Assembly (NCBI GenBank): GCA_947167345.1 | Contig: CAMVHR010000028.1 | Location: forward strand, 1-37,679 | From: an uncultured Treponema sp. | Lineage (GTDB): Bacteria > Spirochaetota > Spirochaetia > Treponematales > Treponemataceae | Direction: 5' to 3' | Length of the DNA: 37,679 nucleotides | Shown: piece after piece, positions 1 to 37,679 of the stretch | Layout of the letters: each line of letters opens with the position of its first letter | Position numbering within the stretch: the first letter of the stretch is position 1 | The notes under the pieces: generated by a model | What the model was told of the DNA's origin: nothing | Database searches by the model: none | The model's input: only the letters and a program-made list of their open reading frames with translations | Program-made: the position numbers and the translations under genes

Positions 1-18
1 GAGCCGCAAGTGAATAAG

Positions 19-47
19 ACTATATCACGTCCCCATTTTCTTGTCAA
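19..47 (-). promoter_or_regulatory. Strong sigma-70 promoter reading out of the left edge
   Basis: On the minus strand TTGACA (47-42) is followed after exactly 17 bases by TATAGT (24-19). Long A/T tracts just upstream (about 51-88) resemble an UP element. Transcription would start near position 12 and leave the window leftwards. Such a near-consensus promoter with an AT-rich upstream tract often drives stable RNA or another highly expressed gene, but the target is not visible. Confidence 0.55.
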
Positions 48-146
48 CTCTTTTTTTCTTTTTTTTTAAAAATTTTTTATTTTTTTTGAATGGCATTTTT
101 CGAACGCCTTTTTGTGCTACCCTAAAGCAACCTCGAACTTCTAGGC

Positions 147-184
147 AATCTCGAAAAAGTCAAGAAAGTGAGTTTTTCGAGATT
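147..184 (-). terminator. Hairpin downstream of the DUF4340 gene, possible terminator
   Basis: AATCTCGAAAAA (147-158) and TTTTTCGAGATT (173-184) form a perfect 12-bp inverted repeat with a 14-base loop. It lies 25 bases past the stop of the last gene of the minus-strand ABC cassette. No clean U-run follows on the minus strand, so it may be an mRNA 3'-end stabiliser or a relative of the repeat family at 4977-5120 rather than a classical terminator. The rest of 1-208 holds only the leftward promoter and A/T tracts. Confidence 0.4.
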
Positions 185-208
185 ACCCTATAATAAAACT
201 TACCGTTA

Positions 209-1189
209 TCAATCAACGTCAGTATTTTTAGAAAAATCTGACGGTGTCTTTGTAAAACGGGCTCCTATATAAGAAGCAACCTTAAAGCAGTAAGGCACTT
301 CACTACAATAAAGATATGTTTCATCATCCTTCACAAAGCCCCGAAGATCTACCGTCTTATCTTTTGCAGAAATGAGCATAGAAAAGTCACTGTCAGCTTC
401 AGAAATAGAAAAATCATCATCCAGCCATTCTGAAACATTCAAAGTAGAAAGCGAACGCACCCAGTTGGTAACTTTTTCGCTGTCCACCTCTGAAGGAATT
501 TCAGAAGAATAAGACATCATGCTTGCAGGAGTGCAAATCCAGTTTTCTTTTGAAACAAAACCTTCTTCAGAACTTTCATCCGCAGATTTTACAAAAGAAA
601 AACTCTTAAGTACTCCATCTTCCTTATACGAAATGTTTACAGAATAAATCTCAGAACTGTCAAGCGAATACACTTCTTTACTACGCAAAGCATCCACATC
701 AACTGCAAACATAGAATGCAAAGCATTTTCAGCAAGATAAACAGAATTATCTTTTGACACCTGCACAAAGGACTGTCGTCCGGTAGAAGTATCTTTTCCA
801 ACAATAATAGACTGTATTACCTTTCCGTCCTTAAACGCCGTCACGACAGTCCTGCTGCCATCATCAAGACCATATCTCTCCTCTTCTCCTGCAGCAGAGC
901 GCGAAACAGTCCCCAAAAGCTTAACAGACTGAACAGTCTCGCACATTTCCTGTGCAGTAGATGCATTTGCAGGATATTTTTTGTCACCGACAAACCATCC
1001 GTCGCCGTCTTTAAAAAGTTTTACTTCTTCACCGGTTCCCGTCTGAATCACAAAAGAATCCGGTTCGTCCTTTACAGAAACAATCTTTATCTTATTTCTT
1101 CCTGTAAACACAAGCTGAATTACATAAATGCAAACCAAAACAGCAAGAACGCCAAGAAGAACAATCTTTCTATTTCCATTATTTTTCAT
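209..1189 (-). CDS. DUF4340 domain protein, membrane-anchored
   Basis: The 326-residue protein has one N-terminal membrane anchor (about residues 10-28) followed by a soluble, probably periplasmic, domain rich in short beta-like segments and Ser/Asp/Glu. The overall pattern matches DUF4340 proteins, which are repeatedly encoded beside GldG-like ABC export components. It is the last gene of a minus-strand operon, and its start overlaps the end of the GldG-like gene by 11 bases, implying translational coupling. No catalytic motif is visible. Its role is inferred only from context: an accessory extracytoplasmic subunit of the neighbouring transporter. The family assignment is by recognition, and the function is unknown. 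Confidence 0.7.
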   Translation of the reverse strand: MKNNGNRKIVLLGVLAVLVCIYVIQLVFTGRNKIKIVSVKDEPDSFVIQTGTGEEVKLFKDGDGWFVGDKKYPANASTAQEMCETVQSVKLLGTVSRSAAGEEERYGLDDGSRTVVTAFKDGKVIQSIIVGKDTSTGRQSFVQVSKDNSVYLAENALHSMFAVDVDALRSKEVYSLDSSEIYSVNISYKEDGVLKSFSFVKSADESSEEGFVSKENWICTPASMMSYSSEIPSEVDSEKVTNWVRSLSTLNVSEWLDDDFSISEADSDFSMLISAKDKTVDLRGFVKDDETYLYCSEVPYCFKVASYIGARFTKTPSDFSKNTDVD

Positions 1190-3257
1190 TTTTAGCCTCT
1201 CTTACATCATCTGCATCGTAACACATGCGGATTTCCCTGCGGTATTTGCTCCTAGACAAAGCAACAAAAACTCCTATCAGGGCAACAATAGCCGCAAGCC
1301 CGACAGAGTTCATGTATTTTACAAAAGAAACAGCAGCTCCACGAGTCACTTTCAAGGCATTCAGCGACAAGCCCTTAGTACGCATCTCACACAGCTCTCC
1401 GTTTCCGTTCATGTAATCCACTGCATTCTGCAAGAACAAGGCTACTGGTTCAGTACTGTTTTCCTGAAGAATCTGAGAACCTGTAATGCACGAAGTAGAA
1501 GCAACAAAAAGCTTACCCTTCTGAACGCTTTTTGCAACATGTGCAATTGATGAAACAGCCTGAGCCCCAGTTGAATTCAATGCAGAAGCAGCATCTGGAG
1601 CACTTGAAAACGCACTTGAAAACTTTCCTTCAACCAACACAGAAAGATTATAAGACTTGTTTTCACTCGTATCCGAAGGCTTTGAAATCGAAAGGGGATT
1701 CATCACAATGTTATCCTTTACAAGCCAGGAATCTGCAGAAGACTTTGCAAGCACGGTTACAGATTTTTCATTATCTTCCATAGCTTTAGCAACATCTATT
1801 GCCCCGGACTGAAGGAATATCACATACCCCAGGTTTCTTGAAATGTCACTGTTTTTATTCAGCTGATTTTTCTGCATCATAGGTGCATAATAAAAATTAA
1901 CCCGTCCATACTGAGGGGTATTCTGGAAATAGCACTGCTCGTCAAAAACGTAAGCTGCATCCATCGAAACACCATAAGCTGAAAGAAGCTTTTCCAGACC
2001 GTTTACATTCGGAACATACTCAGGCTGGGAATAATATGCCATCTCTCCTTCTGGAGCAGATTCATTGAACGGATCAAGAAACAGCATGACATTGCCGCCC
2101 CTCATCAGGAACTGGTCAATTTTATAAAGTTCTTCATCGGTCAGTGCAGATTTAGGACCATTAATAACAAGACTCTGAACACCTGCAGGAATATCTTTTT
2201 CCGACAGGTTTACGTCTTCAAATGAATACCTGTCACGCACAAGAGAAGCAAAATTGCCTGCCCCATTCTGACTGTCATTCAAATCTAGCTCGCCATGTCC
2301 GGTAATGTATGCGACAGAGCTAGTCTTTGCAGCAAGAGCCTGTATTGATTTTACAAGGGAATCTTCAATATCATCCAGGCCACCTATTGCATAGCCGAAA
2401 ATAACATTCACCATCTCAAGAGGAACAATGCGGAACTTTTCACCTGCTTCAACAACAAGACCGAGAGCACCATAAGAAACAGTTCCATCCTTTTCCTTCC
2501 AGCTGAGTTCCTGAATGCCGTAACGAGCGGCAAGATCCTGAACCTCAGCAGACGACGGATCAATTACATTATATGAAAGCGCATTGTGAAAACGTTTGTT
2601 TGCGGCATTAAATGCAGACTGCACAAGTCCGTCAATCTTATCAAAACCATTGATTCCAAAATCTTCAAGACGGCGGGAACGATACAAAGTAACCCTTACA
2701 TTGTCAGAAAGCCCAGCAAGAGCATTCGTATCCGCAATGACTTTATTTATGGTAGTCGTAATCTTATATTCAAGACCGTCCGTTGTAGAAAGACCGTCAA
2801 TGGTTTCAATCTGATCCGCATAAGTCAGGACAAGCCCCATAAACACATTCTTATAGCCGACTTCATTATCCTTAACCTCGCGGATCTGAATCTGATTCAA
2901 TCCGTAACTTTGTGCAAGAGACTCATTTTCAGGCTTTGCCATGTCAAACAGCTCATAACTGAAATTGCGGTTAGCGACCCTATTATACTCAGAAAGCAAA
3001 TCCTTGGCATACTGATACACATCAGAATAAGGGGACGGAAGATTATCCGAAAAGAACACCTTTATGCTCAAAGGTTCTTCTATTATCTTTACGGCATTTC
3101 TGCTCGCAGAAGAAATCGAATATGATTTTGAACCAGTAAGGTCAAGCCTCAAAAAACTGCGTGACGCAACAAGATTTACAAATATAAGAATAAGCACAAA
3201 AATCCACACATCACTTGAAGGATTTTTTATCCATTTAACAAATTCATTTTTTTTCAT
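1179..3257 (-). CDS. GldG-like ABC transporter auxiliary protein
   Basis: The 692-residue protein has a membrane segment near the N terminus (about 17-33), a long extracytoplasmic region, and a second membrane segment close to the C terminus (about 652-670) followed by a basic tail. This two-anchor layout with a large periplasmic part matches the GldG/ABC-2 auxiliary family. The segment around AYITGHGELDL and the following LVINGPKSALTDEELYKID is typical of that family's central domain. It starts 3 bases after the permease stop and overlaps the DUF4340 gene, so all four genes are probably one transcript. In Bacteroidota the homologue serves gliding and secretion. Treponemes do not glide that way, so the substrate here is unknown. 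Confidence 0.75.
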   Translation of the reverse strand: MKKNEFVKWIKNPSSDVWIFVLILIFVNLVASRSFLRLDLTGSKSYSISSASRNAVKIIEEPLSIKVFFSDNLPSPYSDVYQYAKDLLSEYNRVANRNFSYELFDMAKPENESLAQSYGLNQIQIREVKDNEVGYKNVFMGLVLTYADQIETIDGLSTTDGLEYKITTTINKVIADTNALAGLSDNVRVTLYRSRRLEDFGINGFDKIDGLVQSAFNAANKRFHNALSYNVIDPSSAEVQDLAARYGIQELSWKEKDGTVSYGALGLVVEAGEKFRIVPLEMVNVIFGYAIGGLDDIEDSLVKSIQALAAKTSSVAYITGHGELDLNDSQNGAGNFASLVRDRYSFEDVNLSEKDIPAGVQSLVINGPKSALTDEELYKIDQFLMRGGNVMLFLDPFNESAPEGEMAYYSQPEYVPNVNGLEKLLSAYGVSMDAAYVFDEQCYFQNTPQYGRVNFYYAPMMQKNQLNKNSDISRNLGYVIFLQSGAIDVAKAMEDNEKSVTVLAKSSADSWLVKDNIVMNPLSISKPSDTSENKSYNLSVLVEGKFSSAFSSAPDAASALNSTGAQAVSSIAHVAKSVQKGKLFVASTSCITGSQILQENSTEPVALFLQNAVDYMNGNGELCEMRTKGLSLNALKVTRGAAVSFVKYMNSVGLAAIVALIGVFVALSRSKYRREIRMCYDADDVREAKNEK

Positions 3258-3260
3258 ACA

Positions 3261-3980
3261 TCAGTCCTTCCTAGCATCATCAAGAACATACATTGTAATG
3301 GCAGTAAAGCCCAAAGCCACGGAAACAAAATAGATTACATCCCGAGTATCAAGAACCCCTCTCGCAATTGATTCGAAATGGCTTGCCGCAGAAACAAACT
3401 TTACAAAAGGAACAATTGCAGCTGGCAAAAGAATTGCAAAATCATCAAGAAGAACAGGAACAAGGCAGATTAAAAATGCCGCAAGGAATGCGACTATCTG
3501 ATTTTTTGTTATGGCAGAAGCGAAAATTCCGATTGCGCAAAAAGAAGCGGCAAGCAGTACGGCTCCTACATATCCTCCAACGACAGGGCCAGCATCTGGA
3601 GTTCCAAAAGCATATATGGTAAGGACATATAAAATAGTAGGAAGTATCATGGCAATGCTCGAGACAAGCACTGCAAGATATTTTCCAACAACAATGTCCC
3701 TTATTGACACAGGAAGTGTGAGCAAAGTTTCGTAAGAGCCGCTTCGCTTTTCTTCGCTGAATACCCTCATCGTAAGGGCTGGAATGACAAAGCTGAAAAT
3801 TATAGGCAGCAGCACGAAAAAGTTTCTTAATTCCGCCCTGCCGGAAATAAAGAAAGTAGAAAACACAATCAGACCTGTGGCAAGAAGGAACAGGCATATA
3901 ACAAAATATGAAATCCAGCTTGTAAAATAGGAATACAGCTCCCTTTCAAGAATAACAGTCCATGCTCTTTTAGTTTTCAT
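3261..3980 (-). CDS. ABC-2 type permease (GldF-like)
   Basis: This 239-residue integral membrane protein has about six hydrophobic segments (roughly 23-45, 53-72, 100-123, 135-157, 163-185, 216-234). After the second lies the cytoplasmic motif EEKRSGSYETLLTLPVS, characteristic of ABC-2 permeases of the GldF/NosY type, where it contacts the ATPase. The start codon overlaps the end of the ATPase gene by 11 bases. With the upstream ATPase it should form the core of an exporter, and the downstream GldG-like and DUF4340 proteins are its likely periplasmic partners. The exported substrate cannot be read from the sequence. Confidence 0.85.
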   Translation of the reverse strand: MKTKRAWTVILERELYSYFTSWISYFVICLFLLATGLIVFSTFFISGRAELRNFFVLLPIIFSFVIPALTMRVFSEEKRSGSYETLLTLPVSIRDIVVGKYLAVLVSSIAMILPTILYVLTIYAFGTPDAGPVVGGYVGAVLLAASFCAIGIFASAITKNQIVAFLAAFLICLVPVLLDDFAILLPAAIVPFVKFVSAASHFESIARGVLDTRDVIYFVSVALGFTAITMYVLDDARKD

Positions 3981-4908
3981 TTTCTGCCCCTCCAGTTGTC
4001 AAAGTTCTGAATACATCTTCAAGACTGTTCTTGCGGACATTCATTTCATACAAATCCCAGCCATTCTTTATTACAAGCCGGGCAAGAGATGCGCGCACGC
4101 TTTCTTCATGACCAGTACGCACGGCTGCAACGATTTTAGAACCGTCCTGCCTTACAGTACATGACAAAACATCTTTTTCTGCAGAAAGGCTGGACTGTAC
4201 AGAATTGCCGTCAGCACCGCCAATGACAAACTGAACTTCATCAGAAGAATTGTATTGTGAACGAAGCTCTTCAGTAGGACTGTCCGCAACTTTCTTTCCA
4301 TTAGATATGATTATTACTCGGTTACACAGCATTTCAACTTCGCTCAATATGTGAGTCGAAATTATAACAGTGCGTGTTTCTCCTATTTTTTTTATGAGGG
4401 AACGAACTTCCGAAACCTGATTAGGATCAAGTCCGCTCGTTGGTTCATCAAGGATAAGGATTTCAGGATCCCCCATGAGAGCATGAGCCAGTCCGACACG
4501 CTGGCGGTTGCCACGCGACAAATCCCCAATATTTTTATGCATTACTTCTTTTAAGCCGCAGACTTCTGCCAGCTCAGGCACTTTTTTACGGGCATCAACA
4601 CCTTCAACATCTGCGACATATTTAAGGTAATCGGCCACAATCATGTCGCTGTAAAGCGGAGCTGACTCCGGCATGTACCCTATTTTACGTTTTGTTTCCA
4701 CCTCATGTGTAAAAACATTCATGCCATCAATCTTTATTGTGCCTGCTGACGGTTCAAGATATCCCGTAATCATGCGCATTGTAGTTGTTTTTCCTGCTCC
4801 ATTAGGACCAAGAAGACCGACAATTTCGCCAGTCTTTATGGAAAAACTGATGTCGTCTACAGCGCGAAAAGTCCCGAATCTTCGGGAAACGTGCTCAACT
4901 TCTATCAT
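3970..4908 (-). CDS. ABC transporter ATP-binding protein (GldA-like)
   Basis: The 312-residue ATPase has all nucleotide-binding motifs: Walker A GPNGAGKT (34-41), a signature region LSRGNRQR (130-137, a variant of LSGGQ), and Walker B LILDEP (151-156) followed by TSGLDP. A C-terminal extension of about 90 residues after the core is normal for the CcmA/GldA subfamily of ABC-2 exporters. It is the first gene of the minus-strand cassette and drives the permease encoded next. A promoter candidate lies at 4960-4932, and GGGG in the short leader may act as a weak ribosome-binding site. Substrate unknown. Confidence 0.88.
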   Translation of the reverse strand: MIEVEHVSRRFGTFRAVDDISFSIKTGEIVGLLGPNGAGKTTTMRMITGYLEPSAGTIKIDGMNVFTHEVETKRKIGYMPESAPLYSDMIVADYLKYVADVEGVDARKKVPELAEVCGLKEVMHKNIGDLSRGNRQRVGLAHALMGDPEILILDEPTSGLDPNQVSEVRSLIKKIGETRTVIISTHILSEVEMLCNRVIIISNGKKVADSPTEELRSQYNSSDEVQFVIGGADGNSVQSSLSAEKDVLSCTVRQDGSKIVAAVRTGHEESVRASLARLVIKNGWDLYEMNVRKNSLEDVFRTLTTGGAENEN

Positions 4909-4931
4909 AATCTAACCCCATTTTGACTTTT

Positions 4932-4960
4932 AATATAATAAAACAAGATTCGTACGGCAA
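4932..4960 (-). promoter_or_regulatory. Promoter candidate for the ABC export cassette
   Basis: On the minus strand TTGCCG (4960-4955) and TATATT (4937-4932) are separated by 17 bases. The predicted start near 4925 leaves a leader of roughly 17 bases before the ATG at 4908. The -35 box is a partial match, so confidence is moderate. Confidence 0.4.
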
Positions 4961-4976
4961 GTTACTAACAAAAGTC

Positions 4977-5120
4977 TATAAGAAGTTGAGGCACAACTTC
5001 TTAAGTAATCGAGACACAATTACTTAAGTAATTACGGCACAATCTCTTAAGTAATCGCGATGCAATTACTTAAGAGATTGCGACACAAATTCTTAGGAAA
5101 TTGAGAGCTTGTTCCTTAAT
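4977..5120. repeat. 23-bp periodic array of palindromic units
   Basis: CTTAAG or a close variant recurs at 5000, 5023, 5046, 5069, 5092 (CTTAGG) and 5115 (CTTAAT), exactly every 23 bases. Units read approximately CTTAAGTAATYGMGRCACAAT plus two bases. Within units the two ends pair: AAGAAGTTG (4980-4988) with CAACTTCTT (4994-5002) is a perfect 9-bp stem. Across units, CAATCTCTTAAGTAAT (5040-5055) and ATTACTTAAGAGATTG (5065-5080) form a perfect 16-bp inverted repeat with a 9-base loop. The array ends exactly where the -35 box of the next gene begins. It is non-coding and its function is unknown. Confidence 0.85.
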
Positions 5121-5148
5121 TGACTATTTTCCATATATCTCCTATTAT
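5120..5148 (+). promoter_or_regulatory. Promoter of the 5157 gene, likely leaderless
   Basis: TTGACT (5120-5125) and TATTAT (5143-5148) are spaced by 17 bases. Only 8 bases separate the -10 box from the ATG at 5157, so transcription should begin at or within a base or two of the start codon. No Shine-Dalgarno sequence fits in that gap. Confidence 0.5.
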
Positions 5149-5156
5149 AAAGTGTT

Positions 5157-6692
5157 ATGGGAAAAGGCAATTTTTTTCAAGACATATTGACATCGATATT
5201 TAACAGCAATAATTCCGAAGTCCTTAAAAGGAGAATGCTGAAAAAGGCTGCGAAAGATTTATCTAAATCTAAATATCATTTCTATAGATACGGTTCTCAC
5301 GAAGTCGACCCTTCTTTTGCAAAGTTTTTCTATGAAATTTACAAGGCAATCTCTCCTGCCCAGCTCATGTTTGCGAATTCAAACATGCATTCATTCAAAA
5401 ACATTGTCATCAGCCAGTCATTATCCGATGAGCAGAAAACTCTAATTGATGAGCTTTCAGAAGAAAGTTTAAGGGAAAAGGCTCGCTCTTCATCCCTTCA
5501 GGACCTTTCAAGAAACGTAAACGCAATGCTTGAAAAGTTCAATTCAGAGCTTACACGCGACAAAATAAACCGCATTGACAGCCTGTACACAAAATTCGTG
5601 CTGTTCAAGAACTTCTGTCAGTATGACTTCTTTTTCCTACTCAAAAAATTTGACAGCTCCCTTAAGGAGCGCAGCTTTAACTCCACGCCAAAGTTTCAGC
5701 AGATTGGCGGCTCTTACGTAGTAGAAGACATCAAAAACTTTACTTCCATTGCATGGGTCATTCCTCTCGAAGCAGACTGGGAAGACGTATTCAAGCTGCT
5801 CAAATCGCTTAAGGGTGTAGAACCAATCTCACTCAGCGTATGGAAAAAAATTCTTACAAGACTCAAGAGCGTAAGGGAATACAATATCTTTGAGCTCATG
5901 ATTCAGCTCATTACCGAAGACCCAGGGTACAGGGAAGCCTATAAGATGGAAGAAAACCATATTATGGACGAATTTATCCTTGAAATACGCAAGACTGCAG
6001 AATCAACCTTGGAACAGCTTGAATCCGAGCAGAGATCTGACAAAGTTGACAATCTTCTGTCAGAAATCTTTGACACTCCAGACGTTGAACCATTGCACTA
6101 TTATAATGAAGAAACAAGCAGCGTCTATGAAAGCAAGAACCTGTTGCCGCTCACTTATGCAGCTCCGCTGAGCTATTTACGAAGCTTCCTTTTGGACTTC
6201 ATAAAGAAAGATGTGCGTGCCCTGTCAGACATTCTGCTTGTACGTGCAGAATGGACTTCACAGCAGATGGCTGCTCCCATGAGCGAAGCATACCACCAGA
6301 TGCTGGAGTTTTCAAACGGAATTACGGCTCTTGATGAAAAATTTGCAGACAACGGCGAGTTTGGCGGAAAGATAAAAATGCTTCTGCCTCGTGTAGAACG
6401 AGATCGCGAAGGAAAGAACATTGCAAACATGGTCATTAACGATGCAAACAACGAAGCAGCCCGACTCATTATGGTTTCGCGCCAGAATTTCGTTGCCTAT
6501 GCAAAAAACCTTAAGATGTTGCTTGAAGACTTTGTAAAGCAGCCCCATAGCGAACTGATCAGAAACTGGAAGGCTCTTGATACATTTGCCGAAGGAAAAC
6601 TTAAACAGACGTGCATTGACATATACAAAAAGCTTTTCTCATTCGTTTCGCTGCTCCAGAACTTTAATATTGAAATCTCAGACCTTAGCTAG
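5157..6692 (+). CDS. Spirochaete conserved protein, probable DUF5312 family
   Basis: The 511-residue, mostly alpha-helical, charged protein has no signal peptide or membrane segment, so it is probably cytoplasmic. I recognise it as a conserved spirochaete protein, probably DUF5312, but no functional motif is evident. Helical stretches rich in Lys/Glu/Leu run through the whole length and the C-terminal third (about 400-500) may form coiled coil. It precedes hflX by 3 bases and is probably co-transcribed with it. The start is the first ATG after a TTGACT/TATTAT promoter and has no ribosome-binding site. The function is unknown; an HflX partner is a pure context guess. Confidence 0.6.
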   Translation: MGKGNFFQDILTSIFNSNNSEVLKRRMLKKAAKDLSKSKYHFYRYGSHEVDPSFAKFFYEIYKAISPAQLMFANSNMHSFKNIVISQSLSDEQKTLIDELSEESLREKARSSSLQDLSRNVNAMLEKFNSELTRDKINRIDSLYTKFVLFKNFCQYDFFFLLKKFDSSLKERSFNSTPKFQQIGGSYVVEDIKNFTSIAWVIPLEADWEDVFKLLKSLKGVEPISLSVWKKILTRLKSVREYNIFELMIQLITEDPGYREAYKMEENHIMDEFILEIRKTAESTLEQLESEQRSDKVDNLLSEIFDTPDVEPLHYYNEETSSVYESKNLLPLTYAAPLSYLRSFLLDFIKKDVRALSDILLVRAEWTSQQMAAPMSEAYHQMLEFSNGITALDEKFADNGEFGGKIKMLLPRVERDREGKNIANMVINDANNEAARLIMVSRQNFVAYAKNLKMLLEDFVKQPHSELIRNWKALDTFAEGKLKQTCIDIYKKLFSFVSLLQNFNIEISDLS

Positions 6693-6695
6693 TAT

Positions 6696-8024
6696 ATGGT
6701 AGAAGTTCAGGAAGAACAGGAAAAAAAACCAAGGTGCCTGCTCATAGGGGCTCCGTCCAAAAAAAAAGCCATTGCCAATGAGCCGGCGGCGTCTAGCGAG
6801 TCAGCGTCTAACGAGCCGGCTGAATTAAAAGGTCTTGTTTCCACTCTCGGCATGGAAATTGTCGGGATAATGGTCTTGAACCGCATTGAGCCTACTCCTG
6901 CCTACGGCATTGGCAAAGGCAAGACTCAGGAAATTGCCGACATGGCAAAAGAAACTTTTGCAGACTGCATTATCTTTGACTGGGAAATTGATCCTACAAA
7001 GCAGCGCAACTGGGAAAAACTAACAAACATCCCCGTATTTGACCGCAATGAAGTAATCATCCGCATATTCGCCCAAAGGGCACAGACAAAAGAAGCCGTC
7101 CTGCAGGTAGATTTGGCAAGACTTACATATTCTTTGCCACGATTAAGCCATACTTATGGAGATTTGGCCAGACAGAGAGGAGGTTCTTATGGTGCAAAAG
7201 GTAGCGGTGAAACCCAGCTGGAACTGGACAGGCGCCAAATAGAAGACAAGATTCTACAGATAAAAAAAGAACTTAATCAGATTGCAATAAACAGACAGGT
7301 ACAGCGCAAACAGAGGGAACGCAACGCAACTCCTTCTTGTGCCCTTGTCGGCTATACCAATGCAGGCAAGTCAAGCCTTTTAAACGCACTTACAGGTGCA
7401 GACGTTTTTGTCGAAGACAAGCTTTTCGCAACGCTTGATCCTACAACAAGAAAGCTTGCACTGGCAGAAGGTTCTTTTATCCTTCTTACTGACACAGTAG
7501 GCTTTATTTCAAACCTGCCGCATACATTAATTGATGCATTCAAATCTACACTTGAAGAAACTTCTTTTGCAGACCTGCTGCTAATCACGGTGGATGCAAG
7601 CGATCCCAATTACAAAGAACAGTACGCTCAGGTTCTTTCCGTACTTGAAGAAATCAATGCGGACAAAATTCCGCGCATTGTAGTGCTAAACAAGTGCGAC
7701 ATGATTGCAGGCAACGAAATTGCAATTTCACAGCTGAACGCAGCATTCCCCGATGCAATAAAAGTAAGCGCAAGAACGCATGAAGGCTTTGAAAACTTGC
7801 TTGCACACATTACGGAACAGCTTTTGGGGACTTTGGGCAATTTTAAAATCCCCATGGAGCAAAACAGTCTTGTAGAGCTTGCCCGTAAAAATGGCACCAT
7901 TATTAAAGAAGAATGGCTGGAAGACTGCATAATGCTTGAAGCCCGCATTCCTGGCAAAATCGACAGTAACGGTAATGCCACGACAAGAACTCTTGCAATG
8001 CTGATAAAATATCTGATACAGTAG
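6696..8024 (+). CDS. hflX: GTPase HflX, ribosome-associated
   Basis: The 442-residue GTPase has the HflX N-terminal domain (about 45-205, including YGIGKGKTQEI and the glycine-rich RGGSYGAKGSGETQLE segment) and a G domain with P-loop GYTNAGKSS (219-227), DTVGF (266-270) and NKCD (332-335). HflX binds the 50S subunit and can split stalled ribosomes. Residues 1-45 form a low-complexity, family-atypical leader. Its DNA at 6779-6820 is unusually GC-rich, with a 15-bp near-tandem duplication. The gene follows the DUF5312-like gene by 3 bases without a clear ribosome-binding site, suggesting translational coupling. A start further inside is possible if the leader is not translated. Confidence 0.93.
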   Translation: MVEVQEEQEKKPRCLLIGAPSKKKAIANEPAASSESASNEPAELKGLVSTLGMEIVGIMVLNRIEPTPAYGIGKGKTQEIADMAKETFADCIIFDWEIDPTKQRNWEKLTNIPVFDRNEVIIRIFAQRAQTKEAVLQVDLARLTYSLPRLSHTYGDLARQRGGSYGAKGSGETQLELDRRQIEDKILQIKKELNQIAINRQVQRKQRERNATPSCALVGYTNAGKSSLLNALTGADVFVEDKLFATLDPTTRKLALAEGSFILLTDTVGFISNLPHTLIDAFKSTLEETSFADLLLITVDASDPNYKEQYAQVLSVLEEINADKIPRIVVLNKCDMIAGNEIAISQLNAAFPDAIKVSARTHEGFENLLAHITEQLLGTLGNFKIPMEQNSLVELARKNGTIIKEEWLEDCIMLEARIPGKIDSNGNATTRTLAMLIKYLIQ

Positions 8025-8031
8025 AAAACAG

Positions 8032-8574
8032 ATGTATAGTTCACGATATAATCCAAAATCAATTTTTGTAAAAACTCACAAACCTGTATCAGCAGAACAG
8101 ATACTTACAGTAATACTCATAGCCATTATCGTCTTTATTGCAGCAGGAACACTTTATGCCTTTGCTGTCAAAAAAACATCATTAGGCCATCAGTACCGCA
8201 AGGCAGATCCTTCTCCAAAGCAGGTCATACAGACAAGCATAAAAACGAACAGCCGCGTCAATGCATTCAACGAACTCGGTCAGATAAGGACAATCACGAA
8301 GAGTCCCGATGACGAACACACCGGAACACTTGTAATTGTAAGCCCGTGGTTTTCATACGATGCAGGAAACACAATACTTCTTGAAGAACTTTCACAGAAA
8401 TCGCAGCAGGAAAAAGCCATAATAATCAACTATTTCGGGCAGAACACCAAGCGCGAACTGCTGGAAAAAGGCGAAGACACAGTAAAAGAAGAGATCAAGG
8501 AGCTTCTGAACGACCAGCTGATTCTAGGCAAAATTCAAAACATATTCTTTAAGGAATATATTTTCTTTGAATAA
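8032..8574 (+). CDS. FliL-like single-pass membrane protein
   Basis: The 180-residue protein has one membrane segment (about 24-46) after a short basic N terminus and a periplasmic domain. The C-terminal pattern, a helix EEIKELLNDQLILGKIQNIFFKE ending in a short beta strand, is typical of FliL-family flagellar basal-body proteins, which modulate stator function. It is not beside other flagellar genes here, so it may be a divergent paralogue. The start ATG lies 7 bases after the hflX stop, consistent with co-transcription. Family assignment is moderate because the middle of the protein is divergent. Confidence 0.6.
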   Translation: MYSSRYNPKSIFVKTHKPVSAEQILTVILIAIIVFIAAGTLYAFAVKKTSLGHQYRKADPSPKQVIQTSIKTNSRVNAFNELGQIRTITKSPDDEHTGTLVIVSPWFSYDAGNTILLEELSQKSQQEKAIIINYFGQNTKRELLEKGEDTVKEEIKELLNDQLILGKIQNIFFKEYIFFE

Positions 8575-8630
8575 ATGCCTTTCAGTGAAACTTTTTTAAA
8601 TGCTGCCTGTCAAATAATGCAGAGGTTATA

Positions 8631-8963
8631 ATGACATCATCAACTCTTACACCAGCGGCACAAGTAATCATTTCGCTTATTCCGCTGACAGGAATCATAT
8701 TTACTACAGTACTTATATTTTTTGCACTGCTATGGCACCATCACGAAACAAAGATGCTCATACTCAAGGGGCTTTACACCCCAAAAAAGTTTAATCTAAA
8801 GGCATTCTCACTTCTTGCAGGGCTGTGCCTTATAGGAACAGGGCTTGTACTTACAGTACTATTTGCACTTTTATCAGGTCTGACTTGGGCATTGATGAGC
8901 GGACTGCTGCCTCTTGCCACAGGAATCGCACTTACAGTGTTTTCATTCATAAACAAAGACTAA
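8631..8963 (+). CDS. Small membrane protein next to an ECF sigma factor
   Basis: The 110-residue protein has three predicted membrane segments (about 10-30, 52-76, 80-104) with a short charged cytoplasmic loop HHHETKMLILKGLYTPKK between the first two. A GAGG element upstream supports the start. It ends 3 bases before the sigma-factor ATG, so the genes are almost certainly co-transcribed. The layout resembles small DUF6249-type membrane proteins found with ECF sigma factors, but I cannot confirm the family. It may take part in signalling to the sigma/anti-sigma pair; this is inferred only from position. Confidence 0.6.
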   Translation: MTSSTLTPAAQVIISLIPLTGIIFTTVLIFFALLWHHHETKMLILKGLYTPKKFNLKAFSLLAGLCLIGTGLVLTVLFALLSGLTWALMSGLLPLATGIALTVFSFINKD

Positions 8964-8966
8964 AAC

Positions 8967-9560
8967 ATGAAAAGTAAGCCGGTGCAGACCATTGCCCGAA
9001 GCATCGAAGACTTTATTTCTCAAAAAAAAGACAATTATCTTGTACAAAAAACATTAGAAGGCAAAAAAGAAGCATTTGCGGAGCTTATGACGATGCATCA
9101 GAGGCGTGTAGAAATCATGGGCTACAGCTTTTTTCACAACAAGGCTGATGTTGACGACTTTATACAGGATGTATTCATCAAAGTGTACAACAACTTGTCT
9201 ACGTTCCGCCATGAAAGCAAATTTTCCACATGGCTTACACGCATAGCATACACAACGGCAATCAACACCAGAAAGAGAACGCACGAAAATGAAGACATTT
9301 CGGATGAAGGACAGATAGAAAGCATGTATCTTTCTCCAGAAGAGCAGCAAATGCGTAAAATTACGGCACAAGCCGTAAAGCAGGCAATGGAAAACCTGCC
9401 CGAGCACTATTACAGCTGCCTGAATCTTTATTTTTTTCACGACATGGCTTATGACGAAATAGCCGCCATTACAGACATCCCCATCAATACCATAAAGTCG
9501 CATATTTTCAGGGCAAAGAAAATCTTGCGTCAAAAACTAAAAGACTTCACGGAATCATGA
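8967..9560 (+). CDS. ECF-type RNA polymerase sigma factor
   Basis: The 197-residue protein has sigma region 2 (about 36-106), with DVDDFIQDVFIKVYNNLSTF and FSTWLTRIAYTTAIN, and region 4 (about 133-190), with LPEHYYSCLNLYFFHDMAYDEIA and the helix-turn-helix IPINTIKSHIFRAKK. There is no region 1 or 3, so it is a group 4 (ECF) sigma factor directing RNA polymerase to a specific regulon. The next gene, 12 bases on, encodes a zinc-motif membrane protein that fits the partner anti-sigma factor. The regulon cannot be read here. Confidence 0.9.
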   Translation: MKSKPVQTIARSIEDFISQKKDNYLVQKTLEGKKEAFAELMTMHQRRVEIMGYSFFHNKADVDDFIQDVFIKVYNNLSTFRHESKFSTWLTRIAYTTAINTRKRTHENEDISDEGQIESMYLSPEEQQMRKITAQAVKQAMENLPEHYYSCLNLYFFHDMAYDEIAAITDIPINTIKSHIFRAKKILRQKLKDFTES

Positions 9561-9572
9561 CAGGAGGTCAAC

Positions 9573-10022
9573 ATGAAGCAAAATTGTGATTTTTACATGG
9601 ATCAGTATCTATCTCTGGACAAAGGCGAACGGCTTTCACCTGCGCTTACACTACACCTTCTGACATGTCCCAAATGCAGGACAGAGGTAAGAAGCCTGCT
9701 GAAAGTTGAAAAACTACTGAAAAAGCCGCTTAAAATTCCTGTTCCAATAGAAAGCACTACGATTACAAACGTCATGAAGGACATTGACCCGTCATACAAC
9801 CTGCACGAGCACAAAGTTTCATTCAGGCAATGGATAATTGCAGGACTTTTCATGCTGCTCTGCGTTGTGGCACTGGGCATTTTTGCAATTCCTGTTACCG
9901 AAATGATGGCCGTCCTTTCTTACGGAATCTTTGCCCTCATGATTACAGGGTACTGCGTTGCATTTATTGGCTCAAATCTTGATTTTTTTATAAAAAAAAT
10001 CGAAACTGCAAAGATAAAGTAA
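9573..10022 (+). CDS. Putative zinc-finger anti-sigma factor
   Basis: The 149-residue protein begins with a cytoplasmic domain containing H28-x3-C32-x2-C35, the HxxxCxxC signature of zinc-binding anti-sigma domains (ZAS/zf-HC2). Two membrane segments follow (about 87-108 and 112-134) and a short basic tail. A perfect AGGAGG precedes the ATG. Position right after the ECF sigma gene supports a role in holding that sigma factor inactive at the membrane. There is almost no extracytoplasmic domain, so any sensing would be by the membrane part or through another protein, such as the small membrane protein upstream of the sigma gene. Confidence 0.75.
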   Translation: MKQNCDFYMDQYLSLDKGERLSPALTLHLLTCPKCRTEVRSLLKVEKLLKKPLKIPVPIESTTITNVMKDIDPSYNLHEHKVSFRQWIIAGLFMLLCVVALGIFAIPVTEMMAVLSYGIFALMITGYCVAFIGSNLDFFIKKIETAKIK

Positions 10023-10036
10023 CCGACAAATAAAGT

Positions 10037-10639
10037 ATGCCGTCAAAGACGAACAGCTATGCAAAGCCCGATTTCTGGTCTCAAAAAGCATTTAAGGAAG
10101 GCTACCCTGCTCGAAGTGTTTACAAGCTGCAGGAAATTGATCAGAAATTCGGAATGCTTAAAAAAAACTATACAGTTCTCGATCTTGGTTCCGCCCCCGG
10201 AAGCTGGACTACATGGCTCATCCGCAATCTTGAAGGCACAGGAAAAGTTGTTTCCGTAGACTTGAATCCGCTTTCAAAATCTGTAAAAGGTGAAAATCTG
10301 GTCTTTTTTCAGGGAGACCTTTTAAGTGAGGAAATTCGTACAAGCATAACAAACGAAGGTCCTTATGATTTGGTAGTATGCGACGCTGCCCCTCTTACAA
10401 CAGGCAACAGGACTGTTGACACAGCACGTTCCCATGCATTAGTACAAATGGCAATATGGTATGCCGAAAAAATGCTAAAGACAGGCGGCAACTTTTGTGT
10501 TAAAATATTTCAGAACGGCGACCAGCAGAAAGATTTGCAGAAGATGCGGACTATTTTTACAACTGCAAAAGGCTTTAAACCGGAAGCATGCCGGACAACA
10601 TCATTTGAAACTTATTTAATCGGATTGAATAAAAAATAA
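10037..10639 (+). CDS. rlmE: 23S rRNA (uridine-2'-O)-methyltransferase RlmE
   Basis: The 200-residue FtsJ/RrmJ-family enzyme methylates the 2'-O of the A-loop uridine (E. coli U2552) of 23S rRNA using S-adenosylmethionine. The SAM loop GSAPGSW is at 51-57, and the K-D-K-E tetrad is visible as K30 (SVYKL), D116, K156 (VKIFQ) and E191 (ETYLI). The usual DMAP around the catalytic Asp reads DAAP here, a mild change. Length is normal. It lies 14 bases after the putative anti-sigma gene and 16 bases before the M23 peptidase gene. Confidence 0.92.
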   Translation: MPSKTNSYAKPDFWSQKAFKEGYPARSVYKLQEIDQKFGMLKKNYTVLDLGSAPGSWTTWLIRNLEGTGKVVSVDLNPLSKSVKGENLVFFQGDLLSEEIRTSITNEGPYDLVVCDAAPLTTGNRTVDTARSHALVQMAIWYAEKMLKTGGNFCVKIFQNGDQQKDLQKMRTIFTTAKGFKPEACRTTSFETYLIGLNKK

Positions 10640-10655
10640 AAGAGGGTATTATAAA

Positions 10656-11675
10656 ATGGATGAAATAGCTTTTTTTGCAGAATCATGTTACACACGAAAA
10701 AACAGAATGAAAGAATATCTTAAAGTAGGGCTTTTCTTTTCACTATTCGTAGTGTGTGCGGCAGGCTTTGTCGTTGCAACGACACTAGGAGTAATTCATT
10801 ATAATAATACAAAGGGACAGGGAGGTCTTGAAACCCCAGGTCTTCCAGAGCTTATGTCTGCAAACCTTGAAACAGGGGAAACCATGTCCATACAGCAGTC
10901 TGAGGAAATCATCCCCGATGACACTGAGGATAAGCCTCTGTGGTATCTGTCTTACTGCATAAAAGACGGAGACATGATTAGCAAGATTGCAGAAAACTTT
11001 AACGTTACGCAGGATACAATCATCAGCATCAACAATATCAAGGAGTCTCGCCTCATTCAGCCTGGTCAGTATCTGAAAATTCCTTCAATGCCAGGAATCC
11101 TGTACACAATAAAGGAGTCCAGCGAGACAATCACCGGCATTGCAGAAAAATATAAGGTAGACGCACAAAAATGTGCTCTTGCAAACAACATTCTGCAGGA
11201 CGAAGCCATTGCTTCCGGCCGCACAATATTTGTACCGGATGCAAAACTTGACTGGGCGACAGTGCAGGAAATCAATGGCGACCTGTTCCACAATCCGCTG
11301 CACTCATGGTATTACATTTCTTCTCGTTACGGATGGAGAACAAGTCCGTTTGATGCCTCCAGAAGAACATTCCACGGAGGGCTTGACATGGCCTGTTCAC
11401 AGGGAACTCCTATTTACGCAGCCCTTTCAGGTTCGGTCATAGAAGTCGGCTACAACAACACTTACGGTAACTATGTAATAATAAAGCACGGAAAGACAGG
11501 ATACAAAACACTTTACGGACACATGAGCTCTGTAGACGTAAAGCAGGGCATTTCCGTAACTACGTCAACAAGAATCGGAAGAGTCGGAAGCACAGGAATG
11601 AGTACAGGTCCACACCTGCACTTTACTGTATATAAAAATGGCCGCAGTATTAATCCTATGGGTGTATTAAACTAG
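10656..11675 (+). CDS. LysM and M23 peptidase, cell-wall hydrolase
   Basis: The 339-residue protein has an N-terminal membrane anchor (about 22-46), two LysM-like peptidoglycan-binding modules (about 98-143 and 149-194), and an M23 (LytM/lysostaphin) endopeptidase domain (about 215-330). Zinc ligands are H240, D244 (HxxxD) and H322 in the HLH motif, with H289 in YGHM as the catalytic histidine. All key residues are present, so it should cleave peptidoglycan cross-links in the periplasm. AGAGGG precedes the ATG. Two hairpins follow the stop (11689-11720 and 11734-11756). Confidence 0.9.
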   Translation: MDEIAFFAESCYTRKNRMKEYLKVGLFFSLFVVCAAGFVVATTLGVIHYNNTKGQGGLETPGLPELMSANLETGETMSIQQSEEIIPDDTEDKPLWYLSYCIKDGDMISKIAENFNVTQDTIISINNIKESRLIQPGQYLKIPSMPGILYTIKESSETITGIAEKYKVDAQKCALANNILQDEAIASGRTIFVPDAKLDWATVQEINGDLFHNPLHSWYYISSRYGWRTSPFDASRRTFHGGLDMACSQGTPIYAALSGSVIEVGYNNTYGNYVIIKHGKTGYKTLYGHMSSVDVKQGISVTTSTRIGRVGSTGMSTGPHLHFTVYKNGRSINPMGVLN

Positions 11676-11688
11676 CGCAGTTTACAGT

Positions 11689-11720
11689 TATAAACAGTGT
11701 GCAAATGTCATCTGTTTATA
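11689..11720. terminator. Hairpin downstream of the M23 gene
   Basis: TATAAACAG (11689-11697) and CTGTTTATA (11712-11720) form a perfect 9-bp inverted repeat with a 14-base loop. It lies 14 bases after the M23 peptidase stop. No U-run follows, so termination is uncertain. Confidence 0.35.
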
Positions 11721-11733
11721 TAAAATGCCGGGT

Positions 11734-11756
11734 GTAAATCTAAATATTAGGTTTAC
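11734..11756. promoter_or_regulatory. Hairpin overlapping the cheR -35 box
   Basis: GTAAATCTA (11734-11742) can pair with TAGGTTTAC (11748-11756), with one G-U position and a 5-base loop. The right arm contains most of the -35 box TTTACA (11752-11757). It may be the 3' end of the upstream transcript or a protein-binding dyad controlling the cheR promoter. Confidence 0.4.
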
Positions 11757-11780
11757 AATTTTAAATTTAGCATATATAAT
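11752..11780 (+). promoter_or_regulatory. cheR promoter, predicted leaderless
   Basis: TTTACA (11752-11757) and a perfect TATAAT (11775-11780) are spaced by 17 bases. The ATG at 11789 follows the -10 box after only 8 bases, so the transcript should start at or next to the start codon. There is no Shine-Dalgarno sequence. Confidence 0.6.
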
Positions 11781-11788
11781 TATTAACT

Positions 11789-12607
11789 ATGGCGGATTTG
11801 CTTACAGACTCACAGTTTATCGAGTATAAAGATTTAATTTACAAAGCGAGTGGCATCACTTTTTCCGACACGAACAGATCTATTCTGGATAGCCGTCTTA
11901 AAGAGCGTCTTCGGGAAAAGCAAATTACAGATGTCGATGAATACTATAAGCTAGTTACCTCGAATCAGGAAGAAATGAAGTTCTTTTTGGACAGCATTAC
12001 TACAAATCTTACCAGATTCTTCCGCAATCAGCCTCACTTTGACACCCTCATAAATTATGTAGTTCCTCATATTATTGAAAACAAAAAGAAAAAGGGTGAT
12101 ACAAAAATAAAAATATGGAGTGCAGGATGCTCTACAGGTGAAGAGCCTTACACAATCGCAATGCTTTTAATGGACAAACTGCCTGCTCCGTATACATTTG
12201 AAATAAAAGCATCTGACATTTCGTTAAAATCACTGCTCGTAGGCAAGCAGGGCTTTTACCACAATAATAAAATAACAGGCATTCCAGAAAACTATTTGGA
12301 ACGATTCTTTACAAAATCTACAGACGGATATCAGGTAAAGCCAGAGCTCATGTCTAAAATCCGCTTTGACTATCACAATCTTGCTTATGACAGCGGAGTG
12401 CGTGATCTTGATATTGTATTCTGCCGAAACGTGCTGATTTACTTTGACGAAGCAGCCCAGAAAAATACAATAGACAAATTCTGGGCTTCCATGGCAAGGA
12501 ATTCATATCTTTTCATCGGACACTCAGAAAGTTTGTTTGGAATGGACACCAAGTTCAAATTCCTTAAGACCGACTGGGCATGCATTTACGAAAAGGATGA
12601 CAACTAA
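11789..12607 (+). CDS. cheR: Chemotaxis protein methyltransferase CheR
   Basis: The 272-residue enzyme transfers a methyl group from SAM to glutamates of methyl-accepting chemoreceptors. An N-terminal helical domain (about 1-75) is followed by the SAM-binding domain with WSAGCSTGEEPYTIAM (near 110-125) and the conserved FCRNVLIYFD segment (near 210-220). Length is typical. It is followed 45 bases later by cheB, giving the methylation/demethylation pair for adaptation. No cheA, cheW or cheY is nearby. The start is fixed by the leaderless promoter geometry. Confidence 0.93.
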   Translation: MADLLTDSQFIEYKDLIYKASGITFSDTNRSILDSRLKERLREKQITDVDEYYKLVTSNQEEMKFFLDSITTNLTRFFRNQPHFDTLINYVVPHIIENKKKKGDTKIKIWSAGCSTGEEPYTIAMLLMDKLPAPYTFEIKASDISLKSLLVGKQGFYHNNKITGIPENYLERFFTKSTDGYQVKPELMSKIRFDYHNLAYDSGVRDLDIVFCRNVLIYFDEAAQKNTIDKFWASMARNSYLFIGHSESLFGMDTKFKFLKTDWACIYEKDDN

Positions 12608-12652
12608 TAAATTGACAGCTTACTAGTTCGGTAAAGCATAGAGGGGATAAAA

Positions 12653-13849
12653 ATGGATGACATACAGGTTCTCGTTTGCGATGATTCTGCGTTAATGCGC
12701 AATTTAATTTCACGTATCATAGACGGAACAGAAGGTCTCAAAGTTGCAGGTACTGCAATGAACGGCAGGTTCTGCCTTCAGAAAATTCCATCATTAAAGC
12801 CGGATATCATTGTTCTTGATATTGAGATGCCAGAAATGACTGGTGTCCAATTCCTTGAAGAACGCAAAAAACAGGGCATAGACATTCCTGTAATCATTCT
12901 TTCTTCCGTAGCAACTAAGGGTGCTGCTGTTACAATGCAGTGTCTTGAACTTGGTGCAAGTGACTTTATTACAAAACCATCTGGCTCAACTTCAAGTAAC
13001 ATATCAGCAGTAAGTGCAAACATTATAGAAGCTGTTGCATCTTACGGCAGACGCTATGCCTTAAGGAAAGGCAAAGATATTCCGCCGATAGATTTCTACA
13101 TGCAGCAAGTAAAGCAGGAAAAAACTAAGTCTGGCATTTTGAATACTGGAAAGCCAGAGTCTTTAGCATCTTCTTCTGCACAGGTTTCTCCAAAGCCGAT
13201 TTTTTCTCCGCCACCTTCATTTTCACTAGCAAAAAAAGAACCGGCTGTCATAGAACCTTTACGCAAGCCTGGTACAATTGATATTGTTGCAATAGGCATT
13301 TCTACAGGAGGTCCAAATGCCCTTCGAGAAGTGTTTGCAAAGATAGATCCTAAATTTCCAAAACCAATTCTTGTCGTACAACACATGCCAGCAGGCTTTA
13401 CAAAAGAATTTGCAGCAAGCCTGAACAGAATTTGTCCGCTTGAAGTAAAGGAAGCCGAAGAAGGTGATTTGATCCACCCAGGTCAGATATATATTGCTCC
13501 AGGAGACTTTCACATTGTCGTTGAAAAATCAACACTGTGCAATGTCATTCATCTGTCAAAGGAAGATCCCCGCAACGGTCATAGACCGTCAGCAGATGTT
13601 CTTTTTGAATCTGTCGCAAAGATATATCAGAACAGGGCTTTGGGAGTAATCATGACAGGAATGGGTCGCGATGGAGCCGTTCAACTTGCTGAAATGAGAA
13701 AACAGGGTGCATGGACACTTGGTCAGGATGAAAAATCTGCCATTGTCTACGGAATGCCTAAAGTTGCATACGAGTTGGGGGCAGTACAGAAGCAGGTTGC
13801 ACTGGAAGACATGGCAGGCGAAATCAACAAGCTTGTAAAATCTGCTTAA
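12653..13849 (+). CDS. cheB: Chemotaxis protein-glutamate methylesterase CheB
   Basis: The 398-residue protein has a receiver domain (1-125) with the acidic pocket D10/D11, phosphorylation site D56 and K108. A Ser/Pro-rich linker (about 140-205) leads to the methylesterase domain (about 208-395). The catalytic triad is S217 (GISTGG), H244 (VQHMPAGFT) and D340 (TGMGRDG). It removes methyl groups from, and deamidates, chemoreceptors when phosphorylated by CheA. AGGGG is placed correctly before the ATG. The stop abuts the next start. All residues needed for activity are present. Confidence 0.94.
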   Translation: MDDIQVLVCDDSALMRNLISRIIDGTEGLKVAGTAMNGRFCLQKIPSLKPDIIVLDIEMPEMTGVQFLEERKKQGIDIPVIILSSVATKGAAVTMQCLELGASDFITKPSGSTSSNISAVSANIIEAVASYGRRYALRKGKDIPPIDFYMQQVKQEKTKSGILNTGKPESLASSSAQVSPKPIFSPPPSFSLAKKEPAVIEPLRKPGTIDIVAIGISTGGPNALREVFAKIDPKFPKPILVVQHMPAGFTKEFAASLNRICPLEVKEAEEGDLIHPGQIYIAPGDFHIVVEKSTLCNVIHLSKEDPRNGHRPSADVLFESVAKIYQNRALGVIMTGMGRDGAVQLAEMRKQGAWTLGQDEKSAIVYGMPKVAYELGAVQKQVALEDMAGEINKLVKSA

Positions 13850-14941
13850 ATGAACAATATTTTTACTCCCTATCTTGAAAAAATAGAACAGGTAATAGAC
13901 AATGCCTTGCCGAAGTCTGCCAATGCCCAATGGAGCTCAGATTCCTTCGGCATTCTTCCAGACTGCATAAATGCAGACACTTTTAAGCCTCTTGTTCAGC
14001 CAACACGTTCACTCATAGATTTGGGTGGCAAAAGGTGGAGACCTCTTTTTCTTGTGCTGTGTACGGAATCCTTCTTGAATTCTAAAAACAAAAGCTTAGA
14101 CAAAAAGGTCTTGGACTTTGCATATCACCTTACTCCTCTCGTAGAATTTGTCCACACGGCAAGCCTTATTCATGACGACATAGAAGATTCTTCCGAGACA
14201 AGAAGAAATCAGCCTGCAGCATACATTACTTACGGCATGGACACAGCCATAAATGCAGGTGCATGGCTTTACTTTGAGGCTTCTTCCTGCATAGACACTC
14301 TTGATGCCGACACTGACACAAAGCTGAACCTTTACAGAATATATGCAAGGGAACTTCGTCGCCTTCACCTTGGGCAGGCAATGGACATTACATGGCACAG
14401 AAACACGGATTTTTGCCCTACAGAAGAGCAGTACATTGCAATGGTTAAAAACAAGACAGGGACACTGGCATCGCTTGCGGCAAAGATAGGAGCTTCGACA
14501 GCTGGCGCAAACAGGGAAACATGCGACAGGTGTGGGCTTATTGCCAGCGAAATTGGTGCAGGATTCCAGATTATTGATGATGTAATAAACTTGACTTCTG
14601 GAAATCCTGGCAAAAAACGTGGTGATGATATTGTTGAAAATAAAAAATCTCTGCCTGTAATCCTGTTTGCACACAAATATGGAACAAGCTCCAAGGAGTT
14701 CAAAGAACTTGCGCATCATTTTGAACAAGCAAAAAAGACAGGCATAGACAGTCCTTCTGTAGAAGGCGCAATAGCCATTCTGGAACAAAGCGGATGCATA
14801 GAAAATGCAAGAAAAAAAGGCATTCAGTTTATAAATGACAGCTGCAAAGCCTTTGGCAATGTATTCGGAACAGATAACGAAGGCACAGAAAAAATCACAA
14901 AACTGTTTACGTCAATGATTCCTTCATCAGTTGCAAAATAA
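13850..14941 (+). CDS. Polyprenyl diphosphate synthase
   Basis: The 363-residue trans-isoprenyl diphosphate synthase condenses isopentenyl diphosphate onto an allylic primer. The first Asp-rich motif DDIED is at 109-113 in the LIHDDIEDSSETRR context. The second motif reads DDVIN (243-247), with Asn at the last Asp position of the usual DDxxD. GKKRGDDIVENKKSLP follows, as in the family. It starts directly after the cheB stop, which suggests translational coupling, although the functions are unrelated. Chain length cannot be read from sequence. An N-terminal extension of about 45 residues before the usual first conserved helix is notable. Confidence 0.85.
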   Translation: MNNIFTPYLEKIEQVIDNALPKSANAQWSSDSFGILPDCINADTFKPLVQPTRSLIDLGGKRWRPLFLVLCTESFLNSKNKSLDKKVLDFAYHLTPLVEFVHTASLIHDDIEDSSETRRNQPAAYITYGMDTAINAGAWLYFEASSCIDTLDADTDTKLNLYRIYARELRRLHLGQAMDITWHRNTDFCPTEEQYIAMVKNKTGTLASLAAKIGASTAGANRETCDRCGLIASEIGAGFQIIDDVINLTSGNPGKKRGDDIVENKKSLPVILFAHKYGTSSKEFKELAHHFEQAKKTGIDSPSVEGAIAILEQSGCIENARKKGIQFINDSCKAFGNVFGTDNEGTEKITKLFTSMIPSSVAK

Positions 14942-14942
14942 A

Positions 14943-16289
14943 ATGCAGAATAAAATAAACCGCGGTTCACTATCAATGATTTCGCTGACGCTGCCAATTG
15001 CGCTGGAGCAGCTTTTCCGACTGCTCGTATCGTCAGCAGATACAGTCATGCTCAGCTACTACAGCAATGAAGCAGTTGCAGCCGTAGGGCTCATAGCCCA
15101 ATACATATTCTTTTTGAACCTTATATTTTCAGTAATAGGAACAGGGTGTTCAATAGTTCTTGCCCAATACCTTGGTGCCCAAAAGACTAAGGATGACTTG
15201 AATCATATTGCACAGGCAAGTACCATTATGGTATTTTTCGTCTCACTTTTTCTTACTTTGCTTGTAATTGCAGGAACTCCGCTTCTTTTAAGCTGCTACA
15301 ACCTTGATGCCAACGTAAGGAAATTTGCAACCCAGTATTTTATTATATACGGTGGAATATGCTGTTTCTTTAATGCGTTCAACCTTCTTCAGAGTGCAAT
15401 CCTCAGAAGCTACGGCTATTCCGGTAAAGTAATGATTGTCTCTGTAGTTGCAAACCTAATAAACGTGGTGGGCAATGCACTGTCTCTTTACGGATGGTTC
15501 GGACTGCCGGTATTGGGAGTTGTTGGCGTTGCATGGGCTTCGGGCATATCAATGATCGTCTCTTGCATTTTGTGCGCGTACTTTATAAGGCAAAAAGACG
15601 ACATTGCATTTTCGTTAAAGGGCATTCGCAAAGTTCCGTCAGAAAGCTTCAGACTCATACTTTCAGTGGGCATTCCGACAGCAGGCGAAAGCCTTTCTTA
15701 CAACACCAGTCAGATTGTGATCATGGCCATGATTTCAACTTTAGGCACGTATGCAATGTCCGCACAGGTTTACACGCAGACAATAGTACGTTTTGTATAT
15801 GCCATTGCAATTGCAATAGGACAGGCAACACAAATAAAGGCAGGATATTACGTTGGGGCTCATCAAAGTGACATTGCATACAGGAACATCTTCAAGTATC
15901 AACTGGCCGCAACTTCATGCTCAATGATATTGATTATTTTTGAAAACATTTTCAAAAACCCTCTGATAGGACTTTTTACAGACATAGAAGAAATAAAAAC
16001 TCTTGTGTGTACGCTCATGCTTTTCTCAATATACATAGAATTCGGGCGTTCACTCAATCTTGTCTATATAGGAGCTCTCAAAGGAGCTGGCGACATACGA
16101 TTTCCTGTCCTGTACGGAATATGTTCCAACTGGGGCATAATGGTTCTTGGAAGCTACATTCTTGGTCTAAAATTCGGACTCGGACTGGTCGGATTTTGGC
16201 TTGGAATCGGTACAGACGAAACAACAAGGGGAATCGTTATGTTTTTCAGATGGAAAAGCAAACGCTGGCAGCGACACGCCCTTGTTTAG
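14943..16289 (+). CDS. MATE family multidrug/cation antiporter
   Basis: The roughly 448-residue polytopic membrane protein has about 12 hydrophobic segments in two homologous halves and the opening pattern LTLPIALEQLFRLLVSSADTVMLSYYS typical of the MATE family, which exports drugs or metabolites using Na+ or H+ gradients. I chose ATG 14943, one base after the polyprenyl synthase stop; a TTG at 14931 in the same frame would repeat the residues MQNK and has no better ribosome-binding site. The 3' end overlaps the convergent lacI-type gene by 4 bases. Substrate unknown. Confidence 0.88.
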   Translation: MQNKINRGSLSMISLTLPIALEQLFRLLVSSADTVMLSYYSNEAVAAVGLIAQYIFFLNLIFSVIGTGCSIVLAQYLGAQKTKDDLNHIAQASTIMVFFVSLFLTLLVIAGTPLLLSCYNLDANVRKFATQYFIIYGGICCFFNAFNLLQSAILRSYGYSGKVMIVSVVANLINVVGNALSLYGWFGLPVLGVVGVAWASGISMIVSCILCAYFIRQKDDIAFSLKGIRKVPSESFRLILSVGIPTAGESLSYNTSQIVIMAMISTLGTYAMSAQVYTQTIVRFVYAIAIAIGQATQIKAGYYVGAHQSDIAYRNIFKYQLAATSCSMILIIFENIFKNPLIGLFTDIEEIKTLVCTLMLFSIYIEFGRSLNLVYIGALKGAGDIRFPVLYGICSNWGIMVLGSYILGLKFGLGLVGFWLGIGTDETTRGIVMFFRWKSKRWQRHALV

Positions 16290-17317
16290 ACATGACGGAG
16301 ACTGTCATTAACTTCAAATTCCACCTGAAAGACAGCCGTCTGCTTTTTTGAAACATTTCCGTTTATGTGATTAAAAAGTATTTCCGCTGCCGTCTTTCCC
16401 ATTTCTTTCAAAGGCTGTATGTTAGTGGCGACTTTTATGTTGTAGTTCGTATCGTTTATAAAGCCGTCAAAACCAACAATGCTTACATCTTCAGGTACAG
16501 AAAAACCGGCCTTAACAAAACCTGCAACAACTTCTGGAACAAGAACATCCATGCTGCAGAACACGGCAGTAGGTTTCTTCTTCCATTTTTTTACAGCATC
16601 TGCTATTCTGTCCTGCAAATAGCTTGCATCATAGTCAGTGCGCAAAATATAATCTTCCGGTGAGTAAGCAACTCCAGAATCCTGCAATGATTTTATGAAG
16701 CCCTTTTCGCGCTCTGAAATGTTTTCGTTATAAATGCCTTCTTCAAGACCTATGAATGCCACTGTGCGGTGACCGAACTCAAGAATCTTTTGTACGGTAT
16801 TGTACGCAGCATTAAAATTATCAGTATCAACCCATGACAAAAAGGAACTGCGGGGGCGGTCTCCTATGACAACACAAGGACGGTCACGTTTTTTAAGTTC
16901 CTCAAGCATTTCTTTCGGAATCTTCTTTAACCCTATGTAGATTATGCCGTCGACCTTTTTCTGCTTGAATGGGCGCAAGTAATCATAGGAGGTATTTTCC
17001 ATAACTTCAGGAACAGTTCCCAAAATCATGTCTATGCTGTTCTTACGACACATTTCTTCTATGCCTGCAAGAACCTGCATAAGGTAAAACATCCTTGAAG
17101 ATTTTATGAACGGAATGGGAGTCAAGATGGCTATGGTGTTGCACTTGCCGGAATTCAATACTTGTCCTGCAAAATTCGGTGCATATCCAAGCTTGTCAAT
17201 GGCAGCAAGGACTTTTTTCTTCGTTTCTTCCTTTACATTTGCTTCTCCGTTTACAACGCGCGAAACTGTTATGAAAGAAACTCCTGCAAGGTCTGCTACA
17301 TCTTTTTGCGTTACCAT
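16286..17317 (-). CDS. LacI-family transcriptional regulator
   Basis: The 343-residue repressor has an N-terminal helix-turn-helix (about 2-25) with a hinge helix (KKKVLAAIDKLGYAPN, to about 50), followed by a periplasmic-binding-protein-like sugar-sensing domain. It is the second gene of a minus-strand operon, 17 bases after the GH30 gene, with AGGAG before its ATG. Three palindromes TGTTTRCGYAAACA in the divergent promoter region (18795-18922) are its probable operators. It would therefore repress both the GH30-lacI operon, including itself, and the ABC transporter operon until an inducing sugar binds. The inducer is unknown. Confidence 0.9.
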   Translation of the reverse strand: MVTQKDVADLAGVSFITVSRVVNGEANVKEETKKKVLAAIDKLGYAPNFAGQVLNSGKCNTIAILTPIPFIKSSRMFYLMQVLAGIEEMCRKNSIDMILGTVPEVMENTSYDYLRPFKQKKVDGIIYIGLKKIPKEMLEELKKRDRPCVVIGDRPRSSFLSWVDTDNFNAAYNTVQKILEFGHRTVAFIGLEEGIYNENISEREKGFIKSLQDSGVAYSPEDYILRTDYDASYLQDRIADAVKKWKKKPTAVFCSMDVLVPEVVAGFVKAGFSVPEDVSIVGFDGFINDTNYNIKVATNIQPLKEMGKTAAEILFNHINGNVSKKQTAVFQVEFEVNDSLRHV

Positions 17318-17334
17318 CTCTAACTCCTTAGTGT

Positions 17335-18771
17335 TTAGTCGGCTTCAAAAATATATGTCTGAATTGCCCGTGGCGGACAAGTAAAGCATCTTGACTTATT
17401 TTCATCAGATACCTTTGAAGTATACTGCTTTAAGTTTTTTTTGTCTTGCACATTATCACGCATGTAATTCAGCTCAAAAACCATATTGTCTTCGGTTCTG
17501 TTCATCACTACGAAAATCATTTTTCCTTCAGGTGTCATGAACGCGGTACTTTCCATCATGTTACCCATCTTTCCGTCACATGAAGCCGGAACCATGAACG
17601 GGAACATGACACATTCGATTCTCTTTGATCCAGGCTTGATAAAGCGAGAAAACTGTCCAATGTAGTAATATGTATTCTGATACAGGATTTCTTTTGTTTC
17701 CGTATTCACTAAAATGGGTGCATCACAGAAATTGCCAACGTGATTCGGGCCTCCGTCTATGTCCAGGACCATGTTCCAGTCAATCCATGCAGTACATCCA
17801 GCATTAAGGTCATTAATGATGTTGTGTCCATATCGTTCTCCGCAGAACCATTTTCCAGGCCTAGCACCGCCTTCTATGCATCCTTCTGTAAAGAAAAGAT
17901 CCTTTTCCGGATGAGCAGCGGCACATTCTGCAACATTGTCATACTGATCGCCGGAATACCAATGGTATGCAATGCCGTCGATTACATCTTCTGCCCCCGA
18001 CACAGAAAAGCACTCCTTCATGCAGGATACCATGTTATCCCTATTGTGATCCCATACAAGTATTTTTATGTTGCCCAATCCATTTTTTACCAGTGCCGGT
18101 TTCAAGTAGTTTACGGCAAAATCTGCCTCCTCAGCCCCTGTCCACAGGCAGGAATCCCAAGTCTGAACGGCTTCGCCTTCATTCTGAACAGACACATACC
18201 CAGCACTTATTCCTCTTAATTCAAGTCCTTTTAAAAATTTAACAAAATAATCAGCCCACAGCTGAAAGTATTCACGTTTTAGTTTTCCACCGTTATTCAT
18301 GTCATTATTTGTTTTCATCCATGCAGGCGGTGACCATGGAGTTACAATGACAGAAAGCTTTTTGTTTTGCCATACAGCATGTCTTAAAGCTGGGGTCATG
18401 TATAAGTCAGTGCGTTTAAAAGAAAAGCTTTCAAGCGTTTCATCCTTATCCTGAACACAGGCCCAGTTATCAAGCGAAAAATCACAGGAATTCATGTGAG
18501 TTCTTGCAAAAACATATCCATTTCCTTTTGAACTGAAACAATCTGCCATTATTTTCTGCTGTGCATCTTCAGAAAGGAAAGAAAGAACAAAACCAGAACT
18601 TTCAGTAACAGCACATCCAAATCCCTTGAAAGTTTGAAATGTTTTTTTTGCATCAATGTCTATAGTACATGAAAGGTTTGCCCCCTTTTTTGCCATATAC
18701 AAATTTTCTTCTATTTCTGCAATTCTGTTCTTGGAATCTTTTGAAGTTTCATATACACGTTTCAGTATCAT
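17335..18771 (-). CDS. Glycoside hydrolase family 30 enzyme, cytoplasmic
   Basis: The 478-residue retaining glycosidase has a (beta/alpha)8 barrel and a C-terminal beta domain. The acid/base Glu is E198 in YVSVQNEGE and the nucleophile is E296 in LFFTEGC, both in canonical GH30 contexts. Other marks are FKGFGCAVTESSG near residue 50 and TPWSPPAWMK near 144. There is no signal peptide, so it should act on imported oligosaccharides. GH30 includes beta-glucosylceramidases, beta-1,6-glucanases, beta-xylosidases and xylanases, and the specificity cannot be fixed here. It heads the operon with the LacI regulator and is divergent from the sugar ABC genes, which points to one catabolic unit. Confidence 0.88.
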   Translation of the reverse strand: MILKRVYETSKDSKNRIAEIEENLYMAKKGANLSCTIDIDAKKTFQTFKGFGCAVTESSGFVLSFLSEDAQQKIMADCFSSKGNGYVFARTHMNSCDFSLDNWACVQDKDETLESFSFKRTDLYMTPALRHAVWQNKKLSVIVTPWSPPAWMKTNNDMNNGGKLKREYFQLWADYFVKFLKGLELRGISAGYVSVQNEGEAVQTWDSCLWTGAEEADFAVNYLKPALVKNGLGNIKILVWDHNRDNMVSCMKECFSVSGAEDVIDGIAYHWYSGDQYDNVAECAAAHPEKDLFFTEGCIEGGARPGKWFCGERYGHNIINDLNAGCTAWIDWNMVLDIDGGPNHVGNFCDAPILVNTETKEILYQNTYYYIGQFSRFIKPGSKRIECVMFPFMVPASCDGKMGNMMESTAFMTPEGKMIFVVMNRTEDNMVFELNYMRDNVQDKKNLKQYTSKVSDENKSRCFTCPPRAIQTYIFEAD

Positions 18772-18794
18772 TTATATCTCCACCTTTAAATATT

Positions 18795-18808
18795 TGTTTG
18801 CGTAAACA
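18795..18808. promoter_or_regulatory. LacI-type operator 1
   Basis: TGTTTGCGTAAACA is a 14-bp dyad differing from a perfect palindrome at one position. It lies about 24 bases upstream of the GH30 start codon, just downstream of the likely start of leftward transcription, well placed to block that operon. Confidence 0.75.
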
Positions 18809-18816
18809 TAAACTTA

Positions 18817-18845
18817 TGGTAATATGCCTTTTATATGTTTGTCAA
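18817..18845 (-). promoter_or_regulatory. Putative GH30-lacI promoter
   Basis: On the minus strand TTGACA (18845-18840) is perfect, but the -10 region is weak: TATTAC (18824-18819) at 15 bases or TTACCA at 17. The start should fall close to operator 1. The -35 box is the mirror image of the rightward -35 box. Confidence 0.45.
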
Positions 18846-18853
18846 GAAAAAAC

Positions 18854-18883
18854 TTGACAGTAAAACAGAGACACGTCTATAAT
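18854..18883 (+). promoter_or_regulatory. Promoter of the sugar ABC transporter operon
   Basis: TTGACA (18854-18859) and TATAAT (18878-18883) are both perfect, with an 18-base spacer. Transcription should start near 18890, inside operator 2. The last base of the -10 box is the first base of operator 2, so repressor binding and polymerase binding should be mutually exclusive. Confidence 0.75.
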
Positions 18884-18896
18884 GTTTACGTAAACA
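18883..18896. promoter_or_regulatory. LacI-type operator 2
   Basis: TGTTTACGTAAACA is a perfect palindrome (16 bp including the flanking A and T). It covers the end of the -10 box and the predicted transcription start of the ABC operon. Confidence 0.82.
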
Positions 18897-18908
18897 TAAA
18901 AACAAAAT

Positions 18909-18922
18909 TGTTTACGCAAACA
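18909..18922. promoter_or_regulatory. LacI-type operator 3
   Basis: TGTTTACGCAAACA is the third copy, centred 26 bp after operator 2 in the 5' leader of the ABC operon, about 20 bases before the start codon. It is the exact reverse complement of operator 1. Confidence 0.78.
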
Positions 18923-18941
18923 ACAATTCACGGAGTTATGT

Positions 18942-20342
18942 ATGAAGAAAATCTTTTCTTTTAGGCGAAGGTCTATTCTCTCTATGGCACTGGGAGTGAC
19001 TATGGCACTGGGAGCTATCATTTCACTTTCCAGTTGTGGATCTAAAAAACAGGACAGAGTAAAAGTCAGATGGTTTGTTGGTCTTGGAGCAGGTTCTGAC
19101 GAACCGACTTTTGCACCACAAAAGGCTGTGGTTGACAAATTCAATGCTTCGCAGGACAAGATTGAGCTTGTTCTTGAAATTGTAGACAATGATCAAGCAT
19201 TCCAGACTCTTGCAACACAGATTTCTGGTGGTAACGCTCCTGATATATGCGGTCCTGTAGGAATCCGAGGACGCGATAGTTTTAAAGGGGCATGGCTTGA
19301 TCTTGATCCACTTGTAAAAAAGACAAACTTTGACTTGACAAAATTTGATCCTTCAATGGTTGAATTTTACCGCGATAAAGAAGACGGACTTATAGGTCTT
19401 CCATTTGGAATTTATCCGTCTTACCTCTATGCAAACAAAGAGATTTTTGAAGAAGCCGGCATTCCACTCCCTCCTAAAAATTATGGTGACAAATATATTG
19501 ATGAAAACGGCAAGGAATGGACATGGGACTATGACTGCATACGGAGAATAGGCATGAAGCTTACTGTTGATGCAAATGGAAATGACGCTACCGATCCGGA
19601 TTTCGATGCAGAAAACATTGTTCAGTGGGGATTTGGCATTGTATGGGGAGATGCAAGGGGATACGGAACGCTTTACGAACCAGGTACTTTTGTAGGAGAA
19701 GGTAATAAGGCACAAATTCCAGCAGCATGGCTTGATGCATGGAAATGGACATATAACGGAATGTGGAAAGATCATTTCATTCCAACAGCCCCTTACGGTG
19801 ACTCAGACATTCTTTCAAATGGAAGCTGGGGAGAATCTGGCAAAATCGCAATGTTCCAGTGCCACCTATGGTATTCGGGATACGCAAAAATGGACTATCA
19901 GTGGGATGTATATCCTATGCCTTCTTACAACGGAAAGACAACAGCAAAAATGCATGCTGACACATTTGAAATTCCAAAGGATTCAAAGCATCCAGACGAG
20001 GCATTTGAAGTTCTTACATATCTTGTAACAACCGCTTCTGATGACCTGCTGAAAATCTACGGTGGAATGCCTGCAATTACATCAAAGCAGGACACATTCC
20101 TTGACACATTCTTTAAGGAAAGATATCCACACGTAACAGTAAACACAAAGGTAATAAAGGACAGCATTAAATATGCTGACAACCCGAACCATGAATCATG
20201 GATGCCAAGTTTCCAGGAAGCATCTACATGCTATACAGAATTCTGGAAAAACCTGACAAACAATGACGGTCTTAACGTTGATGCCGAAGCAGAAAAATTA
20301 AAGAAAAATCTGGATGCAATTTTTGCAGCAGCAACCAAATAA
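18942..20342 (+). CDS. Sugar ABC transporter substrate-binding lipoprotein
   Basis: The 466-residue extracellular solute-binding protein (family 1) has a basic N terminus, a hydrophobic segment (12-30) and a lipobox ending at C32 (LSSC-GS), so it should be a periplasm-facing lipoprotein. Mature-domain features such as TLATQISGGNAPDI and the Trp/Tyr-rich pocket segments are typical of oligosaccharide binders. GGAG precedes ATG 18942; another ATG at 18938 is out of frame. It is the first gene of the LacI-controlled operon and delivers sugar to the two permeases that follow. Confidence 0.92.
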   Translation: MKKIFSFRRRSILSMALGVTMALGAIISLSSCGSKKQDRVKVRWFVGLGAGSDEPTFAPQKAVVDKFNASQDKIELVLEIVDNDQAFQTLATQISGGNAPDICGPVGIRGRDSFKGAWLDLDPLVKKTNFDLTKFDPSMVEFYRDKEDGLIGLPFGIYPSYLYANKEIFEEAGIPLPPKNYGDKYIDENGKEWTWDYDCIRRIGMKLTVDANGNDATDPDFDAENIVQWGFGIVWGDARGYGTLYEPGTFVGEGNKAQIPAAWLDAWKWTYNGMWKDHFIPTAPYGDSDILSNGSWGESGKIAMFQCHLWYSGYAKMDYQWDVYPMPSYNGKTTAKMHADTFEIPKDSKHPDEAFEVLTYLVTTASDDLLKIYGGMPAITSKQDTFLDTFFKERYPHVTVNTKVIKDSIKYADNPNHESWMPSFQEASTCYTEFWKNLTNNDGLNVDAEAEKLKKNLDAIFAAATK

Positions 20343-20351
20343 TTTTTTTAT

Positions 20352-20394
20352 AAGGAGGCACGGGTGGTGCATTTTCCTCCTGAATGCATCACCC
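20352..20394 (+). promoter_or_regulatory. Shine-Dalgarno plus hairpin before permease gene
   Basis: AAGGAGG (20352-20358) is a perfect Shine-Dalgarno sequence. Three bases later a 12-bp stem starts: GGGTGGTGCATT (20362-20373) pairs with AATGCATCACCC (20383-20394), with one G-U pair. The 9-base loop contains CCTCCT (20376-20381), the exact complement of AGGAGG. The permease ATG at 20403 is 8 bases after the hairpin. The structure could bridge the Shine-Dalgarno sequence to the ATG, hide it by loop pairing, or protect the upstream mRNA. Confidence 0.7.
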
Positions 20395-20402
20395 TAAAAA
20401 AT

Positions 20403-21326
20403 ATGAAAAGGAATAATGCAGTTCTTGGAATTCAGCGTTGGGAAAAGAAATGGGGACTTATATTTATAGCCCCATGGCTTGTTGGCTTTTTACTGTTCTA
20501 TTTTGGCCCTATGGTATCGTCTTTTATATTTTCGTTTTTAGATTATAATTTGATACAGCCAGAGGCTACAAAATTTATCGGATTGTCAAACTGGAAAAGG
20601 GCATTTTTGGAAGATCCGATTGTAATGAAATCCATAGCACATATTCTTGAATACAGTTTGATTTCACTGCCCATTTCATTCTGTTTTTCTCTTTTCATAG
20701 CCTTTCTTTTAAACAATCAGCACTTGCTGGGAAAAAAGCTTTTCAGGGCATTATTCTATCTTCCAAGCATGGTTCCTTTCGTGGCAACAGTTCTAATATG
20801 GAAAGGCATAATGAATGAACAGACAGGATGGTTCAACATTCTTTTGAATCAATCTGGTCTGCCGGGGGTAAGATGGCTTTCCAGTTCAAAATGGATTTAT
20901 TTCTCATACACAATGATAGGATTATGGGGATGCGGAAACACAATACTGATTCTTCTTGCAGGATTGCAAGGGGTTCCTCAGGAATTATATGAAGCAGCGA
21001 CAATTGATGGTGCTAATTCATGGCAAAGGATGATTTCTGTTACAATACCAATGCTTACACCTGTTATTTTTTATAACATTCTTATAAGCGTCATTAACTT
21101 GATGCAATTCTTCTTAATTCCTATGGTAATGAACAATGGAGACGGATTTCCTAACGGAACAACGAATTTTCCAATGGTGTACTTCTACAGACAGGCATTC
21201 TCTTACTTCAGCATGGGATTCGGTGCAGTAATTGCCTGGGTAATATTCTTTATAGGAATGATTTTTACCCTGGTTTTGTTTGGAACATCAGGAAAATGGG
21301 TGTTTTACGCAGGTGAAAAAAAATAA
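20403..21326 (+). CDS. Sugar ABC transporter permease, MalF type
   Basis: The 307-residue permease has six membrane segments and the EAA loop EAATIDGANSWQRMISVTIP that docks the ATPase. I chose ATG 20403 because MKRNNAVLGIQRWEKKWGL is a family-like N terminus leading straight into the first membrane segment. Two in-frame GTG codons at 20364 and 20367 sit 5 and 8 bases after a perfect AGGAGG and would add about 13 residues, but they lie inside a strong hairpin. The partner permease follows after 18 bases. No ATPase gene is in the operon. Confidence 0.88.
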   Translation: MKRNNAVLGIQRWEKKWGLIFIAPWLVGFLLFYFGPMVSSFIFSFLDYNLIQPEATKFIGLSNWKRAFLEDPIVMKSIAHILEYSLISLPISFCFSLFIAFLLNNQHLLGKKLFRALFYLPSMVPFVATVLIWKGIMNEQTGWFNILLNQSGLPGVRWLSSSKWIYFSYTMIGLWGCGNTILILLAGLQGVPQELYEAATIDGANSWQRMISVTIPMLTPVIFYNILISVINLMQFFLIPMVMNNGDGFPNGTTNFPMVYFYRQAFSYFSMGFGAVIAWVIFFIGMIFTLVLFGTSGKWVFYAGEKK

Positions 21327-21344
21327 GGTCAGGAGGATTTCAAA

Positions 21345-22376
21345 ATGACAATGAAAAATGCAAATGATGTGACACGAGTTGTTGTCCTGGTAACTCTACT
21401 TTTCATTCTTACGATATTCCTGATGCCGATGCTTTACGGTATATCAGGCTCGCTCAAAAGCAAAGAACAGCTTTCATCGCTAAACCTTTCACCAATTCCT
21501 CAATCTCCTAAAAAATTCAACTACAATGGCAAAGATTGTGAGATGTTTATTGTTCCCATAAACGGTGAAAAGAAATCACTGGCCATTGTAAAAAAAGGAA
21601 GAGAGGAATCTGTTTTCATAGATCCTGAGAATATTACTTCAGGAGAAATAGTATGGAAGGGCAAGTGGCGCACTTTGGAAAATGACTGGCAGACTGATTT
21701 GCAGTTTCAAAACTATGTAAAAGGCTGGAACGCAATAAATTTCATGAGACTTTTTAAGAACACACTGTTCTACGCAGTAATTACAACATTAGGAACCTTG
21801 CTTTCTTCTACTTTTGTCGCATACGGCTTTTCACGATTCAGTTTTCCTGGTAAAAACAAATTCTTCATGGTTCTCATTGCGACGATAGTCCTGCCAAGTG
21901 CTGTAACCCTCATTCCAGTATATACGATTTTTTATAAGCTTGGATGGGTGGGAACATGGCTGCCACTTGTAGTACCGCATTTTTTTGCCAACGCATATAA
22001 CGTATTCCTGCTAAGGCAATTCATGCTTGGCATTCCAAAAGAAATGGACGAAGCAGCAAGAATTGATGGATGTGGACCTATTACAACATTATACAAAATA
22101 ATACTTCCCCAGTGCATTCCTGCCGTCATTTCAGTAGGACTGTTCCATTTCTTCTGGGCATGGAACGACTTCTTTAATCCTCTTTTATACCTTGCAGGGC
22201 ATCCAGAAAAGTATCCTATAAGCATTGGCTTGTCTTCATTCAGCAACATGTATTCTACAGAAACCCATCTAGTTCAAGCAGTCAGCATGATAGCCTGCAT
22301 TCTGCCATTTACAATTTTTGTAATTGCACAGAAATTCTTTATAGAAGGTGTTGTTGTTTCTGGCGTTGAAAAATAA
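21345..22376 (+). CDS. Sugar ABC transporter permease, MalG type, with insertion
   Basis: The 343-residue permease has the EAA loop DEAARIDGCGPITTLYKIILP and the C-terminal pattern of CUT1 (oligosaccharide) permeases. It is about 65 residues longer than usual. The extra length is an extracytoplasmic segment between the first and second membrane helices (about residues 38-130), beginning KSKEQLSSLNLSPIPQSPKK, charged and probably folded. AGGAGG lies 9 bases before the ATG. The segment may contact the binding lipoprotein or outer structures; this is inference. It ends the LacI-controlled operon and a long hairpin follows. Confidence 0.9.
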   Translation: MTMKNANDVTRVVVLVTLLFILTIFLMPMLYGISGSLKSKEQLSSLNLSPIPQSPKKFNYNGKDCEMFIVPINGEKKSLAIVKKGREESVFIDPENITSGEIVWKGKWRTLENDWQTDLQFQNYVKGWNAINFMRLFKNTLFYAVITTLGTLLSSTFVAYGFSRFSFPGKNKFFMVLIATIVLPSAVTLIPVYTIFYKLGWVGTWLPLVVPHFFANAYNVFLLRQFMLGIPKEMDEAARIDGCGPITTLYKIILPQCIPAVISVGLFHFFWAWNDFFNPLLYLAGHPEKYPISIGLSSFSNMYSTETHLVQAVSMIACILPFTIFVIAQKFFIEGVVVSGVEK

Positions 22377-22395
22377 CAGCCCATACACAGTTTTA

Positions 22396-22437
22396 TATGG
22401 GAACTTCTGACAAATGAAGCTTTCAGACGTTCCCATA
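22396..22437 (+). terminator. Hairpin after the sugar ABC operon
   Basis: TATGGGAAC (22396-22404) pairs perfectly with GTTCCCATA (22429-22437). An inner CTGA/TCAG stem extends it across a small internal loop. No U-run follows directly, so it may be an RNA-stabilising or factor-assisted end rather than an intrinsic terminator. Confidence 0.45.
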
Positions 22438-22482
22438 ACTATCGCATTTGGTTAAAAAAAAGAATATTTTGCAGTATCAACA

Positions 22483-22511
22483 TTGTTTACTTTCATAATT
22501 CTTGCTATACT
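22483..22511 (+). promoter_or_regulatory. Promoter candidate for the TPR gene
   Basis: TTGTTT (22483-22488), a 17-base spacer and TATACT (22506-22511) preceded by TGC (an extended -10) predict a start near 22518. AAAGGGG then serves as ribosome-binding site for the GTG at 22529. Confidence 0.45.
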
Positions 22512-22528
22512 TATAAAGGGGTAAGTCA

Positions 22529-23053
22529 GTGTTTGAGAATTGTGAAATTTTAAATAACCAAGCAATAGAATTAGCCTCTCACGGAGAATACGAAGAAGCA
22601 ATTGCCTGTTTCAAGAGAGCCATTACAATGGAAAAGGACAATTATCTTCTGTGGTATAATCTTGGCATAACTTACAGGGATGCAGGTGATTTGGAAGCCG
22701 CAACGGCAGCCCTTCAAAAGGCATATTTAATAAAACCTGAAGACGAGTCTCTTTTGGAATCCCTTACAACAATATATTATACAATTGAAAATTTTCCAGA
22801 GGCTTTCAGATATGCATCTGAAGCACTTTCAATAAATCCTGATAACTACAGGGTATGGAACACGCTCGGAGTCTTATATTTTAATCAGTCGGACTTTGAA
22901 ACAGCTTGTGAGGCTTTTGAACAGGCAGTGGCTCGCAATCCATACTATTATGACGCCCTATACAATCTGAGGGATTGTTATGAGGAGCTTGGTAACGAAA
23001 CAGGTGCAGATGAGTGTGAAAAGCGAATGAAGGAAATTCCCTTCCATGATTAA
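22529..23053 (+). CDS. Tetratricopeptide repeat protein
   Basis: The 174-residue protein is almost entirely TPR helices: about four to five 34-residue repeats, clear at residues 8-41, 42-75, 76-109 and 110-143. Each has the W/Y-NLG-Y/F...A...A pattern. There is no signal peptide or membrane segment, so it is a cytoplasmic scaffold or adaptor. The start is GTG with AAAGGGG upstream. The stop is 2 bases before the RseC-like gene, implying coupling, but no shared function is known. The binding partner cannot be read from sequence. Confidence 0.8.
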   Translation: MFENCEILNNQAIELASHGEYEEAIACFKRAITMEKDNYLLWYNLGITYRDAGDLEAATAALQKAYLIKPEDESLLESLTTIYYTIENFPEAFRYASEALSINPDNYRVWNTLGVLYFNQSDFETACEAFEQAVARNPYYYDALYNLRDCYEELGNETGADECEKRMKEIPFHD

Positions 23054-23055
23054 GT

Positions 23056-23475
23056 ATGTATAGAAGAGTAATGATAGTTTCGGTGCAAGACGATAATTCG
23101 GTATCAGTCCTGCCAGTAATAAGCAATGAATGCGCAAAGTGTGCCAGCGGATGTTCCAAACAAGGTTCTCCTTTTACGGCAAAAAATCCTCATAATTTTT
23201 CAGTCCGAACAGGCAGTATCGTAGCCATTTCCTCGCCTAAAAGCAAACAGGCGCTGGAAGGCTTACTTTCTCTAGTAGTGCCATTTTTGTGTGCAGTAGC
23301 AGGCTATTTTGTAGCCGTACCACTTGTTTCAATGATGGGCTTTTCAGCAGGAGACGGAGCAAGAGCAGCAGGCGTTCTACTTTTGCTTACACTATCATCA
23401 GCACTGGTTCTATTCATCAACAGAAAGATTCCTGAGTTTTCAAAACCAGAAATCATTGAAATCTTACAGCCTTAA
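23056..23475 (+). CDS. SoxR-reducing system RseC/MucC-like protein
   Basis: The 139-residue protein has an N-terminal cysteine cluster C26-x2-C29-x3-C33 in CAKCASGCSK, then two membrane segments (about 70-94 and 98-121). This layout matches the RseC/MucC family. In other bacteria members associate with Rnf-type or SoxR-reducing electron transfer or with sigma-E control. No such partner is beside it here. The cysteines could bind an iron-sulphur cluster or act as redox thiols. It starts 2 bases after the TPR gene. Family call is reasonable, function unproven. Confidence 0.7.
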   Translation: MYRRVMIVSVQDDNSVSVLPVISNECAKCASGCSKQGSPFTAKNPHNFSVRTGSIVAISSPKSKQALEGLLSLVVPFLCAVAGYFVAVPLVSMMGFSAGDGARAAGVLLLLTLSSALVLFINRKIPEFSKPEIIEILQP

Positions 23476-23504
23476 CATTGTTCTTGTTATTGACCAAAAT
23501 CTAT

Positions 23505-23510
23505 TATAAT
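23505..23510 (+). promoter_or_regulatory. -10 box of the pyrG promoter
   Basis: A perfect TATAAT (23505-23510) sits 16 bases before the pyrG ATG, giving a predicted leader of only about 10 bases. The -35 region is weak (TTGTTA at 23484-23489, spacer 15). No Shine-Dalgarno sequence is present. Confidence 0.4.
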
Positions 23511-23526
23511 GGGAAAATAGACCGTT

Positions 23527-25140
23527 ATGAGTAAATATATCCTTGTTACCAGCGGAGTTTGCTCCAGTTTAGGAAAAGGTGTTGCAGCAAGCACTATCGG
23601 AAGCCTTCTTGAATGCAGCGGACTTAAGATTGCAATGTTAAAATGCGATCCATACATAAATGTGGATGCCGGAAATATCAGTCCGTACCAGCATGGTGAA
23701 GTTTATGTTACCGAAGATGGTGCAGAAACAGATCTTGACTTGGGAAATTTCAGCAGGTTTACCAGCATAAAACTCTCTAACGAAAACTGCATTTCCATTG
23801 GAAAGGTATACGAAAACGTCATAAGAAACGAACGTGCAGGAAGATACAACGGAAGAACAGTACAAGTTATTCCGCACATTACAGATGAAATAAAAAGATG
23901 CATACGGCATTTAGGAGATACAACAAAGGCCGATGTTGTCATTGTTGAAATCGGTGGTACCGTAGGCGATATTGAGGCAGTTCCGTATCTGGAAGCAATC
24001 CGACAGTTAATCCGAGAAGTCGGTAAAAATAATGCAATCAGCGTACACTTGACTCTTATTCCCGTAATTACTGGTGGAGAGCTTAAGTCTAAACCAACAC
24101 AGCATTCTGTGAAGCAACTACAGGAGGTTGGAGTTCAACCTGACATTTTGCTTTGCCGTTGTGAAGCACCTGTTGAAGAGTCAATGAAAAAGAAGATTGC
24201 CATGTTTTGCAATGTTTCCGAAGGAGCTGTATTCATTTCTCCTGATGTAAAGAAATCTATTTATGAACTTCCTATTATTTTCCATGAACAGCAGCTGGAC
24301 AAAAAAATTAACGAAAAGCTTTCTTTAGGAAATCGTACGGCGGACATCCGTCAATGGACAAATTTTATTGACAAGCTAAACAATCCTTCAAAAAGTGTCT
24401 GCATTGGAATGGTTGGTAAAAAGGATTATCTAGACAACTGTTATAAATCAGTGCAGGAATCTCTGTTCCATGCTGCAGTTACTGGTAATAATGCCGCAGT
24501 TACAATAAAAAAGATTGATGCAGAAACACTTGAAGATACAAAAGATTTTAATGAATGCTTCAAAAACCTTGACGGAATTGTAATTCCTGGCAATTATGGA
24601 CAAAGAGGGTTTCTAGGACTTCTTTCTACGGTAAAATATGCGCGTGAGCACAAAATTCCATTTTTAGGCATTGACTTAGGAATGCAGCTCATGGCTATAG
24701 ATACTGCCCGATATCTGTGCAATTGGGAAGACGCAGATACAACAGAGTTCATGCAGAATTCAAAGCATCCTGTTATCAGTTTACCGGAGGAACAGTCAGC
24801 ACCATCCGCTGGTGTAATGAAACTTGGAGCAAGTGAAGTTACGATTATGGAAAAAACAAAATTATATTCCATATATAATTCAACTTCTGCAATTGAACGC
24901 CACCGGTCAAAATATACATTTGACCGCAGATATACAAAGGACATGACTTCGCATGGTCTTATTACATCCGCACTTGCAGCTGATGACAATCAGGTTGAGG
25001 CTTTTGAATGGAGAGAGCATCCATGGGGCATAGGAGTTCAATATCATCCTGAATTTTTAAGCAGACCAACAAAGCCTCACCCTCTTTTTGATTCTTTCAT
25101 TCAGGCATCAATTGCATATCATGCGGAGCATTTGTTTTAG
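23527..25140 (+). CDS. pyrG: CTP synthase with altered glutaminase active site
   Basis: The 537-residue enzyme makes CTP from UTP and ATP. Its synthase domain (1-265) looks intact: P-loop SSLGKG (13-18), Mg ligands D71 and E141 in TDLDLG and VEIGGTVGDIE, and KPTQHSVK. The class I glutaminase domain (about 290-535) is not normal. The catalytic Cys of the usual GICLGMQ motif is D383 (GIDLGMQ, codon GAC at 24673-24675). The oxyanion-hole region PGGFG reads PGNYG (354-358). H507 and E509 (QYHPEF) and the RHR motif (458-460) are kept. It is therefore probably ammonia-dependent or needs a separate glutaminase. The reading frame is otherwise clean, so this is not a decayed gene. Confidence 0.93.
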   Translation: MSKYILVTSGVCSSLGKGVAASTIGSLLECSGLKIAMLKCDPYINVDAGNISPYQHGEVYVTEDGAETDLDLGNFSRFTSIKLSNENCISIGKVYENVIRNERAGRYNGRTVQVIPHITDEIKRCIRHLGDTTKADVVIVEIGGTVGDIEAVPYLEAIRQLIREVGKNNAISVHLTLIPVITGGELKSKPTQHSVKQLQEVGVQPDILLCRCEAPVEESMKKKIAMFCNVSEGAVFISPDVKKSIYELPIIFHEQQLDKKINEKLSLGNRTADIRQWTNFIDKLNNPSKSVCIGMVGKKDYLDNCYKSVQESLFHAAVTGNNAAVTIKKIDAETLEDTKDFNECFKNLDGIVIPGNYGQRGFLGLLSTVKYAREHKIPFLGIDLGMQLMAIDTARYLCNWEDADTTEFMQNSKHPVISLPEEQSAPSAGVMKLGASEVTIMEKTKLYSIYNSTSAIERHRSKYTFDRRYTKDMTSHGLITSALAADDNQVEAFEWREHPWGIGVQYHPEFLSRPTKPHPLFDSFIQASIAYHAEHLF

Positions 25141-25167
25141 TTTCTGTTAAGGTTTCTGGTAGAATTC

Positions 25168-25728
25168 ATGATTAAAATCTGGCTTATATGTAAAACTCTA
25201 TGTTTCTTACTAAGTTTTTCAATGCTTGCATCATGCTCTTTAAACTATGAGGTTACTAAAAAAGAAATTCATAATAACAGTCCTGAACTTTTGTTTCAAA
25301 CAGCCATCTTTAACCGCTATGAGAACAATAAGATAACTGTTTCTGTTTCTGCAGAAAAAATAGAGCAGTATACGTCTAATACATCTTATGCAAAGCAAGC
25401 TTATTTTGATTTCTGGAATGACAGGAATGAAAGAGAACTTACAGGTTCTTGCAGGCTTTTAGGAATGCAAACGTATAAAAATTTATTTACGCTCTATGAT
25501 GACATTCAGATAACCGATATTAAAAATAAATCGGAAATACAGGCATCTGCTTTAAAATGGAATTCAGAGAAAAAATCACTTGTATCTGATAAATCAAAAA
25601 TAGTACGGCTTTCTAAAAAGAGCATGGAAATTGAAGGAACCTGCTTTTCTGCAGACGGAGAAACTAATTCATTTGAATTTACGGCTGGTGTTACAGGGAC
25701 TATTCACCTGGAAGACAAGGTAGAATGA
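25168..25728 (+). CDS. lptC: LptC-like periplasmic lipid-export lipoprotein
   Basis: The 186-residue protein has a signal segment ending in lipobox LASC (C23) and a beta-rich domain resembling LptC. The call rests on weak similarity and on position directly before lptA and lptB. LptC links the inner-membrane LptBFG complex to the LptA bridge. Canonical LptC is membrane-anchored; here anchoring would be by lipid. The 3' end overlaps lptA by 4 bases (ATGA). lptF and lptG are not in the window. Confidence 0.72.
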   Translation: MIKIWLICKTLCFLLSFSMLASCSLNYEVTKKEIHNNSPELLFQTAIFNRYENNKITVSVSAEKIEQYTSNTSYAKQAYFDFWNDRNERELTGSCRLLGMQTYKNLFTLYDDIQITDIKNKSEIQASALKWNSEKKSLVSDKSKIVRLSKKSMEIEGTCFSADGETNSFEFTAGVTGTIHLEDKVE

Positions 25729-26354
25729 CTATGAAAAAACTTTTTTCCATTCTTGCAGCCTTATTTATTTTTAATTTCTCATGTTTTGCAGAGAACATCA
25801 TATTTAAGGCAGATCAGATGACCGGAAAGTCGTCAGATAGCAAGGATTATGCAAAATTAACGGGCAATGCAAGCATCATTACTAGCTCAATGGAGATTTA
25901 TGCTGACGAAATAGAGCTTTCTGGAGAAAATTATCGTTTCATAGAGGCTTCCGGTAATGTTTCCGGTTCAAATGTAAAAAATAAAATTGATTTTACATGC
26001 GGACAACTTTTATATGACAGAGAGACAGAAGTTGCTACGTTACAGAATGCCGTTCATTTAATTGACAGGGAAAATGAAACAATCGCAAATGCGGAAATAA
26101 TGGATTATGACCAGAACAAATCGACTATAATCATGCAAATTTCAGTCGCAATGCAACAGAAAGATAATATTTGTACAGGTTCACATGCTATTTACAAAAC
26201 TGACGCAAGGACATTGTTCTTAAGTGGTAATCCTCAAATTTCAAAAGGAAAAGATGTTTTTAGAGCACAGGAAATAGAGCTTAACCTCGATACACAAGAC
26301 ATCATTCTTGACGGACGTGTTCGAGGCTCTGTCGAAGATACAAAAAACAGATAA
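25725..26354 (+). CDS. lptA: LptA/OstA-like periplasmic lipid-transport protein
   Basis: The 209-residue protein has a signal peptide cleaved probably after CFA (residue 22) and a repeated beta-strand domain of the OstA/LptA type: IIFKADQMTGKS near the start, then GNASI, ASGNVSG and LDGRVRG strands. LptA oligomers form a bridge carrying lipid across the periplasm. It overlaps lptC by ATGA. A second in-frame ATG at 25731 could also be the start. Presence of lptC, lptA and lptB together argues for active outer-membrane lipid export. Confidence 0.8.
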   Translation: MTMKKLFSILAALFIFNFSCFAENIIFKADQMTGKSSDSKDYAKLTGNASIITSSMEIYADEIELSGENYRFIEASGNVSGSNVKNKIDFTCGQLLYDRETEVATLQNAVHLIDRENETIANAEIMDYDQNKSTIIMQISVAMQQKDNICTGSHAIYKTDARTLFLSGNPQISKGKDVFRAQEIELNLDTQDIILDGRVRGSVEDTKNR

Positions 26355-26374
26355 TAGACAATGAAAGAGTATAT

Positions 26375-27106
26375 ATGGAAGAGCATAAATTACAGGTAAG
26401 TTCACTTTACAAGTCATTTGGTAATAAAAAAGTTGTTCAGGGAATCGACTTTTCCATGACAACAGGAGAAGTTTTAGGATTGCTTGGACCAAATGGCTCC
26501 GGCAAGACAACAACGTTTTACATGATTGTCGGGTTTTACAAACCAACGGATGGCAATGTATTCCTTGATGATGAATTGATTACAAAGTTGCCCATGTATA
26601 AAAGAGCCAGATTGGGCATTTCATACTTACCACAGGAACCTTCTGTATTTAGAAAACTGACAGTTGAAGAAAATATATGGTCAATTCTTGAAACAAGACA
26701 AGACTTAACTGATAAAGAAAAAAAAGCTCAGCTTGAAGAACTTATAGAAGAATTTTCCATTCAAAAAATAAGAAAGCAACAGGCATATACTTTGTCAGGC
26801 GGTGAAAGACGTAGGACAGAAATTGCACGCTCTCTTGCAATTCAACCAAAGTTTCTGCTTCTCGATGAACCTTTTGCAGGAATAGACCCCATCGCTGTCG
26901 CTGATATAAAGAAGCTCATTAAATTGCTTTCAAAAAAGGGAATCGGTATCCTCATAACAGATCACAATGTACGGGATACCCTTGAAATAACAGATAGATC
27001 CATCATCATTTCCTCAGGACAAATTGTTATCCAGGGAAACAGACAAGAAATACTTAATTCAGAAATTGCACGTGAAATATATTTAGGTACAGATTTTACA
27101 ATGTAA
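26375..27106 (+). CDS. lptB: Lipid-export ABC ATPase LptB
   Basis: The 243-residue ATPase has Walker A GPNGSGKT (38-45), the Q-loop segment YLPQEPSVFRKLTVEENI (near 84-101) that is distinctive of LptB, signature LSGGERRR (140-147) and Walker B LLLDEP (161-166) followed by FAGIDP. Length is as in the family. It powers extraction of lipid from the inner membrane with LptF/LptG, encoded elsewhere. It is the last plus-strand gene and converges with the ribosomal operon. A hairpin (27126-27152) lies between, but its U-run serves only the opposite strand. Confidence 0.93.
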   Translation: MEEHKLQVSSLYKSFGNKKVVQGIDFSMTTGEVLGLLGPNGSGKTTTFYMIVGFYKPTDGNVFLDDELITKLPMYKRARLGISYLPQEPSVFRKLTVEENIWSILETRQDLTDKEKKAQLEELIEEFSIQKIRKQQAYTLSGGERRRTEIARSLAIQPKFLLLDEPFAGIDPIAVADIKKLIKLLSKKGIGILITDHNVRDTLEITDRSIIISSGQIVIQGNRQEILNSEIAREIYLGTDFTM

Positions 27107-27113
27107 AATCCAT

Positions 27114-27152
27114 ATAAAAAAATAGAGCCACCCTTGTATCATAAGGGTGGCT
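27114..27152 (-). terminator. Rho-independent terminator of the ribosomal operon
   Basis: AGCCACCCTT (27126-27135) and AAGGGTGGCT (27143-27152) form a perfect 10-bp stem with a 7-base loop. On the minus strand it is followed by CTA and a run of seven Ts (27122-27116). It lies 13 bases past the stop of the zinc-ribbon gene. Confidence 0.88.
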
Positions 27153-27165
27153 AACGAAGCATAAA

Positions 27166-27396
27166 TTAAGCTTCTGCTTTTTCTTCTGAAGCAGGAGCAG
27201 CTTTCTTAGCAGCTCTAGCTTCTACACGAGCTTTGTTTTTCAAAGCTGCTTTGCAGAATTTACAAATCTTTACTTTATTACCATCAACATCCTGTTCATA
27301 CAGAATCTTGATCTGCTCAGTACCGCAAATAGCGCATTTTCCGCGACCATGGTTTGGCTCTTTACGGATTCCTGTTCCACGATGTGCCTTTGACAT
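27166..27396 (-). CDS. Zinc-ribbon protein at end of the alpha operon
   Basis: The 76-residue basic protein has two CxxC knuckles, C21-C24 (CAIC) and C45-C48 (CKFC), 20 residues apart, a classical zinc ribbon. The N terminus (SKAHRGTGIRKEPNHGRGK) is basic and the C-terminal tail is Ala/Lys/Glu-rich. It follows rplQ by 3 bases and precedes the operon terminator, so it is made with ribosomal proteins. I do not recognise a named ribosomal protein. A ribosome- or RNA-polymerase-associated role is inferred from position and charge only. Confidence 0.78.
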   Translation of the reverse strand: MSKAHRGTGIRKEPNHGRGKCAICGTEQIKILYEQDVDGNKVKICKFCKAALKNKARVEARAAKKAAPASEEKAEA

Positions 27397-27399
27397 ATT

Positions 27400-27834
27400 T
27401 TACTCCTTTGCGGCCTCAGCTTTTGGAGCTGAAACTTTTTTCTCTGCTTTTGCCTCTTTTTCTTCAGGTTCTGGCAGTTTATAATCAATGAGTTCCAAAA
27501 TTACTACATCAGCAGCATCGCCCTGACGGAAACCAAGCTTCAATACACGAGTATATCCACCATTGCGATCCTTCATGCGAGGACCAATTTCTGTAAACAA
27601 TTTATTCAGAATTTTCTCATCTGCAATAAATTTAGCAGCGATTCTTCTATTATGAACACTATCAACTTTTGCACGTGTGATAAGTTTCTCAGCTGCCTTG
27701 CGTACTTCAAGAGCCTTAGCTTTTGTTGTAGTAACACGCTCATATCTAAAGAGTGATGTTACCATATTACGTGACATTGCACGGCGGTGGGCTGTCGTAC
27801 GTGAAAGCGGATTAAATCCATTTCTGTGGTTCAT
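27400..27834 (-). CDS. rplQ: 50S ribosomal protein L17
   Basis: The 144-residue protein matches L17 throughout residues 1-122, starting [20 protein letters not shown] and including [15 protein letters not shown]17 binds 23S rRNA near the peptide exit tunnel. A Lys/Glu/Ala tail of about 22 residues extends beyond the usual end. It overlaps rpoA by ATGA, giving coupled translation. Confidence 0.95.
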
Positions 27835-28877
27835 TCGTTCTCGTCCTTATTTTTACGGAAGTTAACATCTTTCAGATGACTATAATCAGTCATTCCCAAA
27901 GTCAGATTGTGTTCTTCAAGCTTCGTCTTGATTTCCTCAAGACTCTTCTTTCCAAAGTTACGAGTCTTTGTAATGTCTTCTTCAGTTTTCTTAGTTAATT
28001 CACCAATAGTGTGAATGTTAGCATTCTTAAGACAATTGGAACTGCGTACTGACAACTCCAACTCCTCAACAGGAGTATTAAGAAGCTTACGAATCATCTC
28101 ATCGCCTTCATCCAAATCCTCGCCTGAAGAATATTCATCTTCATTGAAGTTTACAAAGATAGAGAAATAATCCTTTGCAATCTTTGCAGCTTCTGCCAAG
28201 GCATCTTCCGGTTTAATAGATCCGTCAGTCCAAATCTCAAGAATTAATTTATCATAGTCGTTTCGCTGACCTACACGGCAAGGTTCAATGGAATATTTTA
28301 CCTTTGGTACAGGTGTAAAAATACAATCCATTGGAATTGTTCCCACAACCTCAATGTATGCACTATTTACTTCTGCCGGAACATAACCTCTTCCAAGATC
28401 AACCTGAATTTCTATATCCAGACGAGAACCTTCCATCATTGTAAAGATTTCAAGTCCCTCTGTCATAACTTCAAGCTGACCTTCTTTTATGAAGTTATCA
28501 CTCTTAATAGTTCCAGAACCTTTAAACTCAAAGAGGAATGTATCCTGTTCAACATCCCGCGGCAAGCGCAAACGAATCTGTTTCAAGCTATTCAAGACTT
28601 CCATTGTATCTTCACTGACACCTGGAATTTTCTCAAATTCACTGGAAATAACATGAGGAACATCATTTGAATCGTATGAAGTAATACGAACAGAAGAAAT
28701 TGCATATCCCTGAATAGAAGAAAGAAGCACCCTGCGAAGAGTATTTCCTACAGTTGTACCAAATCCCGGTTCAAATGGATATGCAGTAAATTTTCCATAG
28801 TTCGGATTAGTTTCGAGATGCTCAAATGTAATTCCCTTTGGTTTTTTAAAACCTTTAAGCAGATTTTTGCGAGCCAT
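27831..28877 (-). CDS. rpoA: RNA polymerase alpha subunit
   Basis: The 348-residue alpha subunit has the assembly domain (about 20-240, with [19 protein letters not shown]) and a C-terminal domain (about 268-335) with the helix-hairpin-helix [16 protein letters not shown] used for UP-element and activator contacts. The linker (about 245-262) is strongly acidic. Its place between rpsD and rplQ is the conserved alpha-operon order. Confidence 0.96.
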
Positions 28878-28889
28878 CTGAACTCCTTA

Positions 28890-29525
28890 TTATTTAGAAT
28901 AGAGCTCAACTACGAGCTGTTCTTTTACGTCTGCCAGATCTGTAACTTCTTCACGACGCGGATACTGTACGAAAGTACCTTTTACAGCATCTTCATCTAC
29001 CGTCAGCCATGAAGCTGAGCCAGATTTTGAAATTTCTTTAAGACCGTCCTGAATTACAGAAAGTTTCTTACTTCTTTCCTTCACTTCAATAACATCACCC
29101 GGCTTTACCTGATAGCTAGCAATGTTTACAATCTTACCGTTAACCATAACATGTCTGTGAAGAACAAGCTGACGAGCCTGATTGCGACAAGAAGCAAAGT
29201 GCATCCTGAAAACTACATTATCAAGACGACTTTCAAGCAAACGAATAAGGTTCTCACCTGTAACACCAGACATTCTAAGAGCATTTTCAAAAGTAATATG
29301 GAACTGCTTTTCCATCATACCATAAATTCTCTTAATCTTCTGCTTTTCACGCAACTGAAGACCATATTCACTGCGTTTTCCCGTACGATCCTTAGGATCT
29401 TTTCCAGGAGCTGCGCGCTTTTTATTTATAGGGCACTTATCGCTTTTGCAACGTTCACCTTTAAGGAACAATTTATTCTGTTCTGTTCTACAAAGTCTAC
29501 AAACAGGACCTGTATATCTTGCCAT
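28890..29525 (-). CDS. rpsD: 30S ribosomal protein S4
   Basis: The 211-residue protein has an N-terminal zinc-type cluster C9, C12, C26, C31 (CRLC...CKSDKC) and the S4 RNA-binding domain (about 95-160) with LDNVVFRMHFA and the HVMVNGKIV segment. S4 starts 30S body assembly and in many bacteria represses the alpha operon by binding a leader RNA. A structured leader candidate lies at 30465-30508. Confidence 0.96.
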   Translation of the reverse strand: MARYTGPVCRLCRTEQNKLFLKGERCKSDKCPINKKRAAPGKDPKDRTGKRSEYGLQLREKQKIKRIYGMMEKQFHITFENALRMSGVTGENLIRLLESRLDNVVFRMHFASCRNQARQLVLHRHVMVNGKIVNIASYQVKPGDVIEVKERSKKLSVIQDGLKEISKSGSASWLTVDEDAVKGTFVQYPRREEVTDLADVKEQLVVELYSK

Positions 29526-29540
29526 ATTGTACTAATCTCC

Positions 29541-29921
29541 TTACATGCGGCGAGTCTTGCGAGGACGGCATCCGTTATGAGGTATAGGTGTTACATCAGA
29601 AATAGACTTAACCTTAAGACCTAATGTACCAAGAACACGAATTGCATTTTCACGACCAATTCCAGGTCCCTTTACAAAAACGTGTACCTCACGCAAACCA
29701 TAGCTAGCAGCATTCTGAACTGCTGTTTCTGCTACTGACTGAGCTGCAAACGGAGTTGATTTCTTTGCTCCGCGGAATCCTAATCCACCAGAAGAAGCCC
29801 AAGCGATAGCATTTCCTCTGAGATCTGTAATTGTTACAATAGTGTTGTTAAAGCTAGCCTGAATATAGACATTGCCTTCATAAACACTCTTTTTTTCCTT
29901 TCTTTTCTTAGCAGTTGCCAT
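29541..29921 (-). CDS. rpsK: 30S ribosomal protein S11
   Basis: The 126-residue protein shows the S11 signature from [17 protein letters not shown] through [16 protein letters not shown] to the C-terminal [13 protein letters not shown]11 helps form the platform and mRNA exit site of the small subunit. Length and order (rpsM-rpsK-rpsD) are normal. A GAGG-type site precedes the start. Confidence 0.96.
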
Positions 29922-29935
29922 CAGTTACCTCCGCA

Positions 29936-30304
29936 CTATGCCTTCTTCTTGTTAGCAACGGTCTTCTTCTTACCCTTACGAGTACGAGAATTTGTACGAG
30001 TCCGCTGACCGCGAACAGGTAAACCTCTAGCATGACGCATACCACGGTAGCTTCCAATATCAATAAGACGCTTGATATTCAAACCAATCTCAGAACGCAA
30101 ACGTCCTTCTGTTTTATAGTTATCATCAATTGCCTTACGAACTTTTGCCAAATCATCTTCTGAAAGATCATTAATCATTGTATTAGGATTAATTTTTGTA
30201 ATCTCACAGATACGATTTGCTGCTGAACGGCCAATACCATAAATATATGTCAATGCAATATTGACATGCTTATTTGGGAGGTCAACTCCCGCAATTCGAG
30301 CCAT
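29936..30304 (-). CDS. rpsM: 30S ribosomal protein S13
   Basis: The 122-residue protein begins [24 protein letters not shown] and has the [23 protein letters not shown]-terminal region that reaches the A-site and P-site tRNAs at the subunit head. The tail ends in a Lys-rich stretch. GAGG upstream supports the start. It follows rpmJ by 10 bases. Confidence 0.96.
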
Positions 30305-30314
30305 CAGTTACTCC

Positions 30315-30428
30315 TCAACCCTGTCTCTGCTTATGCTTTGGGTTTATACAGATAATACGAATAATTCCGTTTCTCTTAATAACCTTGCACTTGTCGCAAA
30401 TGGGCTTTACGCTGGTTCTTACTTTCAT
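30315..30428 (-). CDS. rpmJ: 50S ribosomal protein L36
   Basis: A 37-residue protein, [20 protein letters not shown] onward, is read on the minus strand with GGGGGA before its ATG. The zinc ligands C11, C14, C27 and H32 are all present, so it is the zinc-containing (C+) form. L36 is the smallest large-subunit protein. It is the first gene after the 165-base gap that separates it from secY. Confidence 0.95.
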
Positions 30429-30464
30429 AAAAGTCCCCCAGAAAAATGTATTAGATTAAGACCA

Positions 30465-30508
30465 CACGTTAAATCATGGCAATTCGCAATGAATTACAAT
30501 TTAACGTG
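30465..30508 (-). promoter_or_regulatory. Structured leader hairpin upstream of rpmJ
   Basis: CACGTTAAAT (30465-30474) pairs perfectly with ATTTAACGTG (30499-30508). An inner AATTC/GAATT stem extends it over an internal loop. It lies between a candidate promoter and rpmJ, the position where r-protein operons often carry an autoregulatory target. A smaller CCACT/AGTGG hairpin is immediately upstream in the transcript. Confidence 0.5.
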
Positions 30509-30533
30509 CCACTTTCTATATAAGTGGTGTCCT

Positions 30534-30562
30534 AATATAACACATTTTACTAATTTTAATCT
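30534..30562 (-). promoter_or_regulatory. Candidate internal promoter for the alpha operon
   Basis: On the minus strand TGTTATATT contains an extended -10 (TG then TATATT at 30539-30534). The -35 region (AGATTA, 30562-30557) is weak. It would give a leader of about 100 bases before rpmJ that includes the hairpin at 30465-30508. Confidence 0.35.
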
Positions 30563-30593
30563 AGACCTTATTACAGAATTCTTTAATAAATTT

Positions 30594-31928
30594 TTAAAGA
30601 CTTCTAGGTCTCAATCCCTTCTTTGTAAGTCCATCATGATGATGCATCTTAAGAAGAGCCTCAACCTGAGACATCGTATCAAGATCAACACCAACCAAAA
30701 TTAAAAGAGAAGTTCCACCCATAAGCATTGCTATGGCAGCAGGGAACTTGAAAATAATCTGGATGATCGTTGGCAATACGGCTATTACAGCCAGATACAA
30801 TGATCCAGGAAGTATCAGACGGTTAAGCACCCTCTGTAGATATTCCTCAGTCTTGTCTGTTCTGATTCCGGGAATAGAACCACCGTTTTCACGAATATTT
30901 CTTGCGATTTCAGTAGGGTTCAGTGTTACCTGAGTGTAGAAGTATGCAAAGAATATAATCAACAAAACTTCGATAATATTATACAAAACTCCAAGCGGAT
31001 TAAGTACTGCTGAAACCTTCATGAGCCATGTAGCTCTGTTAGAAAGGCTGTTAGCAAGCTGAAGAGGGAATGTTAAAAATGCAGATGCAAAAATTATAGG
31101 GATTACTCCAGAAGGATTAATCTTAAATGGAATGTACGTACTCTGTCCTCCGTACATCTTGCGGCCTACAACTCGTTTTGCATAATGAACAGGAATCTTT
31201 CGTTCTCCAGACTGTTCATATACAACGAATCCGATGATTGCAACATACATAAAGAGAGCTACGATTACGAAAACAATATTTATGTCTCCGTTTGAAACAC
31301 TCTTACCCAGTTCATAAACTGCGCTTGGTATACGTGCAACGATACCGGCAAAAATCAACATTGAAATGCCGTTACCAATGCCGTGAGCAGTAATCTGATC
31401 ACCAAGCCATACAGTAATCATAGATCCTGTGGTTACTGTAAGAATGGCAAGCAAGTTAAAATAGACTTTATTATCAAATATAATTGCACCAGGCTGCTGC
31501 TGATTGATGGCGTCAGCATAAACAGTGAGAGCATAAGACTGAATAAGACATACAAAAATAGTTCCTACTCTTGTCCACCATGCCACCTTCTGCTGACCAC
31601 CTTCTTCCTGAGCAATTCTTTTGAGAGACGGAAAAATGACAAGTGCCAACTGCATGATAATCTGTGTTGAAATGTATGGCATTACGCCAAGCATAAACAC
31701 AGAAAACCGCTCAAAGGCACCGCCGGCAAAAAAGTCCATGTAACTGGCAAACGCGCTTTCTGCACCACTTGCAAGGTTATTGAAGTACTGCAGAAGCAAG
31801 GTTGCATCAATGCCTGGTATTGTCAAGACACTACCAAGACGAAATACTGCGAGAATAAGCAATGTAAAGAGCATGCGGTCACGCAACTCTTTAACTCTGA
31901 ACATATTTACAACAGGATTGTTTGCCAT
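30594..31928 (-). CDS. secY: Preprotein translocase subunit SecY
   Basis: The 444-residue channel protein has ten membrane segments. Conserved SecY features are IPGIDATLLLQYFNN near the start (plug region), MPYISTQIIMQL in helix 2, and the cytoplasmic loop KRVVGRKMYGGQSTYIPFKINPSGVIPIIFA. SecY with SecE and SecG moves proteins across or into the inner membrane. It closes the spc group after rplO. Unlike many bacteria, adk, map and infA do not follow. Confidence 0.96.
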   Translation of the reverse strand: MANNPVVNMFRVKELRDRMLFTLLILAVFRLGSVLTIPGIDATLLLQYFNNLASGAESAFASYMDFFAGGAFERFSVFMLGVMPYISTQIIMQLALVIFPSLKRIAQEEGGQQKVAWWTRVGTIFVCLIQSYALTVYADAINQQQPGAIIFDNKVYFNLLAILTVTTGSMITVWLGDQITAHGIGNGISMLIFAGIVARIPSAVYELGKSVSNGDINIVFVIVALFMYVAIIGFVVYEQSGERKIPVHYAKRVVGRKMYGGQSTYIPFKINPSGVIPIIFASAFLTFPLQLANSLSNRATWLMKVSAVLNPLGVLYNIIEVLLIIFFAYFYTQVTLNPTEIARNIRENGGSIPGIRTDKTEEYLQRVLNRLILPGSLYLAVIAVLPTIIQIIFKFPAAIAMLMGGTSLLILVGVDLDTMSQVEALLKMHHHDGLTKKGLRPRSL

Positions 31929-31945
31929 GAATCACTCCAACGTTT

Positions 31946-32440
31946 TTACTTTTCTTCTTTTTCAGCATCCTTATCTGATTTTTTATCATCAGCACAAGAT
32001 GCCTTTACACTTCCGCCAGCTTTTTCAATCTTAGCCTTTGCAGAAGCAGAAATTTTATCAACGTTTACAGTGAGCTTTTTAGAAACATCACCATTTCCCA
32101 AAACTTTAATCTGAGAACTAGCTTTGCCCAGCAAACCTTTCAAAACAAGAGACTCTCTGTCTACTGTTTCACCATCAGAATACTTAGCTTCCAAATCACG
32201 AAGATTTACAATCTCGTATTCTTTCTTAAAGGCTACATTAGAAAAACCACGGTGAGCAATGCGACGGTACAAAGGCATCTGACCGCCTTCAAATCCAACG
32301 TAAGTTTTTCCACCGGAACGAGACTGCTGACCTTTGTTACCCTTTCCAGCTGTTGTACCGCGTCCTGATGAAGAACCACGACCAACAATACGTCTTTTTT
32401 TATTTGCTCCCTCAGGTGCATGCAATTCAAAATCAGCCAT
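31946..32440 (-). CDS. rplO: 50S ribosomal protein L15
   Basis: The 164-residue protein has the L15 N terminus ELHAPEGANKKRRIVGRGSSSGRGTTAGKG, rich in Gly/Arg/Lys, and the folded C-terminal domain with ASAKAKIEKAGGSV. A charged Asp/Lys/Glu tail of about 18 residues is extra. L15 is a late assembly protein of the 50S subunit. Its ATG overlaps the rpmD stop (TGATG). Confidence 0.95.
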   Translation of the reverse strand: MADFELHAPEGANKKRRIVGRGSSSGRGTTAGKGNKGQQSRSGGKTYVGFEGGQMPLYRRIAHRGFSNVAFKKEYEIVNLRDLEAKYSDGETVDRESLVLKGLLGKASSQIKVLGNGDVSKKLTVNVDKISASAKAKIEKAGGSVKASCADDKKSDKDAEKEEK

Positions 32441-32625
32441 CAGTCAATCTCCTCAACCTTTACAAGGTGCTCTACAGAATGAATCATTCCTCTGACAGAA
32501 GCATTATCTTCATGCTCAACGCAAGAATTAATCTTCTTCAGACCAAGGCTGCGGACTGTTGCCTTTTTCTCAGGTTTCTGTCCAATGGTACTTCTTACAA
32601 GTGTAATACGTAATTTCTTTGCCAT
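32440..32625 (-). CDS. rpmD: 50S ribosomal protein L30
   Basis: The 61-residue protein, beginning [19 protein letters not shown], is standard bacterial L30 with [12 protein letters not shown] chose the ATG at 32625 because this N terminus matches the family. An upstream in-frame ATG (32646) would add MICGADD and lie inside rpsE. The stop overlaps the rplO start. Confidence 0.93.
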
Positions 32626-32629
32626 ATCA

Positions 32630-33151
32630 TCAGCCCCACAAATCATTCAAAGATTTACCGCGGTTCTCAGCAACATTTCCAGCATTCATCATTTTTGAGA
32701 CAGCATCAAATGTTGCGCGGATTACGTTAACAGAAGTTCTTGAGCCCTGAGACTTAGAAATAACATCTGTAATTCCTGCGGCATCCATAACAGCACGAAC
32801 TGGACCACCAGCCTTAACTCCTGTACCAGGGCAGGCAGGTTTCAAAAGTACTGAAGAACTATTATATGTTCCGATTACTTCATGAGGAAGTGTACCATTC
32901 TTCATAGGAAGAGTTACAAGATTAGACTTAGCCTTGTCAATACTCTTTCTTATTGCTTCAGTAACATCATTTGCCTTACCAAATCCGTATCCGATTCTAC
33001 CTTTCTGGTCACCTACAACAGTCAAAGCAGAGAAAGACATTTTGCGTCCACCCTTCTTTGTTACAGAAGTACGTGTCAATTTTACGAGTTTTTCTACGAA
33101 TTCATCCTGAGGCTTTCTATCATTGTGGTTTCTGCGTTCTTCCATAGCCAC
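32630..33151 (-). CDS. rpsE: 30S ribosomal protein S5
   Basis: The 173-residue protein has the N-terminal double-stranded RNA-binding-like domain ([23 protein letters not shown]) and the S5 C-terminal domain with [20 protein letters not shown]5 affects decoding accuracy and sits at the mRNA entry site. Length and order (rplR-rpsE-rpmD) are as expected. Confidence 0.96.
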
Positions 33152-33153
33152 TC

Positions 33154-33525
33154 CTAGAATTCAATCCCGGCTTTGCGGGTAGCATCAGCAAGGGCTTTTA
33201 CAACGCCATGATAAAGATAACCATTACGATCAAAAACCACTTTTGTAATATTCTTGTCCTTAAGACGAGAACCCAAAGCCTCTCCAAGTTTTGTTGCACT
33301 GTCAACGTTAGCCTTAAGTGCAATAAAATCCTTTTCAAGAGTTGAGATGGAAGCAAGAGTCCTGCCTTCATCATCATTTATTACCTGTACGTAAAGATTG
33401 CGGCCGCTCTTAAACACAGTCATACGAGGACGTTCCGCAGTACCATAAATAGACTTACGGATATGAATCTTTCTGTGCAAGCGCTTTCTTTGTTTATCAC
33501 TGAGTTTCTTCAACATATCAACCAA
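33154..33525 (-). CDS. rplR: 50S ribosomal protein L18
   Basis: The 123-residue protein has a basic N terminus ([15 protein letters not shown]) and the L18 core [21 protein letters not shown] to [24 protein letters not shown]18 binds 5S rRNA and carries it into the large subunit with L5. It is separated by 2 bases from its neighbours on either side, indicating tight coupling. Confidence 0.96.
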
Positions 33526-33527
33526 CC

Positions 33528-34070
33528 TTATTTAACACCAGTCTTACCGACTTTACGTCTAATAACTTCAGTTTCATACCGGATACCCTTTCCCTTGTAA
33601 GGCTCAGGAGCACGAAGCTTGCGGATTTCGGCACAATACTCACCGACTTTCTGCTTGTCAACACCAGTAACTGTTACCTTACCATCCTTATCAGCAGTAA
33701 CGGTAAGTCCGTCTGGAATTGAAACAAAGAATTCTGTTGAGTAACCAAGATTCATTACAAGAACCTTTCCCTGAACTTCAGCACGGTAACCGACACCAGT
33801 GATTATCAGAGACTTTGTGAATCCCTGAGATACACCGACAACCATGTTGTGGATAAGATTGCGGTAAAGACCATGAGCAGCATTAGCAGGCTTACTTTCA
33901 GCTACTGTTTTTACAATAACTTCAGTACCTTTTACATCAACAGAAACAAGAGAACTGTTGAAATCCTGCTTCAATTCACCCTTAGGACCTTTTACCGTTA
34001 CCAAACCATCAGCTACGGAAACTGTAACACCTGCAGGAATAGATACAGGAAGCTTACCTATCTTAGACAT
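33528..34070 (-). CDS. rplF: 50S ribosomal protein L6
   Basis: The 180-residue protein has the two L6 repeats and the signature [23 protein letters not shown] near the C terminus, preceded by the conserved [15 protein letters not shown] start. L6 lies near the elongation-factor binding site of the 50S subunit. Length is normal. Confidence 0.96.
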
Positions 34071-34083
34071 TTTTCCCTCCCTA

Positions 34084-34485
34084 TTACCATACAGTGCAAA
34101 TCAACTCGCCGCCAACCATCTTTTCAGATGCTTTCTTGCCAGTTGTAACACCAGTTGATGTTGATACGATTAAAGTGCCATATCCGTTATAAACACGTGG
34201 CAAATCTTTATAACCTGAATAAACGCGACGACCAGGTGTTGAAATCTTTTTCATTCCATGTATAACTGGTTCGTTAGCGCTGTCATATTTCATAAAAATG
34301 CGGATAATGCTGTGTCCGTCATCATCCTGAACTTTCTTGAAGTTTTTGATGTATCCTTCAGTTTTCAGGATTTTAACAATTTCCAGTTTCATCTTAGAAG
34401 TAGGTACGTCTACTTTTTCGTGACCGGCTTTTGCCGCATTCTGGACTTTTGCAAGCATATCTGCTACTGGATCTGAAGCTGCCAT
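34084..34485 (-). CDS. rpsH: 30S ribosomal protein S8
   Basis: The 133-residue protein matches S8: [18 protein letters not shown] at the N terminus, [13 protein letters not shown] in the middle, and [26 protein letters not shown] at the C terminus. S8 binds the central domain of 16S rRNA and in E. coli represses the spc operon by binding mRNA near rplE. Confidence 0.96.
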
Positions 34486-34501
34486 TTATATTCTCCTGTC
34501 A

Positions 34502-34687
34502 CTACCAAGATGATTTTGTAACGCCTGGTAAAAGACCTTCACTAGCCAATTTACGGAAACAAATACGACAAATCTTGAACTTCCGCAAATATCCGTGTGG
34601 ACGACCACAAATCTGGCACCGGTTGTAACGGCGTGTATCATACTTAGGCGTCCTCTGTGATTTGATAATCATTGATTTCTTTGCCAT
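34502..34687 (-). CDS. rpsN: 30S ribosomal protein S14, zinc type
   Basis: The 61-residue short S14 has CxxC pairs C24/C27 (CQIC) and C40/C43 (CRIC), so it is the zinc-binding form (type Z). It sits between rplE and rpsH in the usual spc order and ends [15 protein letters not shown] as the family does. Its use makes the ribosome zinc-dependent unless a zinc-free copy exists elsewhere. Confidence 0.96.
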
Positions 34688-34698
34688 GAAATTTATCC

Positions 34699-35250
34699 TT
34701 ACTTTCTAAATGGCATGCCAAACTTTGTCAACAAAACGCGAGCTTCATTGTCAGTCTTAGCACTGGTTACAATACTGATATTCATACCAGAAACCTTTAC
34801 GATTTTATCAAAATCAATTTCCGGGAAGATGATCTGTTCAGTAATACCAAGAGAGAAATTTCCGTGACCGTCAAAGCCTGTTGCCTTAATTCCGCGGAAA
34901 TCCTTAACACGTGGAAGTGCTACGTTGATAAGACGATCGAGGAACTCATACATGATAGTTCCACGAAGTGTTACCATAGCACCCACTTCATTGCCTTCAC
35001 GAAGCTTGAAGTTTGCAATACTTTTCTTAGCTCTTGTTTTAACAGCCTTCTGACCGGTAATTTGAGTGAGATCTGTAACTGCAGCATCAAGAAGTTTCTT
35101 ATTCGTGAGAGCTTCGCCAACACCCATGCTAACAACAATCTTTTTGATTGCTGGAATTTGCATCGTAGATGTGTAACCCAGTTCCTTGAAAAGTTCTGGA
35201 GCGATTGTGTCTTTATAGACTTTCTTAAGCCGTGGTACGTAATTTTCCAT
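34699..35250 (-). CDS. rplE: 50S ribosomal protein L5
   Basis: The 183-residue protein, beginning [20 protein letters not shown], binds 5S rRNA and contacts the P-site tRNA. Conserved parts include [39 protein letters not shown] and [16 protein letters not shown] chose ATG 35250, which overlaps the rplX stop (TAATG). An upstream in-frame ATG at 35277 would add nine atypical residues read within rplX. Confidence 0.94.
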
Positions 35251-35573
35251 TACAGTTTTTCTCCACACTTGCGACAAACGCGAATTTTTTTGTCGCCGTC
35301 AAGTTTATATCCTGCCTTAACAGGACGCCCGCATTTCTTACAGACGAGCGCTACGTTCGAAATGTCAAGAGGAGCTTCTACTTCTGCAATTCCGCCAGCA
35401 TCCTGCTGTGACTTTCTCTTCATTGCCTTCTTAATGAGGTTTGCACCGCTTACAATAACCTTGCCTTTGTTATCTTTTACAAAAACACGAATTACAGTAC
35501 CGCGCTTTCCCTTATCCTTTCCAGCAATAATTTCAACATTATCATCCTTATGGATCTTGAATTTCACTGCCAT
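35250..35573 (-). CDS. rplX: 50S ribosomal protein L24, with zinc-ribbon end
   Basis: The 107-residue protein has the KOW-type N terminus [22 protein letters not shown] and a C-terminal CxxC pair set, C78/C81 and C100/C103, likely a zinc ribbon, found in a subset of bacterial L24 proteins. L24 starts 50S assembly near the exit tunnel. Its stop overlaps the rplE start by 1 base. Confidence 0.95.
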
Positions 35574-35584
35574 TCTAAAGCTCC

Positions 35585-35953
35585 TTAAAGGACTTCCGGA
35601 GCGAGTGATACAATCTTCATATAATCCATATCACGAAGCTCACGGGCTACAGGTCCAAATATACGCTTACCCTTTGGGTTCTTATCAGCATCAACAATAA
35701 CACAAGCATTATCATCAAAGCGGATGTATGTACCGTCAGCACGGCGGTATTCCTTTGCAACGCGAACGATTACCGCTTTCTGAACTGAACCTTCCTTAAT
35801 TGTAGATGTAGGAATAGCTTCCTTAACAGCTACCACAACAATGTCACCAATTCCTGCATAACGGCGGTGAGATCCACCTAAAACCTTAATGCACTGAACC
35901 AATTTAGCTCCGGAGTTATCGGCAACAACCAGATTTGACTGCATTTGAAGCAT
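35585..35953 (-). CDS. rplN: 50S ribosomal protein L14
   Basis: The 122-residue protein begins [20 protein letters not shown], as L14 proteins do, and contains [20 protein letters not shown] at the end. L14 forms part of the intersubunit bridges and is also the docking site for the silencing factor RsfS. The first ATG is kept because family members start two or three residues before MQ. Confidence 0.96.
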
Positions 35954-35968
35954 AGTTTTACTCCTGCC

Positions 35969-36241
35969 TTATTTGGCTCTCTCAAGAATAGACTCGAGAC
36001 GCCAGCATTTTTCTTTGCTGATTGGACTGCATTCTACGATGCGAACTGTGTCGCCCTGGTGGGCTTCGTTCTTCTCATCATGTGCCTTGCACTTCTTGGT
36101 CCGTGTCACATATTTTTTGTAAAGGCGATCCATCTTTTTTGTATCGATAGAAACAACGATAGTTTTATCCATCTTGTCACTAGTGACGATACCTACGAAT
36201 GAACGTTTTGTAGCCTTCTTCTGTACATTCTGTTCTTCCAC
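35969..36241 (-). CDS. rpsQ: 30S ribosomal protein S17
   Basis: The 90-residue protein has the S17 core VGIVTSDKMDKTIVVSIDTKKM and GDTVRIVECSPISKEKCWRLESI. S17 binds helices of 16S rRNA early in assembly. A short charged N-terminal extension (EEQNVQKKATKR) precedes the usual start region. Gene order rpmC-rpsQ-rplN is standard. Confidence 0.95.
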   Translation of the reverse strand: MEEQNVQKKATKRSFVGIVTSDKMDKTIVVSIDTKKMDRLYKKYVTRTKKCKAHDEKNEAHQGDTVRIVECSPISKEKCWRLESILERAK

Positions 36242-36251
36242 GGGTCAGCTC

Positions 36252-36503
36252 CTAGTTATTTGCAGCTATAGCTTCAGCAGCAGCCTTTCTGAAGTTCTCC
36301 AGATCCTGCTGATGAATAAGAGTATTCAAACGTGCAATCTCACGTCTTACAATACGCTTCTGCATTGGATTATCTACATGGCTTACAACTGTCTGAAAGC
36401 GAAGATCCATGTACTGTTTCTTTAACTCATTCCGCTTAGTTACAAGTTCAGAATAAGAAAGTTTTTTATCATCTGCCTTCTTGAATTTCTTTGCATCTGC
36501 CAT
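36252..36503 (-). CDS. rpmC: 50S ribosomal protein L29, extended
   Basis: The 83-residue protein has the L29 two-helix core LSYSELVTKRNELKKQYMDLRF then QKRIVRREIARLNTLIHQQ. It is about 15-20 residues longer than typical L29, with a Lys/Asp N terminus (ADAKKFKKADDKK) and an Ala/Asn C terminus. L29 sits by the exit tunnel, where trigger factor and SRP dock, so the extensions may be surface-exposed there. Confidence 0.93.
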   Translation of the reverse strand: MADAKKFKKADDKKLSYSELVTKRNELKKQYMDLRFQTVVSHVDNPMQKRIVRREIARLNTLIHQQDLENFRKAAAEAIAANN

Positions 36504-36513
36504 TTCTTACTCC

Positions 36514-36930
36514 TTACTCTACTGTTGGGCGGAACGCTACTTTTGTCTTGATTGGAAGCTTGCTTGCAGCAAGGTGCATTGCCTTTTCTGCAATCTTAAG
36601 ATCAACTTCACCAATCTCAAACAAAACCATACCTGGCTTTATAACTGCAGCCCAGAATTCAGGTGCGCCCTTACCTTTACCCATACGAGTATCAGCAGGC
36701 TTCTTTGAAACAGGCTTATCAGGGAATACGCGAGTCCACATATGACCCTGACGGTTAATGCAGCGGTTAATAGCAACACGAGCAGCCTCAATGTGCTTAG
36801 CACTGAGCCATACAGGTTCCAGAGCTACAAGAGCAATGTCACCAAAATCAACGTGATTGTCGCGTGTTGCGCATCCTTTTTCTCTACCGCGCTGTACTTT
36901 GCGGTGAGCTACTCTTTTTGGACTAAGCAT
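36514..36930 (-). CDS. rplP: 50S ribosomal protein L16
   Basis: The 138-residue protein begins MLSPKRVAHRKVQRGREKG and contains EAARVAINRCINRQGHMWTRVFPDKPVSKKPADTRMGKGKG, the L16 signature. L16 orders the A-site region of the 50S subunit and completes its assembly. The stop lies close to the rpmC start, as is normal for the S10 operon. Confidence 0.96.
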   Translation of the reverse strand: MLSPKRVAHRKVQRGREKGCATRDNHVDFGDIALVALEPVWLSAKHIEAARVAINRCINRQGHMWTRVFPDKPVSKKPADTRMGKGKGAPEFWAAVIKPGMVLFEIGEVDLKIAEKAMHLAASKLPIKTKVAFRPTVE

Positions 36931-36933
36931 ATT

Positions 36934-37679
36934 CTACTTTTCCTCCCCAGCTTTATTTGCCTTTGGAGCACGGGTAGACTTGCGGTCACCATTAAAATGT
37001 TCCCGTCTTGGCTTTCTTACGACATCGCCAGCATCTTCATTTCTTTCATGACCATAGTTCATTCCGTTGTAAACCCATACCTTAATACCAATCTTTCCGT
37101 ATGTAGTAAGAGCTTCATAGAATCCGTAGTCAATATCAGCACGAAGAGTATGAAGAGGTACACGTCCTTCCTTATGCTCTTCTGAACGTGTCATATCAGC
37201 ACCGGCGAGACGACCAGAAATACGAATCTTAATGCCCTGAGCGCCACCCTTCATAGCATTAGAAGATGACTGCTTCAAAGCCTTTCTGAAAGATCCTCTT
37301 CCTGAAAGCTGTCTTGCAATGTTCTGTGCAATAAGAGAAGCATTGACTTCAGCACGCTTTACTTCCTTGATCTTAATCTGAACTTTCTTAGTAAGCTGCT
37401 TCTGAATGTCAGCACTGATCTTCTCAATTGTTGCACCTTTTACACCAATAATCACACCAGGACGTGCTGTATGAATTACAATTGTTACACGCTGTGGGTG
37501 ACGTACAATCTCAATTTCAGCAATGTCAGCGTTCTTGCATTCTGGGAGAGAATTCACAAGCTTGCGAATCTTAATGTCTTCCAGAACATAGTCTGCATAA
37601 TCACGAGGATCTGCATACCAACGAGACTGCCATGTCTTGTTTACTCCAAGACGTAAACCGATAGGACTAACTTTCTGAC
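36934..37679 (-). CDS. rpsC: 30S ribosomal protein S3, start outside window
   Basis: Reading continues to the window end. The visible N terminus is [20 protein letters not shown], and the last two bases (GT) belong to the Gly codon of the usual MGQKVSP, so only ATG and one G are missing. The KH domain has the loop [20 protein letters not shown], followed by the S3 C-terminal domain with [18 protein letters not shown]3 lines the mRNA entry tunnel and has helicase activity with S4 and S5. The C terminus carries a basic 30-residue tail ending AGEEK. rplP starts 3 bases after its stop. Confidence 0.95.

Follow-up and report, generated by a model that had tools for sequence, protein, structure and literature searches.

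The closest described systems are genes 25 and 38 of bacteriophage T4. In gene 25 a hairpin brings the Shine-Dalgarno (SD) sequence and the AUG from 27 to 11 nt apart, and initiation drops when mutations destabilize it; in gene 38 the distance is reduced from 22 to 5 nt. Both cases were shown by experiment, according to a review (PMC3014915). The same review describes the gene 25 arrangement as conserved in close relatives only (PMC3014915). The Treponema element presented here resembles the two T4 genes in having a distant SD and an intervening hairpin that cuts the gap to a working distance. It differs from the T4 cases as there described in its location on a bacterial chromosome and in a sugar-transporter operon, in its longer linear gap (41–51 nt) and longer stem, and in the presence of an anti-SD loop in five of eight orthologs.

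The nearest bacterial case found is E. coli thrS, where a long hairpin stays folded while the ribosome accommodates it (PMC3936740). Unlike the Treponema element, thrS as described there has an essential single-stranded domain 5′ of the hairpin. A further difference is that the thrS hairpin is a protein operator. In operons of the malE-malF type an intercistronic hairpin is found behind the binding-protein gene, as in Treponema; there, however, the SD of the following gene comes after the hairpin, and in the Treponema element it comes before. A bacterial chromosomal example of this layout, or a report of it from Treponema, was not found in the literature searched, which included few subscription papers.

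The window is the whole stretch of DNA analyzed, 37,679 nt of an uncultured Treponema sp. (contig CAMVHR010000028.1, assembly GCA_947167345.1). On its plus strand, positions 18942–20342 encode a predicted extracellular sugar-binding protein (SBP_bac_1, Pfam PF01547, E-value = 1.4e-17) that ends with the stop codon TAA at 20340–20342. A first permease (BPD_transp_1, Pfam PF00528, E-value = 1.8e-13) follows on the same strand at 20403–21326, where ATG 20403 is the most likely start by comparison of ortholog frames, and a second permease of the same family (PF00528, E-value = 4.7e-15) is at 21345–22376, also on the plus strand, with an ordinary SD just 5′ of the gene. A GH30 glycosidase gene and a LacI regulator gene are divergent from these genes. 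Three near-identical 12-bp palindromes, GTTTGCGTAAAC, GTTTACGTAAAC and GTTTACGCAAAC, are found between the binding-protein gene and the GH30 gene, in their divergent promoter region, at positions 18796–18807, 18884–18895 and 18910–18921. These are probable operators of the LacI-family gene at 16286–17317.

The initial annotation placed a perfect AGGAGG 44 bases before the likely ATG of the first permease, and between them a 12-bp stem with a 9-base loop containing CCTCCT; both descriptions hold to the base. The SD AGGAGG is at positions 20353–20358 (plus strand), and 44 nt separate its last G from the A of ATG 20403. There is no ordinary SD close to ATG 20403 in the window. The hairpin spans positions 20362–20394 of the plus strand, with the 5′ stem at 20362–20373 and the 3′ stem at 20383–20394; the stem has 12 bp, one G-U pair included, and a thirteenth pair, U-G, is possible and is used by RNAfold. 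The apical loop TTCCTCCTG (20374–20382, with CCTCCT from position 20376) is complementary to AGGAGG. RNAfold of positions 20330–20430 gives −29.1 kcal/mol (z = −3.24), and none of 200 shuffled sequences folds to as low a value. No Rfam family matches the window at the gathering threshold.

The permease was detected at E ≤ 1e-80 in 10 of 200 genomes of the same genus, the window's own included, and 274 genomes of the family contain four further orthologs with 65–66% identity. The SD, hairpin and ATG are found in this order at the same gene, with no SD near the ATG, in eight of the ten close orthologs, i.e. the window, genomes G123 and G012, Treponema bryantii XBD1002 (G015), and genomes G004, G165, G153 and G064. 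The core AAGGAG is present in all eight. The same permease starts with an ordinary adjacent SD in six other orthologs, G137, G098 (whose junction contains masked bases), G283, G252, G246 and G244. Since eight of the ten close orthologs carry the layout, and G137, G098 and the four sequences of 65–66% identity have the ordinary SD, the arrangement looks like an innovation of one group. By parsimony the layout changed once in one tree and twice in another; the branches are only partly resolved.

In the sequences searched, the layout appears confined to this gene. A scan of 2.1 Mb of overlapping loci for an SD, a hairpin and an ATG with an open reading frame of at least 80 aa returned only this gene, in five species, and three sham patterns gave no matches in the same sequences; the scan detects perfect stems only, and the three orthologs whose stems are bulged or interrupted escape it. 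A covariance model built on the element has only this gene above noise in the 274 family genomes, with T. bryantii found only when its own locus is searched. Among the other permease loci of the window's own genome, none of the 12 examined out of 15 (one is on a short contig) has the layout, the three left out being short partial matches. A repeat element was considered and rejected: the stem pattern occurs at one locus in its own genome, and the covariance model finds the orthologs alone above noise.

The structure is kept in these orthologs as the sequence changes. Linear SD-ATG distances in the eight are 44, 45, 44, 51, 41, 48, 43 and 44 nt with the SD kept free (the 51 nt of T. bryantii is counted from AAGGAG and is 50 in register with the other orthologs). 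The unpaired distances are 11, 12, 11, 13, 11, 12, 11 and 11 nt. Among the five orthologs that carry CCUCC in the loop, 59 of 59 cells are paired and 6 of 12 pairs show changes on both sides; a control with slid partners gives 0–2 such pairs. When all eight are paired by stem position, the eight outer pairs keep standard pairing in 62 of 64 cells, with both-side changes in five of these pairs; the two exceptions fall at the outermost pair, one in G153 and one in G064. Only 1 of 20,000 permuted sets of 3′ strands pairs as well. MAFFT misaligned the stems, so that RNAalifold on its alignment of the eight returned no structure; the structure was then specified on five sequences before all eight were paired.

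The initial annotation also pointed to GTG codons in the stem as an alternative start, and GTG 20364 and GTG 20367 (20364–20369, plus strand, in the 5′ stem) are indeed in frame with ATG 20403. If the permease were to start at either codon the hairpin would be coding, and GTG 20364 is located 5 nt after AGGAGG, an ordinary SD spacing. In-frame codons at this position are present in the window and G012 only. However in G123, which is 93% identical, the GTG is out of frame; T. bryantii has an in-frame TAA between the hairpin and the ATG; and G004 and G165 have no in-frame GTG or TTG. The peptide encoded from the GTG is not conserved among the orthologs, and the codons are buried in a stem of about −21 kcal/mol. 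A GTG start was therefore rejected, as it is not conserved in ortholog frames, and for the window it is very improbable. Because the GTG is out of frame, absent or interrupted by a stop in relatives, the ATG is the conserved start, and ATG 20403 is most likely the one used in the window. The predicted N-terminal sequence of the permease is MKRNNAVLG from the ATG and MVHFPPEC from a GTG; for T. bryantii the sequence expected from the ATG is MNKKTKSAGIQRW. G064 has an upstream ATG that is out of frame. One point against the reading of the hairpin as a bridge is an in-frame ATG in G153 that follows the SD by a single base, a spacing that would be too close for normal use.

The locus thus displays a distant SD with no closer one, a conserved helix, and folding that brings the SD to a working distance, as in a split ribosome-binding site. 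The preferred reading is that the hairpin acts as an RNA bridge inside such a site and that the permease is started at ATG 20403, with a probability of roughly 0.74. It is well supported because the layout recurs, the stem letters vary while remaining paired, the unpaired gap is held at 11–13 nt, and the GTG codons are not conserved. In the proposed mechanism the 30S subunit would bind AGGAGG, and the folded stem-loop would be looped out, leaving about 11 unpaired nt and the base of the helix between the SD and ATG 20403. Ribosomes would then initiate at this ATG with the stem still folded and would translate the permease at a lower level than the binding protein. In the orthologs that have a CCUCC loop, its competition for the SD may temper initiation.

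Another possibility is that the hairpin is solely an intercistronic 3′ hairpin, i.e. a partial terminator or an exonuclease barrier that raises the binding protein over the permease, and that the position of the SD is a by-product. Terminator-like hairpins do occur at other binding-protein/permease junctions of the genus, where 27 of 41 sampled fold below −8 kcal/mol, and the outgroup orthologs have a hairpin, a T-run and then an ordinary SD. However the T-run directly after the stem that marks an intrinsic terminator is clear only in G012 and T. bryantii and weak in G004; the window has TAAAAAAT. A 3′ hairpin alone also leaves unexplained that no SD is near the ATG in any of the eight orthologs and that 11–13 unpaired nt are kept. 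As the whole explanation it is unlikely; as an additional role it is compatible with the bridge. Six orthologs use an ordinary SD, in several cases behind a terminator-like hairpin. The element may therefore derive from an intercistronic 3′ hairpin and may still serve as one, and this is counted against the bridge.

The initial annotation offered two functions for the hairpin, a structured bridge and a switch. The bridge gains from the conservation of the layout, the compensatory changes, the unpaired distance of 11–13 nt over linear distances of 41–51 nt, and the loss of the GTG in relatives; the switch fares less well, as CCUCC is absent from three of the eight loops. As a switch, the CCUCC loop would pair with AGGAGG in a pseudoknot, close the ribosome-binding site and set how much binding protein is made relative to permease; possible signals are temperature, Mg2+ and translation of the preceding gene. 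Five of the eight orthologs keep CCUCC in the loop on differing stems, and the chance of CCTCC in a 9-nt loop is about P = 0.0015. In the window the SD:loop duplex, with the three top pairs opened, has −9.8 kcal/mol, and SD:16S has −10.1 kcal/mol; competition is conceivable since the two are about equally strong. However the loops of T. bryantii, G153 and G064 are without CCUCC, so that complementarity to the SD is found in five of the eight members, and two changes are needed to place the CCUCC loop on the tree. The SD is nearly invariant and thus permits no test of covariation between SD and loop. A 12-bp stem with 1–4 nt on its 5′ side would also be sterically tight for a pseudoknot. A switch at this junction is rather doubtful, and the bridge does not need CCUCC, since the three species that lack it keep the layout.

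Even so, CCUCC is probably not in the loop by chance, since loops of this kind are found again in other hairpins of sugar operons. In a sample of loci from the same genus, CCTCC is found in 4 of 27 junction hairpins before a first permease (two of these represent one orthologous operon) and in the loop of 1 of 39 other tandem intergenic hairpins. In 0.61 Mb, CCTCC is in 12 hairpin loops, nine of them intergenic by rough gene calls, and GGAGG (the same hairpins on the other strand) is in seven; controls of comparable abundance (CTCCC, CCCTC, TCCCC, CCCCT, CCACC and CCGCC) are in 0–3 loops and never intergenic. A further 180 kb of sugar loci shows CCTCC in six loops, two of these inside a long reading frame, the same six controls in 0–1 loops, and CATCC, CTTCC and CCTTC in 1–2. 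Among 188 hairpins 3′ of genes, nine have a CCTCC loop, where 0.1 are expected by pooled shuffling and 0.7 by shuffling within loops. The motif is found in 1 of 94 of these from unselected stretches (the window included) versus 8 of 94 from permease loci (Fisher p = 0.035); counted once per orthologous operon the difference is not significant (p = 0.11), which counts against a bias toward sugar operons. A general CCUCC-hairpin model (R3) has matches at E ≤ 1 in 88 of 200 genomes, which is about chance level above E = 0.05; the strongest matches alone were inspected and many are seeds or orthologs of seeds.

A gene that we take to be arabinofuranosidase-like, from a reading of its protein, is followed by a terminator hairpin that carries CCUCC in its apical loop in all seven readable orthologs, on several different stem sequences (L121 at 8262, L127 at 6732, L135 on the minus strand, L237 at 3378, L238, L239 and L241). 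This count leaves aside G080, where no end was found, and two genomes that stop at contig ends, G012 and G165. In the window's own genome two other binding-protein/permease junctions, G000:C2 (L094/L153) and G000:C20 (L096/L154), have a hairpin with the loop UACCUCC. Each of these hairpins precedes an ordinary SD, GAGGU and GAGGA respectively, with which the loop could pair. The CCUCC loop is present in three of the five closest orthologs of the C2 junction and in 3 of 10 of the C20 junction, G184 being the third.

Intergenic rows of hairpins occur in other species of the genus (L262, L265, L266, L269, L271, L274 and L278), where several loops are CCTCCGTG or CCTCCATG and a second hairpin follows; these look like an interspersed repeat family. 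L272 is an A/T-rich hairpin with a CCTCC loop that has three copies of equal score in one genome (G209:C1:135173, C1:138529 and C104:20), and is possibly part of a mobile element.

A C-rich motif that acts on an SD is described for S. aureus icaR, where a motif in the 3′ region pairs with the SD and blocks initiation (PMC3868564). The icaR motif, UCCCCUG, is in the long 3′-UTR of the same gene; the Treponema CCUCC differs from this in being in an apical loop, either next to the SD or within hairpins at junctions and terminators, and its pairing is putative. The CCUCC loops hint that hairpins with an anti-SD loop form a broader class in these sugar operons. A tentative proposal, which is possible though not probable, is that sugar operons of gut Treponema share a hairpin family in which the CCUCC loop is kept as stems turn over. 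Its members would act as anti-SD antagonists, in cis or as released 3′ ends, that scale the translation of transporter genes. They would be placed between binding-protein and permease genes, in the terminators of operons and, in the window, within the split ribosome-binding site, where bridge and antagonist would be one hairpin.

Ordinary features fail to explain the element in the window, which is well conserved and has an anti-SD loop that is unexplained and recurrent. Until now the arrangement has been described chiefly for genes 25 and 38 of phage T4, and by analogy the Treponema element would be their chromosomal counterpart. A short linear distance from SD to start is taken for granted by gene finders and expression models, and a start reached only through a folded spacer would depart from that. 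With natural compensatory changes in eight species, the cultured T. bryantii included, a split ribosome-binding site could be tested directly in a setting other than phage T4. A second testable question, on anti-SD loops as regulators, comes from the CCUCC loops that recur in neighbouring sugar operons.

Follow-up and report, generated by a model that had tools for sequence, protein, structure and literature searches.

The pyrG gene of the window (the whole stretch of DNA analysed, a contig of 37,679 nucleotides from an uncultured Treponema sp.) probably encodes a GTP-independent, ammonia-dependent CTP synthase, which would operate alongside a canonical enzyme, as judged from its sequence. The earlier note had concluded that this enzyme could not use glutamine by the normal route, and such a loss is now strongly supported, since at least 81 genomes share it, the GTP site was lost in a coordinated way and dN/dS is low. 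In the following, V denotes the window-type pyrG, which has lost the Cys nucleophile, and C denotes the canonical Cys-type pyrG.

Residues lost and kept in the window enzyme

The features of the gene and its neighbours are listed in Table 1. The product of the intact frame scored 658.7 bits against the TIGR00337 model (cut-off 462.75), and AlphaFold2 gave a confident full fold (pLDDT 86.3, pTM 0.87), whose best PDB matches were all CTP synthases (TM 0.92-0.94). The synthase plus GAT architecture and fold of PyrG and all the listed residues of the ATP/UTP/Mg2+ site were present. In contrast, the features of the glutamine-hydrolysing class, after which TIGR00337 is named, were lost: Cys of the Cys-His-Glu triad was changed to Asp with His and Glu kept, the GTP motif GG(TS)(ML)RLG and the contacts M52, L109, F353 and R470 were replaced, and the nucleophilic Cys at the elbow of class I glutamine amidotransferases was missing. 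When the sequence was reread, GIDLGMQ, PGNYG, the open frame and the retained H507 (CAT) and E509 (GAA) were all found as first described, with GAC at 24673-24675 coding for Asp383 (E. coli C379) and AAT TAT at 24592-24597 coding for Asn356-Tyr357 (E. coli G352-F353).

Table 1. Features of the V-type pyrG and its neighbours in the window
Feature	Position	Strand	Basis
V-type pyrG, glutaminase-dead CTP synthase paralogue (predicted), 537 aa	23527..25140	+	ORF, family score, alignment, AlphaFold2 model
Synthase (amidoligase) domain	23527..24324	+	alignment
Asn50-Ile51, equivalents of E. coli T51-M52; GTP-contacting L2 loop, start of NH3 tunnel	23674..23679	+	alignment; role PMC9138612, PMC8325340
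Asn108, equivalent of E. coli L109 (73/73 V); L4 loop over GTP/NH3 entry	23848..23850	+	alignment; role PMC9138612
PGNYG replacing PGGFG; oxyanion hole/lid L11; G352N, F353Y	24586..24600	+	alignment
GIDLGMQ replacing GICLGMQ	24667..24687	+	sequence, alignment
AGVMKLG, degenerate form of GTP-activation motif GG(T/S)(M/L)RLG	24808..24828	+	alignment; role PMC9138612
RSKYT, degenerate form of RHRYE; R470K 73/73, H469S/N, E472T	24904..24918	+	alignment
His507 and Glu509, remnants of old triad, 73/73 V	25045..25053	+	alignment
lptC-lptA-lptB, markers of ancestral spirochaete pyrG locus	25168..27106	+	synteny
TPR protein and RseC/MucC-like protein, upstream of V; directly adjoin lptC in several V-less relatives	22529..23475	+	synteny

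For the comparison of residues, 73 full V sequences were aligned with 42 canonical enzymes, and E. coli numbers are used below unless stated otherwise. The columns of Cys379 and Gly352, whose alignment had been proposed as a check, were both changed throughout V, with Asp (71/73) or Asn (2/73) at the nucleophile and G352N/S in 73/73. Among the sites invariant in the 42 canonical enzymes, 12/69 in the GAT domain were switched in V and only 3/97 in the synthase domain. The GAT replacements at functional residues were C379D, G352N/S, F353Y/M, R470K, H469S/N, E472T/S, G436 and R440K/Q, together with T438V/L/I in most V sequences; R470K and R440K/Q, like L109N and M52I of the synthase domain, were found in all 73. 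L109, M52, F353, R470, T438 and R440 have been assigned to GTP binding or GTP-dependent activation by reviews and cryo-EM, and G352 sits at the oxyanion hole (PMC9138612, PMC8325340).

The claim that the whole synthase domain was kept held for every ATP/UTP ligand checked, but G10S, T51N, M52I and L109N were replaced in the window protein. K18, K40, D72, E140, D147, E149, R158 and F227 were present in 73/73 V sequences and K187 in 72/73 plus one unread residue, all of which we take to be ATP/UTP/Mg and CTP-feedback residues. The tunnel residues P54 and V60 were unchanged, while the gate His57 was kept in 65/73 and was Gln or Tyr in the other 8/73. The old glutaminase pocket still held E403, Q383, H515 and E517, with His515, Glu517 and Glu403 in 73/73. 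Asp at the nucleophile was not an absolute requirement, since two V sequences had Asn there, and either Gly or Asn was seen in other genera related to Treponema.

Median pairwise dN/dS of V was 0.058 (synthase 0.036, GAT 0.080), compared with 0.049 for C (synthase 0.024, GAT 0.059), so purifying selection acts on both domains of V (omega about 0.06). The GAT to synthase divergence ratio was 1.46 in V and 1.51 in canonical relatives of the order. A relaxed or decaying GAT domain was ruled out by these values, which resemble those of canonical enzymes. Reading frames were open in nearly all 81 V orthologues. Two V copies (L049 of G199 and L080 of G111) carried one in-frame stop apiece, which could be assembly errors or recent pseudogenes.

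A second pyrG, distribution of V and its ancestry

The search for a second pyrG suggested in the earlier note was successful: a family search found a canonical gene with GICLGMQ and PGGFG on another contig of the same assembly (L001; contig C23 of G000), the product of which was 46% identical to the window copy. The window gene is therefore not the sole CTP synthase of this genome. The canonical gene adjoins a GuaA-type GMP synthase gene, possibly in a nucleotide-synthesis operon. A genome-wide loss of GATase cysteines was also ruled out, as the four other GATases examined (TrpG/PabA, CarA and GuaA types and the second PyrG) retained Cys. Glutamine synthetase was present in the genome.

V was found in at least 81 of 200 Treponema genomes with 65-100% identity to the window copy (65-95% for orthologues from other assemblies, which had Asp or Asn in the proportions given above). 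C accompanied it in 76/81 V-bearing genomes (43-48% identity), and the five V genomes without C were all MAGs of 65-92% completeness. Named carriers included T. parvum, T. socranskii, T. saccharophilum and T. zioleckii. A link of the lost glutaminase with an ammonia-rich gut, as first proposed, was thus too narrow, for the cultured oral-type T. socranskii and T. parvum also carry V. In related genera of the family V and C occurred together, the nucleophile being Asp, Asn or, once, Gly. One of these genera (g23; L378 and L380) had a V-type PyrG with D72 changed to Asn and G351 to Asp; D72 is presumably a Mg2+ ligand, so synthase catalysis may be lost there. Five genomes of the same genus as the window genome (G065, G069, G096, G034 and G007; 94-99% complete) had the lptCAB locus and no CTP synthase domain (PF06418), and are possible CTP/cytidine auxotrophs.

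About 85,000 species were scanned with [F/L]GID[L/F]GMQ, which gave 110 matches: 76 were V of Treponema/Spirochaetaceae, one was an unusual Clostridia CTP synthase and the remainder had no PyrG similarity. The survey patterns match only within GI-x-[L/F]GMQ, so that other motifs escape them. The Clostridia protein (L209 2377-3981, from a roe deer cecum MAG) was the only PF06418 protein found in its genome and was CTP synthase-like, with GIDFGMQ, PSGWG, K40R, D72N and F227R. It was set aside as a counterpart of V because its synthase site was altered too (K40R, D72N). A GINLGMQ match in G729 lay outside pyrG and was due to chance. A survey of 398 genomes of Bacillota, the phylum to which this Clostridia bacterium belongs, revealed three more CTP synthases lacking the nucleophile, all with Ser instead (L387, L393 and L394; G674, G711 and G941), and two of the three genomes also held a Cys-type copy. 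It would therefore appear that CTP synthases lose the nucleophile seldom, but more than once.

Canonical pyrG preceded lptA or lptC/lptA, followed by lptB where the stretch reached so far, in all but one of the 19 loci that came from other families of the order (18 of 19); in the exception the contig stopped soon after pyrG. V occupied the same position in pyrG-lptC-lptA-lptB. In the tree V was sister to canonical spirochaete PyrG (SH-aLRT 100) and C was placed among enzymes of other phyla. Synteny and tree together indicate that V is the vertically inherited, ancestral spirochaete copy, and acquisition is the most likely origin of C. Several V-less relatives had the TPR-RseC-lptCAB order intact with pyrG absent. 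In a tree of C copies the V carriers and the V-less genomes fell into two separate groups, with the exception of one fragmented V-less MAG (84% complete); its genomes were picked from both kinds, so that it shows a clean separation and gives no exact count of losses. The probable course of events is that a second PyrG was gained, after which the old copy became specialised for ammonia in one lineage of the Treponemataceae and was lost from a sister lineage.

Ammonia as the probable nitrogen source and other explanations

Of the three options raised at first (free ammonia, a separate glutaminase, or a domain that has become regulatory), free ammonia appears to fit best. Among the parts kept were the ATP/UTP site, the residues of CTP feedback and the gate of the tunnel, whereas the nucleophile, oxyanion loop and GTP residues were replaced together. 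The concentration of switches in the GAT domain under purifying selection, the presence of C alongside, the ancestral status of V and the separation of carriers from V-less genomes on the C tree point the same way, as do the published NH3 chemistry of E. coli and the independent Cys-to-Ser losses of Bacillota. E. coli CTPS accepts external NH3, and GTP both activates its glutaminase and occludes NH3 entry (PMC9138612, PMC8325340). The G352P variant had no Gln activity and was almost fully active with NH4Cl (PMC9138612), and variants of L109, T438 and R440 lost Gln/GTP function with NH3 activity largely kept (PMC9138612, PMC8325340). In V, free NH3 would enter via the former glutaminase/GTP cleft, which GTP would no longer plug, then run through the old tunnel and aminate 4-phospho-UTP to give CTP, with no need of GTP. 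The canonical PyrG would provide glutamine- and GTP-dependent CTP.

Some observations count against an ammonia-only enzyme. The intact E. coli enzyme also uses NH3, so freedom from GTP and glutamine would be the only clear gain of V; the retention of E403, Q383, H515 and E517 is not required by pure loss; and D72 is Asn in g23, with the gate His57 changed in a few V sequences. The retained residues could tentatively be ascribed a function, in that Asp383 with His507, Glu509 and Glu407 (window numbers) might form a site that captures and deprotonates ammonium for the tunnel, or one that senses a ligand, which we consider rather doubtful. The Asn and Gly variants disfavour a strict need for Asp in such a pocket. 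If it existed, V would be an ammonium-scavenging, GTP-blind enzyme, and the CTP supply would be decoupled from glutamine and purine status.

The same retention (His515/Glu517/Glu403), the purifying selection on the GAT domain, the near-constant company of canonical PyrG and the loss of D72 in g23 would also suit a regulatory partner, which forms mixed tetramers or filaments with canonical PyrG and uses its dead GAT domain as a sensor or scaffold. This is nevertheless unlikely: a pure regulator would not need the whole ATP/UTP site to be invariant, the paralogues are just 46% identical, and C bears no visible sign of depending on V, being the only copy that V-less relatives use. The non-random, clade-specific and fixed changes on the tunnel and GTP side (M52I, L109N, and T51N in the window protein) hint that V could be an amidoligase that takes its nitrogen elsewhere (from a separate glutaminase or as another amine) or acts on a different nucleotide such as dUTP. 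This appears quite improbable because the UTP-contacting residues are unchanged and the adjoining genes (TPR, RseC and lptCAB) include none for a glutaminase. Decay of a redundant ancestral pyrG after the arrival of the second gene would agree with the presence of that gene and with a sister clade that has lost V from the locus; dN/dS of 0.06, frames open in nearly all orthologues, the invariant synthase site and the uniform set of replacements make it very hard to believe. A sequencing or assembly artefact might be suspected because the window belongs to a draft assembly of 129 contigs, of which it is one, but the chance of this is negligible, as dozens of assemblies made independently, among them those of T. 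parvum and T. socranskii, show the same replacement. Sequencing error and isolated mutation were ruled out by this recurrence, and the earlier view of a selected loss is borne out by the Asp/Asn conserved across these assemblies and the low dN/dS.

Meaning and comparison with known systems

CTP synthase is regarded as an enzyme under the control of glutamine and GTP. Searches of the open-access PMC literature found no account of a natural CTP synthase with a dead glutaminase, nor of pyrG paralogues in Treponema. Since the window protein scores far above the TIGR00337 cut-off, databases and automatic annotation will misname it "glutamine hydrolyzing CTP synthase". A long-conserved natural lineage without glutaminase or GTP site provides a ready experiment on the non-hydrolysis roles of GTP and the GAT domain. 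The gain of a second gene would let the old enzyme split nitrogen sources, and the recurrence in Bacillota suggests that this may be a repeatable evolutionary route.

Compared with canonical PyrG (TIGR00337, EC 6.3.4.2; E. coli 1S1M, T. thermophilus 1VCO), V has the same fold, domain order, ATP/UTP and CTP residues and tunnel gate, but is without the Cys nucleophile and has its oxyanion loop and GTP-activation residues replaced. The Ser-type enzymes of Bacillota share the lost nucleophile and, in two of the three genomes, the Cys-type companion; unlike V they have largely kept the GTP motif, and they represent independent events. E. coli G352P and DON-inactivated CTPS do not use glutamine and keep NH4Cl-dependent CTP synthesis (PMC9138612, PMC11211670), as V is predicted to do from its sequence, but these enzymes are artificial, whereas V is natural and fixed and has lost the GTP site too. 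The closest analogue of V in its presumed mode of action would be vertebrate CPS1 (PMC4655335), which retains an inactive class I GAT with its Cys replaced (Ser294 in human) and is fed by free ammonia, as V may be by analogy, although CPS1 is another synthetase with another replacing residue and an essential activator, N-acetylglutamate.
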